64,000 nucleotides of DNA, from assembly GCA_027078545.1 (NCBI GenBank), contig JALWXN010000004.1, positions 640,737 to 704,736 on the forward strand. The letters are read 5' to 3'. This document shows, one piece after another, positions 1 to 64,000 of this stretch (position 1 is the stretch's first letter; each line of letters opens with the position of its first letter). This DNA is from Nitrososphaeria archaeon. GTDB lineage: Archaea > Thermoproteota > Nitrososphaeria > Geothermarchaeales > JDFR-13. Below the pieces are notes generated by a model. The model worked only from the letters and a program-made list of their open reading frames with translations. It did no database searches and was not told where the DNA came from. The position numbers were made by a program, and so were the translations under genes.

Positions 1-1307
1 AGTATCTGTGAAGCCAGTATGTTGCCCAGCGAGTATGTGGGGAAGTAGCCCATCATCCCGATGCTCCAGTGGATGTCCTGGAGTATGCCCTCTGAGTATC
101 TCTTCGGCCTTATCCCTAGATACTTCTCCATCATATCGTTCCAAACCTGGGGGGCCTCACTCACCTTCAGCCTCTCGTTTATAAGCATGTTCTCGATCTC
201 CATTCTAATCACTATGTGGAAGTCGTAGGTCAGCTCATCCGCATCCACCCTTATCAATCCTGGCCTGACGATGTTGAAGTATTTGTAGAGGTCCTCGACG
301 CTGTAGTCCTTGGTGAAGCCTAGGTACTCGTCAAGTATAGGCTTCACAACCTCGGTGAACTCCCTGCTCCTACCGACTATGTTCTCCCAGAACCTGCTCT
401 GGCTCTCATGAACTCCTAGGCTGGCCCCTCCCTCTAGGGGGGTGTATCTCAGCTGGGGATCGACCTGTAGATCGTAGAGGGCGTGTCCAAACTCGTGGAG
501 GACTGAGTACATAGTCCTCCTGAAGTCGTTCCCCTCATACCTCGTTGTTATCCTAACATCGTCTAGGCCAGCCGCCATGGTGAATGGGTGTAGGGAGACG
601 TCTAGCCTTGCCCTGTCCCATGGATATCCCACCATGCTTAGGACCTCCCTATTCACCTTCTCCATCGCGTCCCTGTCGTACTCAACCTTCTCCAGCTCAT
701 GCTGGCTTGGATAAGTATCCCCGTTGTACACCTTGTCGAAGATCTTCTTAAGCTCCCCGGCCACGTATGTGATGTTGCTCCTAGCCTTCTCATATGTGAG
801 GCCCTCCTCGAAGAGGTCGAGTAGGGCGTCATACCTATTCCCGTCATAGCCTAGGTGCTCAGCTACCTGTATGGAGAGGTTGACAACCTTCTCCAGCATG
901 GGCCTGAAGATCTCGAAGTCGTCCTTTATCTTCGCGTCTGCCCACTTTACACGGGCCTCCTGTCTAGTCCTGGCGATCTCCCTTATCAGGTCGTCGGGTA
1001 GCTGGGTATATATCCTGACACCCCTCCTAAGGATCCTCACCACACCCTTCTCGAAATCGTTTAGAGACTCCAGCTTCTCCTCCGCCTTGTCTATGAGTCT
1101 GAGCATCTCAGGGTCGGTCATAAGCCTCTTCGAGAGGGTGCTGAGCTCTGATGAGGCTATGGCACGGTCCTTATATCCCTGTTTAGGCATGTAGGTCTCG
1201 CTGTCCCACCCCATTATCGAGGAGGCGTGCCCCAACGCCCATATAACCCTATACCTCTCGAGGATCTCCCTAATCGTCTCGTCCTGGAAGAGTCTGAGGG
1301 TCTCCAT
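1..1307 (-). CDS. M32-family metallocarboxypeptidase (carboxypeptidase Taq type), C-terminus cut by window edge
   Basis: A zinc metallocarboxypeptidase that removes C-terminal residues from peptides, probably cytosolic. Reading from ATG at 1307 the frame is open to the left edge, giving about 435 residues; the family is usually near 500, so roughly 65 residues are missing. The zinc motif HEFGH is at residues 271-275 (H271, E272, H275), followed by a conserved tract with GVHESQSRFWEN. The start follows a 55-base gap from the next minus-strand gene, so the two may or may not be co-transcribed. Family assignment rests on the HExxH context and the overall pattern and is firm; substrate preference cannot be read. 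Confidence 0.9.
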   Translation of the reverse strand, partial: METLRLFQDETIREILERYRVIWALGHASSIMGWDSETYMPKQGYKDRAIASSELSTLSKRLMTDPEMLRLIDKAEEKLESLNDFEKGVVRILRRGVRIYTQLPDDLIREIARTRQEARVKWADAKIKDDFEIFRPMLEKVVNLSIQVAEHLGYDGNRYDALLDLFEEGLTYEKARSNITYVAGELKKIFDKVYNGDTYPSQHELEKVEYDRDAMEKVNREVLSMVGYPWDRARLDVSLHPFTMAAGLDDVRITTRYEGNDFRRTMYSVLHEFGHALYDLQVDPQLRYTPLEGGASLGVHESQSRFWENIVGRSREFTEVVKPILDEYLGFTKDYSVEDLYKYFNIVRPGLIRVDADELTYDFHIVIRMEIENMLINERLKVSEAPQVWNDMMEKYLGIRPKRYSEGILQDIHWSIGMMGYFPTYSLGNILASQI

Positions 1308-1362
1308 GGCTAAGCACTATAGGGTATAGGGGGGTATGGAGACATATAAATGGGGTCTTCTA

Positions 1363-2415
1363 TCAACGTGTAGAGAGTATCCCGTCCACCTCCTCCGCCA
1401 AGACCTCTACATGGTCCTCGAAGCCCTCCAGCAGGTATGTTGTGTCCTCCCTATAGGCATCGGGTTCACTCATGACCCGGGAGACGATATCCCCGATCCT
1501 CTCCGGCCTCGGGACGTATCTGATTGGGAGCCCCCTGCCCATGAGGTAGATGAGGACGTCGTCCCTGAAGTAGAAGGATATTGTTGGGACACCCATTATC
1601 CCCGCCTCTCTAGCCATCGTACCGCCTGAGGATACCACCATGTCGGCTGATGCTATGAGCCTGGGCGCCTCGACCGCCTCCCTGATAATGGTCACATTGT
1701 CTATCCCCCTCAGGATCGTCTCCTCCTCTCCGTAGCGTGGTATCACGGCTACATGGGCATACCTGGATATCCGCTCCACTATCTCCCTGACCGGGACCCT
1801 TGCTCCGTAGCTGTAGCTGGCCTTATGCTCCACACCGCGGAATATAATGAGCCTCTCAGGAGGCTCCTCGAAGAACTCCTTCCTGAGCCTCTCCCTATCC
1901 ACATTGATATATTCCTTTGCCCACGTATACTCCTCCGTCCCCCTATAGACCCTTATACTGCATGGATCCGCTCCGTGCTCAACCCATTTACAGGGAGCTA
2001 CAGCCTCGGGCGACACTAACCTGGTGGCTAGGGAGGCGGTCAGCTTCACCACTGGAATGTTGTGTGGAGTGTCGTTACTGTATAGGACTGGTATCCCGAG
2101 CTGGTAGGCCGTCCTTATCACAGCCACGTTCCCATGGCTCCATACCAGGTCTGGCCCGTAGTCCTGGAAGACCTCTAGGAGTCTGGATTCCTGGTCGAGG
2201 GTGGCCCGGTACTTAGACACTATGTCGGTGCCGTACCACCCCGTCACCACATGCCCTATCCCCAGCCTATCGAGGAGACCCGTCGTCTGGGTGGACTCCC
2301 TCGATACTACTAAGTATTCATGACCCCTATCCTCTAGGAGGGGTATCAGATACTTGATTATCAAGGCGTCCTTCGGCGTCGAGGCGTCGAGAACTATCCT
2401 AGCCAATAATACCAC
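1363..2415 (-). CDS. DUF354 family protein, glycosyltransferase-like (GT-B/UDP-GlcNAc 2-epimerase-like fold)
   Basis: A 350-residue protein matching my memory of the archaeal DUF354 family, which resembles GT-B glycosyltransferases and UDP-GlcNAc 2-epimerases. Visible marks are the N-terminal ARIVLDASTPKDALI segment, SHGN near residue 94, and a C-terminal nucleotide-sugar-like loop with SSGGTMAREAGIMGVPTIS near residues 263-280. There is no signal peptide or membrane segment. It is divergent from the next gene, and the 62-base gap between the two starts must carry both promoters. The substrate is unknown; a role in cell-surface glycan synthesis is only inferred from the fold. Confidence 0.75.
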   Translation of the reverse strand: MVLLARIVLDASTPKDALIIKYLIPLLEDRGHEYLVVSRESTQTTGLLDRLGIGHVVTGWYGTDIVSKYRATLDQESRLLEVFQDYGPDLVWSHGNVAVIRTAYQLGIPVLYSNDTPHNIPVVKLTASLATRLVSPEAVAPCKWVEHGADPCSIRVYRGTEEYTWAKEYINVDRERLRKEFFEEPPERLIIFRGVEHKASYSYGARVPVREIVERISRYAHVAVIPRYGEEETILRGIDNVTIIREAVEAPRLIASADMVVSSGGTMAREAGIMGVPTISFYFRDDVLIYLMGRGLPIRYVPRPERIGDIVSRVMSEPDAYREDTTYLLEGFEDHVEVLAEEVDGILSTR

Positions 2416-2477
2416 CTTCCCCCTATCCAGCCGTCTTAATATAATCTACATTGCTATGTAAATTGTTGGGGTTTAAA

Positions 2478-2810
2478 ATGGCGTCCCTCAGCACTGGCTA
2501 TGTCATCGTCGGGGCCTACGCCAAGAAGCTCCGCAGGACACTCTTCGCCCAGCTCAAGGACTCTGTGAAGAATGGGGCTGTCTCTAACCAGGAGGTTGCC
2601 CGTGCAGCCGCTGAGATGAATCAGCTACTATACCATATCCTCGTGGAGGATCTCGGCCTTGACAAGGGAGACGTGGTAAGGGTTAGGGTGGAGTATGAGG
2701 TCGCCGATGGCCAGGTGAAGTGGAAGCTGGACACATTGTCTATCGAGGCCTTCCGCCGCCTACCCGATGAGCAGGTGAACGAGGCGGTTAAGAACAGGGT
2801 GGCTGCCTAG
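2478..2810 (+). CDS. DUF2258-like archaeal conserved protein
   Basis: A 110-residue protein beginning MASLSTGYVIVGAYAKKLRR. The start is placed at ATG 2478 because the family-like sequence begins there. An in-frame ATG nine codons upstream (2451) would put the start on top of the AT-rich promoter-like stretch GTTTAAAAT. The body has an alpha-helical N-terminal half and an acidic beta-rich C-terminal half. It resembles archaeal proteins annotated DUF2258; I recall no established function. It converges on the next minus-strand gene with only 4 bases between stops. Confidence 0.6.
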   Translation: MASLSTGYVIVGAYAKKLRRTLFAQLKDSVKNGAVSNQEVARAAAEMNQLLYHILVEDLGLDKGDVVRVRVEYEVADGQVKWKLDTLSIEAFRRLPDEQVNEAVKNRVAA

Positions 2811-2814
2811 CTAC

Positions 2815-3072
2815 CTAATCCCCTCCAATCTTTATCTCAACATCAAGTCCATACTCGATCTCCCTTATCTCCTTGATCCTGATTTTGAGGCCCTTCTCAT
2901 TCAGTATTATCTCCAGGTCCTCCGCCCAGTCGTAGTAGCCGCAGGTCTCGCAGAATGGTCCTGTTATCCTAACCTCTAGGGTGTCCCCCTCAAGCCTCCT
3001 TATCTCGGCCCTAGCCTCGGCCCCTCTATACCTGTTATACTCCTCTATGGCCTCCCTAATCTCCCTCTTCAT
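2815..3072 (-). CDS. Small CxxC-containing conserved hypothetical protein, coupled to the ferritin-VIT1 gene
   Basis: An 85-residue charged protein with one CETCGYYDW motif at about residues 41-49 and alternating acidic and basic strands (an alpha then beta pattern). Its ATG overlaps the TGA of the upstream ferritin-VIT1 gene as ATGA, so translation is probably coupled and the two act together. The CxxC pair could bind iron or zinc or act as a redox pair; that is inference. I do not recognise the family. Confidence 0.6.
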   Translation of the reverse strand: MKREIREAIEEYNRYRGAEARAEIRRLEGDTLEVRITGPFCETCGYYDWAEDLEIILNEKGLKIRIKEIREIEYGLDVEIKIGGD

Positions 3073-3944
3073 ACCTCTACATCGATGTTGAAGACAGCTC
3101 TTATTACCCAGCCTATTGTGAAGGTTATCGCAGCTACTCCGAGGGTCAGGCCAAGCATCTCTATGTAGCTCCTCCCCCAGTCCGCCTCCCTAACCACAGA
3201 GGTGTAGAATGTCAGGGCCGCTATTATCAGGGCGGCGTTGAAGAGGCTTATGCTCAGCGCTATCAATGGGTTGGGTATCAAGAAGTAGGAGACTACTAGG
3301 GTTAGAACGGTCAGGATGTATGCGGAGCCTGTGTAGAAGGCTCCCTTCACGGCGTTTCTGTCCCCCTCGCTCTTCCTGCTCAGATATTCTGAGACGGCCA
3401 TAGACATCGAGGCAGCTATACCTGTTATGAGTGCGGCGAACCCCACGAGCAGCGTGTTGTTAAGTGCTAGGCTCAGCCCGGCGAGGGCACCCGTGAGCTC
3501 TATAAGGGCGTCTGATAGGCCGAGTACTATCGAGCCTATAAACTCTATCCTCTCGTCTGACAATAGGCTTAATAGCTTCTCCTCATGCTCGAACTCGTCC
3601 TGGAGGATCTCCTCAGCCACGCCTATCTTCTGGGCCAGCTGCTTATACCTCTCTTCCGACTTCTTCTCACCCTGCTCCATCAGCTTGATCGTGAAGACAA
3701 GTCCAAATATCCTATAGACGAGTTTATAGAGCCTTATCTTGCCCCAGTCCGGCTCAACATCTATGCCGGTATACTCCCTCCATATGTTGTAGTGCTTCTT
3801 CTCATCCTCGGCTATCTCTAGGAGGATCTTCTTATTCTCCCCCTCCTCCTTCTCGGCTAGGAATTTATAGATGTAATGCTCGGTTATCTCCTGCCTCTGA
3901 AACTCTATGAGATCCTTCTTCATCTCCTCTGTTATTACGCTCAT
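3069..3944 (-). CDS. Rubrerythrin-like ferritin domain fused to VIT1/CCC1 Fe/Mn transporter
   Basis: A membrane metal transporter of the VIT1/CCC1 family with a cytosolic ferritin-like N-terminal domain. Residues about 1-135 carry ferritin-type signatures (EITEHYIYKFLAEKE, EDEKKHYNIW, DEFEHEEKLL). Residues about 145-290 hold the VIT1 membrane domain, starting GLSDALIELTGALAGLSLAL and followed by the SMAVSEYLSRKSE loop and three or four further hydrophobic helices. The start at ATG 3944 is preferred over 3977: GGATAGGA lies just before it, and the TATA-like AAAATATG upstream is at the right distance. The family is known to move iron or manganese out of the cytosol or into stores. The downstream CxxC protein is translationally coupled. 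Confidence 0.85.
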   Translation of the reverse strand: MSVITEEMKKDLIEFQRQEITEHYIYKFLAEKEEGENKKILLEIAEDEKKHYNIWREYTGIDVEPDWGKIRLYKLVYRIFGLVFTIKLMEQGEKKSEERYKQLAQKIGVAEEILQDEFEHEEKLLSLLSDERIEFIGSIVLGLSDALIELTGALAGLSLALNNTLLVGFAALITGIAASMSMAVSEYLSRKSEGDRNAVKGAFYTGSAYILTVLTLVVSYFLIPNPLIALSISLFNAALIIAALTFYTSVVREADWGRSYIEMLGLTLGVAAITFTIGWVIRAVFNIDVEV

Positions 3945-4008
3945 TCCTATCCAATTATAGTGGGTGGATAGCCTCATATTTTAGTCAATAGGGGGTAATA
4001 TCCTCCAC

Positions 4009-4773
4009 ATGAGCTACGAGACCATCGAGGTTATTGATAGGGACGGCGTTAGGTGGATAGTCTTCAACAGGCCTGAGAAGCTCAACGCCTTCAACACCAG
4101 GATGATGGACGAGATCATCAGGGCCACGACGGAGGGCGAGGCATGGGCATATGTCTATACCGGGCGGGGAAGATTCTTCTCAGCAGGTATAGACCTCTCA
4201 GAGGTCGCTTCGTCCAAGGATGCCGATGAGTCTGGAGCCGTGTTCGCCAAGCTGGGGGAGATGTTCAACACGATCTTCCAGCTCGACCAGCCGGTTATAG
4301 TCGCTCTTAACGGGGATGCATATGGCGGTGGAGCCGAGTTTATATGGCTTGGGGACGTGGTTATAGCCCCTAGGGATGCCAAGATCGGCTGGGCCGAGGC
4401 TAAGTGGGGCCTTATACCGCCTCTCCTACCCCTACTGGGGAGTATATCGATGGGGATTGGGAGGGCCCAGTACATCGCCTACACCTCGGGAGTCGTTAAG
4501 GCTAAGGATCTCGAGCATTATGGAGTCATTTCGAAGCTGGTGGATAGCCCTGGGGATATTGAGGAGGAGGTCTCCAAGACGCTTGATGAGATAAGGGCTA
4601 ACTCGCCCAGTGCCTTCAGGTCGCTCAAGAACTATTTCAGGATGATTAAGCTGGGCCCACTGGCTGCCTATGGCGTCTCTGAGCTGGAGAGGTTATCGAG
4701 GAGTGGCCGGGTTATAGAGGCGGCTAGGGAGTTCCTCAGGAGTAAGAGGCAGCCGAGCTATGACTGGGGCTGA
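4009..4773 (+). CDS. Enoyl-CoA hydratase/isomerase (crotonase) family protein
   Basis: A 254-residue crotonase-fold enzyme acting on acyl-CoA thioesters. The oxyanion-hole segments are visible: FFSAGIDLSE near residues 56-65 and ALNGDAYGGGAEFIWLGDVV near 104-123. WAEAKWGLIPPLLP near 133-146 carries a Glu at one of the usual catalytic positions. The length is typical. The exact reaction (hydration, isomerisation or other) cannot be settled from motifs. It overlaps the convergent methyltransferase gene by 16 bases. The promoter must lie in the roughly 64-base gap shared with the divergent VIT1 gene. Confidence 0.85.
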   Translation: MSYETIEVIDRDGVRWIVFNRPEKLNAFNTRMMDEIIRATTEGEAWAYVYTGRGRFFSAGIDLSEVASSKDADESGAVFAKLGEMFNTIFQLDQPVIVALNGDAYGGGAEFIWLGDVVIAPRDAKIGWAEAKWGLIPPLLPLLGSISMGIGRAQYIAYTSGVVKAKDLEHYGVISKLVDSPGDIEEEVSKTLDEIRANSPSAFRSLKNYFRMIKLGPLAAYGVSELERLSRSGRVIEAAREFLRSKRQPSYDWG

Positions 4774-5306
4774 GTACACTTCACCAGGTATCTAAACCTG
4801 TCGAGCCTCCTATAGTCCGTCTCGGGGCATAGCCTCCCAACCTTTTTCTTAAGCTCCTCAGGCCTGTAGAAGTTTCCCGGGAAGCCTAGGAGCCTCTCGA
4901 ATAGCCATATGAACCTCCCAATTATACTGCCCGGGTCAAACTCGAAGATGTAGATCCTCCCCCTAGAGACGGCGTGGGCGTTCTCCAACGCCTTATCTAC
5001 GTCGCTGAAGTGGTGTAGGGCGTCATGCATAATCACGGCGTCGAAGCAGGCCTCTCGGAAGACCTTCTCCTCCGCCGGTGCTAAGACCCTATCTATAGTA
5101 TCGGGTCCATAGCTCAGCAGCTTATAGTCGATGTCCTGGACGACATAGTAACAATCCTCGATGTAACGGCTAAGGTATCCAGGCCCCCCTCCAAGGTCTA
5201 GGATATCCCCCTCCTCGTATGAGAGGATCCTACCCGCCTCTCCATAGAAGAGGCTCTCCTTGGGAGGCTTCCTATAGGCGAGTCTCAATAAGTGCTGGCC
5301 GATCAT
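4758..5306 (-). CDS. Class I SAM-dependent methyltransferase
   Basis: A 182-residue methyltransferase with the SAM-binding motif I DILDLGGGPGYLSRYIED at about residues 35-52, an acidic residue after strand 2 (VVQDIDYKLL), and motif IV FDAVIMHDALHHFSDVDKAL near 88-107. It looks like a Methyltransf_11-type small-molecule or lipid methyltransferase; no substrate domain is present. The last five codons overlap the end of the crotonase gene in antisense. It is divergent from moaD with a 64-base gap. Confidence 0.85.
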   Translation of the reverse strand: MIGQHLLRLAYRKPPKESLFYGEAGRILSYEEGDILDLGGGPGYLSRYIEDCYYVVQDIDYKLLSYGPDTIDRVLAPAEEKVFREACFDAVIMHDALHHFSDVDKALENAHAVSRGRIYIFEFDPGSIIGRFIWLFERLLGFPGNFYRPEELKKKVGRLCPETDYRRLDRFRYLVKCTQPQS

Positions 5307-5370
5307 CGGTATCTATATAGACTCCCCAGTATATAGGGGTGGAGCCATTTCTTAGACTGGTGGTCGGTGG

Positions 5371-5670
5371 ATGCCGAGGGTATCGGTACGCTATCTCGCA
5401 GCCGTCGCCGACTACACGGGTAGGAAGGAGGAGGAGTTCGAGCTGCCCGACGGGGCGACGGTTAAGGATCTACTAGACACTATCCGTGAGAAGTATCCCA
5501 GGGTTGCTGAGATCGAGAGGAGATTCCCCCTACTCATCCTTAGGAATGGTGTCAACGCCAAGCCCGAGGATAGATTGGTGGATGGGGATAGGGTAGCCCT
5601 ACTACCACCGGTCTCGGGAGGGAGCCGGTTTAAACCACCCGCCGAGTATTCTTATGGGTGTGGGGATTAG
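5371..5670 (+). CDS. moaD: MoaD-like molybdopterin synthase small subunit with a C-terminal extension
   Basis: The sulfur carrier of molybdopterin synthase, with a ubiquitin-like fold. The family pattern is clear: VRYLAAVADYTG, ELPDGATVKDLLDTI, RNGVNAKPEDRLVDGDRVALLPPVSGG. In normal MoaD the diglycine is the last two residues and is adenylated then thiocarboxylated. Here the frame runs 15 residues past VSGG to a TAG directly abutting moaE. The extra codons cover a TTTAAA box (about 5629) that looks like a former moaE promoter. The protein would need trimming to work in the classical way, unless the annotated sequence has an error at the stop. Operon with moaE: stop TAG and ATG adjacent. Confidence 0.85.
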   Translation: MPRVSVRYLAAVADYTGRKEEEFELPDGATVKDLLDTIREKYPRVAEIERRFPLLILRNGVNAKPEDRLVDGDRVALLPPVSGGSRFKPPAEYSYGCGD

Positions 5671-6138
5671 ATGCCTGAGGGTAGGGTTATAGAGGGTGAG
5701 GTGGATCTAAACAGGGTTGTGGAGGAACTATCAGGGAAGGCTGGGGAGGGTATGGGTGCGATAGTGGTCTTCATAGGCTTCGTGAAGGGATCGGTAGATG
5801 GTAAACGTGTCGAGAGGCTCGACTATGAGGTCTATGAGCCCTATACCTCGCAGCACCTCCAGCGCATAGCGGAGGAAGAGATGGATGAGGGTGTTATGGA
5901 CATCAGGATCTATCATAGGCATGGGAACCTGAGGCCTGGTGAGAAGACCCTCTACATCGTCGTGGCGGCTAGGGGTAGGAGGATAGCCTTCGAGAAGGCC
6001 CGTAGAGTATTGGAGAGGGTGAAGCATGAGCCCCCAATATTCAAGCTGGAGCATCGTGAGGACGGTGACTACTGGGTCTTCGGGGATGGTATGAGGCTTA
6101 GCAGGGAGGAGACCCTACCCGAGAAGCGTCTCGAGTAG
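5671..6138 (+). CDS. moaE: MoaE molybdopterin synthase catalytic (large) subunit
   Basis: Converts precursor Z (cPMP) to molybdopterin using sulfur from MoaD. The 155-residue length is normal. The hallmark stretch GAIVVFIGFVKG near residues 29-40, the YEVYEPYTSQHLQRIAEEE helix, the IYHRHGNLRPGE loop near 90-101 and the C-terminal VKHEPPIFKLEHREDGDYW tract with the catalytic-type lysines are all present. It starts directly after the moaD stop. The cofactor made would serve enzymes such as the tungsten aldehyde oxidoreductase at 38.4-40.3 kb. The last 24 bases overlap the convergent MTHFR-like gene. Confidence 0.93.
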   Translation: MPEGRVIEGEVDLNRVVEELSGKAGEGMGAIVVFIGFVKGSVDGKRVERLDYEVYEPYTSQHLQRIAEEEMDEGVMDIRIYHRHGNLRPGEKTLYIVVAARGRRIAFEKARRVLERVKHEPPIFKLEHREDGDYWVFGDGMRLSREETLPEKRLE

Positions 6139-6939
6139 CTCTGCAGACGCCTCCAGCGAGGCGTCGACCCATGATATTGGATAGATGTGTATACCTATCC
6201 TGTAGCCACCCATCCTAGCCGTCTCGATGACCCTCCCAAGAGACTCTGCCAGCCAGGCAAGGTAGTCAGACCTTCCGATCATAGAGGTGTCTATATGACC
6301 CGAGAGATACTTCTCGAGGCTCTCCAGGTGGGGGGCTACACCTACTAGGTATGTCCTGTCCCTAGGTGGAGATACATCCCTGAACAGCTTGATGAAGGGC
6401 TCAGGATCAGTCAATACCTGGGACTGGAAGAAGGTTAGGCCCAGCCCTGCCTTGAACCTTATCCTCTCCTCCTCCCCCTCCCTACCTGGTATGAATGCCC
6501 CCCCGAGCTGGAAGCTGTGGCTCTCCACCCTGTGCTCCTCACCATTGATCACGAGCCTCCCCTCCCCTATGCCCAACGCCATCTCCACGGCCTCCTCATA
6601 CCCGATTCCACCCAGTTTCACATCCCCAGATAGGAGGAGGAGCCCCTCCACCCCGATCAATGCATACTGGATCAGCTTACCAGCCAATGTATACCTGTTC
6701 TCTACTCCAAGTGGGACATGTATTATGACGGGTGTGGAGAGCTCCTCCTTGATGTATAGAGCTGTGTAGCCGGGATCGGCGGTAGGCCTTCCCAGGCTAT
6801 GATAGGGTATGTTGATGGCGTCTATGTACCGTGTTAGGCCATAGCCTGTCAGGAGCTCGGATATCCTCTCTAGCTGTTCATACCTCCTCACTAGTGGGGC
6901 CTCTATCGTTACGGGTGTCGATCCCTTGAAGATATCCAT
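6115..6939 (-). CDS. Methylenetetrahydrofolate-reductase-like TIM-barrel protein
   Basis: A 274-residue protein with the layout of a divergent MTHFR barrel. It has a TPVTIEAP strand at the N-terminus, TPVIIHVPLGVENRYTLAGK at about residues 68-87 where MTHFRs have a conserved HL segment, then LLLLSGD near 97-103 (compare the usual L.GD). GLTFFQSQVLTDPEPFIKLF sits where MTHFR has its FFITQ motif. The assignment is by pattern and moderate in strength. It is divergent from the split metE genes, and a shared inverted repeat lies between them. A role in supplying methyl groups for methionine synthesis, with a folate or pterin C1 carrier, is inferred. Confidence 0.6.
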   Translation of the reverse strand: MDIFKGSTPVTIEAPLVRRYEQLERISELLTGYGLTRYIDAINIPYHSLGRPTADPGYTALYIKEELSTPVIIHVPLGVENRYTLAGKLIQYALIGVEGLLLLSGDVKLGGIGYEEAVEMALGIGEGRLVINGEEHRVESHSFQLGGAFIPGREGEEERIRFKAGLGLTFFQSQVLTDPEPFIKLFRDVSPPRDRTYLVGVAPHLESLEKYLSGHIDTSMIGRSDYLAWLAESLGRVIETARMGGYRIGIHIYPISWVDASLEASAELLETLLG

Positions 6940-6968
6940 ACTAAGGGTATTAGGGATGCCCCCCAGTA

Positions 6969-6987
6969 ATTAAGGCGTCTGCTTAAT
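6969..6987. promoter_or_regulatory. Inverted repeat between divergent MTHFR-like and metE genes (candidate operator)
   Basis: ATTAAG at 6969-6974 and CTTAAT at 6982-6987 form a perfect 6-base inverted repeat with a 7-base spacer. It is centrally placed in the 65-base gap between the two divergent starts and overlaps the only AT-rich promoter-like DNA there. This is the position expected of an operator controlling both directions. It is inference from position and symmetry only. Confidence 0.35.
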
Positions 6988-7004
6988 ATGTCTGTAGCTG
7001 CTAC

Positions 7005-7895
7005 ATGGGTATGTGGTCTGAGATGCCAGAGGCCTTCCCAGTAGGGATCTTCCCCCGGTCGGAGAGGCTGATAAGGACGTGGAAGGCCTATGAACGGGGG
7101 GAGGTGGATGAGGAGGAGCTTAACAGGGTCTATATCGAGCATCTCCACGAGGTTTATAGGGCTATGGTCTACACGGGTGTAAGCTATACCCATGACCCCC
7201 AGTCCAACTGGCACGACATCTTCAGGCCCTTCACCAAGATGCCTGGGATCGAGGCCGGCCCAGTTACGAGGTGGTATGAGAACAACACGTTCTACAGGAT
7301 GCCCATCATCAAGGAGCCTAGGTTCAGCCCGGAGGTGATGGATGGATACCTGGGTAGGCAGGTTGAGAAGTTTGACCTGATAAGTCTCCCGGGGCCCTAC
7401 ACGATGGCTAGGCTATCTAGGCTGGAGACCAGGGCTGATGAGGTCTCGAAGCTTATCTATAAAGCTGTGAACTACGTCCTGGGGAAGGGGTATAGGAAGG
7501 TGTTTCTACATGAGCCCGAGACGGTGTATAGGGAGCTGGACACAAGGCTCATCGAGAAGCTATACAAGCCCCTGAAGGGTCTCGACATAGTTATACATAC
7601 CTACTTCGGAGACGTCTCCAAGATATGTAGGGCTCTAGACACACTCGGTATTGAGTACACGGCTGACCTGATGGAGACACCCCTCGAGAAGATCAGTGGG
7701 TGTGGATCACGTATCCTAGGCGCTGTGGATGGGGCCAACACGTTACTCGAGGATCCGGATGAACTGGTCCAGAGGATTAGAAGCGTAGTTGGAGACGAGT
7801 TCACAGTGATCAATAACGTGGATCTCGACTTCCTCCCCTACAGCTACGCCCTTGAGAAGCTACGCGTACTCGGTAGGATAAGGGGTGGTGTATAA
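7005..7895 (+). CDS. MetE N-terminal-domain-like protein (Meth_synt_1 type), partner of the catalytic MetE half
   Basis: A 296-residue protein resembling the N-terminal barrel of cobalamin-independent methionine synthase. Marks are FPRSERLIRTWKAYERGE at the start, SLPGPYTMARLS near residue 126, IHTYFGDVSKI near 197-207 and LGAVDGANTLLEDPDE near 240-255. It has none of the zinc ligands of the catalytic half, as expected. An alternative start is ATG 7023. The stop TAA overlaps the ATG of the next gene (TAATG), so the two halves are probably made together. In bacteria both halves form one 750-residue protein; here they are separate genes. Confidence 0.75.
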   Translation: MGMWSEMPEAFPVGIFPRSERLIRTWKAYERGEVDEEELNRVYIEHLHEVYRAMVYTGVSYTHDPQSNWHDIFRPFTKMPGIEAGPVTRWYENNTFYRMPIIKEPRFSPEVMDGYLGRQVEKFDLISLPGPYTMARLSRLETRADEVSKLIYKAVNYVLGKGYRKVFLHEPETVYRELDTRLIEKLYKPLKGLDIVIHTYFGDVSKICRALDTLGIEYTADLMETPLEKISGCGSRILGAVDGANTLLEDPDELVQRIRSVVGDEFTVINNVDLDFLPYSYALEKLRVLGRIRGGV

Positions 7896-8935
7896 TGCTT
7901 ATCACGCAGGAGATCGGTAGTATCCGTAAGCCGAGATACCTGGTCGATAAGTATAGGGAGTATCTATCGGGGGAGGCTAGCTACGAGTCCCTCCTGCCAT
8001 ATATACGGGGCGCCAGCCTAGACACCCTACGCATGCTCGAGGCCGCAGGCCTAGACTGGGTGTTCGATGGGGAGATGCATAGGTGGGAGATGTACTACCA
8101 CCCCATAGTGAACATCGAGGGGATCGAGATAGCTGGTCAGGTCAGGGTATGGGACAACTACTACTTCATAAAGGGGAGGGTCGTTGATAGGCCTAGGCTG
8201 AAGAGGGACTACCACTATGAGGAGGCTAAGTACATAGTTGGAAACGCCTCCAGGCCGGTAAAGTTCCCGGTTACGGGGCCCTATACACTGGCGGAGTGGA
8301 GCTTCAACGAGTACTACACGAGGGAGCTGGGGGGAATGGGTAGGGATGCCCGTTACGAGGCCAAGAGGAGGCTTGCGGTAGACCTCGCCAGGGAGGTGAT
8401 CAACCCGATCCTGAAGAGGCTATCCAGACTGGGGCTTAGGAGGATACAGATAGACGAGCCCGCGGCGACTACCCATCCGGGGGAGATGGAGATAGTCGTC
8501 GAGGCCTTTAGAGAGGCGATTAGGGGGGTTGAGAAGGAGGTCTCCGTCCACATCTGCTACAGCGACTATAGGATACTCCTCCCATACATGGATAGGTTCG
8601 GCGCTGTCCAGTTCACACTGGAGTTCGCCAACCGCGATAGTTGGGAGCTGGGCCTAGAGGATGAAAAGAGGATTGGGTATAGCCTACTGAAGGATCTTAG
8701 GGAGATGGGGTATGAACTGGAGCTGGGCCTAGGAGTCGTTGATGTCCATGTCGATAGGGTGGAGCCCCCGGAGCTGGTTAGGGATAGGATCCTCTACGCA
8801 GCCAGGTATATCGAGCCTGAGAGGCTATACATCAACCCCGACTGCGGCCTGAGGACGAGGAGTAGGGACATAGCATACTACAAGCTTAGGAACATGGTTC
8901 TCGGAACCCTCATGGCTAGGGAGAGGCTCCTCTAA
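7895..8935 (+). CDS. metE: Methionine synthase, cobalamin-independent type, catalytic C-terminal half (core MetE)
   Basis: Transfers a methyl group to homocysteine to make methionine. This 346-residue protein carries the zinc/homocysteine site of MetE: HIC at H219 and C221 within HICYSDY, and the last cysteine in NPDCGLRTR at C317. The PVTGPYTLAEWS and IDEPA motifs are also present. Archaeal core MetE enzymes are thought to use a methyl donor other than methyltetrahydropteroyl-triglutamate; the donor here is not readable. It overlaps the upstream N-half gene by one base, and the MTHFR-like gene is divergent. Confidence 0.88.
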   Translation: MLITQEIGSIRKPRYLVDKYREYLSGEASYESLLPYIRGASLDTLRMLEAAGLDWVFDGEMHRWEMYYHPIVNIEGIEIAGQVRVWDNYYFIKGRVVDRPRLKRDYHYEEAKYIVGNASRPVKFPVTGPYTLAEWSFNEYYTRELGGMGRDARYEAKRRLAVDLAREVINPILKRLSRLGLRRIQIDEPAATTHPGEMEIVVEAFREAIRGVEKEVSVHICYSDYRILLPYMDRFGAVQFTLEFANRDSWELGLEDEKRIGYSLLKDLREMGYELELGLGVVDVHVDRVEPPELVRDRILYAARYIEPERLYINPDCGLRTRSRDIAYYKLRNMVLGTLMARERLL

Positions 8936-8951
8936 AAACTTTATTTATAAC
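8936..8951 (+). promoter_or_regulatory. TATA-like promoter of the AIM24 gene
   Basis: An AACTTTATTTATAACC stretch directly follows the metE stop, 37-52 bases before ATG 8988. It is the only AT-rich block in the gap and has the archaeal TATA form. Confidence 0.45.
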
Positions 8952-8987
8952 CCATGACGTGAAATAGCCCTCTAAACAGGTGTGACT

Positions 8988-9647
8988 ATGGAGTGGGATG
9001 TCTCCCAGGCCCCAGCCTATAGCCTCCTGAAGGTCAGGCTTGGGAGTGGGGAGTCTATAACCGCCGAGCCCGGCGCGTTCATAGCTGGGTTCGGAGACTT
9101 CGAGGTTGAGACGAAGACTGGTGGGATACTCCAGGGACTTGCACGTACATTCCTAGGTGGTGAGTCGCTATTCCTAAACACGTTCAAGGCTAGGGGGGAG
9201 GCGGAGCTCTGGTTCGCTCCGGGCCTACCGGGAGACATAAGTTATCAGGAGGTCGATGGTAAGCTCATCGTCCAGGACTTCAGCTACCTGGCCCACCACG
9301 GCGATATAAAGGTCTCCGTCGAGTGGCGCGGCTTCAAGGGGCTGCTGGCCGAGGGCGAGCTGGTCTGGCTGAAGGTTGAGGGGCGTGGAGGGGTCTGGCT
9401 AAACGCATATGGTGGTATAGAGGTTGTCGAGCTGGGTCCGGGCGAGACTATGCAGCTGGACAACTTCCACTTCGTGGCTATGGAGCCCTCGATAAGGTAT
9501 AAGATAAGGAAGTTCGGCGGCTGGAAGAGCTTCTTCCTAGGCGGCGAGGGGATCGTGGCCGAGCTGATGGGGCCGGGTAAGGTCTATATACAGACCCGTG
9601 CACTCCCGCCCTTCATGAACTATATCAGGAAGTTCCTGAGGAGCTAG
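8988..9647 (+). CDS. AIM24 family protein (DUF124/TIGR00266-like)
   Basis: A 219-residue beta-rich protein of the AIM24 family, with the typical motif SITAEPGAFIAGFGDFE near residue 25 and TKTGGILQGLARTFLGGESLF near 42-62. GGKGPG-type turns follow later in the chain. The family forms double beta-sandwich assemblies; no firm enzymatic role is known in archaea. ATG 8988 is chosen, but GTG 8982 two codons earlier is possible. The stop shares CTAG with the convergent CoA-binding gene (4-base overlap). Confidence 0.85.
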   Translation: MEWDVSQAPAYSLLKVRLGSGESITAEPGAFIAGFGDFEVETKTGGILQGLARTFLGGESLFLNTFKARGEAELWFAPGLPGDISYQEVDGKLIVQDFSYLAHHGDIKVSVEWRGFKGLLAEGELVWLKVEGRGGVWLNAYGGIEVVELGPGETMQLDNFHFVAMEPSIRYKIRKFGGWKSFFLGGEGIVAELMGPGKVYIQTRALPPFMNYIRKFLRS

Positions 9648-10063
9648 CCGAACAGCCTCTGATACTCCCTCATCATACAGCGGTTCCAGACAACTTTCAC
9701 CCCTTTATCCCTGGCCTTCTCGGCCTCGGGGTGGTAGATACCCTCCTGTAGCCAGATAACCTTCACACCCTTCTTCAACGCCTCCTCGACAACCTTGGGG
9801 ACCTCCTCTGATGGTCTGAACACGTCTACCAGGTCAACCTCGCCGGGTATCTCTAGGAGGGATTTGTAGGCCTTGAGCCCTGCAATCTCGTCGGCCACGG
9901 GATTCACAGGTATTATCTCGTAGCCCTTCTCCCTGAGGAACATCGGGACGTAGTGGGCGGGCTTCTCAGGGTTCCTACTCATCCCCACGACGGCTATCCT
10001 CTTAACACTCCTATAGATCTCCCTGATCTCATCGTCGGTTAGGCCGTCTGGTGGGATCTCCAT
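9644..10063 (-). CDS. CoA-binding domain protein (YccU-like, CoA_binding_2)
   Basis: A 139-residue single Rossmann domain with the nucleotide loop RIAVVGMSRNPEKPAHYVP near residues 22-40. It continues with YEIIPVNPVADEIAGLKAY, and the C-terminal half carries VWLQEGIYH and RCMMREYQ. It matches stand-alone CoA-binding proteins related to the alpha subunit of succinyl-CoA synthetase. The biological role of these small proteins is not established. The TAG stop is shared in antisense with AIM24. Confidence 0.88.
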   Translation of the reverse strand: MEIPPDGLTDDEIREIYRSVKRIAVVGMSRNPEKPAHYVPMFLREKGYEIIPVNPVADEIAGLKAYKSLLEIPGEVDLVDVFRPSEEVPKVVEEALKKGVKVIWLQEGIYHPEAEKARDKGVKVVWNRCMMREYQRLFG

Positions 10064-10100
10064 GTAAGGCCTAATCGGCTCCCCACCCTATTTAGGGGGG

Positions 10101-10137
10101 TATATACAGGTATTTGCATATCGTGGGTATGCAATAC
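10101..10137 (+). promoter_or_regulatory. TATA box with overlapping inverted repeat upstream of the aminotransferase
   Basis: A TATA-like TATATA lies at 10101-10106. It is followed by GTATTTGCATA (10110-10120) and TATGCAATAC (10128-10137), an imperfect inverted repeat with one extra base in the left arm. With a start about 25 bases below the TATA, the repeat would sit across the transcription start, a common place for archaeal repressors of the Lrp type. The regulator is inferred, not seen. Confidence 0.4.
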
Positions 10138-10145
10138 TTTATAAC

Positions 10146-11342
10146 ATGGCTACACTCTCCAGGAACATCCTCGAGATTAGGTATGCTATAAGGGATCTGG
10201 TGCCACTGGCCAAGAAGCTTGAGAGGGAGGGTAAGAGGATAATCTACCTAAACATAGGGGACCCCCTGAAGTATGACTTCGAGACGCCTCGCCATATAAT
10301 CGAGGCCATGTATAAGGCCTCACTCGAGGGTCATAACTACTACTCCGACTCCCTAGGGATAGAGGAGCTTAGGGAGGCGATATCCGATAAGCTCAGGGAG
10401 CTATATGGTATCGACGTTCCGCCCAGCAGGGTTGTCGTCACTAGTGGTGTCGCAGAGGCTATAAACTTTACTTTTAGGGCTCTACTAGACCCTGGGGATG
10501 AGGTCCTCGTCCCAGGCCCGGCCTACCCAGCATATATCTCCGCACCGATGATCTACCATGGAAAGGCGGTTGAGTATAGATGTCCACCCGAGTATGGCTA
10601 TGCACCTGATCCCGACGACATTAGGAGGAAGATTACTGGGCGTACTAAGGCGATCCTGATAAACACGCCTAACAATCCGACTGGCTCGGTATATCCTGCC
10701 AAGACCCTTAGAGAGGTTCTCGATATAGCTGCTGAGCATGGCATCCCAGTCATATCCGACGAGATATATGACAGGATCATCCTGGAGGGGGAGTATCACC
10801 ACCCCTATAGATATGTTGGGGAGGACGTTCTCTACATCGGGCTGAACGGCTTCTCCAAGCAGTACCTCATGACCGGCTGGAGACTAGGCTACCTATATGT
10901 CTCGGGCCCGGAGGGGGACGTCGATGCATTCATGGAGGCCATAGCTAAGCAGGCCCGTAACAGGCTCTGCCCCAGTACTCCGGCCCAGTACGGTGGAGTG
11001 GCTGCCCTCAGGGGTGGGGATGAGCATCTACACGATATGATTATGAGGCTGAGGAGGAGGATGGAGACCTTTGTCAAGATGGTGGGTGAGGTGCCCGGTA
11101 TAGAGGCTGAGATGCCCCGTGCAACCTTCTACGTCTTCCCGAGGATAGACACCTCACTGCTTGGCGACGATAAGAGCTTCGTGGAGAGGCTATTGGTGGA
11201 GGAGGGGGTATATCTCGTCCATGGATCAGGGTTCGGCAGGTATGGTGAGGGCCACTTCAGGGCGGTGGTACTGGCTCCCGAGGAGCTCCTGGTGGAGGCG
11301 GTGGATAGGATATCACGCTTCGTCAGGAGACGCCTATCCTAG
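10146..11342 (+). CDS. PLP-dependent aminotransferase, class I/II (aspartate/alanine type)
   Basis: A 398-residue fold-type I aminotransferase. The PLP lysine is K238 in NGFSKQYLMTGWRLGYLY; other conserved pieces are LNIGDPLKYDF near residue 35, NTPNNPTGSVY near 177, SDEIYDR near 206 and the C-terminal FRAVVLAPEELL tract. The architecture is like archaeal alanine or aspartate aminotransferases. The substrate is not fixed by motif. It has its own promoter and overlaps the convergent Clp1-like gene by 9 bases. Confidence 0.9.
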   Translation: MATLSRNILEIRYAIRDLVPLAKKLEREGKRIIYLNIGDPLKYDFETPRHIIEAMYKASLEGHNYYSDSLGIEELREAISDKLRELYGIDVPPSRVVVTSGVAEAINFTFRALLDPGDEVLVPGPAYPAYISAPMIYHGKAVEYRCPPEYGYAPDPDDIRRKITGRTKAILINTPNNPTGSVYPAKTLREVLDIAAEHGIPVISDEIYDRIILEGEYHHPYRYVGEDVLYIGLNGFSKQYLMTGWRLGYLYVSGPEGDVDAFMEAIAKQARNRLCPSTPAQYGGVAALRGGDEHLHDMIMRLRRRMETFVKMVGEVPGIEAEMPRATFYVFPRIDTSLLGDDKSFVERLLVEEGVYLVHGSGFGRYGEGHFRAVVLAPEELLVEAVDRISRFVRRRLS

Positions 11343-12527
11343 GAATCCTGGTCTAAGCCTCGCCGCCACGCGGTACTCATTGTCTAGGATGAGGTATCCG
11401 AATACTATCCTGTCGAAGCCATCCACCGGTGTATAGATCGTTATAGACTCGTCCAGCGGGTCTAGGCTCCTCAGTAGGCCGAGGCCTACAAACCTCTCCC
11501 CACGGTAGAGGCCAAGTAGGAGTCCCCCAAGCCTTGATATGTCTATGTACCGGGGCCTAGCCCTTGTCTGGGGCATAACCTCGGGGATGACCTCCCTATC
11601 CCCCTTATAGGCTATGTATAGGGTCTCACCATCCCAATAAGCCCCGAATACCGTGTCCCTATAGGCCTTGTAGCACATCCTACCCAGCACAGTATTATGG
11701 ATCTCCACATCGCCAAGCCCCCTCCTCACCTCCCTACCACCTGAGAGGAAACGGTCCAGGTATATCCTCCTATAGCTCTGCCTCTCGGCAACCCTCTTCG
11801 GCTTTATCGCCTTGGGCCTCTCCATTACGGCTGGGCGATAATCGGCTAGGTCATCAACCAAGTGCCTCGCCTCTCCGGCCTCCTGTATAACGATTACCTT
11901 GTCCGGATCTATCGCCTCAGCCAAGCCTCTCTTAAGGGCTCTCGCCGCTCCACCCCTTATGTATCCACAAGTGTTTATGATTAGGTCCTCCACCTCGGCC
12001 CTCCTCATAAGGCTTAGTACCCCGACCACGACCTGTAGGAGGTGGCCCGTAGGCGTTATATCCCCTATGAAGTATGCATCTGTAAGTCCGATATCCATGT
12101 AGCTGGTGTACTGCCTATCCATATGGGCATACCCGATCGTGCCCGGCGGCCCGATGTCCGACTGGCCGAGGTCAGTATCTATGATACCCGTCTCCACCCC
12201 CAGGCCGACTAGGTAGTTGGCTAGGAAGAGGGTGAGCCCACTCTTCCCAGTATCCACATCCCCTATGATGAGGATCTTCTCCCCAGGCGAGGTCTTCCCT
12301 GCGAGAGCTCTCCACTCCCTTGGAATGGGGTCCTCATCCATAGATACTATGTAGAGTGCTCCCGAGACCTCGGCATATCCATCATGTATCGATACTGGGC
12401 TCTGCCTATTGGCTGGGACCTTGAAGCTGGTCTCCACCACCTCGGCACCGAAGACCTCTGCCCTGCCATACACCCTGATCTCGGCTGGGCCTCCAATAAC
12501 GTAGTGCCCCGGCTCTAGCCTAGACAT
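11334..12527 (-). CDS. Polynucleotide 5'-hydroxyl kinase, Clp1/Grc3 (NOL9) family
   Basis: An ATP-dependent kinase that phosphorylates 5'-OH ends of RNA or DNA; archaeal members act in RNA processing or repair. The Walker A motif GDVDTGKS is at residues 89-96, followed by the family's TDLGQSDIGPPGTIGY near 116-131 and NTCGYIRG near 183-190. A beta N-terminal domain precedes the P-loop and a C-terminal domain follows, as in Clp1. The 397-residue length is normal. The start lies 88 bases from the divergent helical protein gene. Confidence 0.88.
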   Translation of the reverse strand: MSRLEPGHYVIGGPAEIRVYGRAEVFGAEVVETSFKVPANRQSPVSIHDGYAEVSGALYIVSMDEDPIPREWRALAGKTSPGEKILIIGDVDTGKSGLTLFLANYLVGLGVETGIIDTDLGQSDIGPPGTIGYAHMDRQYTSYMDIGLTDAYFIGDITPTGHLLQVVVGVLSLMRRAEVEDLIINTCGYIRGGAARALKRGLAEAIDPDKVIVIQEAGEARHLVDDLADYRPAVMERPKAIKPKRVAERQSYRRIYLDRFLSGGREVRRGLGDVEIHNTVLGRMCYKAYRDTVFGAYWDGETLYIAYKGDREVIPEVMPQTRARPRYIDISRLGGLLLGLYRGERFVGLGLLRSLDPLDESITIYTPVDGFDRIVFGYLILDNEYRVAARLRPGFLG

Positions 12528-12615
12528 CCATATCTACACCTTTTAAACGGCTCCATACCTGTTTAGGGACACTAATTAATTTCTCGATGAGGCAATATAT
12601 GACCAGTGACCCGGG

Positions 12616-13104
12616 ATGGACAAGCTATACGCAGGCCGTGTGGCTAGGTGCCACCAATACGTTGAGGAGATGGTCTCCCACATAGCTGAGATGGTTGCCG
12701 AGAGGGTTGAGGACCCGATACTAAGGAGCGTCGCGAGGCTGATCAGCGTCGACTCTAGGAAGCATAGCATGATACTCTCCGACATAGCCGACCTACTGGG
12801 TGTTGAGAAGTTCCCAACAAACGACTGTAGCCGCTACTCAGGCGCTGCCTACGGCTTCATGGGCTACCTAAGGGAGATGGCGGAGAAGGCCTCTAGGATA
12901 GGGAGTGACGAGGAGGGGCTGGAGATCCTGGAGTCTGTGACCGACGTATTGACCTCCATAGCCATGGCCGACAGGACATTAATAACAGAGGGGCTTGAGG
13001 GCGGTGTGAAGAAGTACTTCATAACACTCCTTCTTAGCATGGATGACGACGACCTGAGGCATATAACGCTGTTAAGAGAGTATCGAAATACTCGTGAGAG
13101 TTGA
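12616..13104 (+). CDS. Helical ferritin-like-domain hypothetical protein
   Basis: A 162-residue all-helical protein. The stretch RLISVDSRKHSMILSDIADL near residues 41-60 has the D-S-x-K-H spacing seen in the second helix of ferritin-like four-helix bundles. However, the paired glutamates of true di-iron sites are not obvious, so the assignment is tentative. It is followed by T-runs that would end transcription before the S8 protease. Confidence 0.4.
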   Translation: MDKLYAGRVARCHQYVEEMVSHIAEMVAERVEDPILRSVARLISVDSRKHSMILSDIADLLGVEKFPTNDCSRYSGAAYGFMGYLREMAEKASRIGSDEEGLEILESVTDVLTSIAMADRTLITEGLEGGVKKYFITLLLSMDDDDLRHITLLREYRNTRES

Positions 13105-13117
13105 TATTAAATCCATA

Positions 13118-13133
13118 TTTTTTCAATGTTTTT
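13118..13133 (+). terminator. T-rich terminator
   Basis: Two T-runs (six at 13118-13123 and five at 13129-13133) follow the stop at 13104 within 30 bases. This is the usual form of intrinsic termination in archaea. Confidence 0.45.
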
Positions 13134-13176
13134 AAGTTTCAATTGTCTAAAAATGGAAAATTTGGTCTTATTAAAA

Positions 13177-13186
13177 CTTTAAATAT
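13177..13186 (+). promoter_or_regulatory. TATA box of first S8 protease
   Basis: CTTTAAATA sits about 25-34 bases before ATG 13211, the spacing of a leaderless archaeal transcript. This supports ATG 13211 over the in-frame TTG at 13190, which would be inside or next to the promoter. Confidence 0.5.
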
Positions 13187-13210
13187 TGATTGCTAAGGAA
13201 TCTTATTCAC

Positions 13211-16200
13211 ATGCTGAAACACTTTCTTGCTTTCCTTACAATCCTAATTCTGGGAATCAGCATACTCCCTACCAGTAACGTTGCTGTAGAGGCTGCATGG
13301 GCAGGTAACGACCCCAGCATCAACTACGACTTCTACATCGAGCAGCTAGCGTCCCAGTTCATTGACAGGCTTGAGGATGAGAGGCCTATCGACGAGGTTC
13401 TCTACAGGATCAAGAGGCCTATAGAAGTCATAGTCTTCCTGCGTGAGGGCTTCGACCTACCAAAGCTAGAAGGCCTCTTCCTCACCTTCAGGTACCTACC
13501 AGGTATAAGTGGAGTAGTAGTGGCGACTGGGACGATAAAGCCCGGCGCCGTAGAGGTACTGGAGAACAACAATGATGTTCTAGGTGTAATGATCGATGCT
13601 CCTCTAAGCGGTGACAGCTATGCTGAGGATGAGTTTCAGCTAAGGCTGAGCTTTGTCCTGGGCGAGATATCTATACAGGAGTACGTGGATAGGCTGGCTG
13701 AGCTGAAGAGGAAGAGGTATGAGGAGCTCTTGAGTGGCCAGTCTCAGGACTATCGGGGAGGGATGATGGATCCAAGGCCCAACATGGTCTTTGTAGACGA
13801 TATAGTGGGGATAAACCAGCTGGTTGGAGCCAACCCGTTGAAGAGCCGTTATAACGGTACAGGGGTGACGATAGGCATTGTGGACGAGTCGGTCGACTTC
13901 GGCTCCTTCGGCCTCTTCTCTTGGAAGGGTAAGATGGCTAGGGACCCGGCTACGGGGATAGTCACATCCTTCAACCCGGAATATGAGAGGCTAGTCTTGA
14001 CAAACGTCACGGCCGTGGCATACAGCTCTGGGGGAGATGTCTACTTAGACACCTTCGGAACAAACCCAGCCGTCGTATTGTCTTATGGATGGGTTACATC
14101 ATACCGAGACCTAACCGGCTGGCCATTCATGATCGACTTAAAAGTTACAGGAATAATGAACCCCGGCGACACTGCAAAGTTCGGAATGATATACGACATT
14201 TGGGGTGTAAATGTATGGGTCCCAGTAATAGTTATAGACTCAGACAATGACGGTAACTATGACACCGCCTATGTTGATGCTTCATCAGAGTTTAAGCAGA
14301 GGTGGGGTATGTCCCCAGATTGGGACCTCTCTGACGAGGTGCCTCTCAGAGCTAATGACATGGCGGTAGCCATATATGACCATAATGGTGATGGATATCC
14401 AGAGCAGTCCTCAGGCTCGCTTGCTTGGGGCCTTGACTTCATGTGTTCCCTCCTAGCTACAGCTCCATCAAACCCTGATGCATGTGGAGTGCTGGAGCCT
14501 ATCGATGATGACGGTGATTATGTTGTCCTCCTCTTTAATAGTAATAGGCTGGGCCATGGAACCCAGTTAGCTAGTGTAGCGGCAGCTGTAGACGACTTCA
14601 CAGGTATGACTGTAAACAATGTGTTTGAGATAGATGTCATAGAGATCCCGGTCGCACCATACACTTATAGCTCGGGGATAGCGCCAAACGCTAGCATACT
14701 CTCAACCAACGTGGAATATCCCTACAATAGGTATGTCGAGTCAATACTATGGACAGCTGGCTTCGACCTGGTTACACCGGCCTCAGACCTCTTCGTAGGC
14801 TACTACGGATACGTCTATGGAGAGTGGAGATACACGGGTAATCATAAGGCTGATGTAGTGATAATAGCATGGGACTGGTGGCATAGGGAGCACTGGAGCC
14901 TTAACTGGTATGCATATGGACCCCGCTTCCTAACCCTCCTAATCGATGCCCTCTCAGTACCTGGCTACCTAGATCCGGCATACCCAGGGACCCTCTTTGT
15001 ATTATCGGCTGGTAACCATGGGACTGGCCAGGGAAGCATCAACTTGCCCTCATTCTCAATGTTCGGCCTCACAGTAGGTGCCTCGACATCCTATGAATAC
15101 GAGGCCTATGTAACCAGTGTCGAGGACGGTGGATACAACGATACCGTGGCTAGCTTCTCCAGTGCTGGTCCAACCTTTATGGGTAATGTTGAGCCAGAGA
15201 TCTTGGGTGTAGGAGCCAATGCGATGGTGCCTACCGATGTAGAATATTCCGTGGCCTATACCTACTACCAATTCTCGACCCTAAACGGGAGTGTCCTTGT
15301 AAGCTTCAGCGGTACCAGCATGGCGGCGGGCGTGGTGGCCGGTGTAGCGGCAATCGTTATCCAGGCTTACCGGGAGGTACACGGTGTTGACCCATCACCA
15401 GACGAGGTTAAGAGGATATTGATGAAGTCGGCCGACGACCTTGGGCTGCCAGTATCCCTACAGGGTGCGGGTAGGGTCAACGCGTATAAGGCTGTCATGG
15501 AGGTCCTCAACAGTAAGCCGGACATATACTCCCCCACCACTGGCCAAAGGTTTGCCCAGCGTGCCTTCCTACCATTCATGATCAGGGCTGGAGGAACACT
15601 TGGAGACAATTCCCACCTATACCTAGATGACCCCAACCAGCTCTTGGCTGCGGCCCAGAACTGGTATGAATACTCGCTCTTCGACTGGTTCGGACTGGGA
15701 GACAGCGTCGCGAGTTATCCCGCTCTAACCATCGATAATAGCCTTGGAGCGACAAGCGTGACGTATAATCTCGATGTGGTGAGGGCTGAGCTCGTCCATG
15801 AGGAGACGATAACGGTGCCCTTCAACAGTCCGCCGGGCCTCTCCGTTGTTCAGACAATTACCCCATGGTCGGGAGCCTATGACTTCATGATGATCTTCAT
15901 AGACATGAACTACAGCATAATGGATGATAGTGATGATCCCTGGTCGACTGAATACCGTTTTCGTGTTAGAGTACTTGACTGGATCGATAATGGAGACTCG
16001 GTGCTCGACCCTTCAACAGACACCCTTTACAAGATAGATTGGGGCTCTAGCTACTACACCCCATCCAACACCCAGGCCATCTACGTGCCGAAGCATATCA
16101 TTGATAATCTCCAGGGCCAGCTGACGGTGGTTATATATGAGACCGGGAATGGCCATACCCACCCACTGAGCGAGGAGGTTAATATCCATGTCAAGTACTG

Positions 16201-17527
16201 GAAACATCAGCAGCATCCATGGATAACGCCATCTACGCCATCAATAACCGTTCCAGCTGGAGGGGTTGGCACTGTAACCCTAGACATCAACGTACCTACC
16301 AACATAGCTCCCGACACTGAGCAGGGATACATAATCCTCGACGATCCAGCCACCCCAGAGGTCGACTATAAGGTGCCCTTCAGCTTCATACTCTACATGA
16401 GGACTAGGGCCACCGCCGGGCTCGTAGATCCAGTGTTAGACGAGCCATATGGCGATAACTTCCTACAGGTCAACTGGTTCTATGGACTGTTCTTCTTCGG
16501 CGACTATGTATCTGGTGATAGGCGTGCATGGTTCCTACAGTATCTCGGCGACCCTGAGCAGAGAACCTTCGGTATCTATGCCTATACAGAGTGGAACAGC
16601 TACCTAGCGGATATAGACATGTTCAGCATCGATGCAGGGCTGAGGATAAACGACGGGAGTGCTGACCATAACTGGGGCTATCAGCCAGAGAAGATCACGA
16701 GGCTAGGGCCTAGGAGCGAGATGGTCGCGATAGCTCCCTGGCCGATGGCCACAGCGCTCACTGGAGGTGCACCAGATACTATCTGGCTATACCAACACAT
16801 ATATGACGCCGAGGGCGTACAGTTCGCCAACCACTCTGTACGCTACGCCAAGCTACGCTGGGGCAACGGGACAACCTTCAACGAGACTGATATAACCGTG
16901 ACACCGGTAACTGGTGGTGTGAACGTCACGATCCCAATATTCATAGAGACGGGTGTAAACCTCTCCAATATCCAGTTCTTCGGGTTCCAGGCTGATCCAG
17001 GCATCGCTGTAGCCGTCACGCCCAGCACCGCCTCGGCAATAGCATTCTCAAACAACAACATGGTGACCCTGAGCCTCTTCATACCGGACAATGTCCTCCG
17101 CCAGGTATCGAGCACTGGCGCCATGGAGTTCGACTTCAACTTCAGCGTCACGGCTGACTACCTCCCATACAGCACCCTCTTCATGATGCGGGTCAAGGTG
17201 CAGCCATTCCCACTACCCCTAAGGGCGATGGTGCAGACCGGTGACGGTATATACTGGCTCGACATAGGCTCCTTCACCGGCTGGATATACAGGATCTGGT
17301 ACTACGAATACGACCCCGGAGCAGAGGTCTTCGGGAGCGAGGTGGGCTACACACATAGATGGCCAGTAAGGGTTACAAGCGTATTCGCTAACAAAGACTT
17401 TGGGATAGTCAGGGCGGTTGTAGGGGTCAGGCTCAACGACGGTAACATGGGATGGTTCCCAATCACGATCATCGTCTGGCGCAACACCGACGAGGTTTGG
17501 CTACTAGGAGCCAACATCCTGGTTTGA
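13211..17527 (+). CDS. Secreted giant subtilisin-family (S8, pyrolysin-like) protease A with altered Asp-box
   Basis: A 1438-residue secreted protease. The signal peptide is residues about 1-28 (LAFLTILILGISILPTSNVAVEAA). The catalytic set is D225, H449 (LGHGTQ), oxyanion N602 (SAGNHG) and S703 (SGTSMA). A 223-residue insert between Asp and His, typical of pyrolysin/tripeptidyl-peptidase II-like enzymes, holds two calcium-type loops (DSDNDGNYD and DHNGDG). After the catalytic domain come about 700 residues of beta-rich domains. Oddities: the usual DTG after the catalytic Asp is DES here, and the Pro after GTSMA is Gly; both are canonical in the neighbour at 17761. Activity may be reduced or changed. 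There is no membrane anchor. Confidence 0.9.
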   Translation: MLKHFLAFLTILILGISILPTSNVAVEAAWAGNDPSINYDFYIEQLASQFIDRLEDERPIDEVLYRIKRPIEVIVFLREGFDLPKLEGLFLTFRYLPGISGVVVATGTIKPGAVEVLENNNDVLGVMIDAPLSGDSYAEDEFQLRLSFVLGEISIQEYVDRLAELKRKRYEELLSGQSQDYRGGMMDPRPNMVFVDDIVGINQLVGANPLKSRYNGTGVTIGIVDESVDFGSFGLFSWKGKMARDPATGIVTSFNPEYERLVLTNVTAVAYSSGGDVYLDTFGTNPAVVLSYGWVTSYRDLTGWPFMIDLKVTGIMNPGDTAKFGMIYDIWGVNVWVPVIVIDSDNDGNYDTAYVDASSEFKQRWGMSPDWDLSDEVPLRANDMAVAIYDHNGDGYPEQSSGSLAWGLDFMCSLLATAPSNPDACGVLEPIDDDGDYVVLLFNSNRLGHGTQLASVAAAVDDFTGMTVNNVFEIDVIEIPVAPYTYSSGIAPNASILSTNVEYPYNRYVESILWTAGFDLVTPASDLFVGYYGYVYGEWRYTGNHKADVVIIAWDWWHREHWSLNWYAYGPRFLTLLIDALSVPGYLDPAYPGTLFVLSAGNHGTGQGSINLPSFSMFGLTVGASTSYEYEAYVTSVEDGGYNDTVASFSSAGPTFMGNVEPEILGVGANAMVPTDVEYSVAYTYYQFSTLNGSVLVSFSGTSMAAGVVAGVAAIVIQAYREVHGVDPSPDEVKRILMKSADDLGLPVSLQGAGRVNAYKAVMEVLNSKPDIYSPTTGQRFAQRAFLPFMIRAGGTLGDNSHLYLDDPNQLLAAAQNWYEYSLFDWFGLGDSVASYPALTIDNSLGATSVTYNLDVVRAELVHEETITVPFNSPPGLSVVQTITPWSGAYDFMMIFIDMNYSIMDDSDDPWSTEYRFRVRVLDWIDNGDSVLDPSTDTLYKIDWGSSYYTPSNTQAIYVPKHIIDNLQGQLTVVIYETGNGHTHPLSEEVNIHVKYWKHQQHPWITPSTPSITVPAGGVGTVTLDINVPTNIAPDTEQGYIILDDPATPEVDYKVPFSFILYMRTRATAGLVDPVLDEPYGDNFLQVNWFYGLFFFGDYVSGDRRAWFLQYLGDPEQRTFGIYAYTEWNSYLADIDMFSIDAGLRINDGSADHNWGYQPEKITRLGPRSEMVAIAPWPMATALTGGAPDTIWLYQHIYDAEGVQFANHSVRYAKLRWGNGTTFNETDITVTPVTGGVNVTIPIFIETGVNLSNIQFFGFQADPGIAVAVTPSTASAIAFSNNNMVTLSLFIPDNVLRQVSSTGAMEFDFNFSVTADYLPYSTLFMMRVKVQPFPLPLRAMVQTGDGIYWLDIGSFTGWIYRIWYYEYDPGAEVFGSEVGYTHRWPVRVTSVFANKDFGIVRAVVGVRLNDGNMGWFPITIIVWRNTDEVWLLGANILV

Positions 17528-17760
17528 ACCCCCTTCTTTTTAACTTTTCCCTTTTTACGCTCTTCACTAACACTGATCCTATCCATCCACTCCAACTCAG
17601 ATCTCAATGTTAAGCATATCCCATGAGTGTTTTTTTTTTTGGGCTAACTAAAATCTTCATCTAGCCGTATAGTCCTGATTCGACACACTAGACCTCTGTA
17701 TTAAAATAAAGGTATATATGACTATATCTTTATATAGCCCGTGTAACAGAATTAGATTAC
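17528..17760 (+). promoter_or_regulatory. Intergenic: terminator T-tracts, T11 run and TATA box of second S8 protease
   Basis: Three T-rich runs at 17537-17556 follow the stop of protease A and look like its terminator. A run of eleven T lies at 17630-17640. TTTATATA at 17729-17736 is centred about 28 bases before ATG 17761 and is a good TATA box for a leaderless transcript. No open frame of note is seen in this stretch. Confidence 0.5.
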
Positions 17761-20700
17761 ATGTTTAGACAGTTGTCATCCCTGCTAATCATCACAATCT
17801 TCCTGATAAGCCTCCTACCAGCCTATACAGTGCCTGCCCAGGGAGCCTGGGCAGAGAACGACCCCAACATCAACTTCGACTTCTACCTTGAGAACGTGGC
17901 TACAGAGTTTGTGGAGAGGCTCGAGGCAGAGAAACCGATCGACGACATACTCTACAACATTGAGAGGCCAGTCAGCGTCATAATGTTCCTCAAATCTGGC
18001 TACGACCCAGCAGAGATCGCGAAGTACTTCATGTCTATCAGGTTCCTACCAGACATCGGGCCACTAGGCGTTGCCACAGGTATGATCAAGCCAGGTGCCG
18101 CGGAGGAGCTTGCCAAGCTTGACAGCGTGCTAGGAGTGATGCTCGACGTACCAGTAGACTTCCCCGGAGACTTCGACGACAAGTTCTTCGAGCTAAGGCT
18201 TAAGTTCGCCCTCGGCGAGATAAGCCCAGAGGAGTTCAGAGATGCACTAGCAGACCTGAAGCGCGAGATGCTACAGAAAAGGAGTGGCGACGGCCTGAAG
18301 ACAAGGGACATCCTGCTACCAGCAGGTGTTGAGAGGGGTGACGCCCCCATCTCGCCAGACATGATCTATGTCGGCGACATAGTAGGTATCAATGAGCTTG
18401 TCGGTGGGCAGCCCCTTAAGAAACAGTATAACGGGGCAGGTGTCACAATAGCTGTGGTGGATACCGGTGTTGACTTCGGATCATTTGGGCTATTCTCATG
18501 GATCAACAAGGTTGCTAGAGATCCAGCCACAGGCGTTACATCCTCATTCAACGCTGATGCCGACTCTATAGCCCTTACAAATGTAACAGTTGTGGCTTAC
18601 CCATGTGGTGTAGATGTTTGTATCAACACTACCGGGTCTAACCCAGCAGTATATGTCTTTGGCACGGTTTCCGACTTCCTTACTGAGAATGGCACGTTAT
18701 TCTCCGTTGACATGATAGTGACTGGTATCTTAAACCCAGGAGACAAGGCTAAGTTCGGTATCCTATTCCAGTGGCAGACTGGTTGGAACCTCTTCCCAGT
18801 ACTCCTTGTAGATAGCGACAGCGACGGATTTTACGACACAGCCTATGTAGATGTCTCCTCAGACTTCAACTTCTTCTGGGGATTTACGCCTGATTACGAC
18901 TTCTCCGACGAGACTCCACTAACTCCAAACGGTGTCACAGTTGCCAACTATGACGACAACGGCGACGGCTATCCTGAACACTCGACAAGCACCCTGGCAT
19001 GGGGGCTCGACGTAACCTGTGCAATACCAGTGATTAATCCACTTAACCCAGATGGGTGTGGCCTACTAGAGCCGATTGACGACCAAGGTGACTACGCAGT
19101 ATTCGTCTATGACTGGCATGGACATGGTACACAGGTGGCAAATACAGCTGCTGGTGTAGACGACTTCACGGGTATGCAGGTATACACCTCTTGGGGTCTA
19201 TATCCATATGGGCCTGGCATAGCTCCAAATGCTAGCATAATGGGTATACCGATATTCGGCTTCGGCAGCATTATCGAAGGATGGTTCTGGGCAGCTGGTT
19301 TCGATCCAGTGCTCCCCTCATGGTGGTTCCCAGTAGCTGGCTATGGAACAGTTGCCGGTATATGGGTCTATACAGGTAATCATAAGGCGGACATAATTAG
19401 TAACAGCTGGGGCTTCATCACTAACGAGCATACCAGGCTAAACTGGTTCATCTATGGACCGTTCTTCATGAGCCTATTGGCAGACGCACTATCAGTTCCA
19501 GGCTTCCTAGACCCGGCTTACCCAGGGACTCTAATAACTATAGCTGCATCCAACGATGGCCAGGGACATGGAACAATCACAACTCCACAGGACAGCATGT
19601 TCGCCATGACGGTGGGTGCATCTACCGCCTACATGATATACAACTTCCTATTAGGCATTGGTGGAGGGCATAACGATACTGCGGCATTCTTCTCTAGCCG
19701 TGGACCAACCTACATGGGCAATGTTGAGCCAGAGATAATGGGTGTAGGAGCCTGGGGCATGACCCCAATACCTCTATGGTTAGCACAGTTCTTATCCTTC
19801 TTCCTTACACCGACTATAAACGGCTCGTTCCTCGACATCTTCGGAGGAACAAGTATGGCAACACCAGTAGTATCTGGTGCCGCGGCTGTTGTGATACAGA
19901 CATATGTAAATGTACATGGTATAAAGCCTAGTCCTGACCAGGTAAAGAGGATTTTGATGAGGACTGCTGATGATACTGGGCTTCCAGTGTCTATACAGGG
20001 AGCTGGTAGGGTAGATGTCGAGGATGCGGTTAACGAGATACTAAACATGGGTCCAGATATCTATGCACCTATGACTGGCCAGAAGTTCGCCCAGCGCCTC
20101 TTCGTACCAGTCCTGATAAGGTGGATGGGGCTACTGGGTGACGCCTCACCACTCTACATAGGTGATCCGTGGACATTTGTATCAGCAGCCTCCAACTGGT
20201 ATGAATACTCACTGTACGACTGGTTCGGCCTAGGAGACACCGTACTAGGCTACCAGGCACTGGTCGTGGATAATACTATGGGTGGATCAGCTATAACCTA
20301 TAATGTCAATGTCGTTAGGGAGAGGCTGGTCTACGAGGAGTACATGAGCTTCCCAATAATCCTCGACGGTAGCACAAGCATAGTAGCCGAAATCCCATAC
20401 ACTCCATGGGCAGGGTCGTATGACTTCCTCATGGTCTTCGCGGACTTCAATTTCACAGTGTTCGATGATGCCGACTCAGCCTTCTGGGACGAGACTAATA
20501 TCCAGCTTCAGGCATGGGACTGGGTAGACGATGGTGACGGAATATTCGAGTTCTTCGGAGACACCAACTATTTGATCGACTATGCACCCTTCTGGTCCAA
20601 TACACAGGCAGTCTTCATACCGAAGAAGATCATCAATAATCTCAACGGACAGTTGCTCATAAGGATTTTGGAGACCTGGGACTTCCACAGCCACCTATCA

Positions 20701-22074
20701 GTAGAAACCATTAATGTACGCTTCCAGTACTGGAGGCTAGATCCACATCCATGGATAACCCCCTCAACCCCCACAGTAACAGTTCCAGCTGGCGGTACAG
20801 CCAACGTCAACATCGATATTATGGTGCCCACTAACGTAGCGCCAGGTGTGGAGCAGGGATATGTCATCCTTGACGATCCCGGGACACCTGAGATCGATTA
20901 TAAGGTGCCCTTCAGCTTCATACTATACAAGAGAACTAATGCCCTAGCGGGTCTAGTTGATCCGATGCCTGTTGAGCCTTACGGCGAGAACTTCATACAG
21001 CCGAACTGGTTCCGTGGCTTCTCGGAGTACTCATTTACACTTGACATCTTCCGCTTCTCAGGTGATAGGCGCGGATGGTACTTCACTTATCTCGGTGATC
21101 CGGAGCAGAGGACTTTCGGTATCTATGCATATGCCCAGTGGGACAGTCCATATGCAGACATTGACATGTTCAGTGTAGACGCTGGGCTACTGATGAATGA
21201 CAAGAGCGATCTCGTCGACACTGGGTATAAGCCTCTACACCAGACCAGGCTAGGCCCCAAGTCTGAGATGGTGGCTGTCTGGCCATGGCCACTGGCCACA
21301 GCCTTGTCTGGTGGCGCCCCAGACCTGATATGGATGTGGCAGAGGCTCTACGACGCTAACGGCTCCCAGTTCGTCAACAACTCTATACGCTACGCCAGGC
21401 TGTCTTGGGGCAATGGCACCCTGTTCAACAACACAGGCTTTAACGCCATTAACGTACCGGGCGGTGTACAGGTTCTGGTCCCAATAAACATAGAGACCGG
21501 TGTAAACCTCACAGCTGTACAGTTCTACAACTATGAGACGGATCCACAGATCTCCATCATGATAACTCCAAGCGTTACGTCGGCAGCCGCGTTCGCCAAC
21601 AACAATACAGTCACATTAGGAATATTCATACCACACAACGTGATGCAGCAGGTGTTCAACAACGGACCTATGGCTTTCGACTTCAACTTCACCGTGACGG
21701 CTGACTACCTACCATACGAGACGAAGTTCCTAATGAGGATTATTGTCGAGCCGTTCCCACTACCGCTGAAGGCCATGGCTCCATCAGGTGACAGCGTCTT
21801 CTGGCTAGACATTGGCAGGTTTAACGGCTGGATCTATAAGATATGGTACTACGACTTCGATCCAGACACGGAGACATTCGGCAGTGAGGTTGGCTTCGTC
21901 AAGAAGTGGCCGGTGAGGGTTGTCAGTGTCTTCGCTAGCCAGGAGTTCGGCATAGTGAAGGTCGTAGTGGGCATCAAGCACAACGACGGCACAATGGGCT
22001 GGTACCCGATGACCATCGTGGTCTGGCGCTACAGGGAGGATGTCTGGCTCCTCGGAGCCAATATCCTGCCGTAG
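17761..22074 (+). CDS. Secreted giant subtilisin-family (S8, pyrolysin-like) protease B
   Basis: A 1437-residue paralogue of the upstream protease, colinear over its length. The signal peptide is residues about 1-29 (LLIITIFLISLLPAYTVPAQG). The full catalytic set is D234 in a canonical VVDTGVD, H455 in HGHGTQ, N598, and S698 in GGTSMATP. The Asp-to-His insert holds calcium-type loops DSDSDGFYD and DDNGDGYPE. The C-terminal half has the same beta-rich domains as protease A, ending WLLGANILP (WLLGANILV in A). It is expected to act outside the cell on peptides or proteins for nutrition or cell-surface turnover. It has its own promoter, and a T-run follows the stop. Confidence 0.93.
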   Translation: MFRQLSSLLIITIFLISLLPAYTVPAQGAWAENDPNINFDFYLENVATEFVERLEAEKPIDDILYNIERPVSVIMFLKSGYDPAEIAKYFMSIRFLPDIGPLGVATGMIKPGAAEELAKLDSVLGVMLDVPVDFPGDFDDKFFELRLKFALGEISPEEFRDALADLKREMLQKRSGDGLKTRDILLPAGVERGDAPISPDMIYVGDIVGINELVGGQPLKKQYNGAGVTIAVVDTGVDFGSFGLFSWINKVARDPATGVTSSFNADADSIALTNVTVVAYPCGVDVCINTTGSNPAVYVFGTVSDFLTENGTLFSVDMIVTGILNPGDKAKFGILFQWQTGWNLFPVLLVDSDSDGFYDTAYVDVSSDFNFFWGFTPDYDFSDETPLTPNGVTVANYDDNGDGYPEHSTSTLAWGLDVTCAIPVINPLNPDGCGLLEPIDDQGDYAVFVYDWHGHGTQVANTAAGVDDFTGMQVYTSWGLYPYGPGIAPNASIMGIPIFGFGSIIEGWFWAAGFDPVLPSWWFPVAGYGTVAGIWVYTGNHKADIISNSWGFITNEHTRLNWFIYGPFFMSLLADALSVPGFLDPAYPGTLITIAASNDGQGHGTITTPQDSMFAMTVGASTAYMIYNFLLGIGGGHNDTAAFFSSRGPTYMGNVEPEIMGVGAWGMTPIPLWLAQFLSFFLTPTINGSFLDIFGGTSMATPVVSGAAAVVIQTYVNVHGIKPSPDQVKRILMRTADDTGLPVSIQGAGRVDVEDAVNEILNMGPDIYAPMTGQKFAQRLFVPVLIRWMGLLGDASPLYIGDPWTFVSAASNWYEYSLYDWFGLGDTVLGYQALVVDNTMGGSAITYNVNVVRERLVYEEYMSFPIILDGSTSIVAEIPYTPWAGSYDFLMVFADFNFTVFDDADSAFWDETNIQLQAWDWVDDGDGIFEFFGDTNYLIDYAPFWSNTQAVFIPKKIINNLNGQLLIRILETWDFHSHLSVETINVRFQYWRLDPHPWITPSTPTVTVPAGGTANVNIDIMVPTNVAPGVEQGYVILDDPGTPEIDYKVPFSFILYKRTNALAGLVDPMPVEPYGENFIQPNWFRGFSEYSFTLDIFRFSGDRRGWYFTYLGDPEQRTFGIYAYAQWDSPYADIDMFSVDAGLLMNDKSDLVDTGYKPLHQTRLGPKSEMVAVWPWPLATALSGGAPDLIWMWQRLYDANGSQFVNNSIRYARLSWGNGTLFNNTGFNAINVPGGVQVLVPINIETGVNLTAVQFYNYETDPQISIMITPSVTSAAAFANNNTVTLGIFIPHNVMQQVFNNGPMAFDFNFTVTADYLPYETKFLMRIIVEPFPLPLKAMAPSGDSVFWLDIGRFNGWIYKIWYYDFDPDTETFGSEVGFVKKWPVRVVSVFASQEFGIVKVVVGIKHNDGTMGWYPMTIVVWRYREDVWLLGANILP

Positions 22075-22080
22075 AGCTAT

Positions 22081-22097
22081 CCCCCACCCTTTTTCCC
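22081..22097 (+). terminator. Pyrimidine-rich terminator after protease B
   Basis: A C-rich block with five T (22090-22094) starts six bases after the stop codon. Weak but positioned as a terminator. Confidence 0.3.
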
Positions 22098-22190
22098 CAC
22101 TATTTATAACCCTCCTAACAGTTGAACCCTCTAGGAAAGGTTCCTAGGACCCATATACCATCCTATATTTTCCCCGTCTCCACTATACAC

Positions 22191-22208
22191 CTATATATCA
22201 AGTTTATA
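22191..22208 (+). promoter_or_regulatory. TATA box of the aldehyde dehydrogenase gene
   Basis: CTATATATC at 22191-22199 and TTTATA at 22203-22208 lie 17-34 bases before ATG 22225. The first has the right spacing for a leaderless mRNA. Confidence 0.45.
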
Positions 22209-22224
22209 CCAATGGTGTCCGGCT

Positions 22225-23706
22225 ATGGCGTTGGCACAGGAGGTTATGGAGAACTATGGTAGGCTCAAGCTATACATAGATGGAGAGTTCGTGGAGAGTG
22301 AGACCAGCCAGTATATAAAGGCCTTCAACCCGGCAAAGGACGAGGTCATAGCTGAGGTTCCAAACACACTACCAGAGGAGGTTGATAGGGCGGTTGAGGC
22401 TGCTTATGAGGCCTATCTCAAGTGGAGGGAGACCCCCATACCCACGAGGGTGCAGTACCTCTTCAGGATCAAGGAGGTCTTGGAGAGGCATAAGGAGGAG
22501 ATAGCCAGGATAATCGTCCAGAACCACGGGAAGACCCTAGACGAGGCTCGTGGAGAGATGAGGCGGGCGATCGAGAATGTCGAGACCGCTATAGGCGTTG
22601 CATACCTCCTCGAGAAGGGTGAATACCTAGAGAATATAGCCAAGGGGATAGATGAGTACCTTGTGAGGGAGCCCCTAGGCGTGGCAGCCATAATCTCCCC
22701 ATTCAACTTCCCAGTCATGGTCCCCTTCTGGTTCATACCATATGCACTAGCTGTTGGAGACACTGTGGTGGTCAAGCCCAGCGAGATCACCCCAGTACCC
22801 TTCCACTGGGTCATAAAGCTCCTACATGAGGAGGCTAAGCTACCCCCAGGCCTGATAAACGTGGTCTACGGCCTGGGCAACGTGGGTGAGAACCTTATAA
22901 GCCATCAGAAGGTATTCGGCGTAGCCTTCGTAGGCTCTACACCAGTGGCCAGGGCTATATATAAGAGGGTTGGGGAGCTGGGTAAGAAGGCGATTCTACA
23001 GGCCGGAGCTAAGAACTTCGCAGTCGTTATGCCAGACGCAAACATGGATAGGACCATACCGAACCTCATATCAAGCTTCTTCGGCAACACTGGGCAGAGA
23101 TGTCTGGCAAACAGCGTCCTAGTCCCGGTGGGCGAGGCCTACGACAAGGTCCTCCCGAAGTTCCGTGAGATGGCTAGTAGGCTTAGGCTTGGCTACGGGC
23201 TGGACGAGGATGTTGATATGGGCCCCATGGCGACTAGGAAGGGTTTGGAGAGGGTCTTGAAATACATAGACATAGGCCTCGAGGAGGGTGCGAAGCTGAC
23301 CCTGGACGGCAGGGGTAAGAAGCCTGAGAAGTATCCAAATGGCTACTTCATAGGCGCGAACATATTCGAGGAGGTCACGCCAGACATGACGATAGCCAGG
23401 GAGGAGATATTCGGGCCGGTAGCCTCGGTGATCAGGGCGGAGACACTGGACGAGGCTATAGAGATGATCAACAATAGCCAGTATGGAAACGCCTCGAGCC
23501 TATTCACATCCAGCGGAGCCGTGGCGAGGAAGTTTAGGAGGGAGGTGAATGTGGGCAACTTAGGTATCAATGTGGGTGTAGCAGCCCCGATGGCCTTCTT
23601 CCCATTTGGAGGTAGGAAGGAGAGCTTCTTCGGAGTCGTCCATGGCCAGGTCGACAGTCTAGACTTCTTCACCGATAAGAAGATCGTTATAGAGCGCTGG
23701 TGGTGA
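22225..23706 (+). CDS. mmsA: Acylating methylmalonate-semialdehyde dehydrogenase-like aldehyde dehydrogenase
   Basis: A 493-residue NAD(P)-dependent aldehyde dehydrogenase most like CoA-acylating methylmalonate-semialdehyde dehydrogenase, which works in valine and pyrimidine breakdown. The catalytic cysteine is C293 in NTGQRCLANS. The MMSDH-like tract LGVAAIISPFNFPVMVPFW near residues 152-170, the KPSEITP loop and PFGGRKESFFG near the C-terminus are present. The general-base Glu that hydrolytic ALDHs carry in ELGGK is replaced by QAGAKN near 254-260, as in acylating enzymes. The stop overlaps the next start (TGATG). Confidence 0.85.
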   Translation: MALAQEVMENYGRLKLYIDGEFVESETSQYIKAFNPAKDEVIAEVPNTLPEEVDRAVEAAYEAYLKWRETPIPTRVQYLFRIKEVLERHKEEIARIIVQNHGKTLDEARGEMRRAIENVETAIGVAYLLEKGEYLENIAKGIDEYLVREPLGVAAIISPFNFPVMVPFWFIPYALAVGDTVVVKPSEITPVPFHWVIKLLHEEAKLPPGLINVVYGLGNVGENLISHQKVFGVAFVGSTPVARAIYKRVGELGKKAILQAGAKNFAVVMPDANMDRTIPNLISSFFGNTGQRCLANSVLVPVGEAYDKVLPKFREMASRLRLGYGLDEDVDMGPMATRKGLERVLKYIDIGLEEGAKLTLDGRGKKPEKYPNGYFIGANIFEEVTPDMTIAREEIFGPVASVIRAETLDEAIEMINNSQYGNASSLFTSSGAVARKFRREVNVGNLGINVGVAAPMAFFPFGGRKESFFGVVHGQVDSLDFFTDKKIVIERWW

Positions 23707-24032
23707 TGAAGCGCTATACACTGTCCAGCCTAATAACCAGGCTAGCCAGCTTCGAGGAGGCCCTAGCCGAGAAGATGGATGCCAAGGGATATGCAGAGGC
23801 GGCTGAGAAGGCTAGGAGACACGCCTCGGAGATCCGGGAGGTGAGGGACTTCATCATTGTGGAGATGACCCTGGAGCCAATCGAGACCCTCGACCCGATG
23901 GAGTTCCTAGACGAGGTAGCCACCCCAGGGGACGTGGAGGGTCTCAGGAGACGGGTCTACACCAAGATAGCGGAGGATGTTGAGCCTGTTAGTGGGGAGC
24001 TGGCCGACCTCCTCAGAAGGCTATCCTCCTAA
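23706..24032 (+). CDS. Small helical hypothetical protein coupled to mmsA
   Basis: A 108-residue, highly charged, mostly helical protein (SLITRLASFEEALAEKMDAK at the N-terminus). No motif, signal peptide or cysteine is seen, and the family is not recognised. ATG 23706 overlaps the aldehyde dehydrogenase TGA by one base, so translation is coupled and a functional link is likely. Two in-frame GTG codons just upstream are possible but would lie deeper in the previous gene. The stop shares CTAA with the convergent radical SAM gene. Confidence 0.6.
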   Translation: MKRYTLSSLITRLASFEEALAEKMDAKGYAEAAEKARRHASEIREVRDFIIVEMTLEPIETLDPMEFLDEVATPGDVEGLRRRVYTKIAEDVEPVSGELADLLRRLSS

Positions 24033-24994
24033 CCACTTTTTATCATCCTTGAGACCGTGTTGGCTACTACATAGCTCTCCCCCATCCACTCAACTATCCT
24101 AACATCCCCCAGCTCCTCAAGCTCCCTAATAGTCTCCATGCCGGGAAGCCCATTCTCCTCTAGATACTCCACAGCCGCCCTCAGGGTTAGGGGGTAGAGG
24201 TTGACAACATATATCAGCTCCTCGATCGGGTCGTCACTCTTACGGTCGAGGAGCCGCTCCCCAGGCTGGTCTATGATGTAGACCCTGTTCGGCATGTAGC
24301 TACTCAGATCCCTATAGACCATTCTGAGGACGTTTATGTCTGGCGGCCTTACACCTCTGCCGGGCGGGAGGTATGGTGTGACCATGAAGTACTTGTTGGG
24401 ATTAACGATCTTGACAACCCTGGCAAGCTCCATAGCCTCGTCTAGTGAGTCGTTATACCCGCCTACGAAGACGGTCTCGAGATACATCTTCCTCCCATAA
24501 TCCCTCCGGAACTCGATAAGCCTCTTAACAACCTTCTCGGGGTCGATATCCATATTAGGCTTGTTTAGGTCCTCCATGGTGTCTCTATAGACCGAGTCTA
24601 GCTTGAAAAGCACAATGTCAAAGTTTAGTAGTAGGTTGTAGACAGTATCGTCGAGGAGGCCTGCACTATTAGTATAGATCGCCACGGGCTTCCCGAAGGA
24701 CTTGAGGATCCTTATTAGCTGTGGGAGCTCGGGATATAGGGTGGGCTCCCCCATCGGGGAGACTAGGAAGGCGTTTATCCCCCTAACCCCCCTCTTAAGG
24801 ACAAACCTCCCGATATCCCTGGACACCCTGCTAAACCTGTCCTGTGAGAGGGGGCATGTATCCGCCAGGGGCGTCCCGAATATACAGTATCTACATGAGA
24901 AGTTGCAGACAAACTTCTCGAAGGGGTCTACCATGTAGACCTTCCTTATCTTCTGGTCTATGACGGGGCCACCTATAAACTTGTTTAGCATCAT
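24029..24994 (-). CDS. Radical SAM protein
   Basis: A 321-residue radical SAM enzyme. The 4Fe-4S motif CNFSCRYC (Cx3Cx2C) is at about residues 30-37, followed by SPMGEPTLYPEL near 79-90, the SAM-binding GGE-type element, and AIYTNSAGLLDD. A C-terminal extension of about 80 residues resembles a small winged or helical add-on. The pattern is close to archaeal organic-radical activating or biosynthetic proteins, but the substrate cannot be told. The upstream DNA (24995-25053) holds the AT-rich promoter. Confidence 0.85.
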   Translation of the reverse strand: MMLNKFIGGPVIDQKIRKVYMVDPFEKFVCNFSCRYCIFGTPLADTCPLSQDRFSRVSRDIGRFVLKRGVRGINAFLVSPMGEPTLYPELPQLIRILKSFGKPVAIYTNSAGLLDDTVYNLLLNFDIVLFKLDSVYRDTMEDLNKPNMDIDPEKVVKRLIEFRRDYGRKMYLETVFVGGYNDSLDEAMELARVVKIVNPNKYFMVTPYLPPGRGVRPPDINVLRMVYRDLSSYMPNRVYIIDQPGERLLDRKSDDPIEELIYVVNLYPLTLRAAVEYLEENGLPGMETIRELEELGDVRIVEWMGESYVVANTVSRMIKSG

Positions 24995-25053
24995 ATATTT
25001 ACAGTATTTAGATTTGATACGAATTCAATTGGGGGAATATACAGTATATATCC

Positions 25054-25671
25054 CTAGCGCGAGACGTAGTCCGAGGATAGTAGGTAGTATCTATAGGGCT
25101 CCTCGAGATCCCTCGAGACTCCTATACGCCCACTCCTACCAACCTCTCCACTACCAGGCTCTAGGTAGTATAGTAGCTCCAGCTCCCCACCCCTGATGTA
25201 TACAGGCATGTCGTCAAGCTCCCTCGTTATGCCTAGCGCCTTTGTGAGCCTACCCGGACCCGTGGTGAGGAGCCTCTTCCTACTAACTCCACGCCTCCTA
25301 AACATCTCCTCCACACCGATGAGGGGCTCGACCGACCTTATAAGCACGGCTCCAGGACCCCCAGCCGTGGTGACTATGTTTAGGAGCCAGTTGTTATGAA
25401 CCATGTATATGAGGGTCCTGCCCGGCTCCCTATACATCGCCCTACCTATCGAGCCCTTCTTGGAGGCCCGTGACGCGGGGTCCTCGGGGCCGAAGTATGC
25501 CTCTACCTCCGTTATCATGCCCCCTAATACCCGGTTCCCCATGCGTCTGACTAGCAGGGCTCCTAGGAGCTCGGGGGCGACCCTGTCGGGCGGTCTTGAG
25601 TAGAACTCTTTGGGTATGGTTTCTCCGTACCGTGCCGTGAACCTCATACCTCCCTTTATATCTATATCCAT
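25054..25671 (-). CDS. DNA-3-methyladenine glycosylase, AAG/MPG family
   Basis: A 205-residue base-excision repair glycosylase of the AAG (MPG) fold. It removes alkylated and deaminated purines from DNA. The family signature is clear: APELLGALLVRR, the catalytic-region ITEVEAYFGPEDPASRASKK near residues 54-73, YMVHNNWLLNIV near 95-106, VLIRSVEP and GPGRLTKALGI near 142-152. The length is normal for the prokaryotic form. It is divergent from the CBS protein. Confidence 0.92.
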   Translation of the reverse strand: MDIDIKGGMRFTARYGETIPKEFYSRPPDRVAPELLGALLVRRMGNRVLGGMITEVEAYFGPEDPASRASKKGSIGRAMYREPGRTLIYMVHNNWLLNIVTTAGGPGAVLIRSVEPLIGVEEMFRRRGVSRKRLLTTGPGRLTKALGITRELDDMPVYIRGGELELLYYLEPGSGEVGRSGRIGVSRDLEEPYRYYLLSSDYVSR

Positions 25672-25699
25672 AGGCTATTTACTATTCGGTGATCCTGTG

Positions 25700-26119
25700 A
25701 TGAGAATATCTCTGAAGGTTAGGGACATAATGGATGATAAGGTATACATGATCGATGAGGGCCGGAGCTGTAAGGAGGCCCTCGATGAGATGGTGGATAA
25801 GGGTGTTTGGAGCCTACTAGTCTCGAGGGACGGCCTACCAGTAGGCGTGGTTACGGAGAGGGATATAATCAAGAAGGTTATCAGGAAGGGCTTGAACCTG
25901 GAGGGTGTACAGGTGGGGAAGATAATGTCTAGCCCAATAATAACAGTCTCTCCCGACGACCCTGTGGCCAAGGCTATGGAGCTGATGGTGCAGAACGATA
26001 TTAGGCGTGTCTACGTGGTCGAGGATGGTAAGATCATTGGTAGGGTGACGCAGACCGGTGCCTTCAAGAAGATCCTCGACATACTCCTACTACTCAGCGA
26101 CCTATCCTGGTATCTATAG
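25700..26119 (+). CDS. Two-CBS-domain protein
   Basis: A 139-residue protein consisting of a CBS pair that senses an adenine nucleotide. CBS1 is residues about 1-62 (VRDIMDDKVYMIDEGRSCK then VGVVTERDIIKKV), CBS2 about 65-128 (VGKIMSSPIITVSPDDP then IIGRVTQTGAFKKI). ATG 25700 is chosen: the longer open frame upstream lies antisense inside the glycosylase gene, and a TATA-like CTATTTACTA sits about 20 bases before this ATG. It lies 27 bases before the permease gene and may regulate it; that is inference. Confidence 0.85.
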   Translation: MRISLKVRDIMDDKVYMIDEGRSCKEALDEMVDKGVWSLLVSRDGLPVGVVTERDIIKKVIRKGLNLEGVQVGKIMSSPIITVSPDDPVAKAMELMVQNDIRRVYVVEDGKIIGRVTQTGAFKKILDILLLLSDLSWYL

Positions 26120-26146
26120 ATAGGGCGGGTCAGGGTATAGGTAGAA

Positions 26147-27544
26147 ATGAGGGGTAAGAAGCTTGTCGTGGGGACTGTACCCCTAATAACCTTCCTAGGG
26201 GGCTACTCCATAGGGCTAGAGCTTGAGCAGGCCTTCGCCATATCCATAGCAGCCATGGTTATATCCACGACGCTCCTGATGTGGAAATATAGGCTCTCAG
26301 CCAGCGTCGCCGGACTATCAATAGCCTTCCTTACAGGGATACTTCCCTTCAAACTCTTCCTAGAGTATAGCCATATGGACATCATACTCTTCCTCCTAGG
26401 CATGATGACCATCGTCGGATACCTGGAGGAGAACCACTACTTCGAATATCTTGTCTCGAAGATGATCCCAGTCCTACATGGTAAGCCAAAGCTCTTCATA
26501 GTGGTTATGATGTTCACCGCAAGCTTCTTCGCAGCTGTGGTGGATGAGGTAACTGCTATACTCTTCATGAGCGTCATAATGCTGGAACTATCATCCATAT
26601 ACCAGCTAGACATTAGGCGTATGATACTACCGATAACCTTCGCCGTGATCATAGGCGGCTCAGCCACCGTGATGGGTAACCCAGTGGCCATACTAGTAGC
26701 CTTTAGGGGCGGACTAACGATGCAGGACTTCGCCTACTGGGCCACCCCAGTCACACTAGTCTCACTGGTAATCCTATCCGGGATGGTGATGCTCCTCTTC
26801 AGGGACGAGATCAGGAAGTTGGAGGAGAATATGTCTAAGGTCAGGATCGAGGAGATTGTCGAGGCACTGGCGGAGGAGGTCCACGCCACTAGGAAGGCGA
26901 CCATACTCTTCGTACTAGTGATCGGCTCTATAATCCTGCATAACCAGATAGCCACACTGATATCCAGCCTCGGAGTATACGTAACTCCAAAGGTTGTGCT
27001 CGTCTCAATAGCCCTGCTGGGCGCCAGCGTGATACTGGCAACCGAGGGGGAGGATGGGCTCACAGTCTTTCTCCACAGGGTTGATTGGCAGACCCTAGTC
27101 TTCCTACTATCATTCTTCAGCATAGTCGGCAGCCTAGACCATGTAGGTGTCCTACAGCTGATAAGCAACGCGATAGTGGAGGCCGCTGGTGGGAATGAGG
27201 GGATGATGTTCCTATACATAGCCGGGATAACAGGTGTACTAAGCCCCGTCATGGACAACGTACTCACAGTAGCTACCCTCAGCCCAATAGTCGAGGGCCT
27301 CGGCGAGATAGGTGTCAACACGGTGCCTATATGGTTCGGGATGCTATTCGCAGGTATATTCAGCGCCCTAGCCACCCCTATAGGCACATCTGCAAGCCTA
27401 GTCATGATGGGGCTCCTGGAGAGGCGCCGCGTCAAGCTCATAACCTTCGGGGAGTGGATAAGGGTGGGCCTACCAGCAGCAGTTATCATACTGGGCCTAG
27501 CTCTGACAGTGACATATATCAGGGCCTATGGAATGCCTCTCTAA
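26147..27544 (+). CDS. Ion transporter superfamily permease (ArsB/NhaD-like)
   Basis: A 465-residue integral membrane protein with about 11-12 hydrophobic helices. The two-fold repeated IT-superfamily pattern shows VDEVTAILFMSVIMLEL near residues 136-152 with GGSATVMGNPVAIL near 177-190. The second half has SPVMDNVLTVATLSPIV near 364-380 followed by ATPIGTSASLVMMG near 404-417. These are the paired hairpin motifs of ArsB/NhaD/CitM permeases. The substrate (arsenite, sodium/proton or a dicarboxylate) is not settled by motif. It is probably co-transcribed with the CBS gene. Confidence 0.85.
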   Translation: MRGKKLVVGTVPLITFLGGYSIGLELEQAFAISIAAMVISTTLLMWKYRLSASVAGLSIAFLTGILPFKLFLEYSHMDIILFLLGMMTIVGYLEENHYFEYLVSKMIPVLHGKPKLFIVVMMFTASFFAAVVDEVTAILFMSVIMLELSSIYQLDIRRMILPITFAVIIGGSATVMGNPVAILVAFRGGLTMQDFAYWATPVTLVSLVILSGMVMLLFRDEIRKLEENMSKVRIEEIVEALAEEVHATRKATILFVLVIGSIILHNQIATLISSLGVYVTPKVVLVSIALLGASVILATEGEDGLTVFLHRVDWQTLVFLLSFFSIVGSLDHVGVLQLISNAIVEAAGGNEGMMFLYIAGITGVLSPVMDNVLTVATLSPIVEGLGEIGVNTVPIWFGMLFAGIFSALATPIGTSASLVMMGLLERRRVKLITFGEWIRVGLPAAVIILGLALTVTYIRAYGMPL

Positions 27545-27590
27545 AGCCTCCCAACCTTTTTAACCCCTAACCCAGAAACTACTTATCAAG

Positions 27591-28055
27591 ATGAGCGAGA
27601 TGAGTGACTATAACGTGGCCACCGTCCTCGTCTATAAGCTCCTAAACGCTGTCTACAAGGCGGTGACCGAGGAGCTGGGTGAGGAGGCCTGGGACGTCCT
27701 ATGGAAGAGCGGGAAATACCTGTTCAACGAGGTACGTGAGGAGATCGGGATAGAGGAGGGCATGGATCTTGAGGAGGCTATACGCAGGCTCTGCCAATAC
27801 CTCAAGAGGATAGGTATGGTGGAGGAGGTCCGCTTCGAGTATAACAGGGACGAGGGTATACTGGAGACCACCGTGATATTCCCATTCTCAATTGCGAAGT
27901 ATAAGAGGGAGGCCGCCGGCCCGATATACCTCTTCACCAGCCTACTATCCTCCGTCCTCGAGTATCTAGGCTATGAGATGGAGAGGGAGGGTGAGCACTA
28001 CATACTCGAGGGTAACAAACTCAGGGAGAGGTGGAGGATCTCCAAGGCAGAGTAG
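27591..28055 (+). CDS. Conserved hypothetical protein, possibly V4R/Bet3-like fold
   Basis: A 154-residue cytosolic protein: helices about 8-75, then FEYNRDEGILETTVIF beta strands, a central helix and a basic C-terminus. The order of two long helices, a small sheet and a C-terminal strand is reminiscent of V4R/hydrocarbon-binding proteins, but no decisive motif is seen. A T-rich TTTTTAA about 30 bases upstream is a fair TATA box. Treat as unknown. Confidence 0.55.
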   Translation: MSEMSDYNVATVLVYKLLNAVYKAVTEELGEEAWDVLWKSGKYLFNEVREEIGIEEGMDLEEAIRRLCQYLKRIGMVEEVRFEYNRDEGILETTVIFPFSIAKYKREAAGPIYLFTSLLSSVLEYLGYEMEREGEHYILEGNKLRERWRISKAE

Positions 28056-28112
28056 ATATATACTAGGCCGATATAGAGACCTGGCTCTAAACCGTGATAC
28101 CCGGTGTAGCCC

Positions 28113-29273
28113 ATGGCGAAGGCGGTTATACTAGGCGGTGTAGGAGCGGTAGGTATAGAGGCTTCTAGAGACTTCATCGAGACCAGCGGCTTCGACGAGA
28201 TAGTCATAGCTGACTACAACATAGAGAAGGCCCGTAGATTCATAGAGGAGTATGGCGATGATAGGTTGGCCGCCGTTAAGGTAGATGTGAATGATGAGGA
28301 TGCCCTCCGCAGCGTGATCAGGGGTGCCGACATAGTCATCAACGCCCTCCCCTTCAAGTATGACTATATAGTCACGAAGATCGCTGTGGAGGAGGGGGTC
28401 TCAGGCGTCGATGTAGCGACGGAGCAGGACCAGTTCGACCTTACGCCGAAGGCCGAGGAGACTGGTGCGCTCTTCGTCCCAGGCGTGGGAGCCACCCCTG
28501 GAACCACCAACCTCATGGCTGCAAAGGCTGCACAGCTCCTCGACAAGGTCGATACCATCGAGATCTTCTGGGCAGCCTTCCGCTGCACCGCCCCCAGCCC
28601 AGGCCTGCTCCACGTCACGATATGGGAGTTCGACCCGAATCTTAAGGAGAGGGTGATCTACGAGGACGGTGTCTATAAGCAGGTTCCCCCATACTCAGGG
28701 GCCAAGTGGGTAGAGTTCTTCCCATTGATCGGTAGGAGGGAGACTGTCTATGTCCCACATAGCGAGACCTATACCCTACCCGAGTACCTGCCTCCTGAGA
28801 AGAAGCCTAGGAGGGTATATGTAAGGGGTACGTGGCCAGACGAGACGATGAACCTCTTGAAGGTCCTCCTATACTACGGCTTCTACGAGGACAAGCCTGT
28901 GGACTTCGACGGGGTCTATGTGAAGCCGATGAAGTTTATCTACCGCTTCATGTTGCAGAGCGAGAAGGCCCGTGAGACCGAGGTCTGGGGCTACGGCCTA
29001 AGGGTTGAAGCTACGGGAGAGAAGGATGGTAGGTCTGCCAAGGTCGTAGTCATGAATGAGCATCCAAGTGATGTGGAGGGATGGGAGGGTAGCAGGGCAT
29101 ACTTCAGGCCGATAGGGAATCCACTATCGATTGGGGCACAGATGATCCACCGCGGCGAGACACTGGTTGAGAAGGGTGTATACCCACCTGAGGCCGCCTT
29201 CGACCCCGACAAGTTCTTCCAGGAGCTGGCTAAGAGGGGGATCAAGATCTCCTGGGAGGTTGAGTATCTCTAG
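28113..29273 (+). CDS. Saccharopine dehydrogenase family oxidoreductase
   Basis: A 386-residue NAD(P)-dependent dehydrogenase. The N-terminal Rossmann loop ILGGVGAVGIEASRDF is at residues 6-21, the cofactor acidic residue in IADYNIEKA near 31-39, and DIVINALPFKYDY near 73-85. GVGATPGTTNLMA near 126-138 matches the saccharopine dehydrogenase/lysine biosynthesis family. The specific substrate is unknown; many archaeal members are not lysine enzymes. No coupled neighbour. Confidence 0.8.
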   Translation: MAKAVILGGVGAVGIEASRDFIETSGFDEIVIADYNIEKARRFIEEYGDDRLAAVKVDVNDEDALRSVIRGADIVINALPFKYDYIVTKIAVEEGVSGVDVATEQDQFDLTPKAEETGALFVPGVGATPGTTNLMAAKAAQLLDKVDTIEIFWAAFRCTAPSPGLLHVTIWEFDPNLKERVIYEDGVYKQVPPYSGAKWVEFFPLIGRRETVYVPHSETYTLPEYLPPEKKPRRVYVRGTWPDETMNLLKVLLYYGFYEDKPVDFDGVYVKPMKFIYRFMLQSEKARETEVWGYGLRVEATGEKDGRSAKVVVMNEHPSDVEGWEGSRAYFRPIGNPLSIGAQMIHRGETLVEKGVYPPEAAFDPDKFFQELAKRGIKISWEVEYL

Positions 29274-29282
29274 CCCCCTCCC

Positions 29283-29684
29283 CTACATAATCTTTCTAGG
29301 CGGGTATATCTCAAGCCTCCTCTTGAGGCACCATCCCGCCAGCTCGACACCCCTCCTATACATCCCCGGATCGATGAGCATGACCTCGTGGGGGGCGTCA
29401 CACCTTATATAGGTCTCCAGCTCCCCATTCCTAACCATCTCCTCAACAGTCTTCCTCCTGGGGAGTGCGAGGATATATGGATAATCCCCCAGCCCCATCC
29501 TTACATACTCCTCCGTAGCCTCCGCCACGGCGCGGCTAACCAACTCTCTATAGCCCAGCCTCCCCACGTATCTACACCAGAGCTCTATAACCAGCTGGTA
29601 ATGATTCTCTATCGATATGCTGTATGCCTTCTCACCCCTCCCCACCGTGTTGATATAGATGATGTGGTACCTCGGCCTAGACAT
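29283..29684 (-). CDS. Hypothetical protein
   Basis: A 133-residue protein with two cysteines (WCRY near residue 36 and YIRCDAPHEV near 92) and a basic C-terminus. The coding pattern (AGG arginines, third-position bias) is like that of its neighbours, supporting a real gene. Family not recognised. Ends 10 bases from the convergent dehydrogenase. Confidence 0.5.
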   Translation of the reverse strand: MSRPRYHIIYINTVGRGEKAYSISIENHYQLVIELWCRYVGRLGYRELVSRAVAEATEEYVRMGLGDYPYILALPRRKTVEEMVRNGELETYIRCDAPHEVMLIDPGMYRRGVELAGWCLKRRLEIYPPRKIM

Positions 29685-29731
29685 GTCTAAATATAGGTCT
29701 CCAGCCCGGGATAGTTAAGTTTGGATCCACT

Positions 29732-31090
29732 ATGAAGCGTCTCTATATTCTAGGCGCCCCCTGGTGTAGCCAGTGCCAGGAATTCTACTCGGGGCTCAGG
29801 GAGGAGCTTGGAGGAGAGGCTGTGGAGTACGTCGACCTAGACAGGTATCCACATCTACAGGAGAGGTTCGACGTGAGGGCATACCCTACACTAGTCCTTG
29901 TGGATGGTGGTAGGCCCCTAGCTACACATGTACCCGAGGATCTCGGCGATGCTAAGAGGTTCTATAGGGCGGGGGGTGGCGAGAACTTTATGAGGCGATG
30001 TGTCTATCGACGGGTGGGCCCACCCAGCAGGGATGAGCTGAACATGGTGATCAGCTTTATAGAGAATGTCTATGACTGGGTGGAGGGTGGGCTGACCGGT
30101 GGATACAAGCTTGTCCCCTATAGGGAGATGGAGTTCCTGGTGAAGGCCTACCTAGACCTTGGGGTTAGGGGCTACCTAGAGATGGTTAGGCGGACCATAG
30201 ACATCGTCCTCCAGAGCGGGATGATGGATTATAAGAGGTACCTAGTCTCCCACATGAGCCTCTCACCAGACTGGGAGAGTCCTGACAAGACGTATCTCCT
30301 TGAGGAGCAGGCCAGGATGATCCGCCTCCTCATATGGCTTGGTAGGCTTACCGATGCCGAGGTATATCTAGAGATTGCCAGGCGTATGGTCGACTCGGTA
30401 TTCAGCCTCTTCCTAGACAGGGGTGTGAGGGCATATCTAGGATCGGAGCCTATACACATGGGGAGTGGTGGGATACACCCATATATAGAGGCGTTGGAGA
30501 GCCTCTCCGATATGGGGCTCGACCCTAGGCTGAGGCCTAGGATGCAGAGCCTGATCCCCCTAGTCCCAAGCCATGATAAGATACTGGGGGAGTACCCACT
30601 CATCACACAGGCCTACTACCTACACACTATTCTGAACATATACCGCTACACCCGTTGGAGGGAGGGGCTCAGGAGGGCTAGAGACCTGGTCAATAGGTGG
30701 GCCGGGTGGATACATAGCCTGCCAACCGTGGATACTGAGCGGAGCCTCCACCTACACCTCGATAAATGGGTCTGCCGACCCCCTAGGACCAACATCGTCT
30801 ATGGCCTAGCCATGTATAGGGCCCGGATCTACGGATTGACGGGGGATGAGGCTCTGGGCGGGATACTCAGTAATAGGTGGGACGTGACTAGGAGGAATAC
30901 GTATGACGCCGCGACGTGGGGGATCGGGGTAGCCACCCATCTATATGGCCTAGACCTGTTCAGGGTCTCAGGCTATAAGGCCCTCCCCTCCAAGGTTGGT
31001 GATCTGGTGAAGCCCTTCACCGAGATAGTCTATACCGATGGGGAGAGGAGGGTAGAATACGTCTCACGGGGGGTAAGCTTCGAGATATGA
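29732..31090 (+). CDS. Thioredoxin-fold protein fused to an alpha-barrel domain (YyaL/DUF255-like)
   Basis: A 452-residue two-domain protein. Residues 1-80 are a thioredoxin/glutaredoxin fold with the redox pair PWCSQC (C12, C15) and the cis-Pro segment AYPTLVLVDGG near 50-60. Residues about 110-440 are helical repeats with aromatic-rich turns, like the six-hairpin barrel of YyaL/DUF255 proteins, a family that also pairs a thioredoxin domain with such a barrel. The redox motif and order agree but the barrel is divergent, so the family call is moderate. Cytosolic, with no signal peptide. Confidence 0.6.
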   Translation: MKRLYILGAPWCSQCQEFYSGLREELGGEAVEYVDLDRYPHLQERFDVRAYPTLVLVDGGRPLATHVPEDLGDAKRFYRAGGGENFMRRCVYRRVGPPSRDELNMVISFIENVYDWVEGGLTGGYKLVPYREMEFLVKAYLDLGVRGYLEMVRRTIDIVLQSGMMDYKRYLVSHMSLSPDWESPDKTYLLEEQARMIRLLIWLGRLTDAEVYLEIARRMVDSVFSLFLDRGVRAYLGSEPIHMGSGGIHPYIEALESLSDMGLDPRLRPRMQSLIPLVPSHDKILGEYPLITQAYYLHTILNIYRYTRWREGLRRARDLVNRWAGWIHSLPTVDTERSLHLHLDKWVCRPPRTNIVYGLAMYRARIYGLTGDEALGGILSNRWDVTRRNTYDAATWGIGVATHLYGLDLFRVSGYKALPSKVGDLVKPFTEIVYTDGERRVEYVSRGVSFEI

Positions 31091-31148
31091 ATTGGTATAA
31101 ACGGTTTATTCCCGGGGTTATAACCAGTCGGATTAGTATCATCTATAT

Positions 31149-32699
31149 ATGTCCTCGGAGGAGAGGGCAGAGATACTAGAGGTTCTTAGGAGCGCGACGG
31201 AGGCAACGGTATCTACTTATGGAGGGGAGGTTATACGTAGCAGGGCTATGCACTACGCGGTTGCCGACGATTTCACGATCTACCTAGCAAGTATGAAGGG
31301 TGACCCTAAGATCCTCCACATATCCAATATTCCGAGCGTTACCCTACTCATCCTCCACAAGGCTACACCGCCGGAGACCTATATGGATCTCAGGGAGTTT
31401 GGGAAGTGGAGTGAGATCGAGATCCATGGGAGGGCCTCGATAGTCAGGGATGAGCGTGAGAGGGAGTATGCCATCAAGATGTTGGCTGAGAGGAGCCCGA
31501 TAGTCAAGCTCCTCTACCAGAATAACCAGACAGGCGTGTTGGAGGTTATCAGGGTGGAGCCACAGATAATCAAGTATAAACGTGTCCGCGACATACTGGA
31601 GGGTAAGCCCCCCATAGTCATATCCTTCGAGGAGGCTGGGGAGCGTGGGGGGGACATAACCATCCTGGCTAGGAAGCTTAAGAACCTATACTATGCTATG
31701 CGCGTCCCCTTCATAGCGGCAACCATTCCATCGATAGTCCTCGGCGGGCTATTGGCGCTGTATCATAGGAGTGTCTTCGACCCAATACTGTTCATACTGA
31801 CGTTGATAGGTACTGTGGCGGCCCATCTAGGGCTTAACCTGATGAACGACTACTACGACTATAGGATGGGTGTCGACCAGGTGAATAAGGAGGGGGTATT
31901 CCCCTTCACCGGTGGGAGTAGAGTGCTCCAGATGGGTCTATTGTCACCCTTAGAAGTGTTCTTCACATCAATATTCATGATCTCTCTAAGCGTCGCCATA
32001 GCCGTGTATCTAGCCCTCGTGGTGACGCCCCTGGTACTAGCTGTCGCAGCCCTCGGCTTCGCAATAATACTTGCCTACCACGTCCCACCACTGAGGCTGG
32101 TCGATAGGGGGCTTGGCGAGCTATTGGTTGGCCTCGGCTTCGGGCCGGTGTATACACTCGGTACATACCTTGTGATGACTGGTGAGCTCTCGGTGATACC
32201 TGTCCTGGCATCACTCCCACTAGCCCTCCTAGTGGCTGATATACTTGTGGTCAACGAGTTCCCCGACTATAAGGGTGATCTCGAGGCTGGTAAGCATAAC
32301 CTAGTGGTTAGGCTTGGGAGGAGGCGTGCCAGGTGGCTATCACACATACTCCACTTCACCGCCTACCTCCTCATACCCGTCCTCTACCTCATCGGGATAT
32401 ACCCATTCGAGTCGTTGATAGCGCTGCTAGGACTACCACTATCCATCTATGGTAAGGCCAACCTTCATAGGAACTATGAGTCGCCCTTCGACATGATACC
32501 AGCCATCGTCTCCAACATAGTGGTATACGTGGTTACAGGCTTCCTGATATCCGTCGGCATACTATTCTCAGTCAGCCCCAGCCCAGCCCTACTAGCATCG
32601 ATACTAGCGGGAATAGCGGGCTTCACCCTCTACGAGCTGGTGGAGCTGAGGCGTGGGGTCAGGGCCTTCAACCTCCTGAGACGCACGGTCTCCTCCTAG
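31149..32699 (+). CDS. Fusion of a PNPOx-like flavin-binding fold with a UbiA prenyltransferase (MenA-like)
   Basis: A 516-residue protein. Residues about 5-150 form a pyridoxamine-phosphate-oxidase-like split barrel (ATVSTYGGEVIRSRAMHY, FTIYLASMKGDPKILHI, IEIHGRASIVRDE). Residues about 180-510 are a UbiA-type membrane prenyltransferase with motif I NDYYDYRMGVD (N233, D234, D237, D243) and motif II NEFPDYKGD (N369, D373, D377), plus about eight hydrophobic helices. UbiA enzymes of the MenA type attach a prenyl chain to a quinone head group. The soluble fold joined in front is unusual and might bind a flavin or quinone precursor (inference). A menaquinone-like product would feed respiratory enzymes such as the Nos system. 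Confidence 0.82.
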   Translation: MSSEERAEILEVLRSATEATVSTYGGEVIRSRAMHYAVADDFTIYLASMKGDPKILHISNIPSVTLLILHKATPPETYMDLREFGKWSEIEIHGRASIVRDEREREYAIKMLAERSPIVKLLYQNNQTGVLEVIRVEPQIIKYKRVRDILEGKPPIVISFEEAGERGGDITILARKLKNLYYAMRVPFIAATIPSIVLGGLLALYHRSVFDPILFILTLIGTVAAHLGLNLMNDYYDYRMGVDQVNKEGVFPFTGGSRVLQMGLLSPLEVFFTSIFMISLSVAIAVYLALVVTPLVLAVAALGFAIILAYHVPPLRLVDRGLGELLVGLGFGPVYTLGTYLVMTGELSVIPVLASLPLALLVADILVVNEFPDYKGDLEAGKHNLVVRLGRRRARWLSHILHFTAYLLIPVLYLIGIYPFESLIALLGLPLSIYGKANLHRNYESPFDMIPAIVSNIVVYVVTGFLISVGILFSVSPSPALLASILAGIAGFTLYELVELRRGVRAFNLLRRTVSS

Positions 32700-32766
32700 A
32701 CACCCTGCTGGGATGGGGTAACTTTTTATCCCCCTCCATCCTTAGATTCCATAGCGGTGTGTAGAG

Positions 32767-33714
32767 ATGAGTATATGGATGCTCCGCCTGAGACTGCTAC
32801 TAGCCACCACGGTATTCATAGCAATATCGACACTGGCCTTCACAATCATCCTAAGCGTTACGGGACTCTTCAACCTATACCTCCTAGCACTATTCGTGAT
32901 CCTCTTCAACCTACTCCAGTGGTTGATAGCCCCTAAGATAATCAATAGTATCTACCGTGTCCGGGAGCCTAGGCCGGGCGAGTCATGGCTGGTATCCGCT
33001 GTGGATGAGCTAAGCAGGAGGAGTGGGATAAAGACCCCCAAGGTCTACGTGGCTGAGGTGCCGATACCTAATGCATTCGCCTATGGCAGCCCTCTTACTG
33101 GTAACATGGTGGCTGTCACGACTGGATTGCTGGAGACCCTTGATAGGGACGAGGTTGTGGCTGTCCTCGGACATGAGGTGGGGCATCTCAAGCATAGGGA
33201 TGTCCAGCTCATGATGCTCCTATCGATACTCCCCTCGGTCCTATACTTCATAGGCTACTCCCTATACTTCTCAAGCCTCTTCAACAGGGATAGGGGCGGC
33301 GCGTTACTACTCGTGGGACTCCTATCCATACTCCTCTACTACGTCCTAAGCCTGGTAGTCCTATGGGTAAGTAGGATTAGGGAGTACTATGCCGATCTCC
33401 ATGCGGCTCAGATAGTCGAGAATGGGAATATTAAGCTGGCCAATGCCCTGGTCAAGATCGTCTATGGGACGACTAGGTATGTGGCTAGGGGAGGTGATGT
33501 ACATAGGTTCAGCGCTGTGAAGCCCCTATTGATAGCTGATCCCGACACTGCTGTGGATGATCTCCGCGACCTTGCTAGGGAGGGAATCGTAGATAGGCGT
33601 GTCCTAGACCTGGCGAGGAGGAGGCTGAGCACTGGTGAGAGGATCATGGAGCTATTCTCGACCCATCCACATATAGTGAACAGGATCAGGAGGCTCCTCA
33701 GCTACTCAAGGTAG
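32767..33714 (+). CDS. htpX: HtpX-type M48 membrane zinc metalloprotease
   Basis: A 315-residue membrane protease for quality control of membrane proteins. Two N-terminal transmembrane helices (residues about 8-60) precede the zinc motif HEVGH (H136, E137, H140). Two more helices (about 150-205) and the third ligand E206 in REYYADLHAA follow. Order and length are those of HtpX. A TATA-like CTTTTTATCC lies about 40 bases upstream. The end overlaps the convergent CoA-synthetase gene by 13 bases. Confidence 0.92.
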   Translation: MSIWMLRLRLLLATTVFIAISTLAFTIILSVTGLFNLYLLALFVILFNLLQWLIAPKIINSIYRVREPRPGESWLVSAVDELSRRSGIKTPKVYVAEVPIPNAFAYGSPLTGNMVAVTTGLLETLDRDEVVAVLGHEVGHLKHRDVQLMMLLSILPSVLYFIGYSLYFSSLFNRDRGGALLLVGLLSILLYYVLSLVVLWVSRIREYYADLHAAQIVENGNIKLANALVKIVYGTTRYVARGGDVHRFSAVKPLLIADPDTAVDDLRDLAREGIVDRRVLDLARRRLSTGERIMELFSTHPHIVNRIRRLLSYSR

Positions 33715-35042
33715 CTCCTCCTCTCCACCCACCTCTTTACCAATCCATTCCTCTCTAGGAACCTCCTGTAGCTGTATAGGCTCCTCAATACCTGTAGATA
33801 TGCGTTGGGCGAGTAGGAGACAGGTATCCCCTGGCTGGGTAGTTTTAGGGAGGCCCTGAAGCTATATCCATAGGGATAGGTAAGTATCGTGAGGGGCTTG
33901 ACATGTCCCTGGCCCCACATCTCCCTCATGAGGCTCGAGACCATACCACCAAACTCGGTGGATAGGCTTGGGGATGGGTAGTAGGGTATAACAACGATAG
34001 CGTCGACGTCACCCCTCCTATAGAGCTCCTCGATCCTCCTCAGATACTCCTCGTCGCCAGCCGTGCCGCCCACATCTATGTATGCCGATATCTCCATATC
34101 CATAGCCCTAGCCCTGTTTAGCAGGGATATCCCGAAGCCACCTGCCCCTGTGACTATGCCTAGCCTGAGGCCCCTGGGTAGGGGCTGCTTCAAGACGTGT
34201 AGAGCCGCCTCACCCACCAGGTCTACGTCGTCGAGGAGTATGCCACCAGCCTGCCGGACAGCGGCCCTCAGAACCTCTCCACCCGCCAGCTGTCCGGTGT
34301 GGCTCTTTACGACTCCCCCGATACCCTTGTCCCCACCTACAACCACTAATACGGGCTTCTCGCCAGAGACGCGCCTTAGAACCTTGTAGAATTCACGGCC
34401 GTCTAGGACGCCCTCCACGTAAAGGGCTATCAGCTCCGTATCCGGGTCTCCATACAGCTCCGCAAGAACCTCCACGATCCCGACATCTATCTCCCGGCCT
34501 AGCCCCATGAATATGGAGACCCCCAGCCCAATCTCGGCCAGTATATCGAGTATCTGTGTACCCACGGCTCCCGACTGGCTAACCACGGCTATAGAGCCTC
34601 TTCTCGGGTATCCCTGGCGGATCGGGTCTAGGAAGAGGGTGTTGAGGCCCCTGGAGGGCATGTATATCCCTATGCTGCCAGGCCCCACTATACGCATTCC
34701 ACTCCCACCAAGCACCTGTAGGAGTTGGTCGAGCTCCTCCCCAGATATCTGTGAGATCACTATGGAGATCTTCACACCCTTCGAGACCGCCTCTCCAACA
34801 ACCCTGGGCACTGCATTCCCGGGGACAACGATGATGGCCATGTCTACTGGGTATGGGATGTCGAGGAGGCTCTTGTAGCACCTCATGCCTAGGATCTCCC
34901 TGGCTGATGGGTTGACGGGGTATATCCTGCCGCGGAAGCTCCTTATAAAGTTCCTTAGAATTATGTGTCCAGGCTTGGAGGGGTCTCTAGACGCCCCCAC
35001 AACGGCTACGCTCCTCACCCTCCTGATGGTCTCCAGCGGCAT
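33702..35042 (-). CDS. ADP-forming acyl-CoA synthetase alpha subunit-like protein (orphan)
   Basis: A 446-residue protein with the alpha-subunit layout of ADP-forming acetate/acyl-CoA ligase: a CoA-binding domain (VAVVGASRDPSKPGHIILRN near residue 13) then two ligase-CoA domains. The phosphorylated histidine is H248 in KSHTGQLAGG. The enzyme type makes ATP from acyl-CoA. No ATP-grasp beta subunit is encoded nearby; it must be elsewhere, or this protein has another role. A second alpha-type paralogue lies at 46747. Confidence 0.82.
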   Translation of the reverse strand: MPLETIRRVRSVAVVGASRDPSKPGHIILRNFIRSFRGRIYPVNPSAREILGMRCYKSLLDIPYPVDMAIIVVPGNAVPRVVGEAVSKGVKISIVISQISGEELDQLLQVLGGSGMRIVGPGSIGIYMPSRGLNTLFLDPIRQGYPRRGSIAVVSQSGAVGTQILDILAEIGLGVSIFMGLGREIDVGIVEVLAELYGDPDTELIALYVEGVLDGREFYKVLRRVSGEKPVLVVVGGDKGIGGVVKSHTGQLAGGEVLRAAVRQAGGILLDDVDLVGEAALHVLKQPLPRGLRLGIVTGAGGFGISLLNRARAMDMEISAYIDVGGTAGDEEYLRRIEELYRRGDVDAIVVIPYYPSPSLSTEFGGMVSSLMREMWGQGHVKPLTILTYPYGYSFRASLKLPSQGIPVSYSPNAYLQVLRSLYSYRRFLERNGLVKRWVERRSYLE

Positions 35043-35138
35043 TATAATGATGCTTTGGATATCGTGGATATAAAGGGTGGTGGAGGAGTATCCATCTAGT
35101 TATGGGATTACCTCGACCGGGTGGCTGGTGCATAGGCG

Positions 35139-35867
35139 ATGGGTAGGAGGGCATTCTCATTCTTCACAGGTGGCAAGGATAGTACGGCGGCCCATCTAAT
35201 GGCTAGGAAGGAGGGTATAGACCCAGACCTACTCGTGACTATCAGGCCCCTCAATAGGGAGAGCTACATGTTCCACTCTGTAAACCTCTGGGTAACGACT
35301 ATCCAGGCGGCGGTTCTTAGGAGGAGGCAGATATTCTACACGGTCTCGGGTAGGCGTGAGGAGGAGGTTGGGGAGCTGCGCCCACTCATCGAGAGGCTCC
35401 ACGAGGCCGGCTATGAGGTCGCGACTGTAGGGGGGCTCCTCAGCAATTATCAGAGGAGGCGGTTTGAACGCCTACTGGGTGAGTATGGGATCGAGCTCTT
35501 CAGCCCCTTCTGGGGCGTGGAGCAGGAGGAGATTCTACATAGCTACATTGGCCTAGGCATCAGGTTCATGTTGACATCTGTCTCGGCACATGGCCTTGGT
35601 GAGGAGCATCTAGGCTGGGTCATCAAGAGCTTGGAGGATGTCGAGCGGCTGGTGGAGATCGCTAATAGATATGGGTTCAACCCCACCGGTGAGGGTGGCG
35701 AGTATGAATCCCTAGTCCTCTATGCCGAGGGCTTCAGCCACGCCCTACACCCAACCAGGGTGTTGAGGTACTGGGACGGCTACACGGGCTATCTAGAGAT
35801 CCTCGGTGTTAGACTCGTGAAGAGCCTTGTGGAGAGGAGGGGGCAGGAGGTGGTTAGCCGTGGATGA
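35139..35867 (+). CDS. dph6: Diphthine-ammonia ligase-like ATP-pyrophosphatase (Dph6 family)
   Basis: A 242-residue protein of the PP-loop ATP-pyrophosphatase type. The loop FTGGKDSTAAHL is at residues 8-19, and the family's GEGGEYESLVL lies near 184-194. Dph6 performs the last step of diphthamide synthesis on elongation factor 2. Length and motifs agree with archaeal members. The end overlaps the start of the ZPR1 gene, so the pair is co-translated; both act on translation factors, which makes the pairing sensible. Confidence 0.85.
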   Translation: MGRRAFSFFTGGKDSTAAHLMARKEGIDPDLLVTIRPLNRESYMFHSVNLWVTTIQAAVLRRRQIFYTVSGRREEEVGELRPLIERLHEAGYEVATVGGLLSNYQRRRFERLLGEYGIELFSPFWGVEQEEILHSYIGLGIRFMLTSVSAHGLGEEHLGWVIKSLEDVERLVEIANRYGFNPTGEGGEYESLVLYAEGFSHALHPTRVLRYWDGYTGYLEILGVRLVKSLVERRGQEVVSRG

Positions 35868-36396
35868 GGTGTCTGAGGGTAAGATATGGGAGCTGGAGTC
35901 TAAATGCCCGAGGTGTGGGGCGAGCTATAAGATTACGGAGTATCTATACCATGTCCCGATGGTTGGGAGGGTAATAATCTCCAGCGGTGAATGCCCATCA
36001 TGTGGATACAAGTATCGTGACATTAGGGCTGCTGAGAGCCATGGCCCGCAGAGGTTGAAGCTATGGGTCGATGGGCCCGAGGATCTAAACGCTATCGTTG
36101 TTAGGGCCTCGACAGCCTCTATATATATCCCGGAGCTGGGAGTCTCGATAGAGCCAGGCCCGGCCTCCCAGGGCTTCATAACGACTGTCGAGGGTATACT
36201 GGACAGGGTCTCAAGGGTATTGACGGTACTCAAGGATGATGAGGAGGTTGATAGGAGGGCGTGGGAATCGGCTAAGAAGGATTTGGAGGATGCTAGGAGT
36301 GGTAGGAAGAGCTTCACCCTGATAATCGTGGATCCAGAGGGGGTTAGCAGGATAGTATCGGACAAGGCTGAGAAGGAGCGTATGTATAGCCAGTAG
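35860..36396 (+). CDS. ZPR1 zinc-finger domain protein
   Basis: A 178-residue single ZPR1 domain. The zinc finger is CPRCGASYK then GECPSCGYKYRDI (two CxxC pairs about 31 residues apart), followed by the beta-rich domain with IYIPELGVSIEPGPASQGFITTVEGIL. The start is placed at GTG 35860: GGAGGTGG lies just before it and an earlier frame opening at 35827 has no such site. ZPR1 in eukaryotes assists folding of eEF1A; the archaeal role is not established. It overlaps dph6 by 8 bases. Confidence 0.85.
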   Translation: MDEVSEGKIWELESKCPRCGASYKITEYLYHVPMVGRVIISSGECPSCGYKYRDIRAAESHGPQRLKLWVDGPEDLNAIVVRASTASIYIPELGVSIEPGPASQGFITTVEGILDRVSRVLTVLKDDEEVDRRAWESAKKDLEDARSGRKSFTLIIVDPEGVSRIVSDKAEKERMYSQ

Positions 36397-36435
36397 CCCC
36401 GGGTTAATATCTAGGCGGGCTTAATAACCATCTAT

Positions 36436-37722
36436 ATGGCCCGGATGAGTCCAAGGCTTATATACATAGTCCTAGACGGTGGATGCGACGGTAGGCCCAA
36501 TGGTGAGACCAGTCTGGAGAGGGCGGATACGCCTAATCTAGACCTCATCGCCCGGAGGGCGAAGGCCGGGCTCGTCCATGTACTGGGTATGGGTGTAGCA
36601 CCGCAGAGCGACGCGGCTACGCTGAGCCTCCTGGGGTATAGCCCCTACAAATATAGGGTTGGCCGTGGAGTTCTGGAGGCCCTAGGCCTGGGCATAAAGC
36701 TTAGGCCGGGTAGGGAGATAGCTCTCAGGGGGAACCTAGCAACGGTCGACGAGTCTGGCTGGGGGATCATAGATAGGAGGTGTGGAAGGGACGTCTCCTC
36801 GGGGGAGGCTAGGGAGCTTCTCAGAGACCTCTCCATGGTGGATCTCGGGATCCATGGGGGCTATGCTAGGGCCATCCCCAGCAAGGGGCATAGGGTAGTG
36901 GTGATAATTGGGAGTAGGGAGAGGAGGCTGAGCCCAGAGATCTCGAACATGGATCCTGCATATAGGAGGGTCGGGTATATCTCCGAGGCGGTGGAGAATC
37001 CGGGTAGCCGTGTAACACCCTGTGAACCGTTATCGTCGGAGGAGCCTGCAATCGTGGCTGCGGAGCTCGTAAACAGGTTCTACGAGGTCAGCCATAGACA
37101 TTTGAGGGACCATCCACTGAACAAGGCTAGGGTTGAGAAGGGCCGGCTACCATGTAACGCTATCCTTGTGAGGGACGCTGGCTCGAGGCCTGAAGACATA
37201 CCTATGTTCCAGCACCGCTTCGGCTTCAAGATGGCCTCGGTGGTGGAGATGCCTGTGGAGCGTGGGATAGCGGAGCTCATAGGGCTGGTAATAGCGGATG
37301 TGGATACCTCTGGTACTAGGGCCGCAAGGTATATAAGGATGGCGGATAGGGCTGTGGACATCCTCGACTATGCCGATGGTGTATATGTCCATCTGAAGGG
37401 GCCGGATGAGCCTGCCCATGACGGCGACGTCTCGGGGAAGGTGGAGGCGCTGGAGGATATTGACCAGTACTTCCTCGGTAGGCTTCTAGACAGGATTGAT
37501 CTTGACAACACCGCTATAGTCATAACCTGTGACCACTGCACCTCACCAAGGGTTAGGAGCCACACTTCAGACCCGGTTCCACTCGTCGTCTATAAATATG
37601 GCTTCAAGAATGATGGGCTATACCGCTTCACGGAGAGGGAGGCCGCCAAGGGGAGTATAGGGGTCTTGACGGGTGGATGGGACGTCCTACCACTGGTTAA
37701 GAGGCTCCTCTGGGGTGGCTAG
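36436..37722 (+). CDS. apgM: 2,3-bisphosphoglycerate-independent phosphoglycerate mutase, archaeal ApgM type
   Basis: A glycolysis/gluconeogenesis enzyme converting 3- to 2-phosphoglycerate. 428 residues of the alkaline-phosphatase superfamily: the N-terminal metal site YIVLDGGCDG near residues 10-19, TPNLDLIARRAKAG near 35-48, the catalytic-Ser region APQSDAATLSLLGYSP near 55-70 and C-terminal metal site CDHCTSPRVRSHTSDPVP near 363-380. The size matches archaeal enzymes. The TAG stop shares CTAG with the convergent nucleotidyltransferase. Confidence 0.93.
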   Translation: MARMSPRLIYIVLDGGCDGRPNGETSLERADTPNLDLIARRAKAGLVHVLGMGVAPQSDAATLSLLGYSPYKYRVGRGVLEALGLGIKLRPGREIALRGNLATVDESGWGIIDRRCGRDVSSGEARELLRDLSMVDLGIHGGYARAIPSKGHRVVVIIGSRERRLSPEISNMDPAYRRVGYISEAVENPGSRVTPCEPLSSEEPAIVAAELVNRFYEVSHRHLRDHPLNKARVEKGRLPCNAILVRDAGSRPEDIPMFQHRFGFKMASVVEMPVERGIAELIGLVIADVDTSGTRAARYIRMADRAVDILDYADGVYVHLKGPDEPAHDGDVSGKVEALEDIDQYFLGRLLDRIDLDNTAIVITCDHCTSPRVRSHTSDPVPLVVYKYGFKNDGLYRFTEREAAKGSIGVLTGGWDVLPLVKRLLWGG

Positions 37723-38420
37723 CCAGAGATGAAGTAGTTCTGATACTTCCCAACCTTCTCCTCCATATATTCGAGATCCTTAATCGTGTCTATGCTCCGC
37801 CAGAAAACGCCCTGGTACCTCACACCCACCATAAGCTTCTCCTCAGCCAGGTGTGGGAAGACCGTCTTCTCTATATCACCCTTCTCAGGAAGGATGCGTA
37901 GCACCTCCTTTCTCAGGGCGTAGACACCGCCGTTTATCCATTTATCCTCGAGGATCGGTTTCTCCCTGAACCTCGTGACCACCCCCTCCTCATCCGTCTC
38001 CACTATCCCGTATGGGCTGGGCATGGGGATCAGGGCTATCGAGGCCTTATACCCGCCTAGATTCTCGAGGAGGGGGAGTATACGTAGATCGGTTATCACG
38101 TCCCCATTGAGGACTATGAAGATATCCTCATCCACATATTTAGATGCGTTTCTAAGGGCTCCGCCGGTGCCTAGGGGCTCGTCCTCCACGCTATACTCTA
38201 TCTCCACACCCCATCTCGAGCCGTCGCCGAAGTACTCGATGATCTTGTCGGCCTTATACCCTACTAGGAAGACGAACCTATCCACGCCCTGGCTCTTGAG
38301 CCAGTGGAGCTGGTACTCGAGTATTGGGCGGCCCTTGATGGGTATCAGGGGCTTAGGGATGTTCTCAGTGTAGGGGCGGAGCCTCTTACCATATCCCCCG
38401 GCCAGTATCAACGCCTGCAT
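37719..38420 (-). CDS. Sugar-phosphate nucleotidyltransferase (NDP-sugar pyrophosphorylase-like)
   Basis: A 233-residue GT-A-fold enzyme that joins a sugar phosphate to an NTP to make an NDP-sugar for surface glycans. The nucleotide loop LILAGGYGKRLRPYTENIPKPL is at the N-terminus, with the metal Asp in VLNGDVITD near residue 103 and YGIVETDEEG later. It lacks the left-handed beta-helix of bifunctional forms. The sugar and nucleotide cannot be told (glucose-1-P or mannose-1-P are likely). Confidence 0.88.
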   Translation of the reverse strand: MQALILAGGYGKRLRPYTENIPKPLIPIKGRPILEYQLHWLKSQGVDRFVFLVGYKADKIIEYFGDGSRWGVEIEYSVEDEPLGTGGALRNASKYVDEDIFIVLNGDVITDLRILPLLENLGGYKASIALIPMPSPYGIVETDEEGVVTRFREKPILEDKWINGGVYALRKEVLRILPEKGDIEKTVFPHLAEEKLMVGVRYQGVFWRSIDTIKDLEYMEEKVGKYQNYFISG

Positions 38421-38446
38421 ATTAACTGATTCGGGGTAGCCAGCCT

Positions 38447-40261
38447 TTAAACCGGTACCTCCTGAGGGACACCCTCCTCGCTCCAGCCCCTGAGCCTATA
38501 GTATGTCTTAAGCATCGACTCGAACTCCTCTAGGCTAAGGGACTTAGCGCCGCCCCTAAGGGTCTTGCCCGGCTCCTTGAATAGCCTCTTGGGGAGGTAG
38601 TCCTCCTTCGGGCTCATACCGGTAGCGAGGTTGAACCTCCTAATCACGGTGTGGATATCGTTGGCTATCTCTGTGAGGCTCTCCCTCGTATATCCGTAGC
38701 CGGTTAGGCTGTTTAGGATATCCACTGTGAAGTCCCATTCATAGACGAATCTGCCGAAGCGGCATAGGATCATGCTGTCGTGGATCGAGAAGAGGTTCTC
38801 CACATCGACTAGGAACCTGACCTTCTCAGGGCCTGTATCATCCTTGTTTAGTATCCCCTTCATCTCGTAGGCATAGCTCGTCGTCCTCAGGTGGTCAGCA
38901 CCCCTGGTTGAGGTGGCGTATGAGAGGGCCATTCCCTTCAGGCTCCTCGGGTCGTAGGCGGGTGGGCTTAGGCCCTTCACATGTATGGCGACGTCCTCCA
39001 AGCCATACTTCTTGGCCAGGTGCTTCACACCCTCCCCAATGTCGTACCCTATACCCCGCCTCTCCATTGTGAGCTGGAAGAGGTAGTATACGCTGTCCAC
39101 GTCGCCGAACCTTACTGGGCGGTCCAGCTTGACCAGTCCCTTCTCATATGCGTAGATGACTAGTGATATCAGGCTCCCCATCTCTATGGTGTCGACCCCA
39201 TACCTATCGGCTAGGAGGTTGAGGGCTATCACGGGCTTCATATCGTCCAGCTCGTTAAGGACTCCGAAGGCGAATATAGTCTCATACTCAGGGCCCTTCG
39301 TCACTATCCCCTTGTACTGCCCATCCTCCTCTATAACCGAGATCTTGCCACAGGAGTACATACAGTTCCAGCAGGCGACGCTCGACTTGTAGAAGTTCTC
39401 CCTCAGGGCCTCTGGATCCAGTGCCTCGTAGACACGGGTCTCCACATACTCCCAGTAGCGTGAGGGTATTGCGGAGTTGGCCTGTGTAGCTGAGAGGGTT
39501 ATAGGGGTCCCATACTTCCTATAGCTATTCACGCCTGACTTCAAGGGGTCCCCGATAGCCTTCTCGACAAACTTCTTGGCATTCCTCCTGACAGCCTCCT
39601 CGTCATAAACCCTTATGATGGGCCTGCCAGGGTTCCTTAGGACTATGGCCTTCAGGTTCTTACTACCCATTACAGCGCCGCCACCTGTCCTGCCGGCCTT
39701 GCTCTCCCTCATCCTAGTGCCGTGTCCATGGCTTATGGCGGCGAAGCGTATCAGCCTCTCACCGGCCGGGCCTATCTCCGCGACCTCGATATCCCTGCCG
39801 AGCTCCTCCATCAGCCTCTTCTCCGTCTCCTCCGTGTTGAGGCCCCAGAGATCGGAGGCATCCCTGATCTCCACGTTCTCCCCGTCGAGGTATAGGTAGA
39901 CAGGCTTCTCACTCCTACCATGGATGGCTAGACCCACGTATCCGAGCCAACGGAATACAGCTGGGAAGTTGCCCCCCATGATACTCTCTCCGAAGATCCC
40001 CGTGAGGGGGCTCTTGAAGAAGAAGCCTATCTTGGAGGCTAGGGGTAGCCACGTCCCTGTAGCAGGGCCTGTCGAGACGAACAGGATGTTCTCAGGGGAT
40101 AGGGGGTCTACCCTGGGGTCTAGGTTCTCAAATAGGTAGTGGGCGGCCAGGCCCTTCCCACCTATCCACCTCTTAAGGATCTTCTGGTCCAGCTCCTCCT
40201 CAACAATCTTCCCCCTGGTAAGGTCTATCTTAACCAGTTTTCCACCGTAGCCCCTATCCAT
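38447..40261 (-). CDS. Tungsten-dependent aldehyde ferredoxin oxidoreductase (AOR family)
   Basis: Oxidises aldehydes to acids with ferredoxin as acceptor, using a tungstopterin and one 4Fe-4S cluster. With ATG 40261 the protein has 604 residues, the classic AOR size; the open frame runs 25 codons further but MDRGYGGKLVKIDLTRG is the family start. Iron-sulfur ligands are C297, C300 and C304 (CWNCMYSC), with the fourth in MILCRFGR. Pterin-site segments include GGNFPAVFRWLGY and KAGRTGGGAVMGSKNLKAI. It is divergent from nosZ. The pterin is made in part by moaD-moaE in this window. Confidence 0.92.
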   Translation of the reverse strand: MDRGYGGKLVKIDLTRGKIVEEELDQKILKRWIGGKGLAAHYLFENLDPRVDPLSPENILFVSTGPATGTWLPLASKIGFFFKSPLTGIFGESIMGGNFPAVFRWLGYVGLAIHGRSEKPVYLYLDGENVEIRDASDLWGLNTEETEKRLMEELGRDIEVAEIGPAGERLIRFAAISHGHGTRMRESKAGRTGGGAVMGSKNLKAIVLRNPGRPIIRVYDEEAVRRNAKKFVEKAIGDPLKSGVNSYRKYGTPITLSATQANSAIPSRYWEYVETRVYEALDPEALRENFYKSSVACWNCMYSCGKISVIEEDGQYKGIVTKGPEYETIFAFGVLNELDDMKPVIALNLLADRYGVDTIEMGSLISLVIYAYEKGLVKLDRPVRFGDVDSVYYLFQLTMERRGIGYDIGEGVKHLAKKYGLEDVAIHVKGLSPPAYDPRSLKGMALSYATSTRGADHLRTTSYAYEMKGILNKDDTGPEKVRFLVDVENLFSIHDSMILCRFGRFVYEWDFTVDILNSLTGYGYTRESLTEIANDIHTVIRRFNLATGMSPKEDYLPKRLFKEPGKTLRGGAKSLSLEEFESMLKTYYRLRGWSEEGVPQEVPV

Positions 40262-40380
40262 GTAACCGTGAATTGATTTGAACCCCGATAAATACCGAGG
40301 TTTAAACCCCTCCCGTTGAGGCATGGGCCTACGCATTTACGAGGCGATACACGTATTTTTTGTATAGACGTGGCCACCCG

Positions 40381-40392
40381 ATGTAAATACAT
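40381..40392 (+). promoter_or_regulatory. Short palindrome upstream of nosZ
   Basis: ATGTAAATACAT has 5-base arms ATGTA and TACAT around AA. It lies 94 bases before the nosZ ATG, in the 224-base divergent region with the AOR gene. It could be an operator or an overlapping TATA element. Support is from symmetry and position only. Confidence 0.35.
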
Positions 40393-40413
40393 TTCTCACG
40401 CTGTTTGGGGGAG

Positions 40414-40439
40414 CCGATCCCTAACCTCTTAGGGCTCGG
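40414..40439 (+). promoter_or_regulatory. Strong stem-loop in the nosZ leader
   Basis: CCGA (40414-40417), a mismatched T, CCCTAA (40419-40424), loop CCTC, TTAGGG (40429-40434), a mismatched C, and TCGG (40436-40439) form a 10-base-pair stem with one internal mismatch. It ends 46 bases before the nosZ ATG. It could be an RNA hairpin in the 5' untranslated leader or a DNA operator. Confidence 0.5.
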
Positions 40440-40471
40440 GAATATGGGGCTATCCTCCCAATTCCATTGAT

Positions 40472-40479
40472 GAGGTGAT
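40472..40479 (+). promoter_or_regulatory. Shine-Dalgarno site of nosZ
   Basis: GAGGTGAT is a full-strength ribosome binding site six bases before ATG 40486. Many neighbours appear leaderless, so this marks nosZ as having a leadered mRNA and supports the stem-loop upstream being transcribed. Confidence 0.7.
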
Positions 40480-40485
40480 TATTTA

Positions 40486-42552
40486 ATGGCGGCTAGGAGG
40501 AGGGGCGCCGGTAAGGGCGTCTCGAGAAGGGACTTCATAACACTAGCTGGTGGGGCTGCTGTCGGAGCTGCTATTGGCTATACCGCCTTCAAGCTTACAC
40601 AGCCAGCGCCTGCTGCTGAGCTACCCTACCAGGAGATCATCCAGGCACGTGGCCTAACCCCGGAGGATGTAGAGGCTGCGCTGAAGACCTACCTTCCTGG
40701 TGGGAGACAGGACGAGTTTATATTGTTTGCCAGCGGTGGACATTCGGGACAGGTGCTGGTCTTCGGAATACCCAGTATGAAGCTCTACAGAGTGATAGGT
40801 GTATTCACTCCAGAGCCTTGGCAGGGATATGGATACGGCGCAAAGGAGACTATGGAGGTTCTTAGGGGTGGCAACAATGGTGTGAGGGAGCTTACATGGG
40901 GCGATGTACACCACCCAGAGGTCAGCAGGACGAACGGCGAGTTCGATGGCGAGTGGCTATTCGTCAACGACAAGGCTAATGGGAGAGTAGCGGTGATAAG
41001 CCTGAAGGACTTCGAGACGAAGCAGATCGTGAAGATACCTAATATGCAGAGCCAGCATGGAGGTGCATTCGTTACTCCGAATACGGAGTACGTCGTCGTC
41101 GGTTCACAGTATCCGACTCCTTGGGATCCTGACAAGGGATATATTCCTGGGGAGACTTATGTAGAGCTGGATCCAAAGGATCCCGACACGCTAAAGAACA
41201 ACTTCAGAGGGCTAATAGCATTTCTCAAGTTTGACAGAGAGCGTGGAAGGATCGATCTTAGCAGGAGCTTCGAGATTGAGCTTCCACCATATTCACAGGA
41301 TCTAGTTGTGGTTGGCTGGGGGGCCTCAGATGGAATGGCTTTTATCAACAGCTTCAACACTGAGATGGCGGTGGGTGATGTTCTTAATGGGGTTCCAGCA
41401 TTGGAGGTAGGATCAGCAGAGTATGACTACGACTTCCTCCACATTGTATTCTGGAAGAAGGCTGAGCAGCTTATTCAGCAGGGAAGATATAGAGAGCTAA
41501 ATGGAGTCAAGGTTATTAGTCTGGAGGATGCAGTGAGGGAAGGGATTCTCTACTTCGCCCCAGAGCCTAAGAGCCCACACGGTGTTGACATTGCTCCCAG
41601 AGGAGATTATATAGTTGTCAGTGGTAAGCTGGAGCCATCAGCCACGATTTATAGTGCTGATGCGATAAAGAACGCTGTACAGGCTGGAGACTTCGAGGGT
41701 AGGGACGACTTCGGAGTGCCCATCCTGAAGTTTGACAAGGTTAAGGTGGCCCAGGTTGAGCTCGGCCTAGGGCCGCTGCACACAGAGTTCGACGACAAGG
41801 GCTATGCATATACTAGCCTCTTCATAGATAATGCGATAGCCAAGTGGACACTAGGCCCGCCATACTTCGAGGGCGACGAGGCATGGAAGGTTGTGGACAA
41901 GGTGACTATACACTACAACATCGGCCACCTAGCGGCGCCTGAGAGTAACAGCCCATCCCCTAAGGGTAAGTACGTCGTGGCCCTCAACAAGTGGAGCATA
42001 GACAGGTTCCCAGTCCTAGGCCCATTGAAGCCGCAGAACTTCCAGCTTATAGACATAACTGGGGAGAAAATGAAGGTTCTCCTAGACTTCCCGATAGGCA
42101 TCGGTGAGCCGCACTACGCCAAGATCATCGATATAAACAAGATCAAGGCACTAGAGGTCTATCCTCCTGGAACTGATCCACTGACATTTGAGCCGCATCC
42201 ACACGCCATACAGCCTGGTGAGGAGAGGATTGAGAGGACCACGATTGATGGTAGGCCAGCTACAGTAGTCTACGGCACCTTGATCAGGAGTACAGTAACA
42301 CCAGACTTTATCAGGGTTCGGCAGGGAGACTTGGTGAGAATGTATCTAACCAATGTCGAGACTACGCCAGACGCTACCCACGGATTCTCGATATGTGAGT
42401 ATAACATCAACGCTAGTATAGAGCCGGGCGAGACGGTGACGATAGAGTTCGTAGCTGATAAGCCAGGTGTTTATGCCTTCTACTGTACAGAGTTCTGTTC
42501 ACCGCTCCACCTAGAGATGGCTGGCTGGCTAGTCATCGAGCCCAGGGGGTAG
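40486..42552 (+). CDS. nosZ: Nitrous oxide reductase NosZ
   Basis: The terminal oxidoreductase that turns N2O into N2 outside the membrane. A 688-residue protein with a Tat signal (SRRDFITLAGG, R14-R15) followed by a beta-propeller with all seven CuZ histidines: H142 and H143 (DVHHPE), H191 (QSQHGG), H319, H365 (KSPHGV), H432 and H481. The C-terminal cupredoxin domain has the complete CuA site H632, C667, C671, H675 and M678 (CTEFCSPLHLEM). The Tat signal resembles clade I rather than the Sec-type clade II. The coding sequence uses more AGA and is AT-richer than flanking genes. It leads an operon with nosL, a membrane protein, nosD, nosF and nosY; no nosR is present. Confidence 0.96.
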   Translation: MAARRRGAGKGVSRRDFITLAGGAAVGAAIGYTAFKLTQPAPAAELPYQEIIQARGLTPEDVEAALKTYLPGGRQDEFILFASGGHSGQVLVFGIPSMKLYRVIGVFTPEPWQGYGYGAKETMEVLRGGNNGVRELTWGDVHHPEVSRTNGEFDGEWLFVNDKANGRVAVISLKDFETKQIVKIPNMQSQHGGAFVTPNTEYVVVGSQYPTPWDPDKGYIPGETYVELDPKDPDTLKNNFRGLIAFLKFDRERGRIDLSRSFEIELPPYSQDLVVVGWGASDGMAFINSFNTEMAVGDVLNGVPALEVGSAEYDYDFLHIVFWKKAEQLIQQGRYRELNGVKVISLEDAVREGILYFAPEPKSPHGVDIAPRGDYIVVSGKLEPSATIYSADAIKNAVQAGDFEGRDDFGVPILKFDKVKVAQVELGLGPLHTEFDDKGYAYTSLFIDNAIAKWTLGPPYFEGDEAWKVVDKVTIHYNIGHLAAPESNSPSPKGKYVVALNKWSIDRFPVLGPLKPQNFQLIDITGEKMKVLLDFPIGIGEPHYAKIIDINKIKALEVYPPGTDPLTFEPHPHAIQPGEERIERTTIDGRPATVVYGTLIRSTVTPDFIRVRQGDLVRMYLTNVETTPDATHGFSICEYNINASIEPGETVTIEFVADKPGVYAFYCTEFCSPLHLEMAGWLVIEPRG

Positions 42553-42555
42553 AGG

Positions 42556-43062
42556 ATGAAGAAGTACCTTATCCCAATCCTTTTTATATTTGCCCTTATA
42601 GTCATTGGTCTAAACCTCTCCAACCTGTTTATGCGTGGGGAGTCGATCCCCAAGATATATCTGGATCAGGACAGATGTGCCCAGTGTGGGATGGTGATTA
42701 GCAGGGCGGAGTACGCCGCCCTGGCATACAGGGTAGATACTGGGGAATGGGTGAAGTTCGACGATATCGGATGCCTGCTTAAATATATGATCGAGAATGG
42801 TGGGACCTCCAACTTTCGCGACATATATGTGGCTGACTACAACACTGGTGAGTTGATAGGGGCTGTGGACGCATTCTTTGTCAGGGCCTCCGCCGAGGAT
42901 GTATCCACCCCTATGTCAAGCGGAATAGTGGCGTTCAAATCCCTGGGTGATGCGGAGGCCTTCTCCAACAGGTATGGAGGCACGGTATACACCTTCCAGG
43001 AGCTATACTCCTGGGCCGCCTCCAACCCGGGCGTGATTTATCAGAAGGAGATGTCGATGTGA
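42556..43062 (+). CDS. nosL: NosL copper chaperone, membrane-anchored form
   Basis: Delivers copper(I) for assembly of NosZ centres. A 168-residue protein with an N-terminal membrane helix (residues about 4-25) and the NosL metal motif CAQCGM (C41, C44, M46), then the FDDIGCLLKYM segment and a second ferredoxin-like repeat. Bacterial NosL is usually a lipoprotein with a lipobox cysteine; none is seen here, so the helix probably acts as the anchor. Three bases separate it from nosZ, and GGGGGTAGAGG serves as ribosome binding site. Confidence 0.9.
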   Translation: MKKYLIPILFIFALIVIGLNLSNLFMRGESIPKIYLDQDRCAQCGMVISRAEYAALAYRVDTGEWVKFDDIGCLLKYMIENGGTSNFRDIYVADYNTGELIGAVDAFFVRASAEDVSTPMSSGIVAFKSLGDAEAFSNRYGGTVYTFQELYSWAASNPGVIYQKEMSM

Positions 43063-43066
43063 GGTG
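43061..43066 (+). promoter_or_regulatory. Shine-Dalgarno site that favours a TTG start
   Basis: GAGGTG overlaps the end of nosL and is six bases before TTG 43073, the same spacing as at nosZ. It argues that the next gene begins at TTG 43073 rather than the in-frame GTG 43064, which lies inside the site. Confidence 0.5.
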
Positions 43067-43072
43067 GTCATA

Positions 43073-43624
43073 TTGGATAGGATGATGATCCTCAAGATCG
43101 TGCTGGTCGTGGCGCCACTCATAGCTATAGCCCTCCCGCTTTGGAGCCTACGTGTACACCCAGCTTTCATGGGTCAGAAGTGGCTGGACATCGATGTATG
43201 GGGATATGGGGCTGTAACAGGACCTTTAGATAGTCTAAACATTGCAAACCACTATGTAGGGCTTAAAGAGATCAGGCCTGAGGAGATGTTCGAGCTGAAG
43301 TTGCTACCCCTTCTATATCCCTTGATGGCGGTAGTGAACGGGCTTATACTCTTCGGGGATGAGGCGAAGTATAGGGTTGGGAAGTGGCTCGGCCTAGCCA
43401 CATTGATAGGTGTGGTTGCCTATTTCCAGTGGTGGCTATACAGATACGGACATGATATAGACCCTAAATTAGCTAGGATTGAGATAGACCCCTTCACACC
43501 GTATGTAACGGGCTACTACAAGATAGCCAACTTCGAGATCATAGCCTTCTTCAACATTGGCTACATCATCCTGCTCGTGAGCTACATCCTATCCCTCTAC
43601 CTCAGGAGGAGGGAGTATGGGTGA
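43073..43624 (+). CDS. Small membrane protein of the nos operon, family not recognised
   Basis: A 183-residue protein with about four hydrophobic helices: residues about 5-23, 78-96, 104-122 and 153-176. Extra-membrane segments include HPAFMGQKWLDIDVWGYG, the loop YRYGHDIDPKLARIEIDPF and NIANHYVG. Several His and Met residues (HPAFM, GHD) lie near the predicted membrane edges. It sits between nosL and nosD, with its stop overlapping the nosD start (TGATG). A part in copper handling, quinol electron supply or NosDFY function is inferred only from position. Clade II nos clusters carry a membrane gene called nosB next to nosZ, but I cannot confirm homology. Confidence 0.75.
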   Translation: MDRMMILKIVLVVAPLIAIALPLWSLRVHPAFMGQKWLDIDVWGYGAVTGPLDSLNIANHYVGLKEIRPEEMFELKLLPLLYPLMAVVNGLILFGDEAKYRVGKWLGLATLIGVVAYFQWWLYRYGHDIDPKLARIEIDPFTPYVTGYYKIANFEIIAFFNIGYIILLVSYILSLYLRRREYG

Positions 43625-45045
43625 TGACCAACATCCAGAGAACCCTCTCCATCCCAATACTCCTTTTTATCGCCCTTATCCTTGCTCAGCCCGTAGACGG
43701 GTTGGTGGGTAACTCCTCCATATACGATGATCTCGGGAATAGATACTCCTCCCTCGGGGAGGCTGTGAGGGAGGCATCCCCAGGCTCAACAATATATGTC
43801 GAGGGTGGTATCCATAGAGGCGGTATAGTCATCGATAAACCCCTAAGCTTAGTAGGTATAGACAGGCCAGTTCTCGACGGTGAGTATAGTGGTAGCGTTG
43901 TCACTATAGAGAACACTGAAAATGTCTCGATAACAGGCTTCAGGATTGAGAGGAGTGGACGGGTATACTCCACCGAGGACTCCGGGGTAAAGATCATCAA
44001 CTCCACAAGAGTATTTATACGGTACAATGTGTTCGACGACGTCTTCTTCGGGATACTGGTCAAGGATAGTAGGGGTGTCGAGATAGTAGGGAATAATATT
44101 ACTGGGATTGATGAGTACTATCTCTCCGACAGGATGCATGGTATCTACAACTGGTACTCCTACAACATATCGATTATAAACAATACCTTCCGCTATGTGA
44201 AGGACGGGGTCTATAACGACCATAACTATGACACGGTCATTGCTAACAACACATTCCGCTACGGCCGCTACGGTGTACACCTGATGTATAGCGATAGGTT
44301 CGTGATAGAGCGGAATGATATCTCTGGCTTCATAGCAGGGATGGCCCTGATGTATAGTGAGAATTTGACGATACGATATAACAAGATACATGGGAATAGG
44401 GTAGGTGGCATTGGTGAGGGCCTATTCATACCTGAGACCGACAACATATTGATCGAGCATAACTGGATAGTCGGGAATGTGGTGGGGATCAATATTAGGT
44501 ATACTCCATATACGCCCGGCAAATACTCTATTATACGGTTCAACGTGATAGCCTACAACTATGTGGGGCTCCATGTAGATACTGATAGCGAGGCGGAGGT
44601 CTATGGGAACGACTTCATAGAGAATGTCCAGGAGATTAGGTATATCGGCTATACCAAGAGCAGGATAAAGTGGTATAGCGAGGAGCTAAGGATAGGTAAC
44701 TACTGGTCCGGGGTCAAGGCCTTCGACTCCGATGGAGACGGCCTTGTCGATGTGCCCTATACCCTGGTCGACCCGCTATACCGTTTTATAAGGGAGCACC
44801 GTGAGCTGAGCGTATACTACCTCAGCCCTGTCTACGAGGTCCTCGATATCGTGTTTAAATACTCGTATGAGAGCCCCCTCCAGGGCCTGATAGAGGATCC
44901 ATACCCGTTGAGGGAGCCATACAATATTGATAGGCTAGACCTAACCATTTACATTGAGAACCTTCCATATACACTTGTGTTGACCCTGATACCCATGTAT
45001 ATCGTCTATAGAGGTGTATACCGTGCTAGAGGTAAGAGGGGTTAA
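43624..45045 (+). CDS. nosD: NosD, extracytoplasmic beta-helix maturation protein
   Basis: Works with NosFY in building the sulfide-containing CuZ cluster of NosZ. A 473-residue protein with a signal peptide (residues about 6-27) and a right-handed parallel beta-helix of repeated NosD/CASH-type turns (ISIINNTFRYVKDGVYND, VIANNTFRYGRYGVHLMYSD, NLTIRYNKIHGNRVGGIGEG). A DSDGDGLVD calcium-type loop follows near residue 368, and a hydrophobic C-terminal helix (LVLTLIPMYIVYRGVYR) suggests membrane anchoring. ATG 43624 overlaps the previous stop; a GTG three bases earlier is possible. Confidence 0.93.
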   Translation: MTNIQRTLSIPILLFIALILAQPVDGLVGNSSIYDDLGNRYSSLGEAVREASPGSTIYVEGGIHRGGIVIDKPLSLVGIDRPVLDGEYSGSVVTIENTENVSITGFRIERSGRVYSTEDSGVKIINSTRVFIRYNVFDDVFFGILVKDSRGVEIVGNNITGIDEYYLSDRMHGIYNWYSYNISIINNTFRYVKDGVYNDHNYDTVIANNTFRYGRYGVHLMYSDRFVIERNDISGFIAGMALMYSENLTIRYNKIHGNRVGGIGEGLFIPETDNILIEHNWIVGNVVGINIRYTPYTPGKYSIIRFNVIAYNYVGLHVDTDSEAEVYGNDFIENVQEIRYIGYTKSRIKWYSEELRIGNYWSGVKAFDSDGDGLVDVPYTLVDPLYRFIREHRELSVYYLSPVYEVLDIVFKYSYESPLQGLIEDPYPLREPYNIDRLDLTIYIENLPYTLVLTLIPMYIVYRGVYRARGKRG

Positions 45046-45898
45046 CAAGTTTTTCGGGGATTACCAGGTGTTGAAGGATATATCCTTCAGCCTCGGCCCT
45101 GGGGAGGCTGCTGTCCTCCTCGGGCGTAACGGGGCTGGGAAGACCACCCTCCTGAGATGTATAGCGGGTATCCTACGGTATGAGGGGGAGGTCCTTGTCG
45201 AGGGTATAGACATGGCTAGGGAGCCTATAGAGGCTAAGAAGAGGATCGGCTACCTCCCCCAGGTCCCCCCTGTCAGGAGCGACGTCACAGGGTATGAGCT
45301 CTTCAACATGTATACCGAGCTACACGGGATAGACCTCGACGCCGATGAATGGTTTGAGAGGTTCGCCCTCCACGACGCGATGGATTTATATATCGACGAG
45401 TATAGCGGGGGTATGAGGCAGAGGCTCTTCCTAATGATGACGATAGCCCACGACCCCAGCCTGGTTCTCATGGACGAGCCTATGAACAACCTGGACAGCC
45501 TGGGTAAGAAGCTCCTAATCGACATAATCAACGAGATGAAGGGGCGTGGCAAGAGCTTCCTAATAAGTGTCCACAGGGTCTCAGACTTCATAGCATATGC
45601 CGATGAGATCCTCGTGGTGGATGATGGGAGGCTCCTCTTCAAGGGCCCGGTCACCCGCCTATTCGAGGGCCTAGGGATATCCCGTATATTCATCTACGCC
45701 CCGGACGGGCTTGAGAGGAGGATGGTTGAGGAGGTAGGTGGGGAGAGGATAGGAGAGAATAGAGTAGTTGTCGAGGCGGAGAATATCCATGAGACCGTTA
45801 TCCGCCTCGTCGAGATGGGCGTGAGGAGCTTCTTCATCGAGGAGCCAGGTATCGACGTGATTATCAGGAGGCTGAGGAGGGATGAGGACGGTCTATAG
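45014..45898 (+). CDS. nosF: NosF, ABC transporter ATPase of the Nos maturation system
   Basis: The ATPase that drives NosY, thought to move a sulfur species for the CuZ cluster. 294 residues: Walker A GRNGAGKTT near residues 37-45, signature YSGGMRQRL near 131-139, Walker B LVLMDEP near 150-156 and a switch His in ISVHRVSD. GTG 45014 overlaps the nosD end by 32 bases; a GTG three codons later is an alternative. The C-terminal 70 residues form a small regulatory domain. Confidence 0.92.
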   Translation: MYTVLEVRGVNKFFGDYQVLKDISFSLGPGEAAVLLGRNGAGKTTLLRCIAGILRYEGEVLVEGIDMAREPIEAKKRIGYLPQVPPVRSDVTGYELFNMYTELHGIDLDADEWFERFALHDAMDLYIDEYSGGMRQRLFLMMTIAHDPSLVLMDEPMNNLDSLGKKLLIDIINEMKGRGKSFLISVHRVSDFIAYADEILVVDDGRLLFKGPVTRLFEGLGISRIFIYAPDGLERRMVEEVGGERIGENRVVVEAENIHETVIRLVEMGVRSFFIEEPGIDVIIRRLRRDEDGL

Positions 45899-46706
45899 CC
45901 TGGCCCGTGAAGAGTTTCTGAGCGGGCTTAGGAATAGATGGATACTTGTATACTCACTCTCATACCTACTCCTGGCGATAGCCATATCACCCTTCTCCCT
46001 GGCAGGGCTCAACATCCTGGGTATGAAGGCGGTTGGCAAGGTCCTATCCGCATTGATAAATATATCGCTATACCTAGTCCCCCTAATATCCCTGATAACC
46101 TCGACGGTCGCTATAGTGGGGGATAGGGAGACGAGATATCTTGAGTGGCTAATGTCCAACCCAGTCTCCGAGAGGGCCTACCTACTCGGCAAGTTTATAG
46201 GTCTCTTCCTATCGATAACTGTGGCCACCCTCCTAGGCTTCGGGGTTGCAAGCTGGTTCGTCATCCTATTCCTACCGCCGGAGGACGTGTCTAAATACTT
46301 CCTCCTAATCTCTGTCGCCCTACTACTATCAGCGGTATACGTGGCTATGGGGCTACTGATAAGCGTCCTGAGCAGGACACGCTACCACGCACTGGGCACA
46401 GGCTTCCTCATATGGTTCTTCACAGTCTTCGTCTTCGACCTATTCGTGATGAGCTTCCTACTAAGCCTCCTAAACGACCCACTACTCGCCTCCATAGCCG
46501 CTACACTCAACCCGATACAGGGTATAAGGCTCAACATGATCTCCGTCATAGATCCCGAGATGACCTTCCTAGGCTTCACAGGGATAGGTGAGCTGAGGGA
46601 GAATGTATGGCTCGTACTAGGGACTTCGCAGGCGGTGGTGATCGGCTACACAATCCTATTCGCAGGATTGGCATATCTACAGCTGAGGAGGCAGGACGTG
46701 ATATAG
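45882..46706 (+). CDS. nosY: NosY, ABC-2 type membrane permease of the Nos maturation system
   Basis: The membrane partner of NosF. 274 residues with six hydrophobic helices (about 18-38, 57-77, 105-130, 139-164, 174-200, 245-266) and the ABC-2 loop DRETRYLEWLMSNPVSERAYLLGKF near residues 80-104. The conserved late segment NPIQGIRLNMI near 208-218 is a NosY mark. ATG 45882 overlaps nosF by 17 bases. It is the last gene of the operon; the next gene starts 40 bases on with its own TATA-like GATATATGG. Confidence 0.92.
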   Translation: MRTVYSLAREEFLSGLRNRWILVYSLSYLLLAIAISPFSLAGLNILGMKAVGKVLSALINISLYLVPLISLITSTVAIVGDRETRYLEWLMSNPVSERAYLLGKFIGLFLSITVATLLGFGVASWFVILFLPPEDVSKYFLLISVALLLSAVYVAMGLLISVLSRTRYHALGTGFLIWFFTVFVFDLFVMSFLLSLLNDPLLASIAATLNPIQGIRLNMISVIDPEMTFLGFTGIGELRENVWLVLGTSQAVVIGYTILFAGLAYLQLRRQDVI

Positions 46707-46746
46707 CCCCCATCCTATAAGGGCTTGAACGATATATGGGCTTTGT

Positions 46747-48108
46747 ATGGATGGTCAGCTAGGGAGGCTTCTCCACCCAAGGAGCGTAGCGGTTATAGGT
46801 GCGAGTAGTAAGCCGGGTAAGATCGGGAATGAGATACTGAGGCTCCTCGTATCCAATGGCTATAGGGGCAGGATATACCCAGTTAACCCGAGGGGTGGGG
46901 AGGCCTATGGAATAAGGTTCTACACATCGATCGACGAGCTGCCAGGAGATATAGACCTCGCATTGATAGCCCTCCCCGGTGAGCAGGCCGTGGATAGTCT
47001 AGAGGCGATGGCTACACGTGGCCTCGGAGCAGCGGTGATATATGCCTCTGGCTTCGCTGAGCAGGGGAGGGCTGAGCTAGAGGGGAGGATTCGGAGGATA
47101 GTGGAGAGGTATGGAACCAGGGTTGTAGGCCCAAACTGTGCAGGCTTCATAAACTGGGCCGCCAACCTATATGCAGGCTTCGTGCCGGATGTAAAGCCTG
47201 GGGAGATGGCCCTGATAAGCCAGAGCGGGGCCTTCTCAGCGGCTGTGAACCACTACCTAGGTGTGAAGGGCCTCGGCCTGGGGCTCCTCATAACCCTTGG
47301 GAACAAGGCGGACGTCGCGGAGTGGGAGCTGATAAGGCATCTCGGGGATCAGCATCCAGTCTACATGCTCTATATGGAGGGGCTAAGGGAGGGTGAGGGT
47401 AGGAGGCTGGCCCTAGCCATCAAGGGTAGTGGGAGGCCAGTGGTCATACTCAAGACCGGGTGGACAGAGGCGTCTCAACGGGCCCTGGCAAGCCACACAG
47501 CCTCCCTTGCAGGGGACTACCGCCTCTTCAGAACGATTATGCGTGGGGCTGGTGCATACCTGGTTGGCGACTATGTCTCCCTGGTCGATGTTGCGGAGGC
47601 GGTGTATAGGCTCAAGCCCCCCAGGGGTGGTGGGATAGGGATAGTTACGAATGGCGGCGGCCCAGCGGCTGTCCTCATGGATCATCTGGGGAGGCTTGGA
47701 CACAGCCCCGGCCCAACGCCTAGGGAGGTCGTGGATAAGCTGGGCTTCCTTAGGCCACATATGCAGAGGGGGAACCCCATAGACTTGACGGCCGATGGTG
47801 GGTCTGACTACTACTACCACACTGTCAAGACTCTGATGGAGAGTAGCTGGCCCGGTGTACTGGCCGTCCTCCACGTCCCGCCGAGCTTCGTAGACCCTGT
47901 GGAGGTGGCTAGGGCCGTCGGCGAGGCATATAGAGACGGTGGTGAGTCTAAGCCCCTGATCCCCCTCTTCCTAGGCCCCCGCTACGTGGAGGCGTGGAGA
48001 GTACTGGATAGGTATGGCCTCCCGAGGATGCTTACATATTCATCGGCGGCGGAGGCGATAGACTATCTACTGGCTAGGGGTTTGAGGGGCGGTCCCCCCT
48101 CTCGATAG
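46747..48108 (+). CDS. ADP-forming acyl-CoA synthetase alpha subunit-like protein (second orphan paralogue)
   Basis: A 453-residue protein with a CoA-binding domain (VAVIGASSKPGKIGNEIL near residue 14), PVNPRGGEAYGI near 46-57, GPNCAGFINW and SQSGAFSAAV. The phospho-histidine is H250 in ASHTASLAGD. It has the alpha-subunit layout of ADP-forming acyl-CoA ligases but no beta subunit nearby. It differs clearly from the 33702 paralogue (GPNCAG here, GPGSIG there). The last 35 bases overlap the convergent protease gene. Confidence 0.82.
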   Translation: MDGQLGRLLHPRSVAVIGASSKPGKIGNEILRLLVSNGYRGRIYPVNPRGGEAYGIRFYTSIDELPGDIDLALIALPGEQAVDSLEAMATRGLGAAVIYASGFAEQGRAELEGRIRRIVERYGTRVVGPNCAGFINWAANLYAGFVPDVKPGEMALISQSGAFSAAVNHYLGVKGLGLGLLITLGNKADVAEWELIRHLGDQHPVYMLYMEGLREGEGRRLALAIKGSGRPVVILKTGWTEASQRALASHTASLAGDYRLFRTIMRGAGAYLVGDYVSLVDVAEAVYRLKPPRGGGIGIVTNGGGPAAVLMDHLGRLGHSPGPTPREVVDKLGFLRPHMQRGNPIDLTADGGSDYYYHTVKTLMESSWPGVLAVLHVPPSFVDPVEVARAVGEAYRDGGESKPLIPLFLGPRYVEAWRVLDRYGLPRMLTYSSAAEAIDYLLARGLRGGPPSR

Positions 48109-48943
48109 GGAGGGGGATATACTCCACCCCCGGCCTCCTCTGCTGTGCCTGTGGATAGAGATCCATCAGCTCATAGATCTCAGGCGGTATCTCAGTCTTC
48201 ACGTTTAGCCCGAGCTCCCTAGCCTTCTCCGGGGTTATTGGGTAGCTATGTGTCCACTCGCCCCTCGTCAATATATCGGCGACCTCCCTAGCCCTCTCCT
48301 CACCCATCCTATCCCTGAGCAGCTCCGTAATCACCTCCCTCATCTCCCGTATCGACTTCTCCGCTATATCGGCCAGGACTAGGAACTGGTCACCAGCCTT
48401 ATCACCCTTCTCCCTAGCCACCTTCACGATGCTGGGGGCCGGCATAGGAGGTGTCTGCCCACCGAGACCAACCTGTGGATCTAGTGGGCCCAAAACGGCG
48501 GACTCGTCCATCCATATCTCGTCAGCAGCCAAGGCTATCAAAGTCCCGCCAGACATCGCGTAGTGGGGTACGATAACCACCTTCTTGGCGGGATGCTTCT
48601 TCAAAGCCCTCGCGATCTGCGACGCCGCTAGTACTAGCCCACCAGGCGTGTGTAGGACCAGCGCTATAGGCTTGTCTCTAGGCGTAGTCCTTATAGCCCG
48701 GAGAACCTCCTCCGAGTCCTCAATATCGATATACCTATAGATCGGTATGCCTAGAAAGCCAACCCTCTCCTGCCTATGGATCATCGTTATGAAACGCATG
48801 CCATACTTCCGCTCCAAGGCACGCAGCATCCCAAGCCTCGCAGCTCTCAGATTCCTAGCCTGGATATACGTCGAGAAAGGCATGATGAAGAAGAGGAGCC
48901 AGAAGAGCAGCCAGATTATTGAGGTGAAGTCGATACTATCCAT
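48074..48943 (-). CDS. Membrane-bound ClpP-fold serine protease (SDH/DUF114 family)
   Basis: A 289-residue ClpP-class peptidase anchored by an N-terminal helix (residues about 8-25). The fold's oxyanion segment LVLHTPGGLVLAASQIARAL near 95-114 and the catalytic Ser in HYAMSGGTLIALAADEI near 128-144 are present. GPLDPQVGL near 153 carries the family's Asp. ATG 48943 is preferred to 48988: a TATA-like AATAATTTAT lies at 48991-49000, too close to the earlier ATG. Probably degrades membrane or stress proteins. Confidence 0.82.
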   Translation of the reverse strand: MDSIDFTSIIWLLFWLLFFIMPFSTYIQARNLRAARLGMLRALERKYGMRFITMIHRQERVGFLGIPIYRYIDIEDSEEVLRAIRTTPRDKPIALVLHTPGGLVLAASQIARALKKHPAKKVVIVPHYAMSGGTLIALAADEIWMDESAVLGPLDPQVGLGGQTPPMPAPSIVKVAREKGDKAGDQFLVLADIAEKSIREMREVITELLRDRMGEERAREVADILTRGEWTHSYPITPEKARELGLNVKTEIPPEIYELMDLYPQAQQRRPGVEYIPLPIERGDRPSNP

Positions 48944-49042
48944 CTGTAATGTAAGTCTACCGATAAACTCTGGGAGTGGCTGAATCATGAAATAATTTAT
49001 CTAGCTTGATGGACTTAAAGTCGGCATATTATCAAGATCTGG

Positions 49043-50227
49043 CTATGGGTTTTCTACGGCTCTCTGCATTAGTCTGCGGTATACCGTGAATCCTATTATG
49101 TAGATTATGACTGCTGTTGATAGTCCGTATATGGCGTCCCATAGGAGGTTGGTGGTTGGTATGTCGTAGATTATCATGTCCCTCATTGACTTGACTAGTC
49201 TGCTGACTGGGTATATGTTGGCGAACTCCCTGAGGTATGTCGGTAGTATGATGTCTGGTATAACTATCCCGCCTAGGAACATGAGTGGGAAGGCTATCAT
49301 GTTGGCTAGGGCGTTGGCTCCCTCAATCGTCTTGGGGAGCATGGAGAGGATTAGGCCTAGGCCGGTCATGAATAGGCTTCCTATGAGTGAGAAGGCTATT
49401 ATCACGGCCATCCTGTCGGGGGTCAGCAGTGTATAGTCCGCACCGAGTATGAGCCCGCCTAGGACGATCGAGGCTATCGAGACGCCTACAGCTAGGAAGT
49501 TGCCCAGCGTGTCTGAGAGTAGCATGGCTGTGCTGCTCATAGGGCTGCTAAGAATGACTTTTAGGAGGCCCTCCTGCTTCTTCGATATTATGCTCATGAC
49601 CCCTGTGTATAGCCCTATGAATAGGACCTCGACACCTATCATCGAGATTACCCAGTAGAGGACGAGGCCACCCCTATTCATCACGACCCTGGGCTCCACA
49701 CCCTCCGTGACGGTCTTGACAGGGTCTGCTAGGAACCTTACCCAGCCAATCATCTGTTCGGGCACCACATTGCTCTCCTCCACAAAGGTGACTATCCCCT
49801 CCCGTATCCTGTCCTCGAAGCCGGAGACAACACCCTCCACTATCCTGGCGGCCGTCTCGGAGTCGCTGATGTTCTCCAGGTAGTAGATCTCGACGCGGCT
49901 GGGCATCCTTATATCTCCCTGTTCCGTCACGTTGGCCATGTATACAGCCACGTCTACCGAGCCGTTCCTAAGCATGTCTAGGGCCTCGTCCCTACTCGAG
50001 GCATTGACTATTGATAGGGTCTCTATCTCGAGCATCACGTCCTTCAATAGGTTGTCCTCACCAGCTACTGCAACCTCCACGGTCACGTCGGATGGGTTTG
50101 CGAAGATCGTGGTGAATATTGTTAGGAGTATCAGGGGAAAGACCACTACCCAGAAGGCCACCTCCTTACTCCTAACAAGGCTCGTGGCGTAGGAGTATAC
50201 CTGTGCGAGTAGCTGCCATAGACTCAT
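49043..50227 (-). CDS. ABC-2 type transporter permease (export)
   Basis: A 394-residue membrane protein with one N-terminal helix (about 22-42), a large extracytoplasmic domain (about 45-180) and five further helices. The conserved ABC-2 tract SIISKKQEGLLKVILSSPMS near residues 212-231 links it to the ATPase encoded immediately upstream, with which it overlaps by ATGA. The layout is that of drug or lipid exporters of the YhgE/ABC2_membrane_3 type. The substrate is unknown. Confidence 0.88.
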   Translation of the reverse strand: MSLWQLLAQVYSYATSLVRSKEVAFWVVVFPLILLTIFTTIFANPSDVTVEVAVAGEDNLLKDVMLEIETLSIVNASSRDEALDMLRNGSVDVAVYMANVTEQGDIRMPSRVEIYYLENISDSETAARIVEGVVSGFEDRIREGIVTFVEESNVVPEQMIGWVRFLADPVKTVTEGVEPRVVMNRGGLVLYWVISMIGVEVLFIGLYTGVMSIISKKQEGLLKVILSSPMSSTAMLLSDTLGNFLAVGVSIASIVLGGLILGADYTLLTPDRMAVIIAFSLIGSLFMTGLGLILSMLPKTIEGANALANMIAFPLMFLGGIVIPDIILPTYLREFANIYPVSRLVKSMRDMIIYDIPTTNLLWDAIYGLSTAVIIYIIGFTVYRRLMQRAVENP

Positions 50228-51129
50228 GACAACTTCTCACCCGTCAGGGATATGAATACCTCTGAGAGGCTGGGCTCAACCACCTCTATCCTGGTGAACC
50301 TGACGCCCCTCTCCCTCAGGGCGTGTACGATATCCTCAACAGTCAGCCTCTCCAGTGGGTAGCGGTACATCATGCCCACCTTCTCAGGCTCCACCCCATC
50401 TATTGCCGGGGCCTCCCCCTCGGGTATGAGTACGGCGGCCTTGGGGTGGGGCATATACCGCTTCTTAAGCTCCTCGGGCTCACCCTTCTCGATCACCCTC
50501 CCCCGATGCATTATGTAGACCTGTGTAGCGAACCTCTCGACCTCCTCCCCATCGTGGCTGGAGAAGACTATGAGCCTATCCCCCCAATGTGTAATGAGTA
50601 GGGACCACAGCTCCTCCCGGGCCTTGGGGTCTAGGCCTGAAGCCGGCTCGTCGAAAACCAGTATCTCGGGGTCGTGTATCAATGCGGCTGCTATGGCGAG
50701 CCTCCTCCTCATACCCCCGCTCAGCTTCGAAACCTGCCTGTTACGGGCCTCCCACAGTCCAACAGCCTCGAGGAGCTCCTTGCCACGCCTCTTAGACTCG
50801 AATATTGAGAGGCCGTGTAGGAGGCCGTAGTAGACGAGGTTGTTCATAGCGGTTAAGTGTTTGTAGAAGGGCATGTCCTGGGGGGCGAAGCCTATGAGCC
50901 TCCTAGCCTCCACCCAGCCGTCCCCCCACATCGAGTACCCCTTAACCAGTACCTCCCCGGCATCGGGCTTGAGGCTCCCAGTAATCATGGAGAGGGTCGT
51001 CGTCTTACCACTCCCATTTGGACCCATTAGGGCGTATATCCCCCTATCCATCTCGAGGTCGACATTCTCGACAGCAACGACGCCGGATGGATACTTTTTC
51101 CTGAGGCCCCGGGCGACTAGGAGAGACAT
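50224..51129 (-). CDS. ABC transporter ATPase (export type)
   Basis: A 301-residue ATPase: Walker A GPNGSGKTTT near residues 34-43, signature KLSGGMRRRL, Walker B EILVFDEPASGLDPKA and the switch His in FSSHDGEEV, with a C-terminal extension typical of CcmA/DrrA-type exporters. ATG 51129 is chosen, where MSLLVARGLRKKYPSG begins. The longer open frame to 51267 would run through the TATA box and the perfect inverted repeat upstream. It forms an operon with the permease. Confidence 0.9.
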   Translation of the reverse strand: MSLLVARGLRKKYPSGVVAVENVDLEMDRGIYALMGPNGSGKTTTLSMITGSLKPDAGEVLVKGYSMWGDGWVEARRLIGFAPQDMPFYKHLTAMNNLVYYGLLHGLSIFESKRRGKELLEAVGLWEARNRQVSKLSGGMRRRLAIAAALIHDPEILVFDEPASGLDPKAREELWSLLITHWGDRLIVFSSHDGEEVERFATQVYIMHRGRVIEKGEPEELKKRYMPHPKAAVLIPEGEAPAIDGVEPEKVGMMYRYPLERLTVEDIVHALRERGVRFTRIEVVEPSLSEVFISLTGEKLS

Positions 51130-51171
51130 ATAATTATTACCCCCAGCCCCGTGACGCATATATTCCCATCT

Positions 51172-51186
51172 CGATAAATATAAAAA
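51172..51186 (-). promoter_or_regulatory. TATA box of the ABC exporter operon
   Basis: On the minus strand CTTTTTATATTTATC lies about 43-57 bases before ATG 51129. It is the strongest TATA-like element in this gap and lies directly downstream of the inverted repeat at 51190-51209. Confidence 0.5.
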
Positions 51187-51189
51187 GCC

Positions 51190-51209
51190 TTGTCGAGTAT
51201 GCTCGACAA
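51190..51209. promoter_or_regulatory. Perfect 8-base inverted repeat beside the ABC exporter TATA box (candidate operator)
   Basis: TTGTCGAG (51190-51197) and CTCGACAA (51202-51209) are exact reverse complements with a 4-base spacer. The repeat lies immediately upstream of the TATA box of the exporter operon, as in archaeal operators for drug-responsive regulators. It could in principle be an RNA hairpin, but it is upstream of the predicted transcript. Confidence 0.5.
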
Positions 51210-51508
51210 AGGGTTTAGGGACTAGCCAATACAGATACTTCCTCAGCACCTCCGGCTCTCTAAGCATCTCTCTGCAACGATTATGTGGACGATGCTTAGC
51301 ATGATCCTGGCTACGAGTAGTAATTGATCTCCCTCGAGGTTCTCAATAGCATCGAGTAATATGGACATCGGTGGCAGCATGAGATCTTTAGATATGTGGA
51401 GCCGTCTCCTCATCTCGTACTAGGAAGGGTTGAAAGTAGTGGCTCGGCAAGCCTAGTAAGGATGTATCATCTATCTATTGGGACTATGCATCAAAGTATT
51501 TCTTGGGG

Positions 51509-52360
51509 ATGGGTGTGAGGATTGGGGCTAAGGACGCCTTCTATATCTCGATAATACTCGTCCTACTCCTGATCAATATCGCCCAGTACTTCAACGTCAC
51601 CAACCTCCTATCGGCCTATGAGGATCTGAGTAGTGAGTATACCATGCTTAGTGAGAGGTATCGCGAGTTGATGGGCTATGTTGCTGATCTCCAGCGTCTG
51701 AACCCGGAGGTCGTCGAGACGGCTGAGGGCTGGGAGGTGAACTGGTGGATCGTCGGCGTGGCCTATGTGGGTGGTGAGGTTAGGGGGGCTGTCCTCCCCT
51801 TCACGATGAGGCTCCTCCCCGGGGCTGGGCGGATATTCATCAATATAGATACCCCTGTCGGGATCGATATGCAGGAGAGCCTCCTCATAGCTAGGGAGCT
51901 TGTTAGGCGGAGCGGCCTCGTCGATATCGACCTGGATAGGTATGACATATACCTTGAGATTAGGGGTGGTAGCCTGGCTGCGGCTGTCGAGGGGCCGAGC
52001 GCGGGCCTAGCCATGGCCATCGCGTTGGCTGCCATAGCGCTGGAGGACCTCTCCCTAGAGGGTGTATGTGCTACTGGGGCGCTTAACTATTATGGGGGTG
52101 TGGAGAAGGTTGGGGCGGTCTTGGAGAAGAGTATCGCCTGTGCAGAGGCTGGGGCTGAGCTAATAATTGTTCCCCAGGGCCAGTCAAGGGTCGTCGAGTA
52201 TATAGATAGGGCTGTTGAGATCCTGCCCGGCCTAACAATGACTATCCGTCAACCTGTCGAGGTGGAGCTGGAGGAGAGGCTCAGGGAGCTGGGCTACTCC
52301 GTCGAGGTGGTTGAGGTCTCATCCCTTGACGAGGCCATATCACTCCTGAGGAATAGGTAG
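51509..52360 (+). CDS. Membrane-anchored archaeal Lon-like (S16) protease
   Basis: A 283-residue protein with an N-terminal signal-anchor helix (residues about 9-28), a coiled segment (about 35-65) and an S16 Lon-type proteolytic domain. The catalytic serine lies in EGPSAGLAMAIALA near residues 159-172 and the lysine in GGVEKVGAVLEKSIACAEAG near 194-213. It lacks an ATPase domain, matching predicted archaeal S16 proteases of the COG1750 type. ATG 51509 is used; the frame opens at TTG 51503. The last 67 bases overlap the convergent ECF-like gene. Confidence 0.82.
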   Translation: MGVRIGAKDAFYISIILVLLLINIAQYFNVTNLLSAYEDLSSEYTMLSERYRELMGYVADLQRLNPEVVETAEGWEVNWWIVGVAYVGGEVRGAVLPFTMRLLPGAGRIFINIDTPVGIDMQESLLIARELVRRSGLVDIDLDRYDIYLEIRGGSLAAAVEGPSAGLAMAIALAAIALEDLSLEGVCATGALNYYGGVEKVGAVLEKSIACAEAGAELIIVPQGQSRVVEYIDRAVEILPGLTMTIRQPVEVELEERLRELGYSVEVVEVSSLDEAISLLRNR

Positions 52361-53037
52361 GGCCTAAGCTCTGGCGATGCAGAAGCCAACGCCCTGGCCA
52401 CGGCCAGGTATATCGCCGCAGCGGCTAACGCCATCAAGAGCCTCTCAACGGGGTAGACCAGGGCTGTTGCGATCCATATACCTTTGAAGCTCTCGGCCTC
52501 AGGGATTATCACTGGGTAGTATAGGAGCATGAAGAGGAGTGTCCCACCGGCCTGTCCAGCCAGGGCGGCCAGGAGAGTTGTTGATAGCCAGCCATGCCTT
52601 GGTAGGAAGGTGTTTGTAGCTATGTATATCACTAGGCCTAGGATGTGGAACCATGGGTGTAGGGGGTATGTCCATAGAGGACCTACTGGTGGGTAGGCTA
52701 TGTATAGTGCTAGAACCGGGATGTATATGGCTAGGGGCGTCTTCCATCCATATCTATAGAGTGACGCCACCGTAGCACCTATAGTCGCGGGTATGAAGCC
52801 TAGTAGGTGGAATGGCGGCCTGGGATTCAGTGTAGAGGCTACTGCCTCGCCTATGGCTACTGAGGGGATGGATATCCAGGGTGGGAACAGTAGGGACAGG
52901 GCTATAACCACCGCCTGTGAGATGTTTATCACCGCCCCCTCAACACCTATGACGGGGAAGCCCAGCGGTATTAACTTCAGAACTAGGAATAGCGCCGCTA
53001 ATATCGAGGTCAACGCCACCTTTAGACTGAGCCTCAT
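52294..53037 (-). CDS. ECF-transporter S-component-like membrane protein
   Basis: A 247-residue protein with about six hydrophobic helices beginning KVALTSILAALFLVLKLIPL, the layout of substrate-binding S components of energy-coupling factor vitamin transporters. GEAVASTLNPRPPFHLLGFIPATIG near residues 63-87 resembles their conserved mid-membrane loop. The substrate is unknown, and no EcfA or EcfT gene is near, so it would rely on a shared module. The hydrophilic tail SSRDETSTTSTE is encoded opposite the Lon-like gene. Confidence 0.55.
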   Translation of the reverse strand: MRLSLKVALTSILAALFLVLKLIPLGFPVIGVEGAVINISQAVVIALSLLFPPWISIPSVAIGEAVASTLNPRPPFHLLGFIPATIGATVASLYRYGWKTPLAIYIPVLALYIAYPPVGPLWTYPLHPWFHILGLVIYIATNTFLPRHGWLSTTLLAALAGQAGGTLLFMLLYYPVIIPEAESFKGIWIATALVYPVERLLMALAAAAIYLAVARALASASPELRPYLFLRSDMASSRDETSTTSTE

Positions 53038-53109
53038 CAGATAGCTAATATATCACGTCTTGGGGGAATAATCGGTAGGCAATAAAATATTTCTCCTGAC
53101 GAGTGATGG

Positions 53110-53134
53110 TTAATAAAAAATAGATTTTCGGGGG
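53110..53134 (-). terminator. T-rich terminator after aconitase
   Basis: On the minus strand, directly after the aconitase stop, CTATTTTTTATTAACC gives a run of six T within 20 bases. This is typical of archaeal termination. Confidence 0.45.
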
Positions 53135-55828
53135 CTATGCCCCGGTAGACTTGATGATCTTCCTTAGGACGTAGTGGAGTATACCGCCGTTCCTATAGTA
53201 GTCCACCTCCACCCAGCTGTCGAGCCTAGCCATCACCCTGAACTCCGTCTTTGACCCGTCATCCCTAATCGCCTCCACCCTAAGAATCTTCTGTGGCTCC
53301 AGCCCGGATGAGATACCCCTGATGTTGTATACCTCGCTCCCGTCCAGGCCGAGGCTCTCCCTATTCTCACCGTCCATGAACTGTAGTGGGAGTATCGCCA
53401 TGCCTATAAGGTTGCTCCTGTGTATCCTCTCGAAGCTCTCGGCTATCACGGCCTTGACGCCTAGGAGCGCCGGGCCCTTGGCTGCCCAGTCACGGCTGCT
53501 CCCGACTCCATAGTTCTTACCCGCTATGACTATGAGGGGTGTACCCTCAGCCTTATACCTCATGGCGGCGTCGTAGACCGTTGTAACCTCCCTTGTCGGC
53601 CAGTACACGGTGTATCCACCCTCCCTATCGACGAGGAGGTTCCTGATCTTCGGGTTGGCGAATGTACCCCTCATCATGACCTCGTGGTTACCCCTCCTGG
53701 CCCCATAGGTCCCGAACTTGCTCGGCGGGACTCCTAGGCTGAGTAGGTACTGCCCAGCCGGGCTGTCCACGGGTATTGGGCCTGCCGGGCTTATATGGTC
53801 TGTCGATACCCTGTCACCCAGCATTACTAGTACCCTTGCACCTAGTATATCCTCAGGCTCCCTGACCTCGGGTGTGAAGCCCTCGAAGAAGGGCGGCTTC
53901 TTTATGAATGTGGACTTCTCGTCCCAGTCATAGTATATCGTGTCCGGCGCATCTATCCTCTTCCACCTCTCTGGGCCTTCATAGACATTCTTATACTTCT
54001 CCTTGTATAGCTCGGGCTTGACATACTTGCTGATATACTCCGCTATCTCCTCCTGGCTCGGCCATATGTCTCTCAGGTATACAGGCTTCCCATCGGGCCT
54101 GGTGCCTATCGGCTCGTTATAGGGATCCCAGTTGATGTATCCCTTTATGGCGTAGGCAACCACCATGATCGGGCTGGCCAGGAAGTTGCCTGCCGTGAGT
54201 GGATGTACCCTCCCGAGGAAGTTACGGTTACCGCTCAGGACCGCTGCAGAATATAGGTTGTTCTCCCTGATAGCGTCCTCTACAGGCTTGAGGAGTGGCC
54301 CAGCATTGCCTATACATGTGGTGCATCCAAAGGCTACTACGTGGTAGCCCAGTGCCTCTAGATAGGGCATCAGGCCGCCGTTGGATAGGTAGCTGGGTAC
54401 TACGCTACTCCCAGGTGCGAAGCTCGTCTTGACCCATGGCTTCGTCCTGAGGCCCTCCTGGACAGCGTTCCTAGCGAGTAGCCCAGCCCCGACCAGGACG
54501 CCTGGGTTAGAGGTGTTGGTACAGCTGGTTATGGAGGATATCACTACTACGCCGTCCCTTATGAGGTAGTCTACATCCCCTATCCTCACGGTTGCCGAGC
54601 CACGCGACTTCTTCGCCCTCCTATACTCCTCGATAAGCTTCTCAACCTCCTCCTTCGCCCTCTCCAGCGGTATCCTGTCCTCGGGGTTGGCCGGCCCAGC
54701 TATGCTTGGCTCCACATCTCCAAGGTCTATCCTGAGCCTATATGGATACTCCGGCTCCACACCCTCCTCGTAGAAGAGTCCCTGTAGCCTGGTATACTCC
54801 TCGACTAGCCTTATCAGGGCGGGATCCCTGCCAGTTATCCTGAGGTACTCCAGGGTATGCCTATCCACTGGGAAGAAGCCCGTGGTTGCTCCGTACTCTG
54901 GGGCCATGTTTGAGACTGTCGTCCTGTCAAATGCTAGTAGCTGGTTCAGCCCCTCGCCGTAGAACTCGACTATCCTCCCTACAGTCGGGATCCCAGCCCG
55001 TTTCCTGAGATACTCGGTGATGTATAGGACTATATCCGTGGCCGTGACCCCCTCCCTAGGCTCGCCTACAAGCTCTACACCGATCACCTCGGGTAGGATC
55101 ATGTAGTATGGCTCCCCCAGTAGGACTGCCTCAGCCTCTATACCGCCCACTCCCCATGCTAGGACGCCTATACCACTCACCATCGGTGTATGGCTATCCG
55201 TCCCTATCAATGTGTCTGGGAAGGCGTAGAGCTCCCCATCAACCTCCTGGGTAGCAACAACCTTCGCCAGGTACTCGATATTCACCTGGTGCACAATGCC
55301 GACGCCGGCCGGGACTATCTTCAGCCTCTTAAAGGCCTTCTGGGCCCACTTCAGGATCCTATACCTCTCCTCGTAGAGGCTGAACTCGGACATTATATTT
55401 AGCTGTAGAGCCTCCCTGAAGCCATAGTAGTCGACCCTTACGCTATGATCCACCACGAGGTGTGCATCCAGGAATGTATCCACCTTCTCCGGTGGAACCC
55501 CATACCTGGCGGCCTCGTCCCTCAGCGTTGCCAGGTCGACTATGAGTGGGACGCCTGTATAGTCCTGCATGAGGACTCGGTAGGGCATGTAGGGTATCGT
55601 CTCCCTACCCATGCTCCTCCTCCAGTTGACGACCTTCTCTAGATCCTCCTCGGTCACCTTGTAGCCATCCATCTTCCTCAGGATATTCTCGATGAATATC
55701 TTGGTTGTGAATGGGGCCTTGGAGACGTCTCCGTAGCCGGTCTCTTCCAGCCTGTCTAGCCGGAATATTCTATACTTCTCGCCGTCTACAACGAGTTCCT
55801 CACGTGTAACCTCGACGGCCTCGGCCAT
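53135..55828 (-). CDS. acnA: Aconitate hydratase (AcnA/IRP1 type)
   Basis: Interconverts citrate and isocitrate in the TCA cycle with a 4Fe-4S cluster. An 897-residue protein of AcnA length and domain order. Cluster cysteines are in SSITSCTNTSNP and GCTTCIGNAGPL, and substrate-binding segments include GTDSHTPMVSGIGVLAWGVGG and, in the C-terminal swivel domain, GKNYGVGSSRDWAAKGP. The frame opens at TTG 55834; ATG 55828 two codons on is preferred. Fumarase lies close by on the other strand. Confidence 0.95.
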   Translation of the reverse strand: MAEAVEVTREELVVDGEKYRIFRLDRLEETGYGDVSKAPFTTKIFIENILRKMDGYKVTEEDLEKVVNWRRSMGRETIPYMPYRVLMQDYTGVPLIVDLATLRDEAARYGVPPEKVDTFLDAHLVVDHSVRVDYYGFREALQLNIMSEFSLYEERYRILKWAQKAFKRLKIVPAGVGIVHQVNIEYLAKVVATQEVDGELYAFPDTLIGTDSHTPMVSGIGVLAWGVGGIEAEAVLLGEPYYMILPEVIGVELVGEPREGVTATDIVLYITEYLRKRAGIPTVGRIVEFYGEGLNQLLAFDRTTVSNMAPEYGATTGFFPVDRHTLEYLRITGRDPALIRLVEEYTRLQGLFYEEGVEPEYPYRLRIDLGDVEPSIAGPANPEDRIPLERAKEEVEKLIEEYRRAKKSRGSATVRIGDVDYLIRDGVVVISSITSCTNTSNPGVLVGAGLLARNAVQEGLRTKPWVKTSFAPGSSVVPSYLSNGGLMPYLEALGYHVVAFGCTTCIGNAGPLLKPVEDAIRENNLYSAAVLSGNRNFLGRVHPLTAGNFLASPIMVVAYAIKGYINWDPYNEPIGTRPDGKPVYLRDIWPSQEEIAEYISKYVKPELYKEKYKNVYEGPERWKRIDAPDTIYYDWDEKSTFIKKPPFFEGFTPEVREPEDILGARVLVMLGDRVSTDHISPAGPIPVDSPAGQYLLSLGVPPSKFGTYGARRGNHEVMMRGTFANPKIRNLLVDREGGYTVYWPTREVTTVYDAAMRYKAEGTPLIVIAGKNYGVGSSRDWAAKGPALLGVKAVIAESFERIHRSNLIGMAILPLQFMDGENRESLGLDGSEVYNIRGISSGLEPQKILRVEAIRDDGSKTEFRVMARLDSWVEVDYYRNGGILHYVLRKIIKSTGA

Positions 55829-55861
55829 ACCCAAGACTGTTCACCCAGTATTCATAGGCTT

Positions 55862-56338
55862 CTACCTAGATATTAATGCTAGGATATCGACCCCGGCTAG
55901 GCGGAAGTAGTATATCGTGAGGGCCAAGGCGCCTAGGAGCATCAACCCCCTGTTCACATACTTGTTGTCCGACCTGAATAGCCTGAGGGATACCTGCCAA
56001 TGGCTGAGTGGGTAGAAGGGCTTCAGCGGGGTATAGGTGAGTATGTCCCCCAGTATGTGGAGCCCTTGGGCCGTGAAGAGTATTATGAATCCATAGATGA
56101 AGCCTGGGCCGAAATAGCTGGTTAGGGCTCCACCCAGTATGGAGACTATGAATGCAGTCACGTAGGAGTGGGTCACACCCCTATGCCTGATCCTGAGCCT
56201 GAGGTCGAGGTCCGGTATGAAGGATAGGGCCGCGGCTATGAGCCCCATAGCCACGTATTCCCAGCCATCGATGGAGAGGATGTATAGGGCTGTGAAGTAG
56301 ACTAGGAGTGTGAATCCGAAGTGGCCGTCCCTATCCAT
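55862..56338 (-). CDS. YdjM/DUF457-like membrane-bound metal-dependent hydrolase
   Basis: A 158-residue protein with about four hydrophobic helices and the family's metal-type residues. These are MDRDGHFGFTLL at the N-terminus, FIPDLDLRLRIRHRGVTHSY near residues 40-59 and HILGDILTYTPLKPFYP near 93-109. These D/H clusters define the LexA-regulated YdjM-like family, whose substrate (lipid-related) is uncertain. It ends 34 bases from the aconitase start and may be in the same transcript, upstream of aconitase. Confidence 0.8.
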   Translation of the reverse strand: MDRDGHFGFTLLVYFTALYILSIDGWEYVAMGLIAAALSFIPDLDLRLRIRHRGVTHSYVTAFIVSILGGALTSYFGPGFIYGFIILFTAQGLHILGDILTYTPLKPFYPLSHWQVSLRLFRSDNKYVNRGLMLLGALALTIYYFRLAGVDILALISR

Positions 56339-56388
56339 TCCAAAATATCTCTATGCCTCCCCAGCCCTATTTAGCGGGCATAGGTATA

Positions 56389-56418
56389 GAGTGTTTAGAC
56401 ACTCCTTGTTTAACAAGG
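56389..56418. promoter_or_regulatory. Two abutting inverted repeats upstream of fumarase
   Basis: GAGTGT (56389-56394) and ACACTC (56399-56404) form one repeat with loop TTAG. CCTTGTT (56404-56410) and AACAAGG (56412-56418) form a second around a single T, sharing one base with the first. They lie 22 to 52 bases before the fumarase ATG in the 102-base divergent gap with the YdjM-like gene. GGGGGAGG, a ribosome site, overlaps the end. Confidence 0.5.
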
Positions 56419-56440
56419 GGGAGGCATCAAGTATTATGCA

Positions 56441-57757
56441 ATGAAGTACATGGGTGTGGCTGGGAAATACTTTCTCGATACTGGCCATAGGTTCCAGCGG
56501 GAGATAATCTGGGCGATGGGGGCGATCAAGGCGGCCGCTGCCAAGGCGAACAATGAGCTGGGGCTCCTGGATGACCAGAGGGCAGAGGCTATATACAGGA
56601 TCGCGAAGAGGCTGATGGATGGTGAGCTTGACGATGAGATAACGGTTGACGTATTCCAGACGGGGAGTGGGACCGGGCTCAACATGAATGTGAACGAGGT
56701 CATTGCTAAGTATGCCTCGGAGGAGTCGGGCCTCGATATACATCCCAACAACCATGTAAACATGAGCCAGAGCTCCAACGACGTGGTGCCCACAGCTATT
56801 AGGCTGGCCGCCCTTAAGAGGCTAGAGTCTTTCAGGGAGGTCTATGTAGAGTTCCTAAACTCCTTGAAACGGGCCTCGAGGAGCTTCTCCGACGTGGTCA
56901 AGCCGGGTAGGACGCATCTCAGGGATGCCCTCCCCGTCACGCTCGGCCAGGAGCTCGAGGGCTTCATGGAGAGCCTAGCCAAGGACTTGTCGATGCTGGA
57001 GAGGGCTGCCGAGGATCTGAAGGAGCTCCCACTGGGAGGGACGGCTGTCGGGACGGGCTTCAATACCCATGAGGAGTACATCCCCACGGTCTTCAAGCAT
57101 CTAAGGGAGGTCACTGGGATGGATCTCAGGCCTGCTGGGAGTAGGTTCAGGGGTATCAAGCTACTCACCGATGTGAAGACCCTGAGCTCGATACTCGCCT
57201 CGGTGGCCCTCGACCTCTATAGGCTCTCACAGGATATTAGGCTGATGTTCTCAGGCCCCTTCACAGGGCTGAACGAGATAGATATCCCGATGGAGATCGC
57301 TGGGAGCAGCATGATGCCCGGTAAGACCAACCCGGTGACTGTCGAGGCTGTACTCCAGGCCTCTGCCTATGTCATGGGGCTTGACCACGCCAACCAGGTC
57401 GCTGGTATGCTTGGGGAGCTGGAGCTCAGCATGGGGATACCACTGATGGGCCACAACATCATAGAGATGATGGATATACTCTCAACGTCAATGTCCAAGC
57501 TCGCAGCCAACGCCCTCGACATAATGGTGCCTAGGAGGGAGTATCTAGAGGAGCAGGCCAGGAAGAGCCCCGCACTGGTCACTGCGTTGGTCCCCATCAT
57601 AGGGTATGACAAGGCTGCGGAGCTGGGTAGGAAGATCCAGGAGGGCATGGATCTGGTCGAGGCCCTCAAGAGACTTGGCTATGGCGATGAGGAGATCAGG
57701 AAGCTCCTCGACGTGAGGCGGATGACTAGGCCGGGTATCTATGTTTTGGAGGATTAG
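56441..57757 (+). CDS. fumC: Fumarate hydratase, class II
   Basis: Hydrates fumarate to malate in the TCA cycle. 438 residues, a little shorter than bacterial FumC because it begins at MKYMGVAGKYFLDTGHRFQR, as in Sulfolobus-type enzymes. Signature regions are QTGSGTGLNMNVNEVIA near 65-81, SQSSNDVVPTAIR near 102-114, GRTHLRDALPVTLGQEL near 151-167 and the catalytic-loop GSSMMPGKTNPV near 287-298. A stop at 56411 in frame rules out a much longer N-terminus. Confidence 0.95.
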   Translation: MKYMGVAGKYFLDTGHRFQREIIWAMGAIKAAAAKANNELGLLDDQRAEAIYRIAKRLMDGELDDEITVDVFQTGSGTGLNMNVNEVIAKYASEESGLDIHPNNHVNMSQSSNDVVPTAIRLAALKRLESFREVYVEFLNSLKRASRSFSDVVKPGRTHLRDALPVTLGQELEGFMESLAKDLSMLERAAEDLKELPLGGTAVGTGFNTHEEYIPTVFKHLREVTGMDLRPAGSRFRGIKLLTDVKTLSSILASVALDLYRLSQDIRLMFSGPFTGLNEIDIPMEIAGSSMMPGKTNPVTVEAVLQASAYVMGLDHANQVAGMLGELELSMGIPLMGHNIIEMMDILSTSMSKLAANALDIMVPRREYLEEQARKSPALVTALVPIIGYDKAAELGRKIQEGMDLVEALKRLGYGDEEIRKLLDVRRMTRPGIYVLED

Positions 57758-57810
57758 GCCGGGCCTTAGTATTTAAACATCCCACTCCCTATTTTTTACA
57801 AGGGATTCCC

Positions 57811-59256
57811 TTGAGGATAGCCGATGGGCAGGGACTCACCTTCGACGATGTACTGCTCAAGCCTAGGCTGAGCAGGGTTAGGAGCCGGTCAGAGGTCGAC
57901 ACCTCCACATGGTTCACGAGGCGTATCAGGCTCAACATACCCCTCGTCTCCTCACCCATGGACACGGTTACTGAGCATATGATGGCCATCGCCCTGGCGA
58001 GGCTGGGTGGGATAGGGATTATACACCGCTTCACATCGATAGAGAGGCAGGTCGCGGAGATCCGTAAGGTGAAGAGGGCGGAGAACATCGTTATACGCGA
58101 CCCCTACAGCATCTCGCCAGACGCCACTGTGGGTGAGGCCCGTAGACTCATGGAGGAGAAGGGTGTAAGCGGCCTCCTAGTAGTTGGTGAGGACGGCAGG
58201 CTGAAGGGGATCGTTACGAGTAGGGATATCCTCTTCCAGGGTGACGACGTCCCTGTGAGGGAGGTTATGACGCCTCGTGAGAGGCTTGTCGTGGCCCATG
58301 AGGAGATAGACCTCGAGTCTGCTAAGAAGCTCCTCTGGAGGCATAGGGTGGAGAAGCTCCCCATAGTCGATGAGGAGTGGAGGGTTAAGGGGTTGATCAC
58401 GGCTGCAGACATCATCAAGAAGATCAGGTATCCCAACGCGGCTAGGGATAGGAAGGGCCGTCTACTCGTCGGGGCCGCTGTGGGTATTAGGGGAGACTAT
58501 CTCGAGAGGGCGGAGAAGCTTTATGAGGCGGAGGCCGACGTCCTGGTTATAGACGTTGCACATGGCCATATGGAGCGTGCCCTCGAGGTTATCAAGGAGC
58601 TGAAGAAGGCCTTCGGGGAGGATATCGACGTGGTTGGTGGGAACATAGCCACCTATGAGGGTGCACGTGACGTCATAGCGATGGGCTCCGACGCTGTGAG
58701 GGTCGGGATAGGCCCAGGCTCAACATGCACGACGAGGATAGTGGCCGGCGTGGGTGTGCCTCAGCTCACAGCGATTATGGAAGCCTATAGGGCCGCGTCC
58801 GAGGCCGATGTACCGGTGATAGCTGATGGCGGGATCAGGAATCCTGGGGATGTGGTCAAGGCATTGGCCGCCGGGGCCTCGACCGTTATGATAGGTGGGC
58901 TCTTCGCGGGTACCGACGAGTCGCCGGGCCCGATAGTCCTGAGGAATGGTAAGAGGTATAAGGTCTTCAGGGGTATGGCGAGCCTATCGGCGAGGGTTGG
59001 TAAGGAGGCCGTCACGAAGGGTGTGGAGGATACGGAGGTGGCTGAGTATAGCTACTCGACGGAGGGTGTGGAGGCCTTCGTGGAGTATAAGGGGAGTGTG
59101 GAGGACATTGTTAAGAGGCTCGTGGCTGGGCTACGCTCAGGGATGAGCTACCTAGGGGCATTCGATATTGAGGAGCTTAGGTTGAATGCAGAGTTCATCG
59201 TGATCTCCGGTGCAAGTATTAGGGAGAGCTATCCCCACGACGTCATACTCTGGTAG
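57811..59256 (+). CDS. guaB: Inosine-5'-monophosphate dehydrogenase
   Basis: The NAD-dependent oxidation of IMP to XMP in guanine nucleotide synthesis. 481 residues with the start signature [23 protein letters not shown], a CBS pair in the middle (about residues 90-210) and the catalytic C306 in [15 protein letters not shown]. The flap tract [13 protein letters not shown] is seen as [16 protein letters not shown] 57811 is the start; no ATG is available before the conserved N-terminus. It is followed by a small gene five bases on. Confidence 0.95.
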
Positions 59257-59261
59257 TTGTG

Positions 59262-59564
59262 ATGCCCTACCAAAACCTGGTTGTGGAGGCGGATCCATCG
59301 GAGATACATAGGATTATAGAGGAGGTCTGCGAGTCGGAGAAGCTTGAGTACTCGCTGGAGTATGACGGCGATCTCTACAGGATATATTATAGGAAGAGGA
59401 TGCTATTCGTGAAGAGGGTCCAGATGGAGGTTGCACGTGTAGTCCCCCTACGCATGGGTGATGGACGGCTACACATAGTCTTCTGGCTCAGCGACCTAGA
59501 GTCGGAGAAGAGCCAGCGCTTCTACCAGAGGATGAGGATGCTCCTAAACAGGTATATATCCTAG
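59262..59564 (+). CDS. Small hypothetical protein downstream of guaB
   Basis: A 100-residue protein with a helix-sheet pattern (SEIHRIIEEVCESEKLEYSL, then beta strands, then helix QRFYQRMRMLLNRYI). ATG 59262 is used; GTG 59259 one codon earlier is possible. It lies five bases after guaB and is likely co-transcribed. Family not recognised. The TAG shares CTAG with the convergent NnrDE gene. Confidence 0.6.
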   Translation: MPYQNLVVEADPSEIHRIIEEVCESEKLEYSLEYDGDLYRIYYRKRMLFVKRVQMEVARVVPLRMGDGRLHIVFWLSDLESEKSQRFYQRMRMLLNRYIS

Positions 59565-61234
59565 AGAACCACCTCTGGTAGATACCTCTCCACAACCTCC
59601 TCCCTAGACTCACGCAGCATCTTGACCGCCTTAGGGAGCTTCTCAAGGATGTCCCAAGATGTCATGCCATCCATACCCAGCTCCTCAGCGGCGAGGTCAC
59701 CCGCCAGGCCATGTATGAAGACGCCGTTCTTCACCGCATCCCTCATCCTTAGGCCCAGGCCGTACATTGCGGCAATTACTCCGTTCAACACGTCGCCAGA
59801 GCCGGCGGTCGCCATCCCGGGGTTACCAGACATGTTTATAAATACCTCTCCATCCGGCGTGGCTATCTGTGTATGGGCACCCTTATAGACGATGTAGCAC
59901 CTATTCTCCTGGGCGATCTCCCTAACCATCTCCACGGCGCTCCCCTCCAACATCTCCATCGAGACCCTGAAGATCTTGCTGAACTCCGCCCTATGGGGAG
60001 TCAACACGGTCTCCCCACCCCTGTTCTTAACGATCTCGGGCTCCTCCCTCAGGATGTAGAGCCCATCCCCATCCAGTATCACGGGTATATCCACCTTCTT
60101 GAAGAGCTCCCGGGCCAGCTCCTGGCTCTCACCACTCCTACCCAGGCCGGGGCCTAGGATCAGGATGTCTATACCCGCATCCCTGATAATCTCGAGTATA
60201 TGGTCGATATTCGCTGTGGATAGGCCTCCCCTACCATCATCCTCCAGTGGGTGGTAGACGATCTCTGGGGCCCTGGATGCGGCCACCCTGATCACCTCTG
60301 GCAGAGAGGCTAGCCTGGCGTAGCCGCCACCCGCCTTGAGGAAGGCGTAGGTGGAGAGTAGGGGCGCCCCATAATAGTTGGCTGCCCCACCCACCGTCAG
60401 GAGCTTTCCAAACTCCCCCTTATGCCCACTCTCCTTCCTAGGCTTTATCTCGATCGGTATGTTTAGATAGGTCCTTGTCTCGAGCTGCCTAAGGAGTGAT
60501 GAGGGGTAGGCCAGCCTAGTGATGTATAGCCTCCCATTATACTCAGCCCCTGGATATATGATGTTCCCGATCTTGAGTATGCCGAGGGCGACTGTGTAGC
60601 TGGCCCTCACAGCCTCTCCATATATCTTCGCATCGCCCCCACCCACGCCCGATGGTATATCAACCGATACAACGGGCTTCTTAGAGGCATTCACCATCTT
60701 GATAACCTCTCTGTAGAATCCCTCGACCTCCCTGTTCAGCCCAGTCCCGAATATGCCGTCGACAATAACTGTTGACCATTCGAGATACTCCCTAAGCCTT
60801 GGTAGGTCTGGCCTGCCAAGTATCGGGGTGACCTCAGCGTCCAGCGATACCAGGACCCTATAATACCTCTCCGCCGGGTACCCATACCTGCCGGGGTCAC
60901 CCACTATACAGATCTTGACGTCATAACCCTCCACGAAGAGCTTGAGCCCAGTGCCCAGGGCGTCACCACCATTATTACCCGTACCCGCAAGGATAAGTAC
61001 ACGCTCCCTATCAAGATCAAAATTACTCCTCAGGACCCTGAAGACGGCGAGAGCCGCATTATCCATGAGGATTAAGGGGTCTATACCCGCCTCAGCCGCC
61101 AGACGGTCGAGCTGGGCAGCATCCTCAGAGGTACCCACCAGATACTTCAATATACCGTTCCCACCCAACACCTCAACCAGCCTATCCATAGAGTCCCAAC
61201 AAAACATTTTAAAAATAATTATCTCATCCAGGTC
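59561..61234 (-). CDS. Bifunctional NAD(P)H-hydrate epimerase / ADP-dependent dehydratase (NnrE-NnrD)
   Basis: Repairs damaged NAD(P)HX, a common heat-driven error. 557 residues. The epimerase domain (about 40-250) shows LILAGTGNNGGDALGTGLKL, DGIFGTGL and SVDIPSGVGGGD. The ADP-dependent kinase-fold dehydratase domain (about 265-550) shows KLLTVGGAANYYGAPLLST, LGPGLGRS, TPHRAEF and SGNPGMATAGSGDVLNGVIA. About 40 residues precede the usual family start, so the true start may be later. ATG 61234 is used; the frame opens at TTG 61255. Confidence 0.93.
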   Translation of the reverse strand, partial: DLDEIIIFKMFCWDSMDRLVEVLGGNGILKYLVGTSEDAAQLDRLAAEAGIDPLILMDNAALAVFRVLRSNFDLDRERVLILAGTGNNGGDALGTGLKLFVEGYDVKICIVGDPGRYGYPAERYYRVLVSLDAEVTPILGRPDLPRLREYLEWSTVIVDGIFGTGLNREVEGFYREVIKMVNASKKPVVSVDIPSGVGGGDAKIYGEAVRASYTVALGILKIGNIIYPGAEYNGRLYITRLAYPSSLLRQLETRTYLNIPIEIKPRKESGHKGEFGKLLTVGGAANYYGAPLLSTYAFLKAGGGYARLASLPEVIRVAASRAPEIVYHPLEDDGRGGLSTANIDHILEIIRDAGIDILILGPGLGRSGESQELARELFKKVDIPVILDGDGLYILREEPEIVKNRGGETVLTPHRAEFSKIFRVSMEMLEGSAVEMVREIAQENRCYIVYKGAHTQIATPDGEVFINMSGNPGMATAGSGDVLNGVIAAMYGLGLRMRDAVKNGVFIHGLAGDLAAEELGMDGMTSWDILEKLPKAVKMLRESREEVVERYLPEVVL

Positions 61235-61255
61235 CATAGGTTCAACCCACGACAA

Positions 61256-61498
61256 AACAGTTACATTAACTTAACCATAAAAACCATATAGTTAATGTTA
61301 GGAATCTCTTATAGTGCATGTATATGAGAACTAAACATAGTGAATCAAGGTAGTGATGTTTAAGGCAAACACCTCCAAGTATTTACCCTTTATGTTTTTC
61401 TTCCCCTTTATAAAGGTAACTCAATTATTCGTGCATGTTAGATTGTATCTATCCAGAGCAAAGATTTATTAGGAAATTTTTGATGTATTTTTATTGAG
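61256..61498. promoter_or_regulatory. AT-rich intergenic region: NnrDE promoter with inverted repeat, S1-protease promoter
   Basis: ACATTAAC (61263-61270) and GTTAATGT (61291-61298) form an inverted repeat with a 20-base spacer that contains the minus-strand TATA-like sequences for NnrDE. A 12-base palindrome CCTTTATAAAGG at 61405-61416 contains a plus-strand TATA box 92 bases before the S1 protease ATG. The last 40 bases (TTATTAGG at about 61466 onward) resemble the same stretch before the paralogue at 63574. No gene is seen. Confidence 0.5.
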
Positions 61499-62293
61499 AT
61501 GATAGTTAAAGAGCGTTTGGCGAATATTGCACTCAGAGCATTTTCAGTGATAACCATCGCATTATTACTTCTAGGTCAGTTAGCGATAGCATGGCCCCCA
61601 GCACATCAATCCTATAGCGAAGCGATAGGGGGAGTTCATATAAAGATTTATAAGTTCTATGAGAGGTCACTTCAGGAGTACCTAGTTGGAACGTGTACGT
61701 TAGGATATGCCGCAGAATTAAATGGAGTTAGTGGTATTGTAACGGCAGGACATTGTTTCGACGGGATTACTGGGAATTACGACCCTCCTGAGATATGGTG
61801 GTGGACCGTTTACCAGCCTGATAGGACAGGTCTTTATGTTGGTTCTCCATCCCATGTCTATGGTGATCTAAGCTATATAGATACTGCGTTCATACCAAGT
61901 AGCCATGTATCCCCCAGTATACTGACAAAAGATCCATATGGCAATGCGGCTGTCTTACCAGTAGAATCAATAGTGCCTTGGTCTTCTATATCTGTAGGTA
62001 TGGCTGTAACTAAAACAGGTTCAAACTCTGGTGTAGAGAATGGACACGTTCAGGGATATTACATGAATCTCTATGGATTGAAATGGGTTGTAAGGTACAT
62101 TAACATGAGTGCTGTACCTGGAGATAGTGGGGGTCCAGTTTATCAAAGAACTTTAGTTAGAGAAGAGGGGTACTGGACATACCAGATTAGCTTGATAGCG
62201 ATAATGGTGGCTGTGGACGGTACTTACGTCTACTCCATATCAGTAGATGGTATCCAAACTGAAGTTGGGATAGTTCCTCAAACATGGTGGTGA
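61499..62293 (+). CDS. Secreted trypsin-like (S1, chymotrypsin-fold) serine protease
   Basis: A 264-residue secreted protease. The signal peptide is residues about 10-32 (ALRAFSVITIALLLLGQLAIA). The triad is H85 in TAGHC, D128 in YIDTAF and S210 in PGDSGGPVY. A cysteine at CTLGYAA and C86 after the catalytic His match the disulfide next to the active site in chymotrypsin-like enzymes. Such proteases are rare in hyperthermophilic archaea. Base composition is AT-richer than the core genes. The next gene follows at once and may encode a partner. A paralogue begins at 63574. Confidence 0.9.
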   Translation: MIVKERLANIALRAFSVITIALLLLGQLAIAWPPAHQSYSEAIGGVHIKIYKFYERSLQEYLVGTCTLGYAAELNGVSGIVTAGHCFDGITGNYDPPEIWWWTVYQPDRTGLYVGSPSHVYGDLSYIDTAFIPSSHVSPSILTKDPYGNAAVLPVESIVPWSSISVGMAVTKTGSNSGVENGHVQGYYMNLYGLKWVVRYINMSAVPGDSGGPVYQRTLVREEGYWTYQISLIAIMVAVDGTYVYSISVDGIQTEVGIVPQTWW

Positions 62294-62298
62294 TCACC

Positions 62299-63282
62299 AT
62301 GAGAAATGTCATACAAATAATAATGATGGTCCTCACTATATCGCTGCTGGTTAGCTCTTCTGCCTTAGTGGCAAGAGATGGCTTTGAGGTCTCGTATGAA
62401 CCGATATACTCAAGTAACAGACTTTCAATTACAAGGGTAGTCATGGAGCTTAACATCATAGACAACGTTGTTATCATGAGGTATGAGGATTTCTCTAGGG
62501 ATCCCGTCACCCTCATAACTGGGGAGATAGCTAGGAGGACTGGAGGAGGGTTGGACGAGTCAGACTTTAGCTGGATGATTAAGGTAGGCTATAACGATGT
62601 GTTGCGGGACCTCTACAATAGGTATCCTAGTCTCGGGGGTGTCTACCCAGTCGATAGGGACACGTTCCTACTTATGATGATGGGGAGTGACGAGTCCAAG
62701 ATCCAGCGTGATGTCTTGGGCATAGCTGGCTATATGAAGTCTGGCCTCGGGCTTGGATCGATAGATATCTACTATATCCAGCTACCCATCGACCCCTACG
62801 TGCCAGACACCGATCTCTATCACTACTCTGAGCTGTACTCCAGCCTAATGGCTAGCGGTGAGATACCCGAATATCTCTTCATGTTCACGATAACGAATGG
62901 CGTGCCCGAGTTCGGGGCCTGGCTCAGCTGTGAGGTTGACGGCACCAGGGTTACACATAACTACTATGAGGTCGTCAATGGGGTTAGGAGCCTAGCCGAC
63001 AAGATGTTCGGGAAGGATTCTAAAGTGGTTCTACACGTTGTGTCGGTGTGCGGTGGCCTGGAGCCCCTAGTAAACCCTGGGTCTAGCCAGGCAGTATCGA
63101 TAGAGGACCAACTAGCCCCCAGTTTAGAGGAGGAAAAGGAGACCGAGGCCTCAACAGAGAGTGGATCATCACACATGGCAGGAGAGATAGCCAGTCTCTA
63201 CCCATACATAACACTACTCATAGCACTATCCATAGCTATCCCAGCAGCATACCTACTCCTCCGCAGAGTATCAGGAATCTAA
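62299..63282 (+). CDS. Secreted membrane-anchored protein of unknown function next to the S1 protease
   Basis: A 327-residue protein with a signal peptide (residues about 3-24), an extracytoplasmic domain of about 240 residues with two cysteines (LSCEVDG and VSVCGG), an acidic Ser/Glu-rich linker (EEEKETEASTESGSS) and a C-terminal membrane helix (about 302-320) ending RRVSGI. ATG 62299 is chosen with GGTGGTGATC just upstream; ATG 62284 overlaps the protease stop. Family not recognised. It may be a substrate, inhibitor or surface anchor for the protease; inference only. Confidence 0.75.
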   Translation: MRNVIQIIMMVLTISLLVSSSALVARDGFEVSYEPIYSSNRLSITRVVMELNIIDNVVIMRYEDFSRDPVTLITGEIARRTGGGLDESDFSWMIKVGYNDVLRDLYNRYPSLGGVYPVDRDTFLLMMMGSDESKIQRDVLGIAGYMKSGLGLGSIDIYYIQLPIDPYVPDTDLYHYSELYSSLMASGEIPEYLFMFTITNGVPEFGAWLSCEVDGTRVTHNYYEVVNGVRSLADKMFGKDSKVVLHVVSVCGGLEPLVNPGSSQAVSIEDQLAPSLEEEKETEASTESGSSHMAGEIASLYPYITLLIALSIAIPAAYLLLRRVSGI

Positions 63283-63291
63283 TTCCCATCC

Positions 63292-63319
63292 CTCATCCTT
63301 TTTACCATCTTTGGATGAG
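63292..63319 (+). terminator. Hairpin with T-run after the membrane-anchored protein
   Basis: CTCATCC (63292-63298) pairs with GGATGAG (63313-63319) around a 14-base loop holding TTTTT. It starts ten bases after the stop, so it is a plausible terminator. Confidence 0.4.
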
Positions 63320-63573
63320 CGGTTAGCCGTAGTTCAATGCTAGAGACGGCCTGTTCAGCAAATATGACAATATATGGATAGATATCGTCAATACCATGCT
63401 TTCCAAATTAGGAGATCGAGGATAAGATTGCTTAGGGGTAAATACATAGATTGGTCTTTTGGGGTAATGTCTCCCATAGTGTTTATAAATAAAACATGCT
63501 TATTGATACATCCTAACATGTAGTAACAAGGTGTTAAAACTTATTAGGTCTTAATAGAGATATTATTTTTGAA
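63320..63573 (+). promoter_or_regulatory. AT-rich intergenic region with promoter and leader of the second S1 protease
   Basis: TTTATAAAT at 63482-63490 is about 91 bases before ATG 63574, nearly the same spacing as TTTATAAAGG before the first S1 gene. TTATTAGG at about 63542 and the T-rich stretch to the ATG also match the first gene's leader. A tRNA-like fragment at 63319-63350 is discussed as a finding. No coding frame is seen. Confidence 0.5.
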
Positions 63574-64000
63574 ATGGTAGTTAAAGGGCACAATAGGAAT
63601 ATCAAGCTGAAAATATTGTCACTGGTGACGATCCCAATGCTGTTACAGGTGCAGCTGATCCCGTTGGTATGGCCGCCCGCTTGGTACCCCCGTAGCGATA
63701 TCATTGGAGGATTGGCGATTGGAATCTACCTGTACTATGATAGAACAATGGAAGAGTATCCGACTTCTATATGTACAGTAGGATATGCGGCTATAAAGGA
63801 CGGAGTTGAAGGATATGTAACCGCGGGACATTGTTTCGACGGTGTTACGGGCTATTTCAATCCACCAAATATGTGGTGGTGGAAAGTCTACCAACCACCT
63901 AATGGATCAAACATCCGCTACGTCGGTTCACCATCCCATGTATATGGGGACGCAGACTATATCGATACAGGGTTCGTCCCCTATAGCAATGTAAAGCCAT
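63574..64000 (+). CDS. Second trypsin-like (S1) serine protease, cut by right window edge
   Basis: The frame is open from ATG 63574 to the edge: 142 codons. It is colinear with the protease at 61499: signal peptide near residues 10-32, then IGGLAIGIYLYYDRTMEEY, a cysteine in SICTVGYAA, catalytic H86 in TAGHCFDG, WWWKVYQPP, GSPSHVYGD and the catalytic D131 in YIDTGF. The serine box lies beyond the window. Start codon context (ATGGTAGTTAAAG) matches the first copy (ATGATAGTTAAAG). An ordinary tandem-duplicated gene, diverged in sequence. Confidence 0.88.
   Translation, partial: MVVKGHNRNIKLKILSLVTIPMLLQVQLIPLVWPPAWYPRSDIIGGLAIGIYLYYDRTMEEYPTSICTVGYAAIKDGVEGYVTAGHCFDGVTGYFNPPNMWWWKVYQPPNGSNIRYVGSPSHVYGDADYIDTGFVPYSNVKP

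Follow-up and report, generated by a model that had tools for sequence, protein, structure and literature searches.

The closest described counterparts of the gene analysed here are the nosB genes that are a hallmark of clade II nos clusters. Their products have four or six transmembrane (TM) helices (PMC11388526) and share two conserved stretches, LNHYIGM and YGHN; fusions between NosB and NosL are also mentioned, and electron transport to NosZ is an assumed role for the protein (PMC9697520). Its function is elsewhere stated as unknown (PMC11096178, PMC11102522). According to the accounts of Hein 2017 in PMC9697520 and PMC11102522, nosB is needed for the respiration of the greenhouse gas N2O by Wolinella, which, in the passage of PMC11102522 that cites this work, is the sole species with a shown NosB requirement.

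The window analysed here, a stretch of 64,000 nucleotides from a Nitrososphaeria archaeon of the order Geothermarchaeales, carries on its + strand, at 40486-46706, an operon that Pfam and NCBIfam families allowed us to read as nosZ-nosL-X-nosD-nosF-nosY, where X is the gene analysed here. Its features, and those within nosB, are the following.

40486-42552, + strand: nosZ, clade II type TIGR04246 (NCBIfam, 768.9 bits; cut-off 625)
42556-43062, + strand: nosL, copper chaperone anchored in the membrane at its N-terminus (Pfam NosL, 62.6 bits)
43073-43624, + strand: nosB (open reading frame, motifs, family profile, AlphaFold2 model, dN/dS)
43136-43144, + strand: P-x-W (P25, L26, W27) at the predicted boundary of TM1 and strand 1; all 70 homologues have this P and W
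43244-43264, + strand: NosB motif 1, ANHYVGL, residues 61-67, in a predicted extracytoplasmic helix before TM2
43445-43456, + strand: NosB motif 2, YGHD, residues 128-131, at the predicted end of TM3; its His is replaceable in some relatives
43621-45045, + strand: nosD (TIGR04247, 303.8 bits; cut-off 300)
45014-45898, + strand: nosF, ABC ATPase (PF00005 and operon position)
45882-46706, + strand: nosY, ABC-2 permease (PF12679 and operon position)

A first-pass annotation of this DNA had described, between nosL and nosD, a gene for a 183-residue protein with four helices, and our analysis agrees on both points. The open reading frame starts with TTG at 43073, stops with TGA at 43622-43624, and encodes four hydrophobic TM helices; a GTG at 43064, in the same frame, would extend the protein to 186 residues, and it is this longer version that we use for residue numbering. 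The purine-rich GAGGTG about 7 nt 5' of the TTG overlaps the nosL stop (TGA, 43060-43062), and a possible nosD start, GTG at 43621, overlaps the nosB stop. The overlap with nosD proposed earlier is present, and, as was also proposed, the gene is part of the nos translation unit. Compared with its closest relative, from the same genus, the protein has 90% amino acid identity, with a dN of 0.059, a dS of 1.19, and a dN/dS of about 0.05, which indicates a real gene under purifying selection.

Two further characteristics of this region were observed. The product of nosZ has a Tat-like signal peptide (RRDF; 18.0 bits with the TAT signal model, cut-off 16.7), whereas a Sec signal is typical of clade II, to which its TIGR04246 type belongs. 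Just upstream of the operon, at 38447-40336 on the - strand, there is a gene for a tungsten-type aldehyde ferredoxin oxidoreductase.

The annotation had considered the protein to be unrecognised. Judged by its sequence, the gene at 43073-43624 is an archaeal nosB, from a family already known in bacteria: ANHYVGL and YGHD are the counterparts of LNHYIGM and YGHN, and it was the presence of both published motifs, together with the Gemmatimonadota and Bacteroidota homologues, that led us to file it as NosB. The NosB family profile matches the protein with an E value of 5.8e-48, its four TM helices agree with the number described for the family, and the gene neighbours clade II nosZ and nosD, with nosL between nosZ and nosB and with nosD directly after. 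In the plasmid search, the corresponding gene (X) was found in the orders nosZ-X-nosL-nosD in Hymenobacter and nosZ-X-nosD in Haloferax.

None of the Pfam and NCBIfam families matches the window protein at E <= 1, including models for CtaG, CopD, NosR, and other known transporters, and the sequence search of the PDB with the NosB profile gave no match. The scattered weak matches of the protein and its 70 relatives to DUF4131, MHYT, and other families were dismissed as chance. The earlier statement that the protein is not NosR, NosX, or a cytochrome by sequence is correct, and no relationship to an unrelated transporter emerged from these two libraries. Since neither library has a NosB model, nosB is missed by annotation; our 70-sequence alignment would support such a model and would end the "hypothetical" label on the gene. 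NosR and NosX of clade I systems resemble NosB in being accessory to NosZ and differ from it in sequence, with no match between them. NosR carries FMN and Fe-S domains, while NosB has none of these.

Like the clade II NosB of Wolinella, Gemmatimonas, Bacteroidota, and Bacillota, the archaeal protein has four TM helices and versions of both motifs, and its gene lies beside nosZ and nosD, is present in every sampled NosZ genome, and normally occurs as one copy per genome. The differences concern the archaeal motifs, which read NHYVGL and YGHD or YTHT, the sequence HPAFMGQKW in place of the bacterial APQYPEGL loop, and the gene order, which is Z-L-B-D-F-Y in 8 of the 12 archaeal loci, whereas bacteria have Z-B-L-D-F-Y or variants of it, with nosL preceding nosB in no bacterial locus of our set. 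One locus (G171, L033) has nosB directly after nosZ, nosL upstream of nosZ, and YLNT instead of YGHD as its second motif.

The distribution of NosB was determined in three surveys that were not seeded with its motifs. Among 300 genomes of the window's phylum, the nine with a NosZ over the cut-off were the same nine with a strong NosB, and among 41 close relatives the six NosZ genomes were the same six with NosB, the window's own genome being included in both counts. Of the 198 genomes in the Bacteroidota sample, 76 had NosB and 74 had NosZ, all 74 of the latter having both. Combining the three surveys, NosB was present in 88 of 88 NosZ genomes, so that the gene travels with nosZ in the archaea and in the Bacteroidota sample, the first of which the first-pass annotation had suggested looking for, and no wide occurrence apart from nos genes was seen. 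Two weak matches of the first survey (L010 and L012) were rejected because they were partial-length, within much longer reading frames of 508 and 308 aa that encode an MFS-like and another membrane protein.

Regarding the additional NosB of the Bacteroidota sample, the gene at L120 lies at a contig end and is followed by nosL-nosD-nosF-nosY. The other is an orphan nosB (L119:12954-13613, genome G308) on an 85 kb contig, in a genome where no NosZ was found; genes for a 4Fe-4S polyferredoxin and a regulator of the Rrf2 type are nearby, and it may be a remnant or reflect a nosZ-independent use. Only one NosB genome thus seems truly nosZ-free among those surveyed. A separate scan of named prokaryote genomes, this one seeded by the NosB motif, found at least 572 relatives, the best 80 of which were kept and belong to Bacteroidota, Ignavibacteriota, Gemmatimonadota, Planctomycetota, Bacillota, Calditrichota, Actinomycetota, and others. 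Every kept locus includes other nos genes, and those where nosZ is missing lie on short or truncated contigs.

The phylogenetic trees of both proteins point in the same direction. Ten archaeal proteins form one clade in the NosB tree (SH-aLRT 98), the same ten genomes group together in the NosZ tree (100/100), and the Haloferax pair falls outside this clade in both. These matching clades fit a joint inheritance of NosB and NosZ in the ten archaea.

Conservation within the family is concentrated outside the membrane helices. The mean frequency of the most common residue is 0.62-0.63 in the loop columns and 0.32-0.47 in the TM columns (permutation 0/10000). N59, H63, and G66 are invariant in the alignment of 70 homologues, and N62 and Y64 are conserved in 69 of the 70 sequences; H63 is near-universal, even in twelve homologues that were not picked by motif, and is replaced by Lys in Haloferax. 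The His of YGHD (H130) is found in 63 of 70 homologues and is absent in Bacilli, one archaeon, and several genomes of the Bacteroidota sample. The alignment has neither a conserved Cys nor an invariant His pair, and a cytochrome b or other heme membrane protein was discarded because the TM helices lack conserved His pairs. The first-pass annotation had drawn attention to His and Met residues near the membrane edges, in HPAFM and YGHD. Their positions are as described, but H32 and M36 of HPAFM vary in the family, with Asn in place of H32 in two congeners, and the only conserved ones are H63 and, to a lesser degree, H130.

The AlphaFold2 model of the window protein, obtained with its 70 relatives, has a pLDDT of 95.6 and a pTM of 0.87, and its predicted order of elements is TM1, two strands, a short helix with NHYVG, TM2, TM3, two strands, and TM4. 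A Gemmatimonadota NosB modelled from its own bacterial alignment shows the same arrangement (pLDDT 94.6). Both models were used as inputs for a fold search of the PDB with Foldseek. Nearly all of the 50 matches listed for the window model are claudin-superfamily entries (best E 2.7e-3, probability 0.96), comprising claudins, TARPs, LHFPL4, GSG1L, DUOXA1, and a designed claudin fold. For the Gemmatimonadota model, only claudin-superfamily entries are among the matches listed, 11 of them at E <= 1e-3 (best E 1.5e-4, probability 1.00), and the TM-score reaches 0.51 with claudin-3 and 0.54 with the designed claudin fold; TM-scores to claudin entries are in general modest, about 0.3-0.54.

In the prediction, NosB is built like a claudin, as a bundle of four helices whose loops 1 and 2 form an extracellular beta-sheet, and its elements follow in the same order, with strands and a short helix between TM1 and TM2 and further strands between TM3 and TM4. 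As in claudins, there would be no cofactor, and the P-x-W at the boundary of TM1 and strand 1 matches P28-M29-W30 of claudin-4 in both location and spacing. On the other hand, the claudin W-GLW-C-C signature of loop 1 is represented by the W within P-x-W and its cysteine pair is absent, and the gene belongs to a prokaryotic nos operon. Claudins have four plus one main strands, whereas the NosB models have two plus two. The comparison of the NosB profile with that of claudin-3/-4 gave no significant score (hhalign probability 1.1%), with P-x-W aligned on P-x-W, and there was no claudin model among the Pfam families listed for NosB. Given that no sequence homology is detectable, the link to claudins is at the level of the predicted fold only and may be convergent. 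In the part of the literature covered, we found no paper linking NosB to the claudin fold, and this likeness, as predicted, looks like a new element that a specialist would not expect.

The orientation of the protein can be deduced from its bacterial NosB-NosL fusions, found in Bacteroidota and Gemmatimonadota among others, whose NosB half is homologous to the archaeal protein, which is separate from NosL. In all 15 fusions (including those at L041, L050, L063, L081, L084, L092, L097, L098, and L102) a lipobox Cys lies between the two halves, and most have a predicted fifth hydrophobic helix. It follows that NosL lies outside and that the NosB half has its C-terminus inside, and consequently both conserved loops lie outside. 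NosB is thus predicted to have its N- and C-termini inside and an extracytoplasmic conserved face composed of the beta-sheet and the short NHYVG helix. The complete internal lipobox also suggests that the fusions could be substrates of signal peptidase II and be split by it, in which case mature NosB and NosL may be separate.

Taking these results together, we lean towards the interpretation that NosB, the archaeal nosB product, is a cofactor-free membrane subunit for the docking or maturation of NosZ, with a claudin-like arrangement. Through its outer face, it would keep NosZ at the membrane, probably together with the copper-loading machinery of NosL and NosDFY, and NosZ, so held, could be matured and take electrons from a separate Rieske/cytochrome b/cupredoxin chain. 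NosB would then be to NosZ what TARPs are to AMPA receptors, or what DUOXA1 is to DUOX1, rather than a redox carrier. More tentatively, NosB might be a prokaryotic claudin-fold family that serves a redox enzyme outside the cytoplasm as an auxiliary subunit, comparable to TARPs and DUOXA1 on animal receptors and oxidases; if true, archaea, bacteria, and animals would have this fold and helper role in common, by descent or convergence. Given a confidently predicted fold whose outer face is conserved and which shows no cofactor site, the role of NosB can be reduced to specific tests, such as its docking site on NosZ, NosD, or NosL and the copper state of NosZ after NosB loss.

Maturation or docking is favoured over the proposal that NosB is the missing quinol donor, in which NosB would bind quinol or a cofactor and pass electrons to the CuA of NosZ. 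This electron-path role, which we consider unlikely, agrees with the loss of N2O respiration in Wolinella nosB mutants, as related by the papers that cite that work, and with a function assumed in PMC9697520; moreover, the near-invariant H63, at the membrane surface, could still act chemically, and the orphan nosB without nosZ has a polyferredoxin gene nearby. However, NosB has no conserved Cys or invariant His pair, its TM helices are its least conserved part, and it remains constant while the donors vary, from a plastocyanin-family gene in Haloferax to a Rieske/cytochrome b/cupredoxin cluster in the window genome. In the latter, the genes for a cytochrome b, for a cupredoxin anchored in the membrane, and for a Rieske protein whose signal is Tat-like are side by side (L132, 5961-8397), making available a route from quinol through Rieske/cytochrome b and cupredoxin to NosZ without NosB as a carrier; this cupredoxin may serve NosZ. 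The window genome also has a cluster for CoxB, CoxA/CoxC, a plastocyanin-like protein, and SCO1 (L133, 6108-11432), and its count of CXXCH is not above that of the reversed-pattern control (33 versus 57), with no enrichment of c-type cytochromes.

A role in copper delivery, also raised by the first-pass annotation, has a similarly low probability in our estimation. NosB would take over Cu(I) from NosL and hand it to NosDFY or NosZ, as its adjacency to nosL (L-B-D in archaea, B-L-D in most bacteria) and its fusion to NosL in several bacterial phyla make conceivable, but NosB shows no evident copper site: it lacks any conserved Cys and any conserved cluster of Met and His, HPAFM varies even within the genus, and the lipobox in 15 of 15 fusions means that the mature proteins may be separate. 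Finally, the idea that the protein belongs to a non-NosB family found in archaeal nos operons by chance, for which its 22-31% identity to most bacterial members and the lack of a matching curated model could be invoked, is refuted by the profile and motifs and, in view of the operon position, co-occurrence, and same predicted fold, is extremely improbable.

With respect to the respiratory chain of this genome, the CoxB and CoxA/CoxC fusion genes that accompany SCO1 at L133 represent a heme-copper oxidase in a member of the Geothermarchaeales; Geothermarchaeota are given as having a bd oxidase only (PMC11459464).
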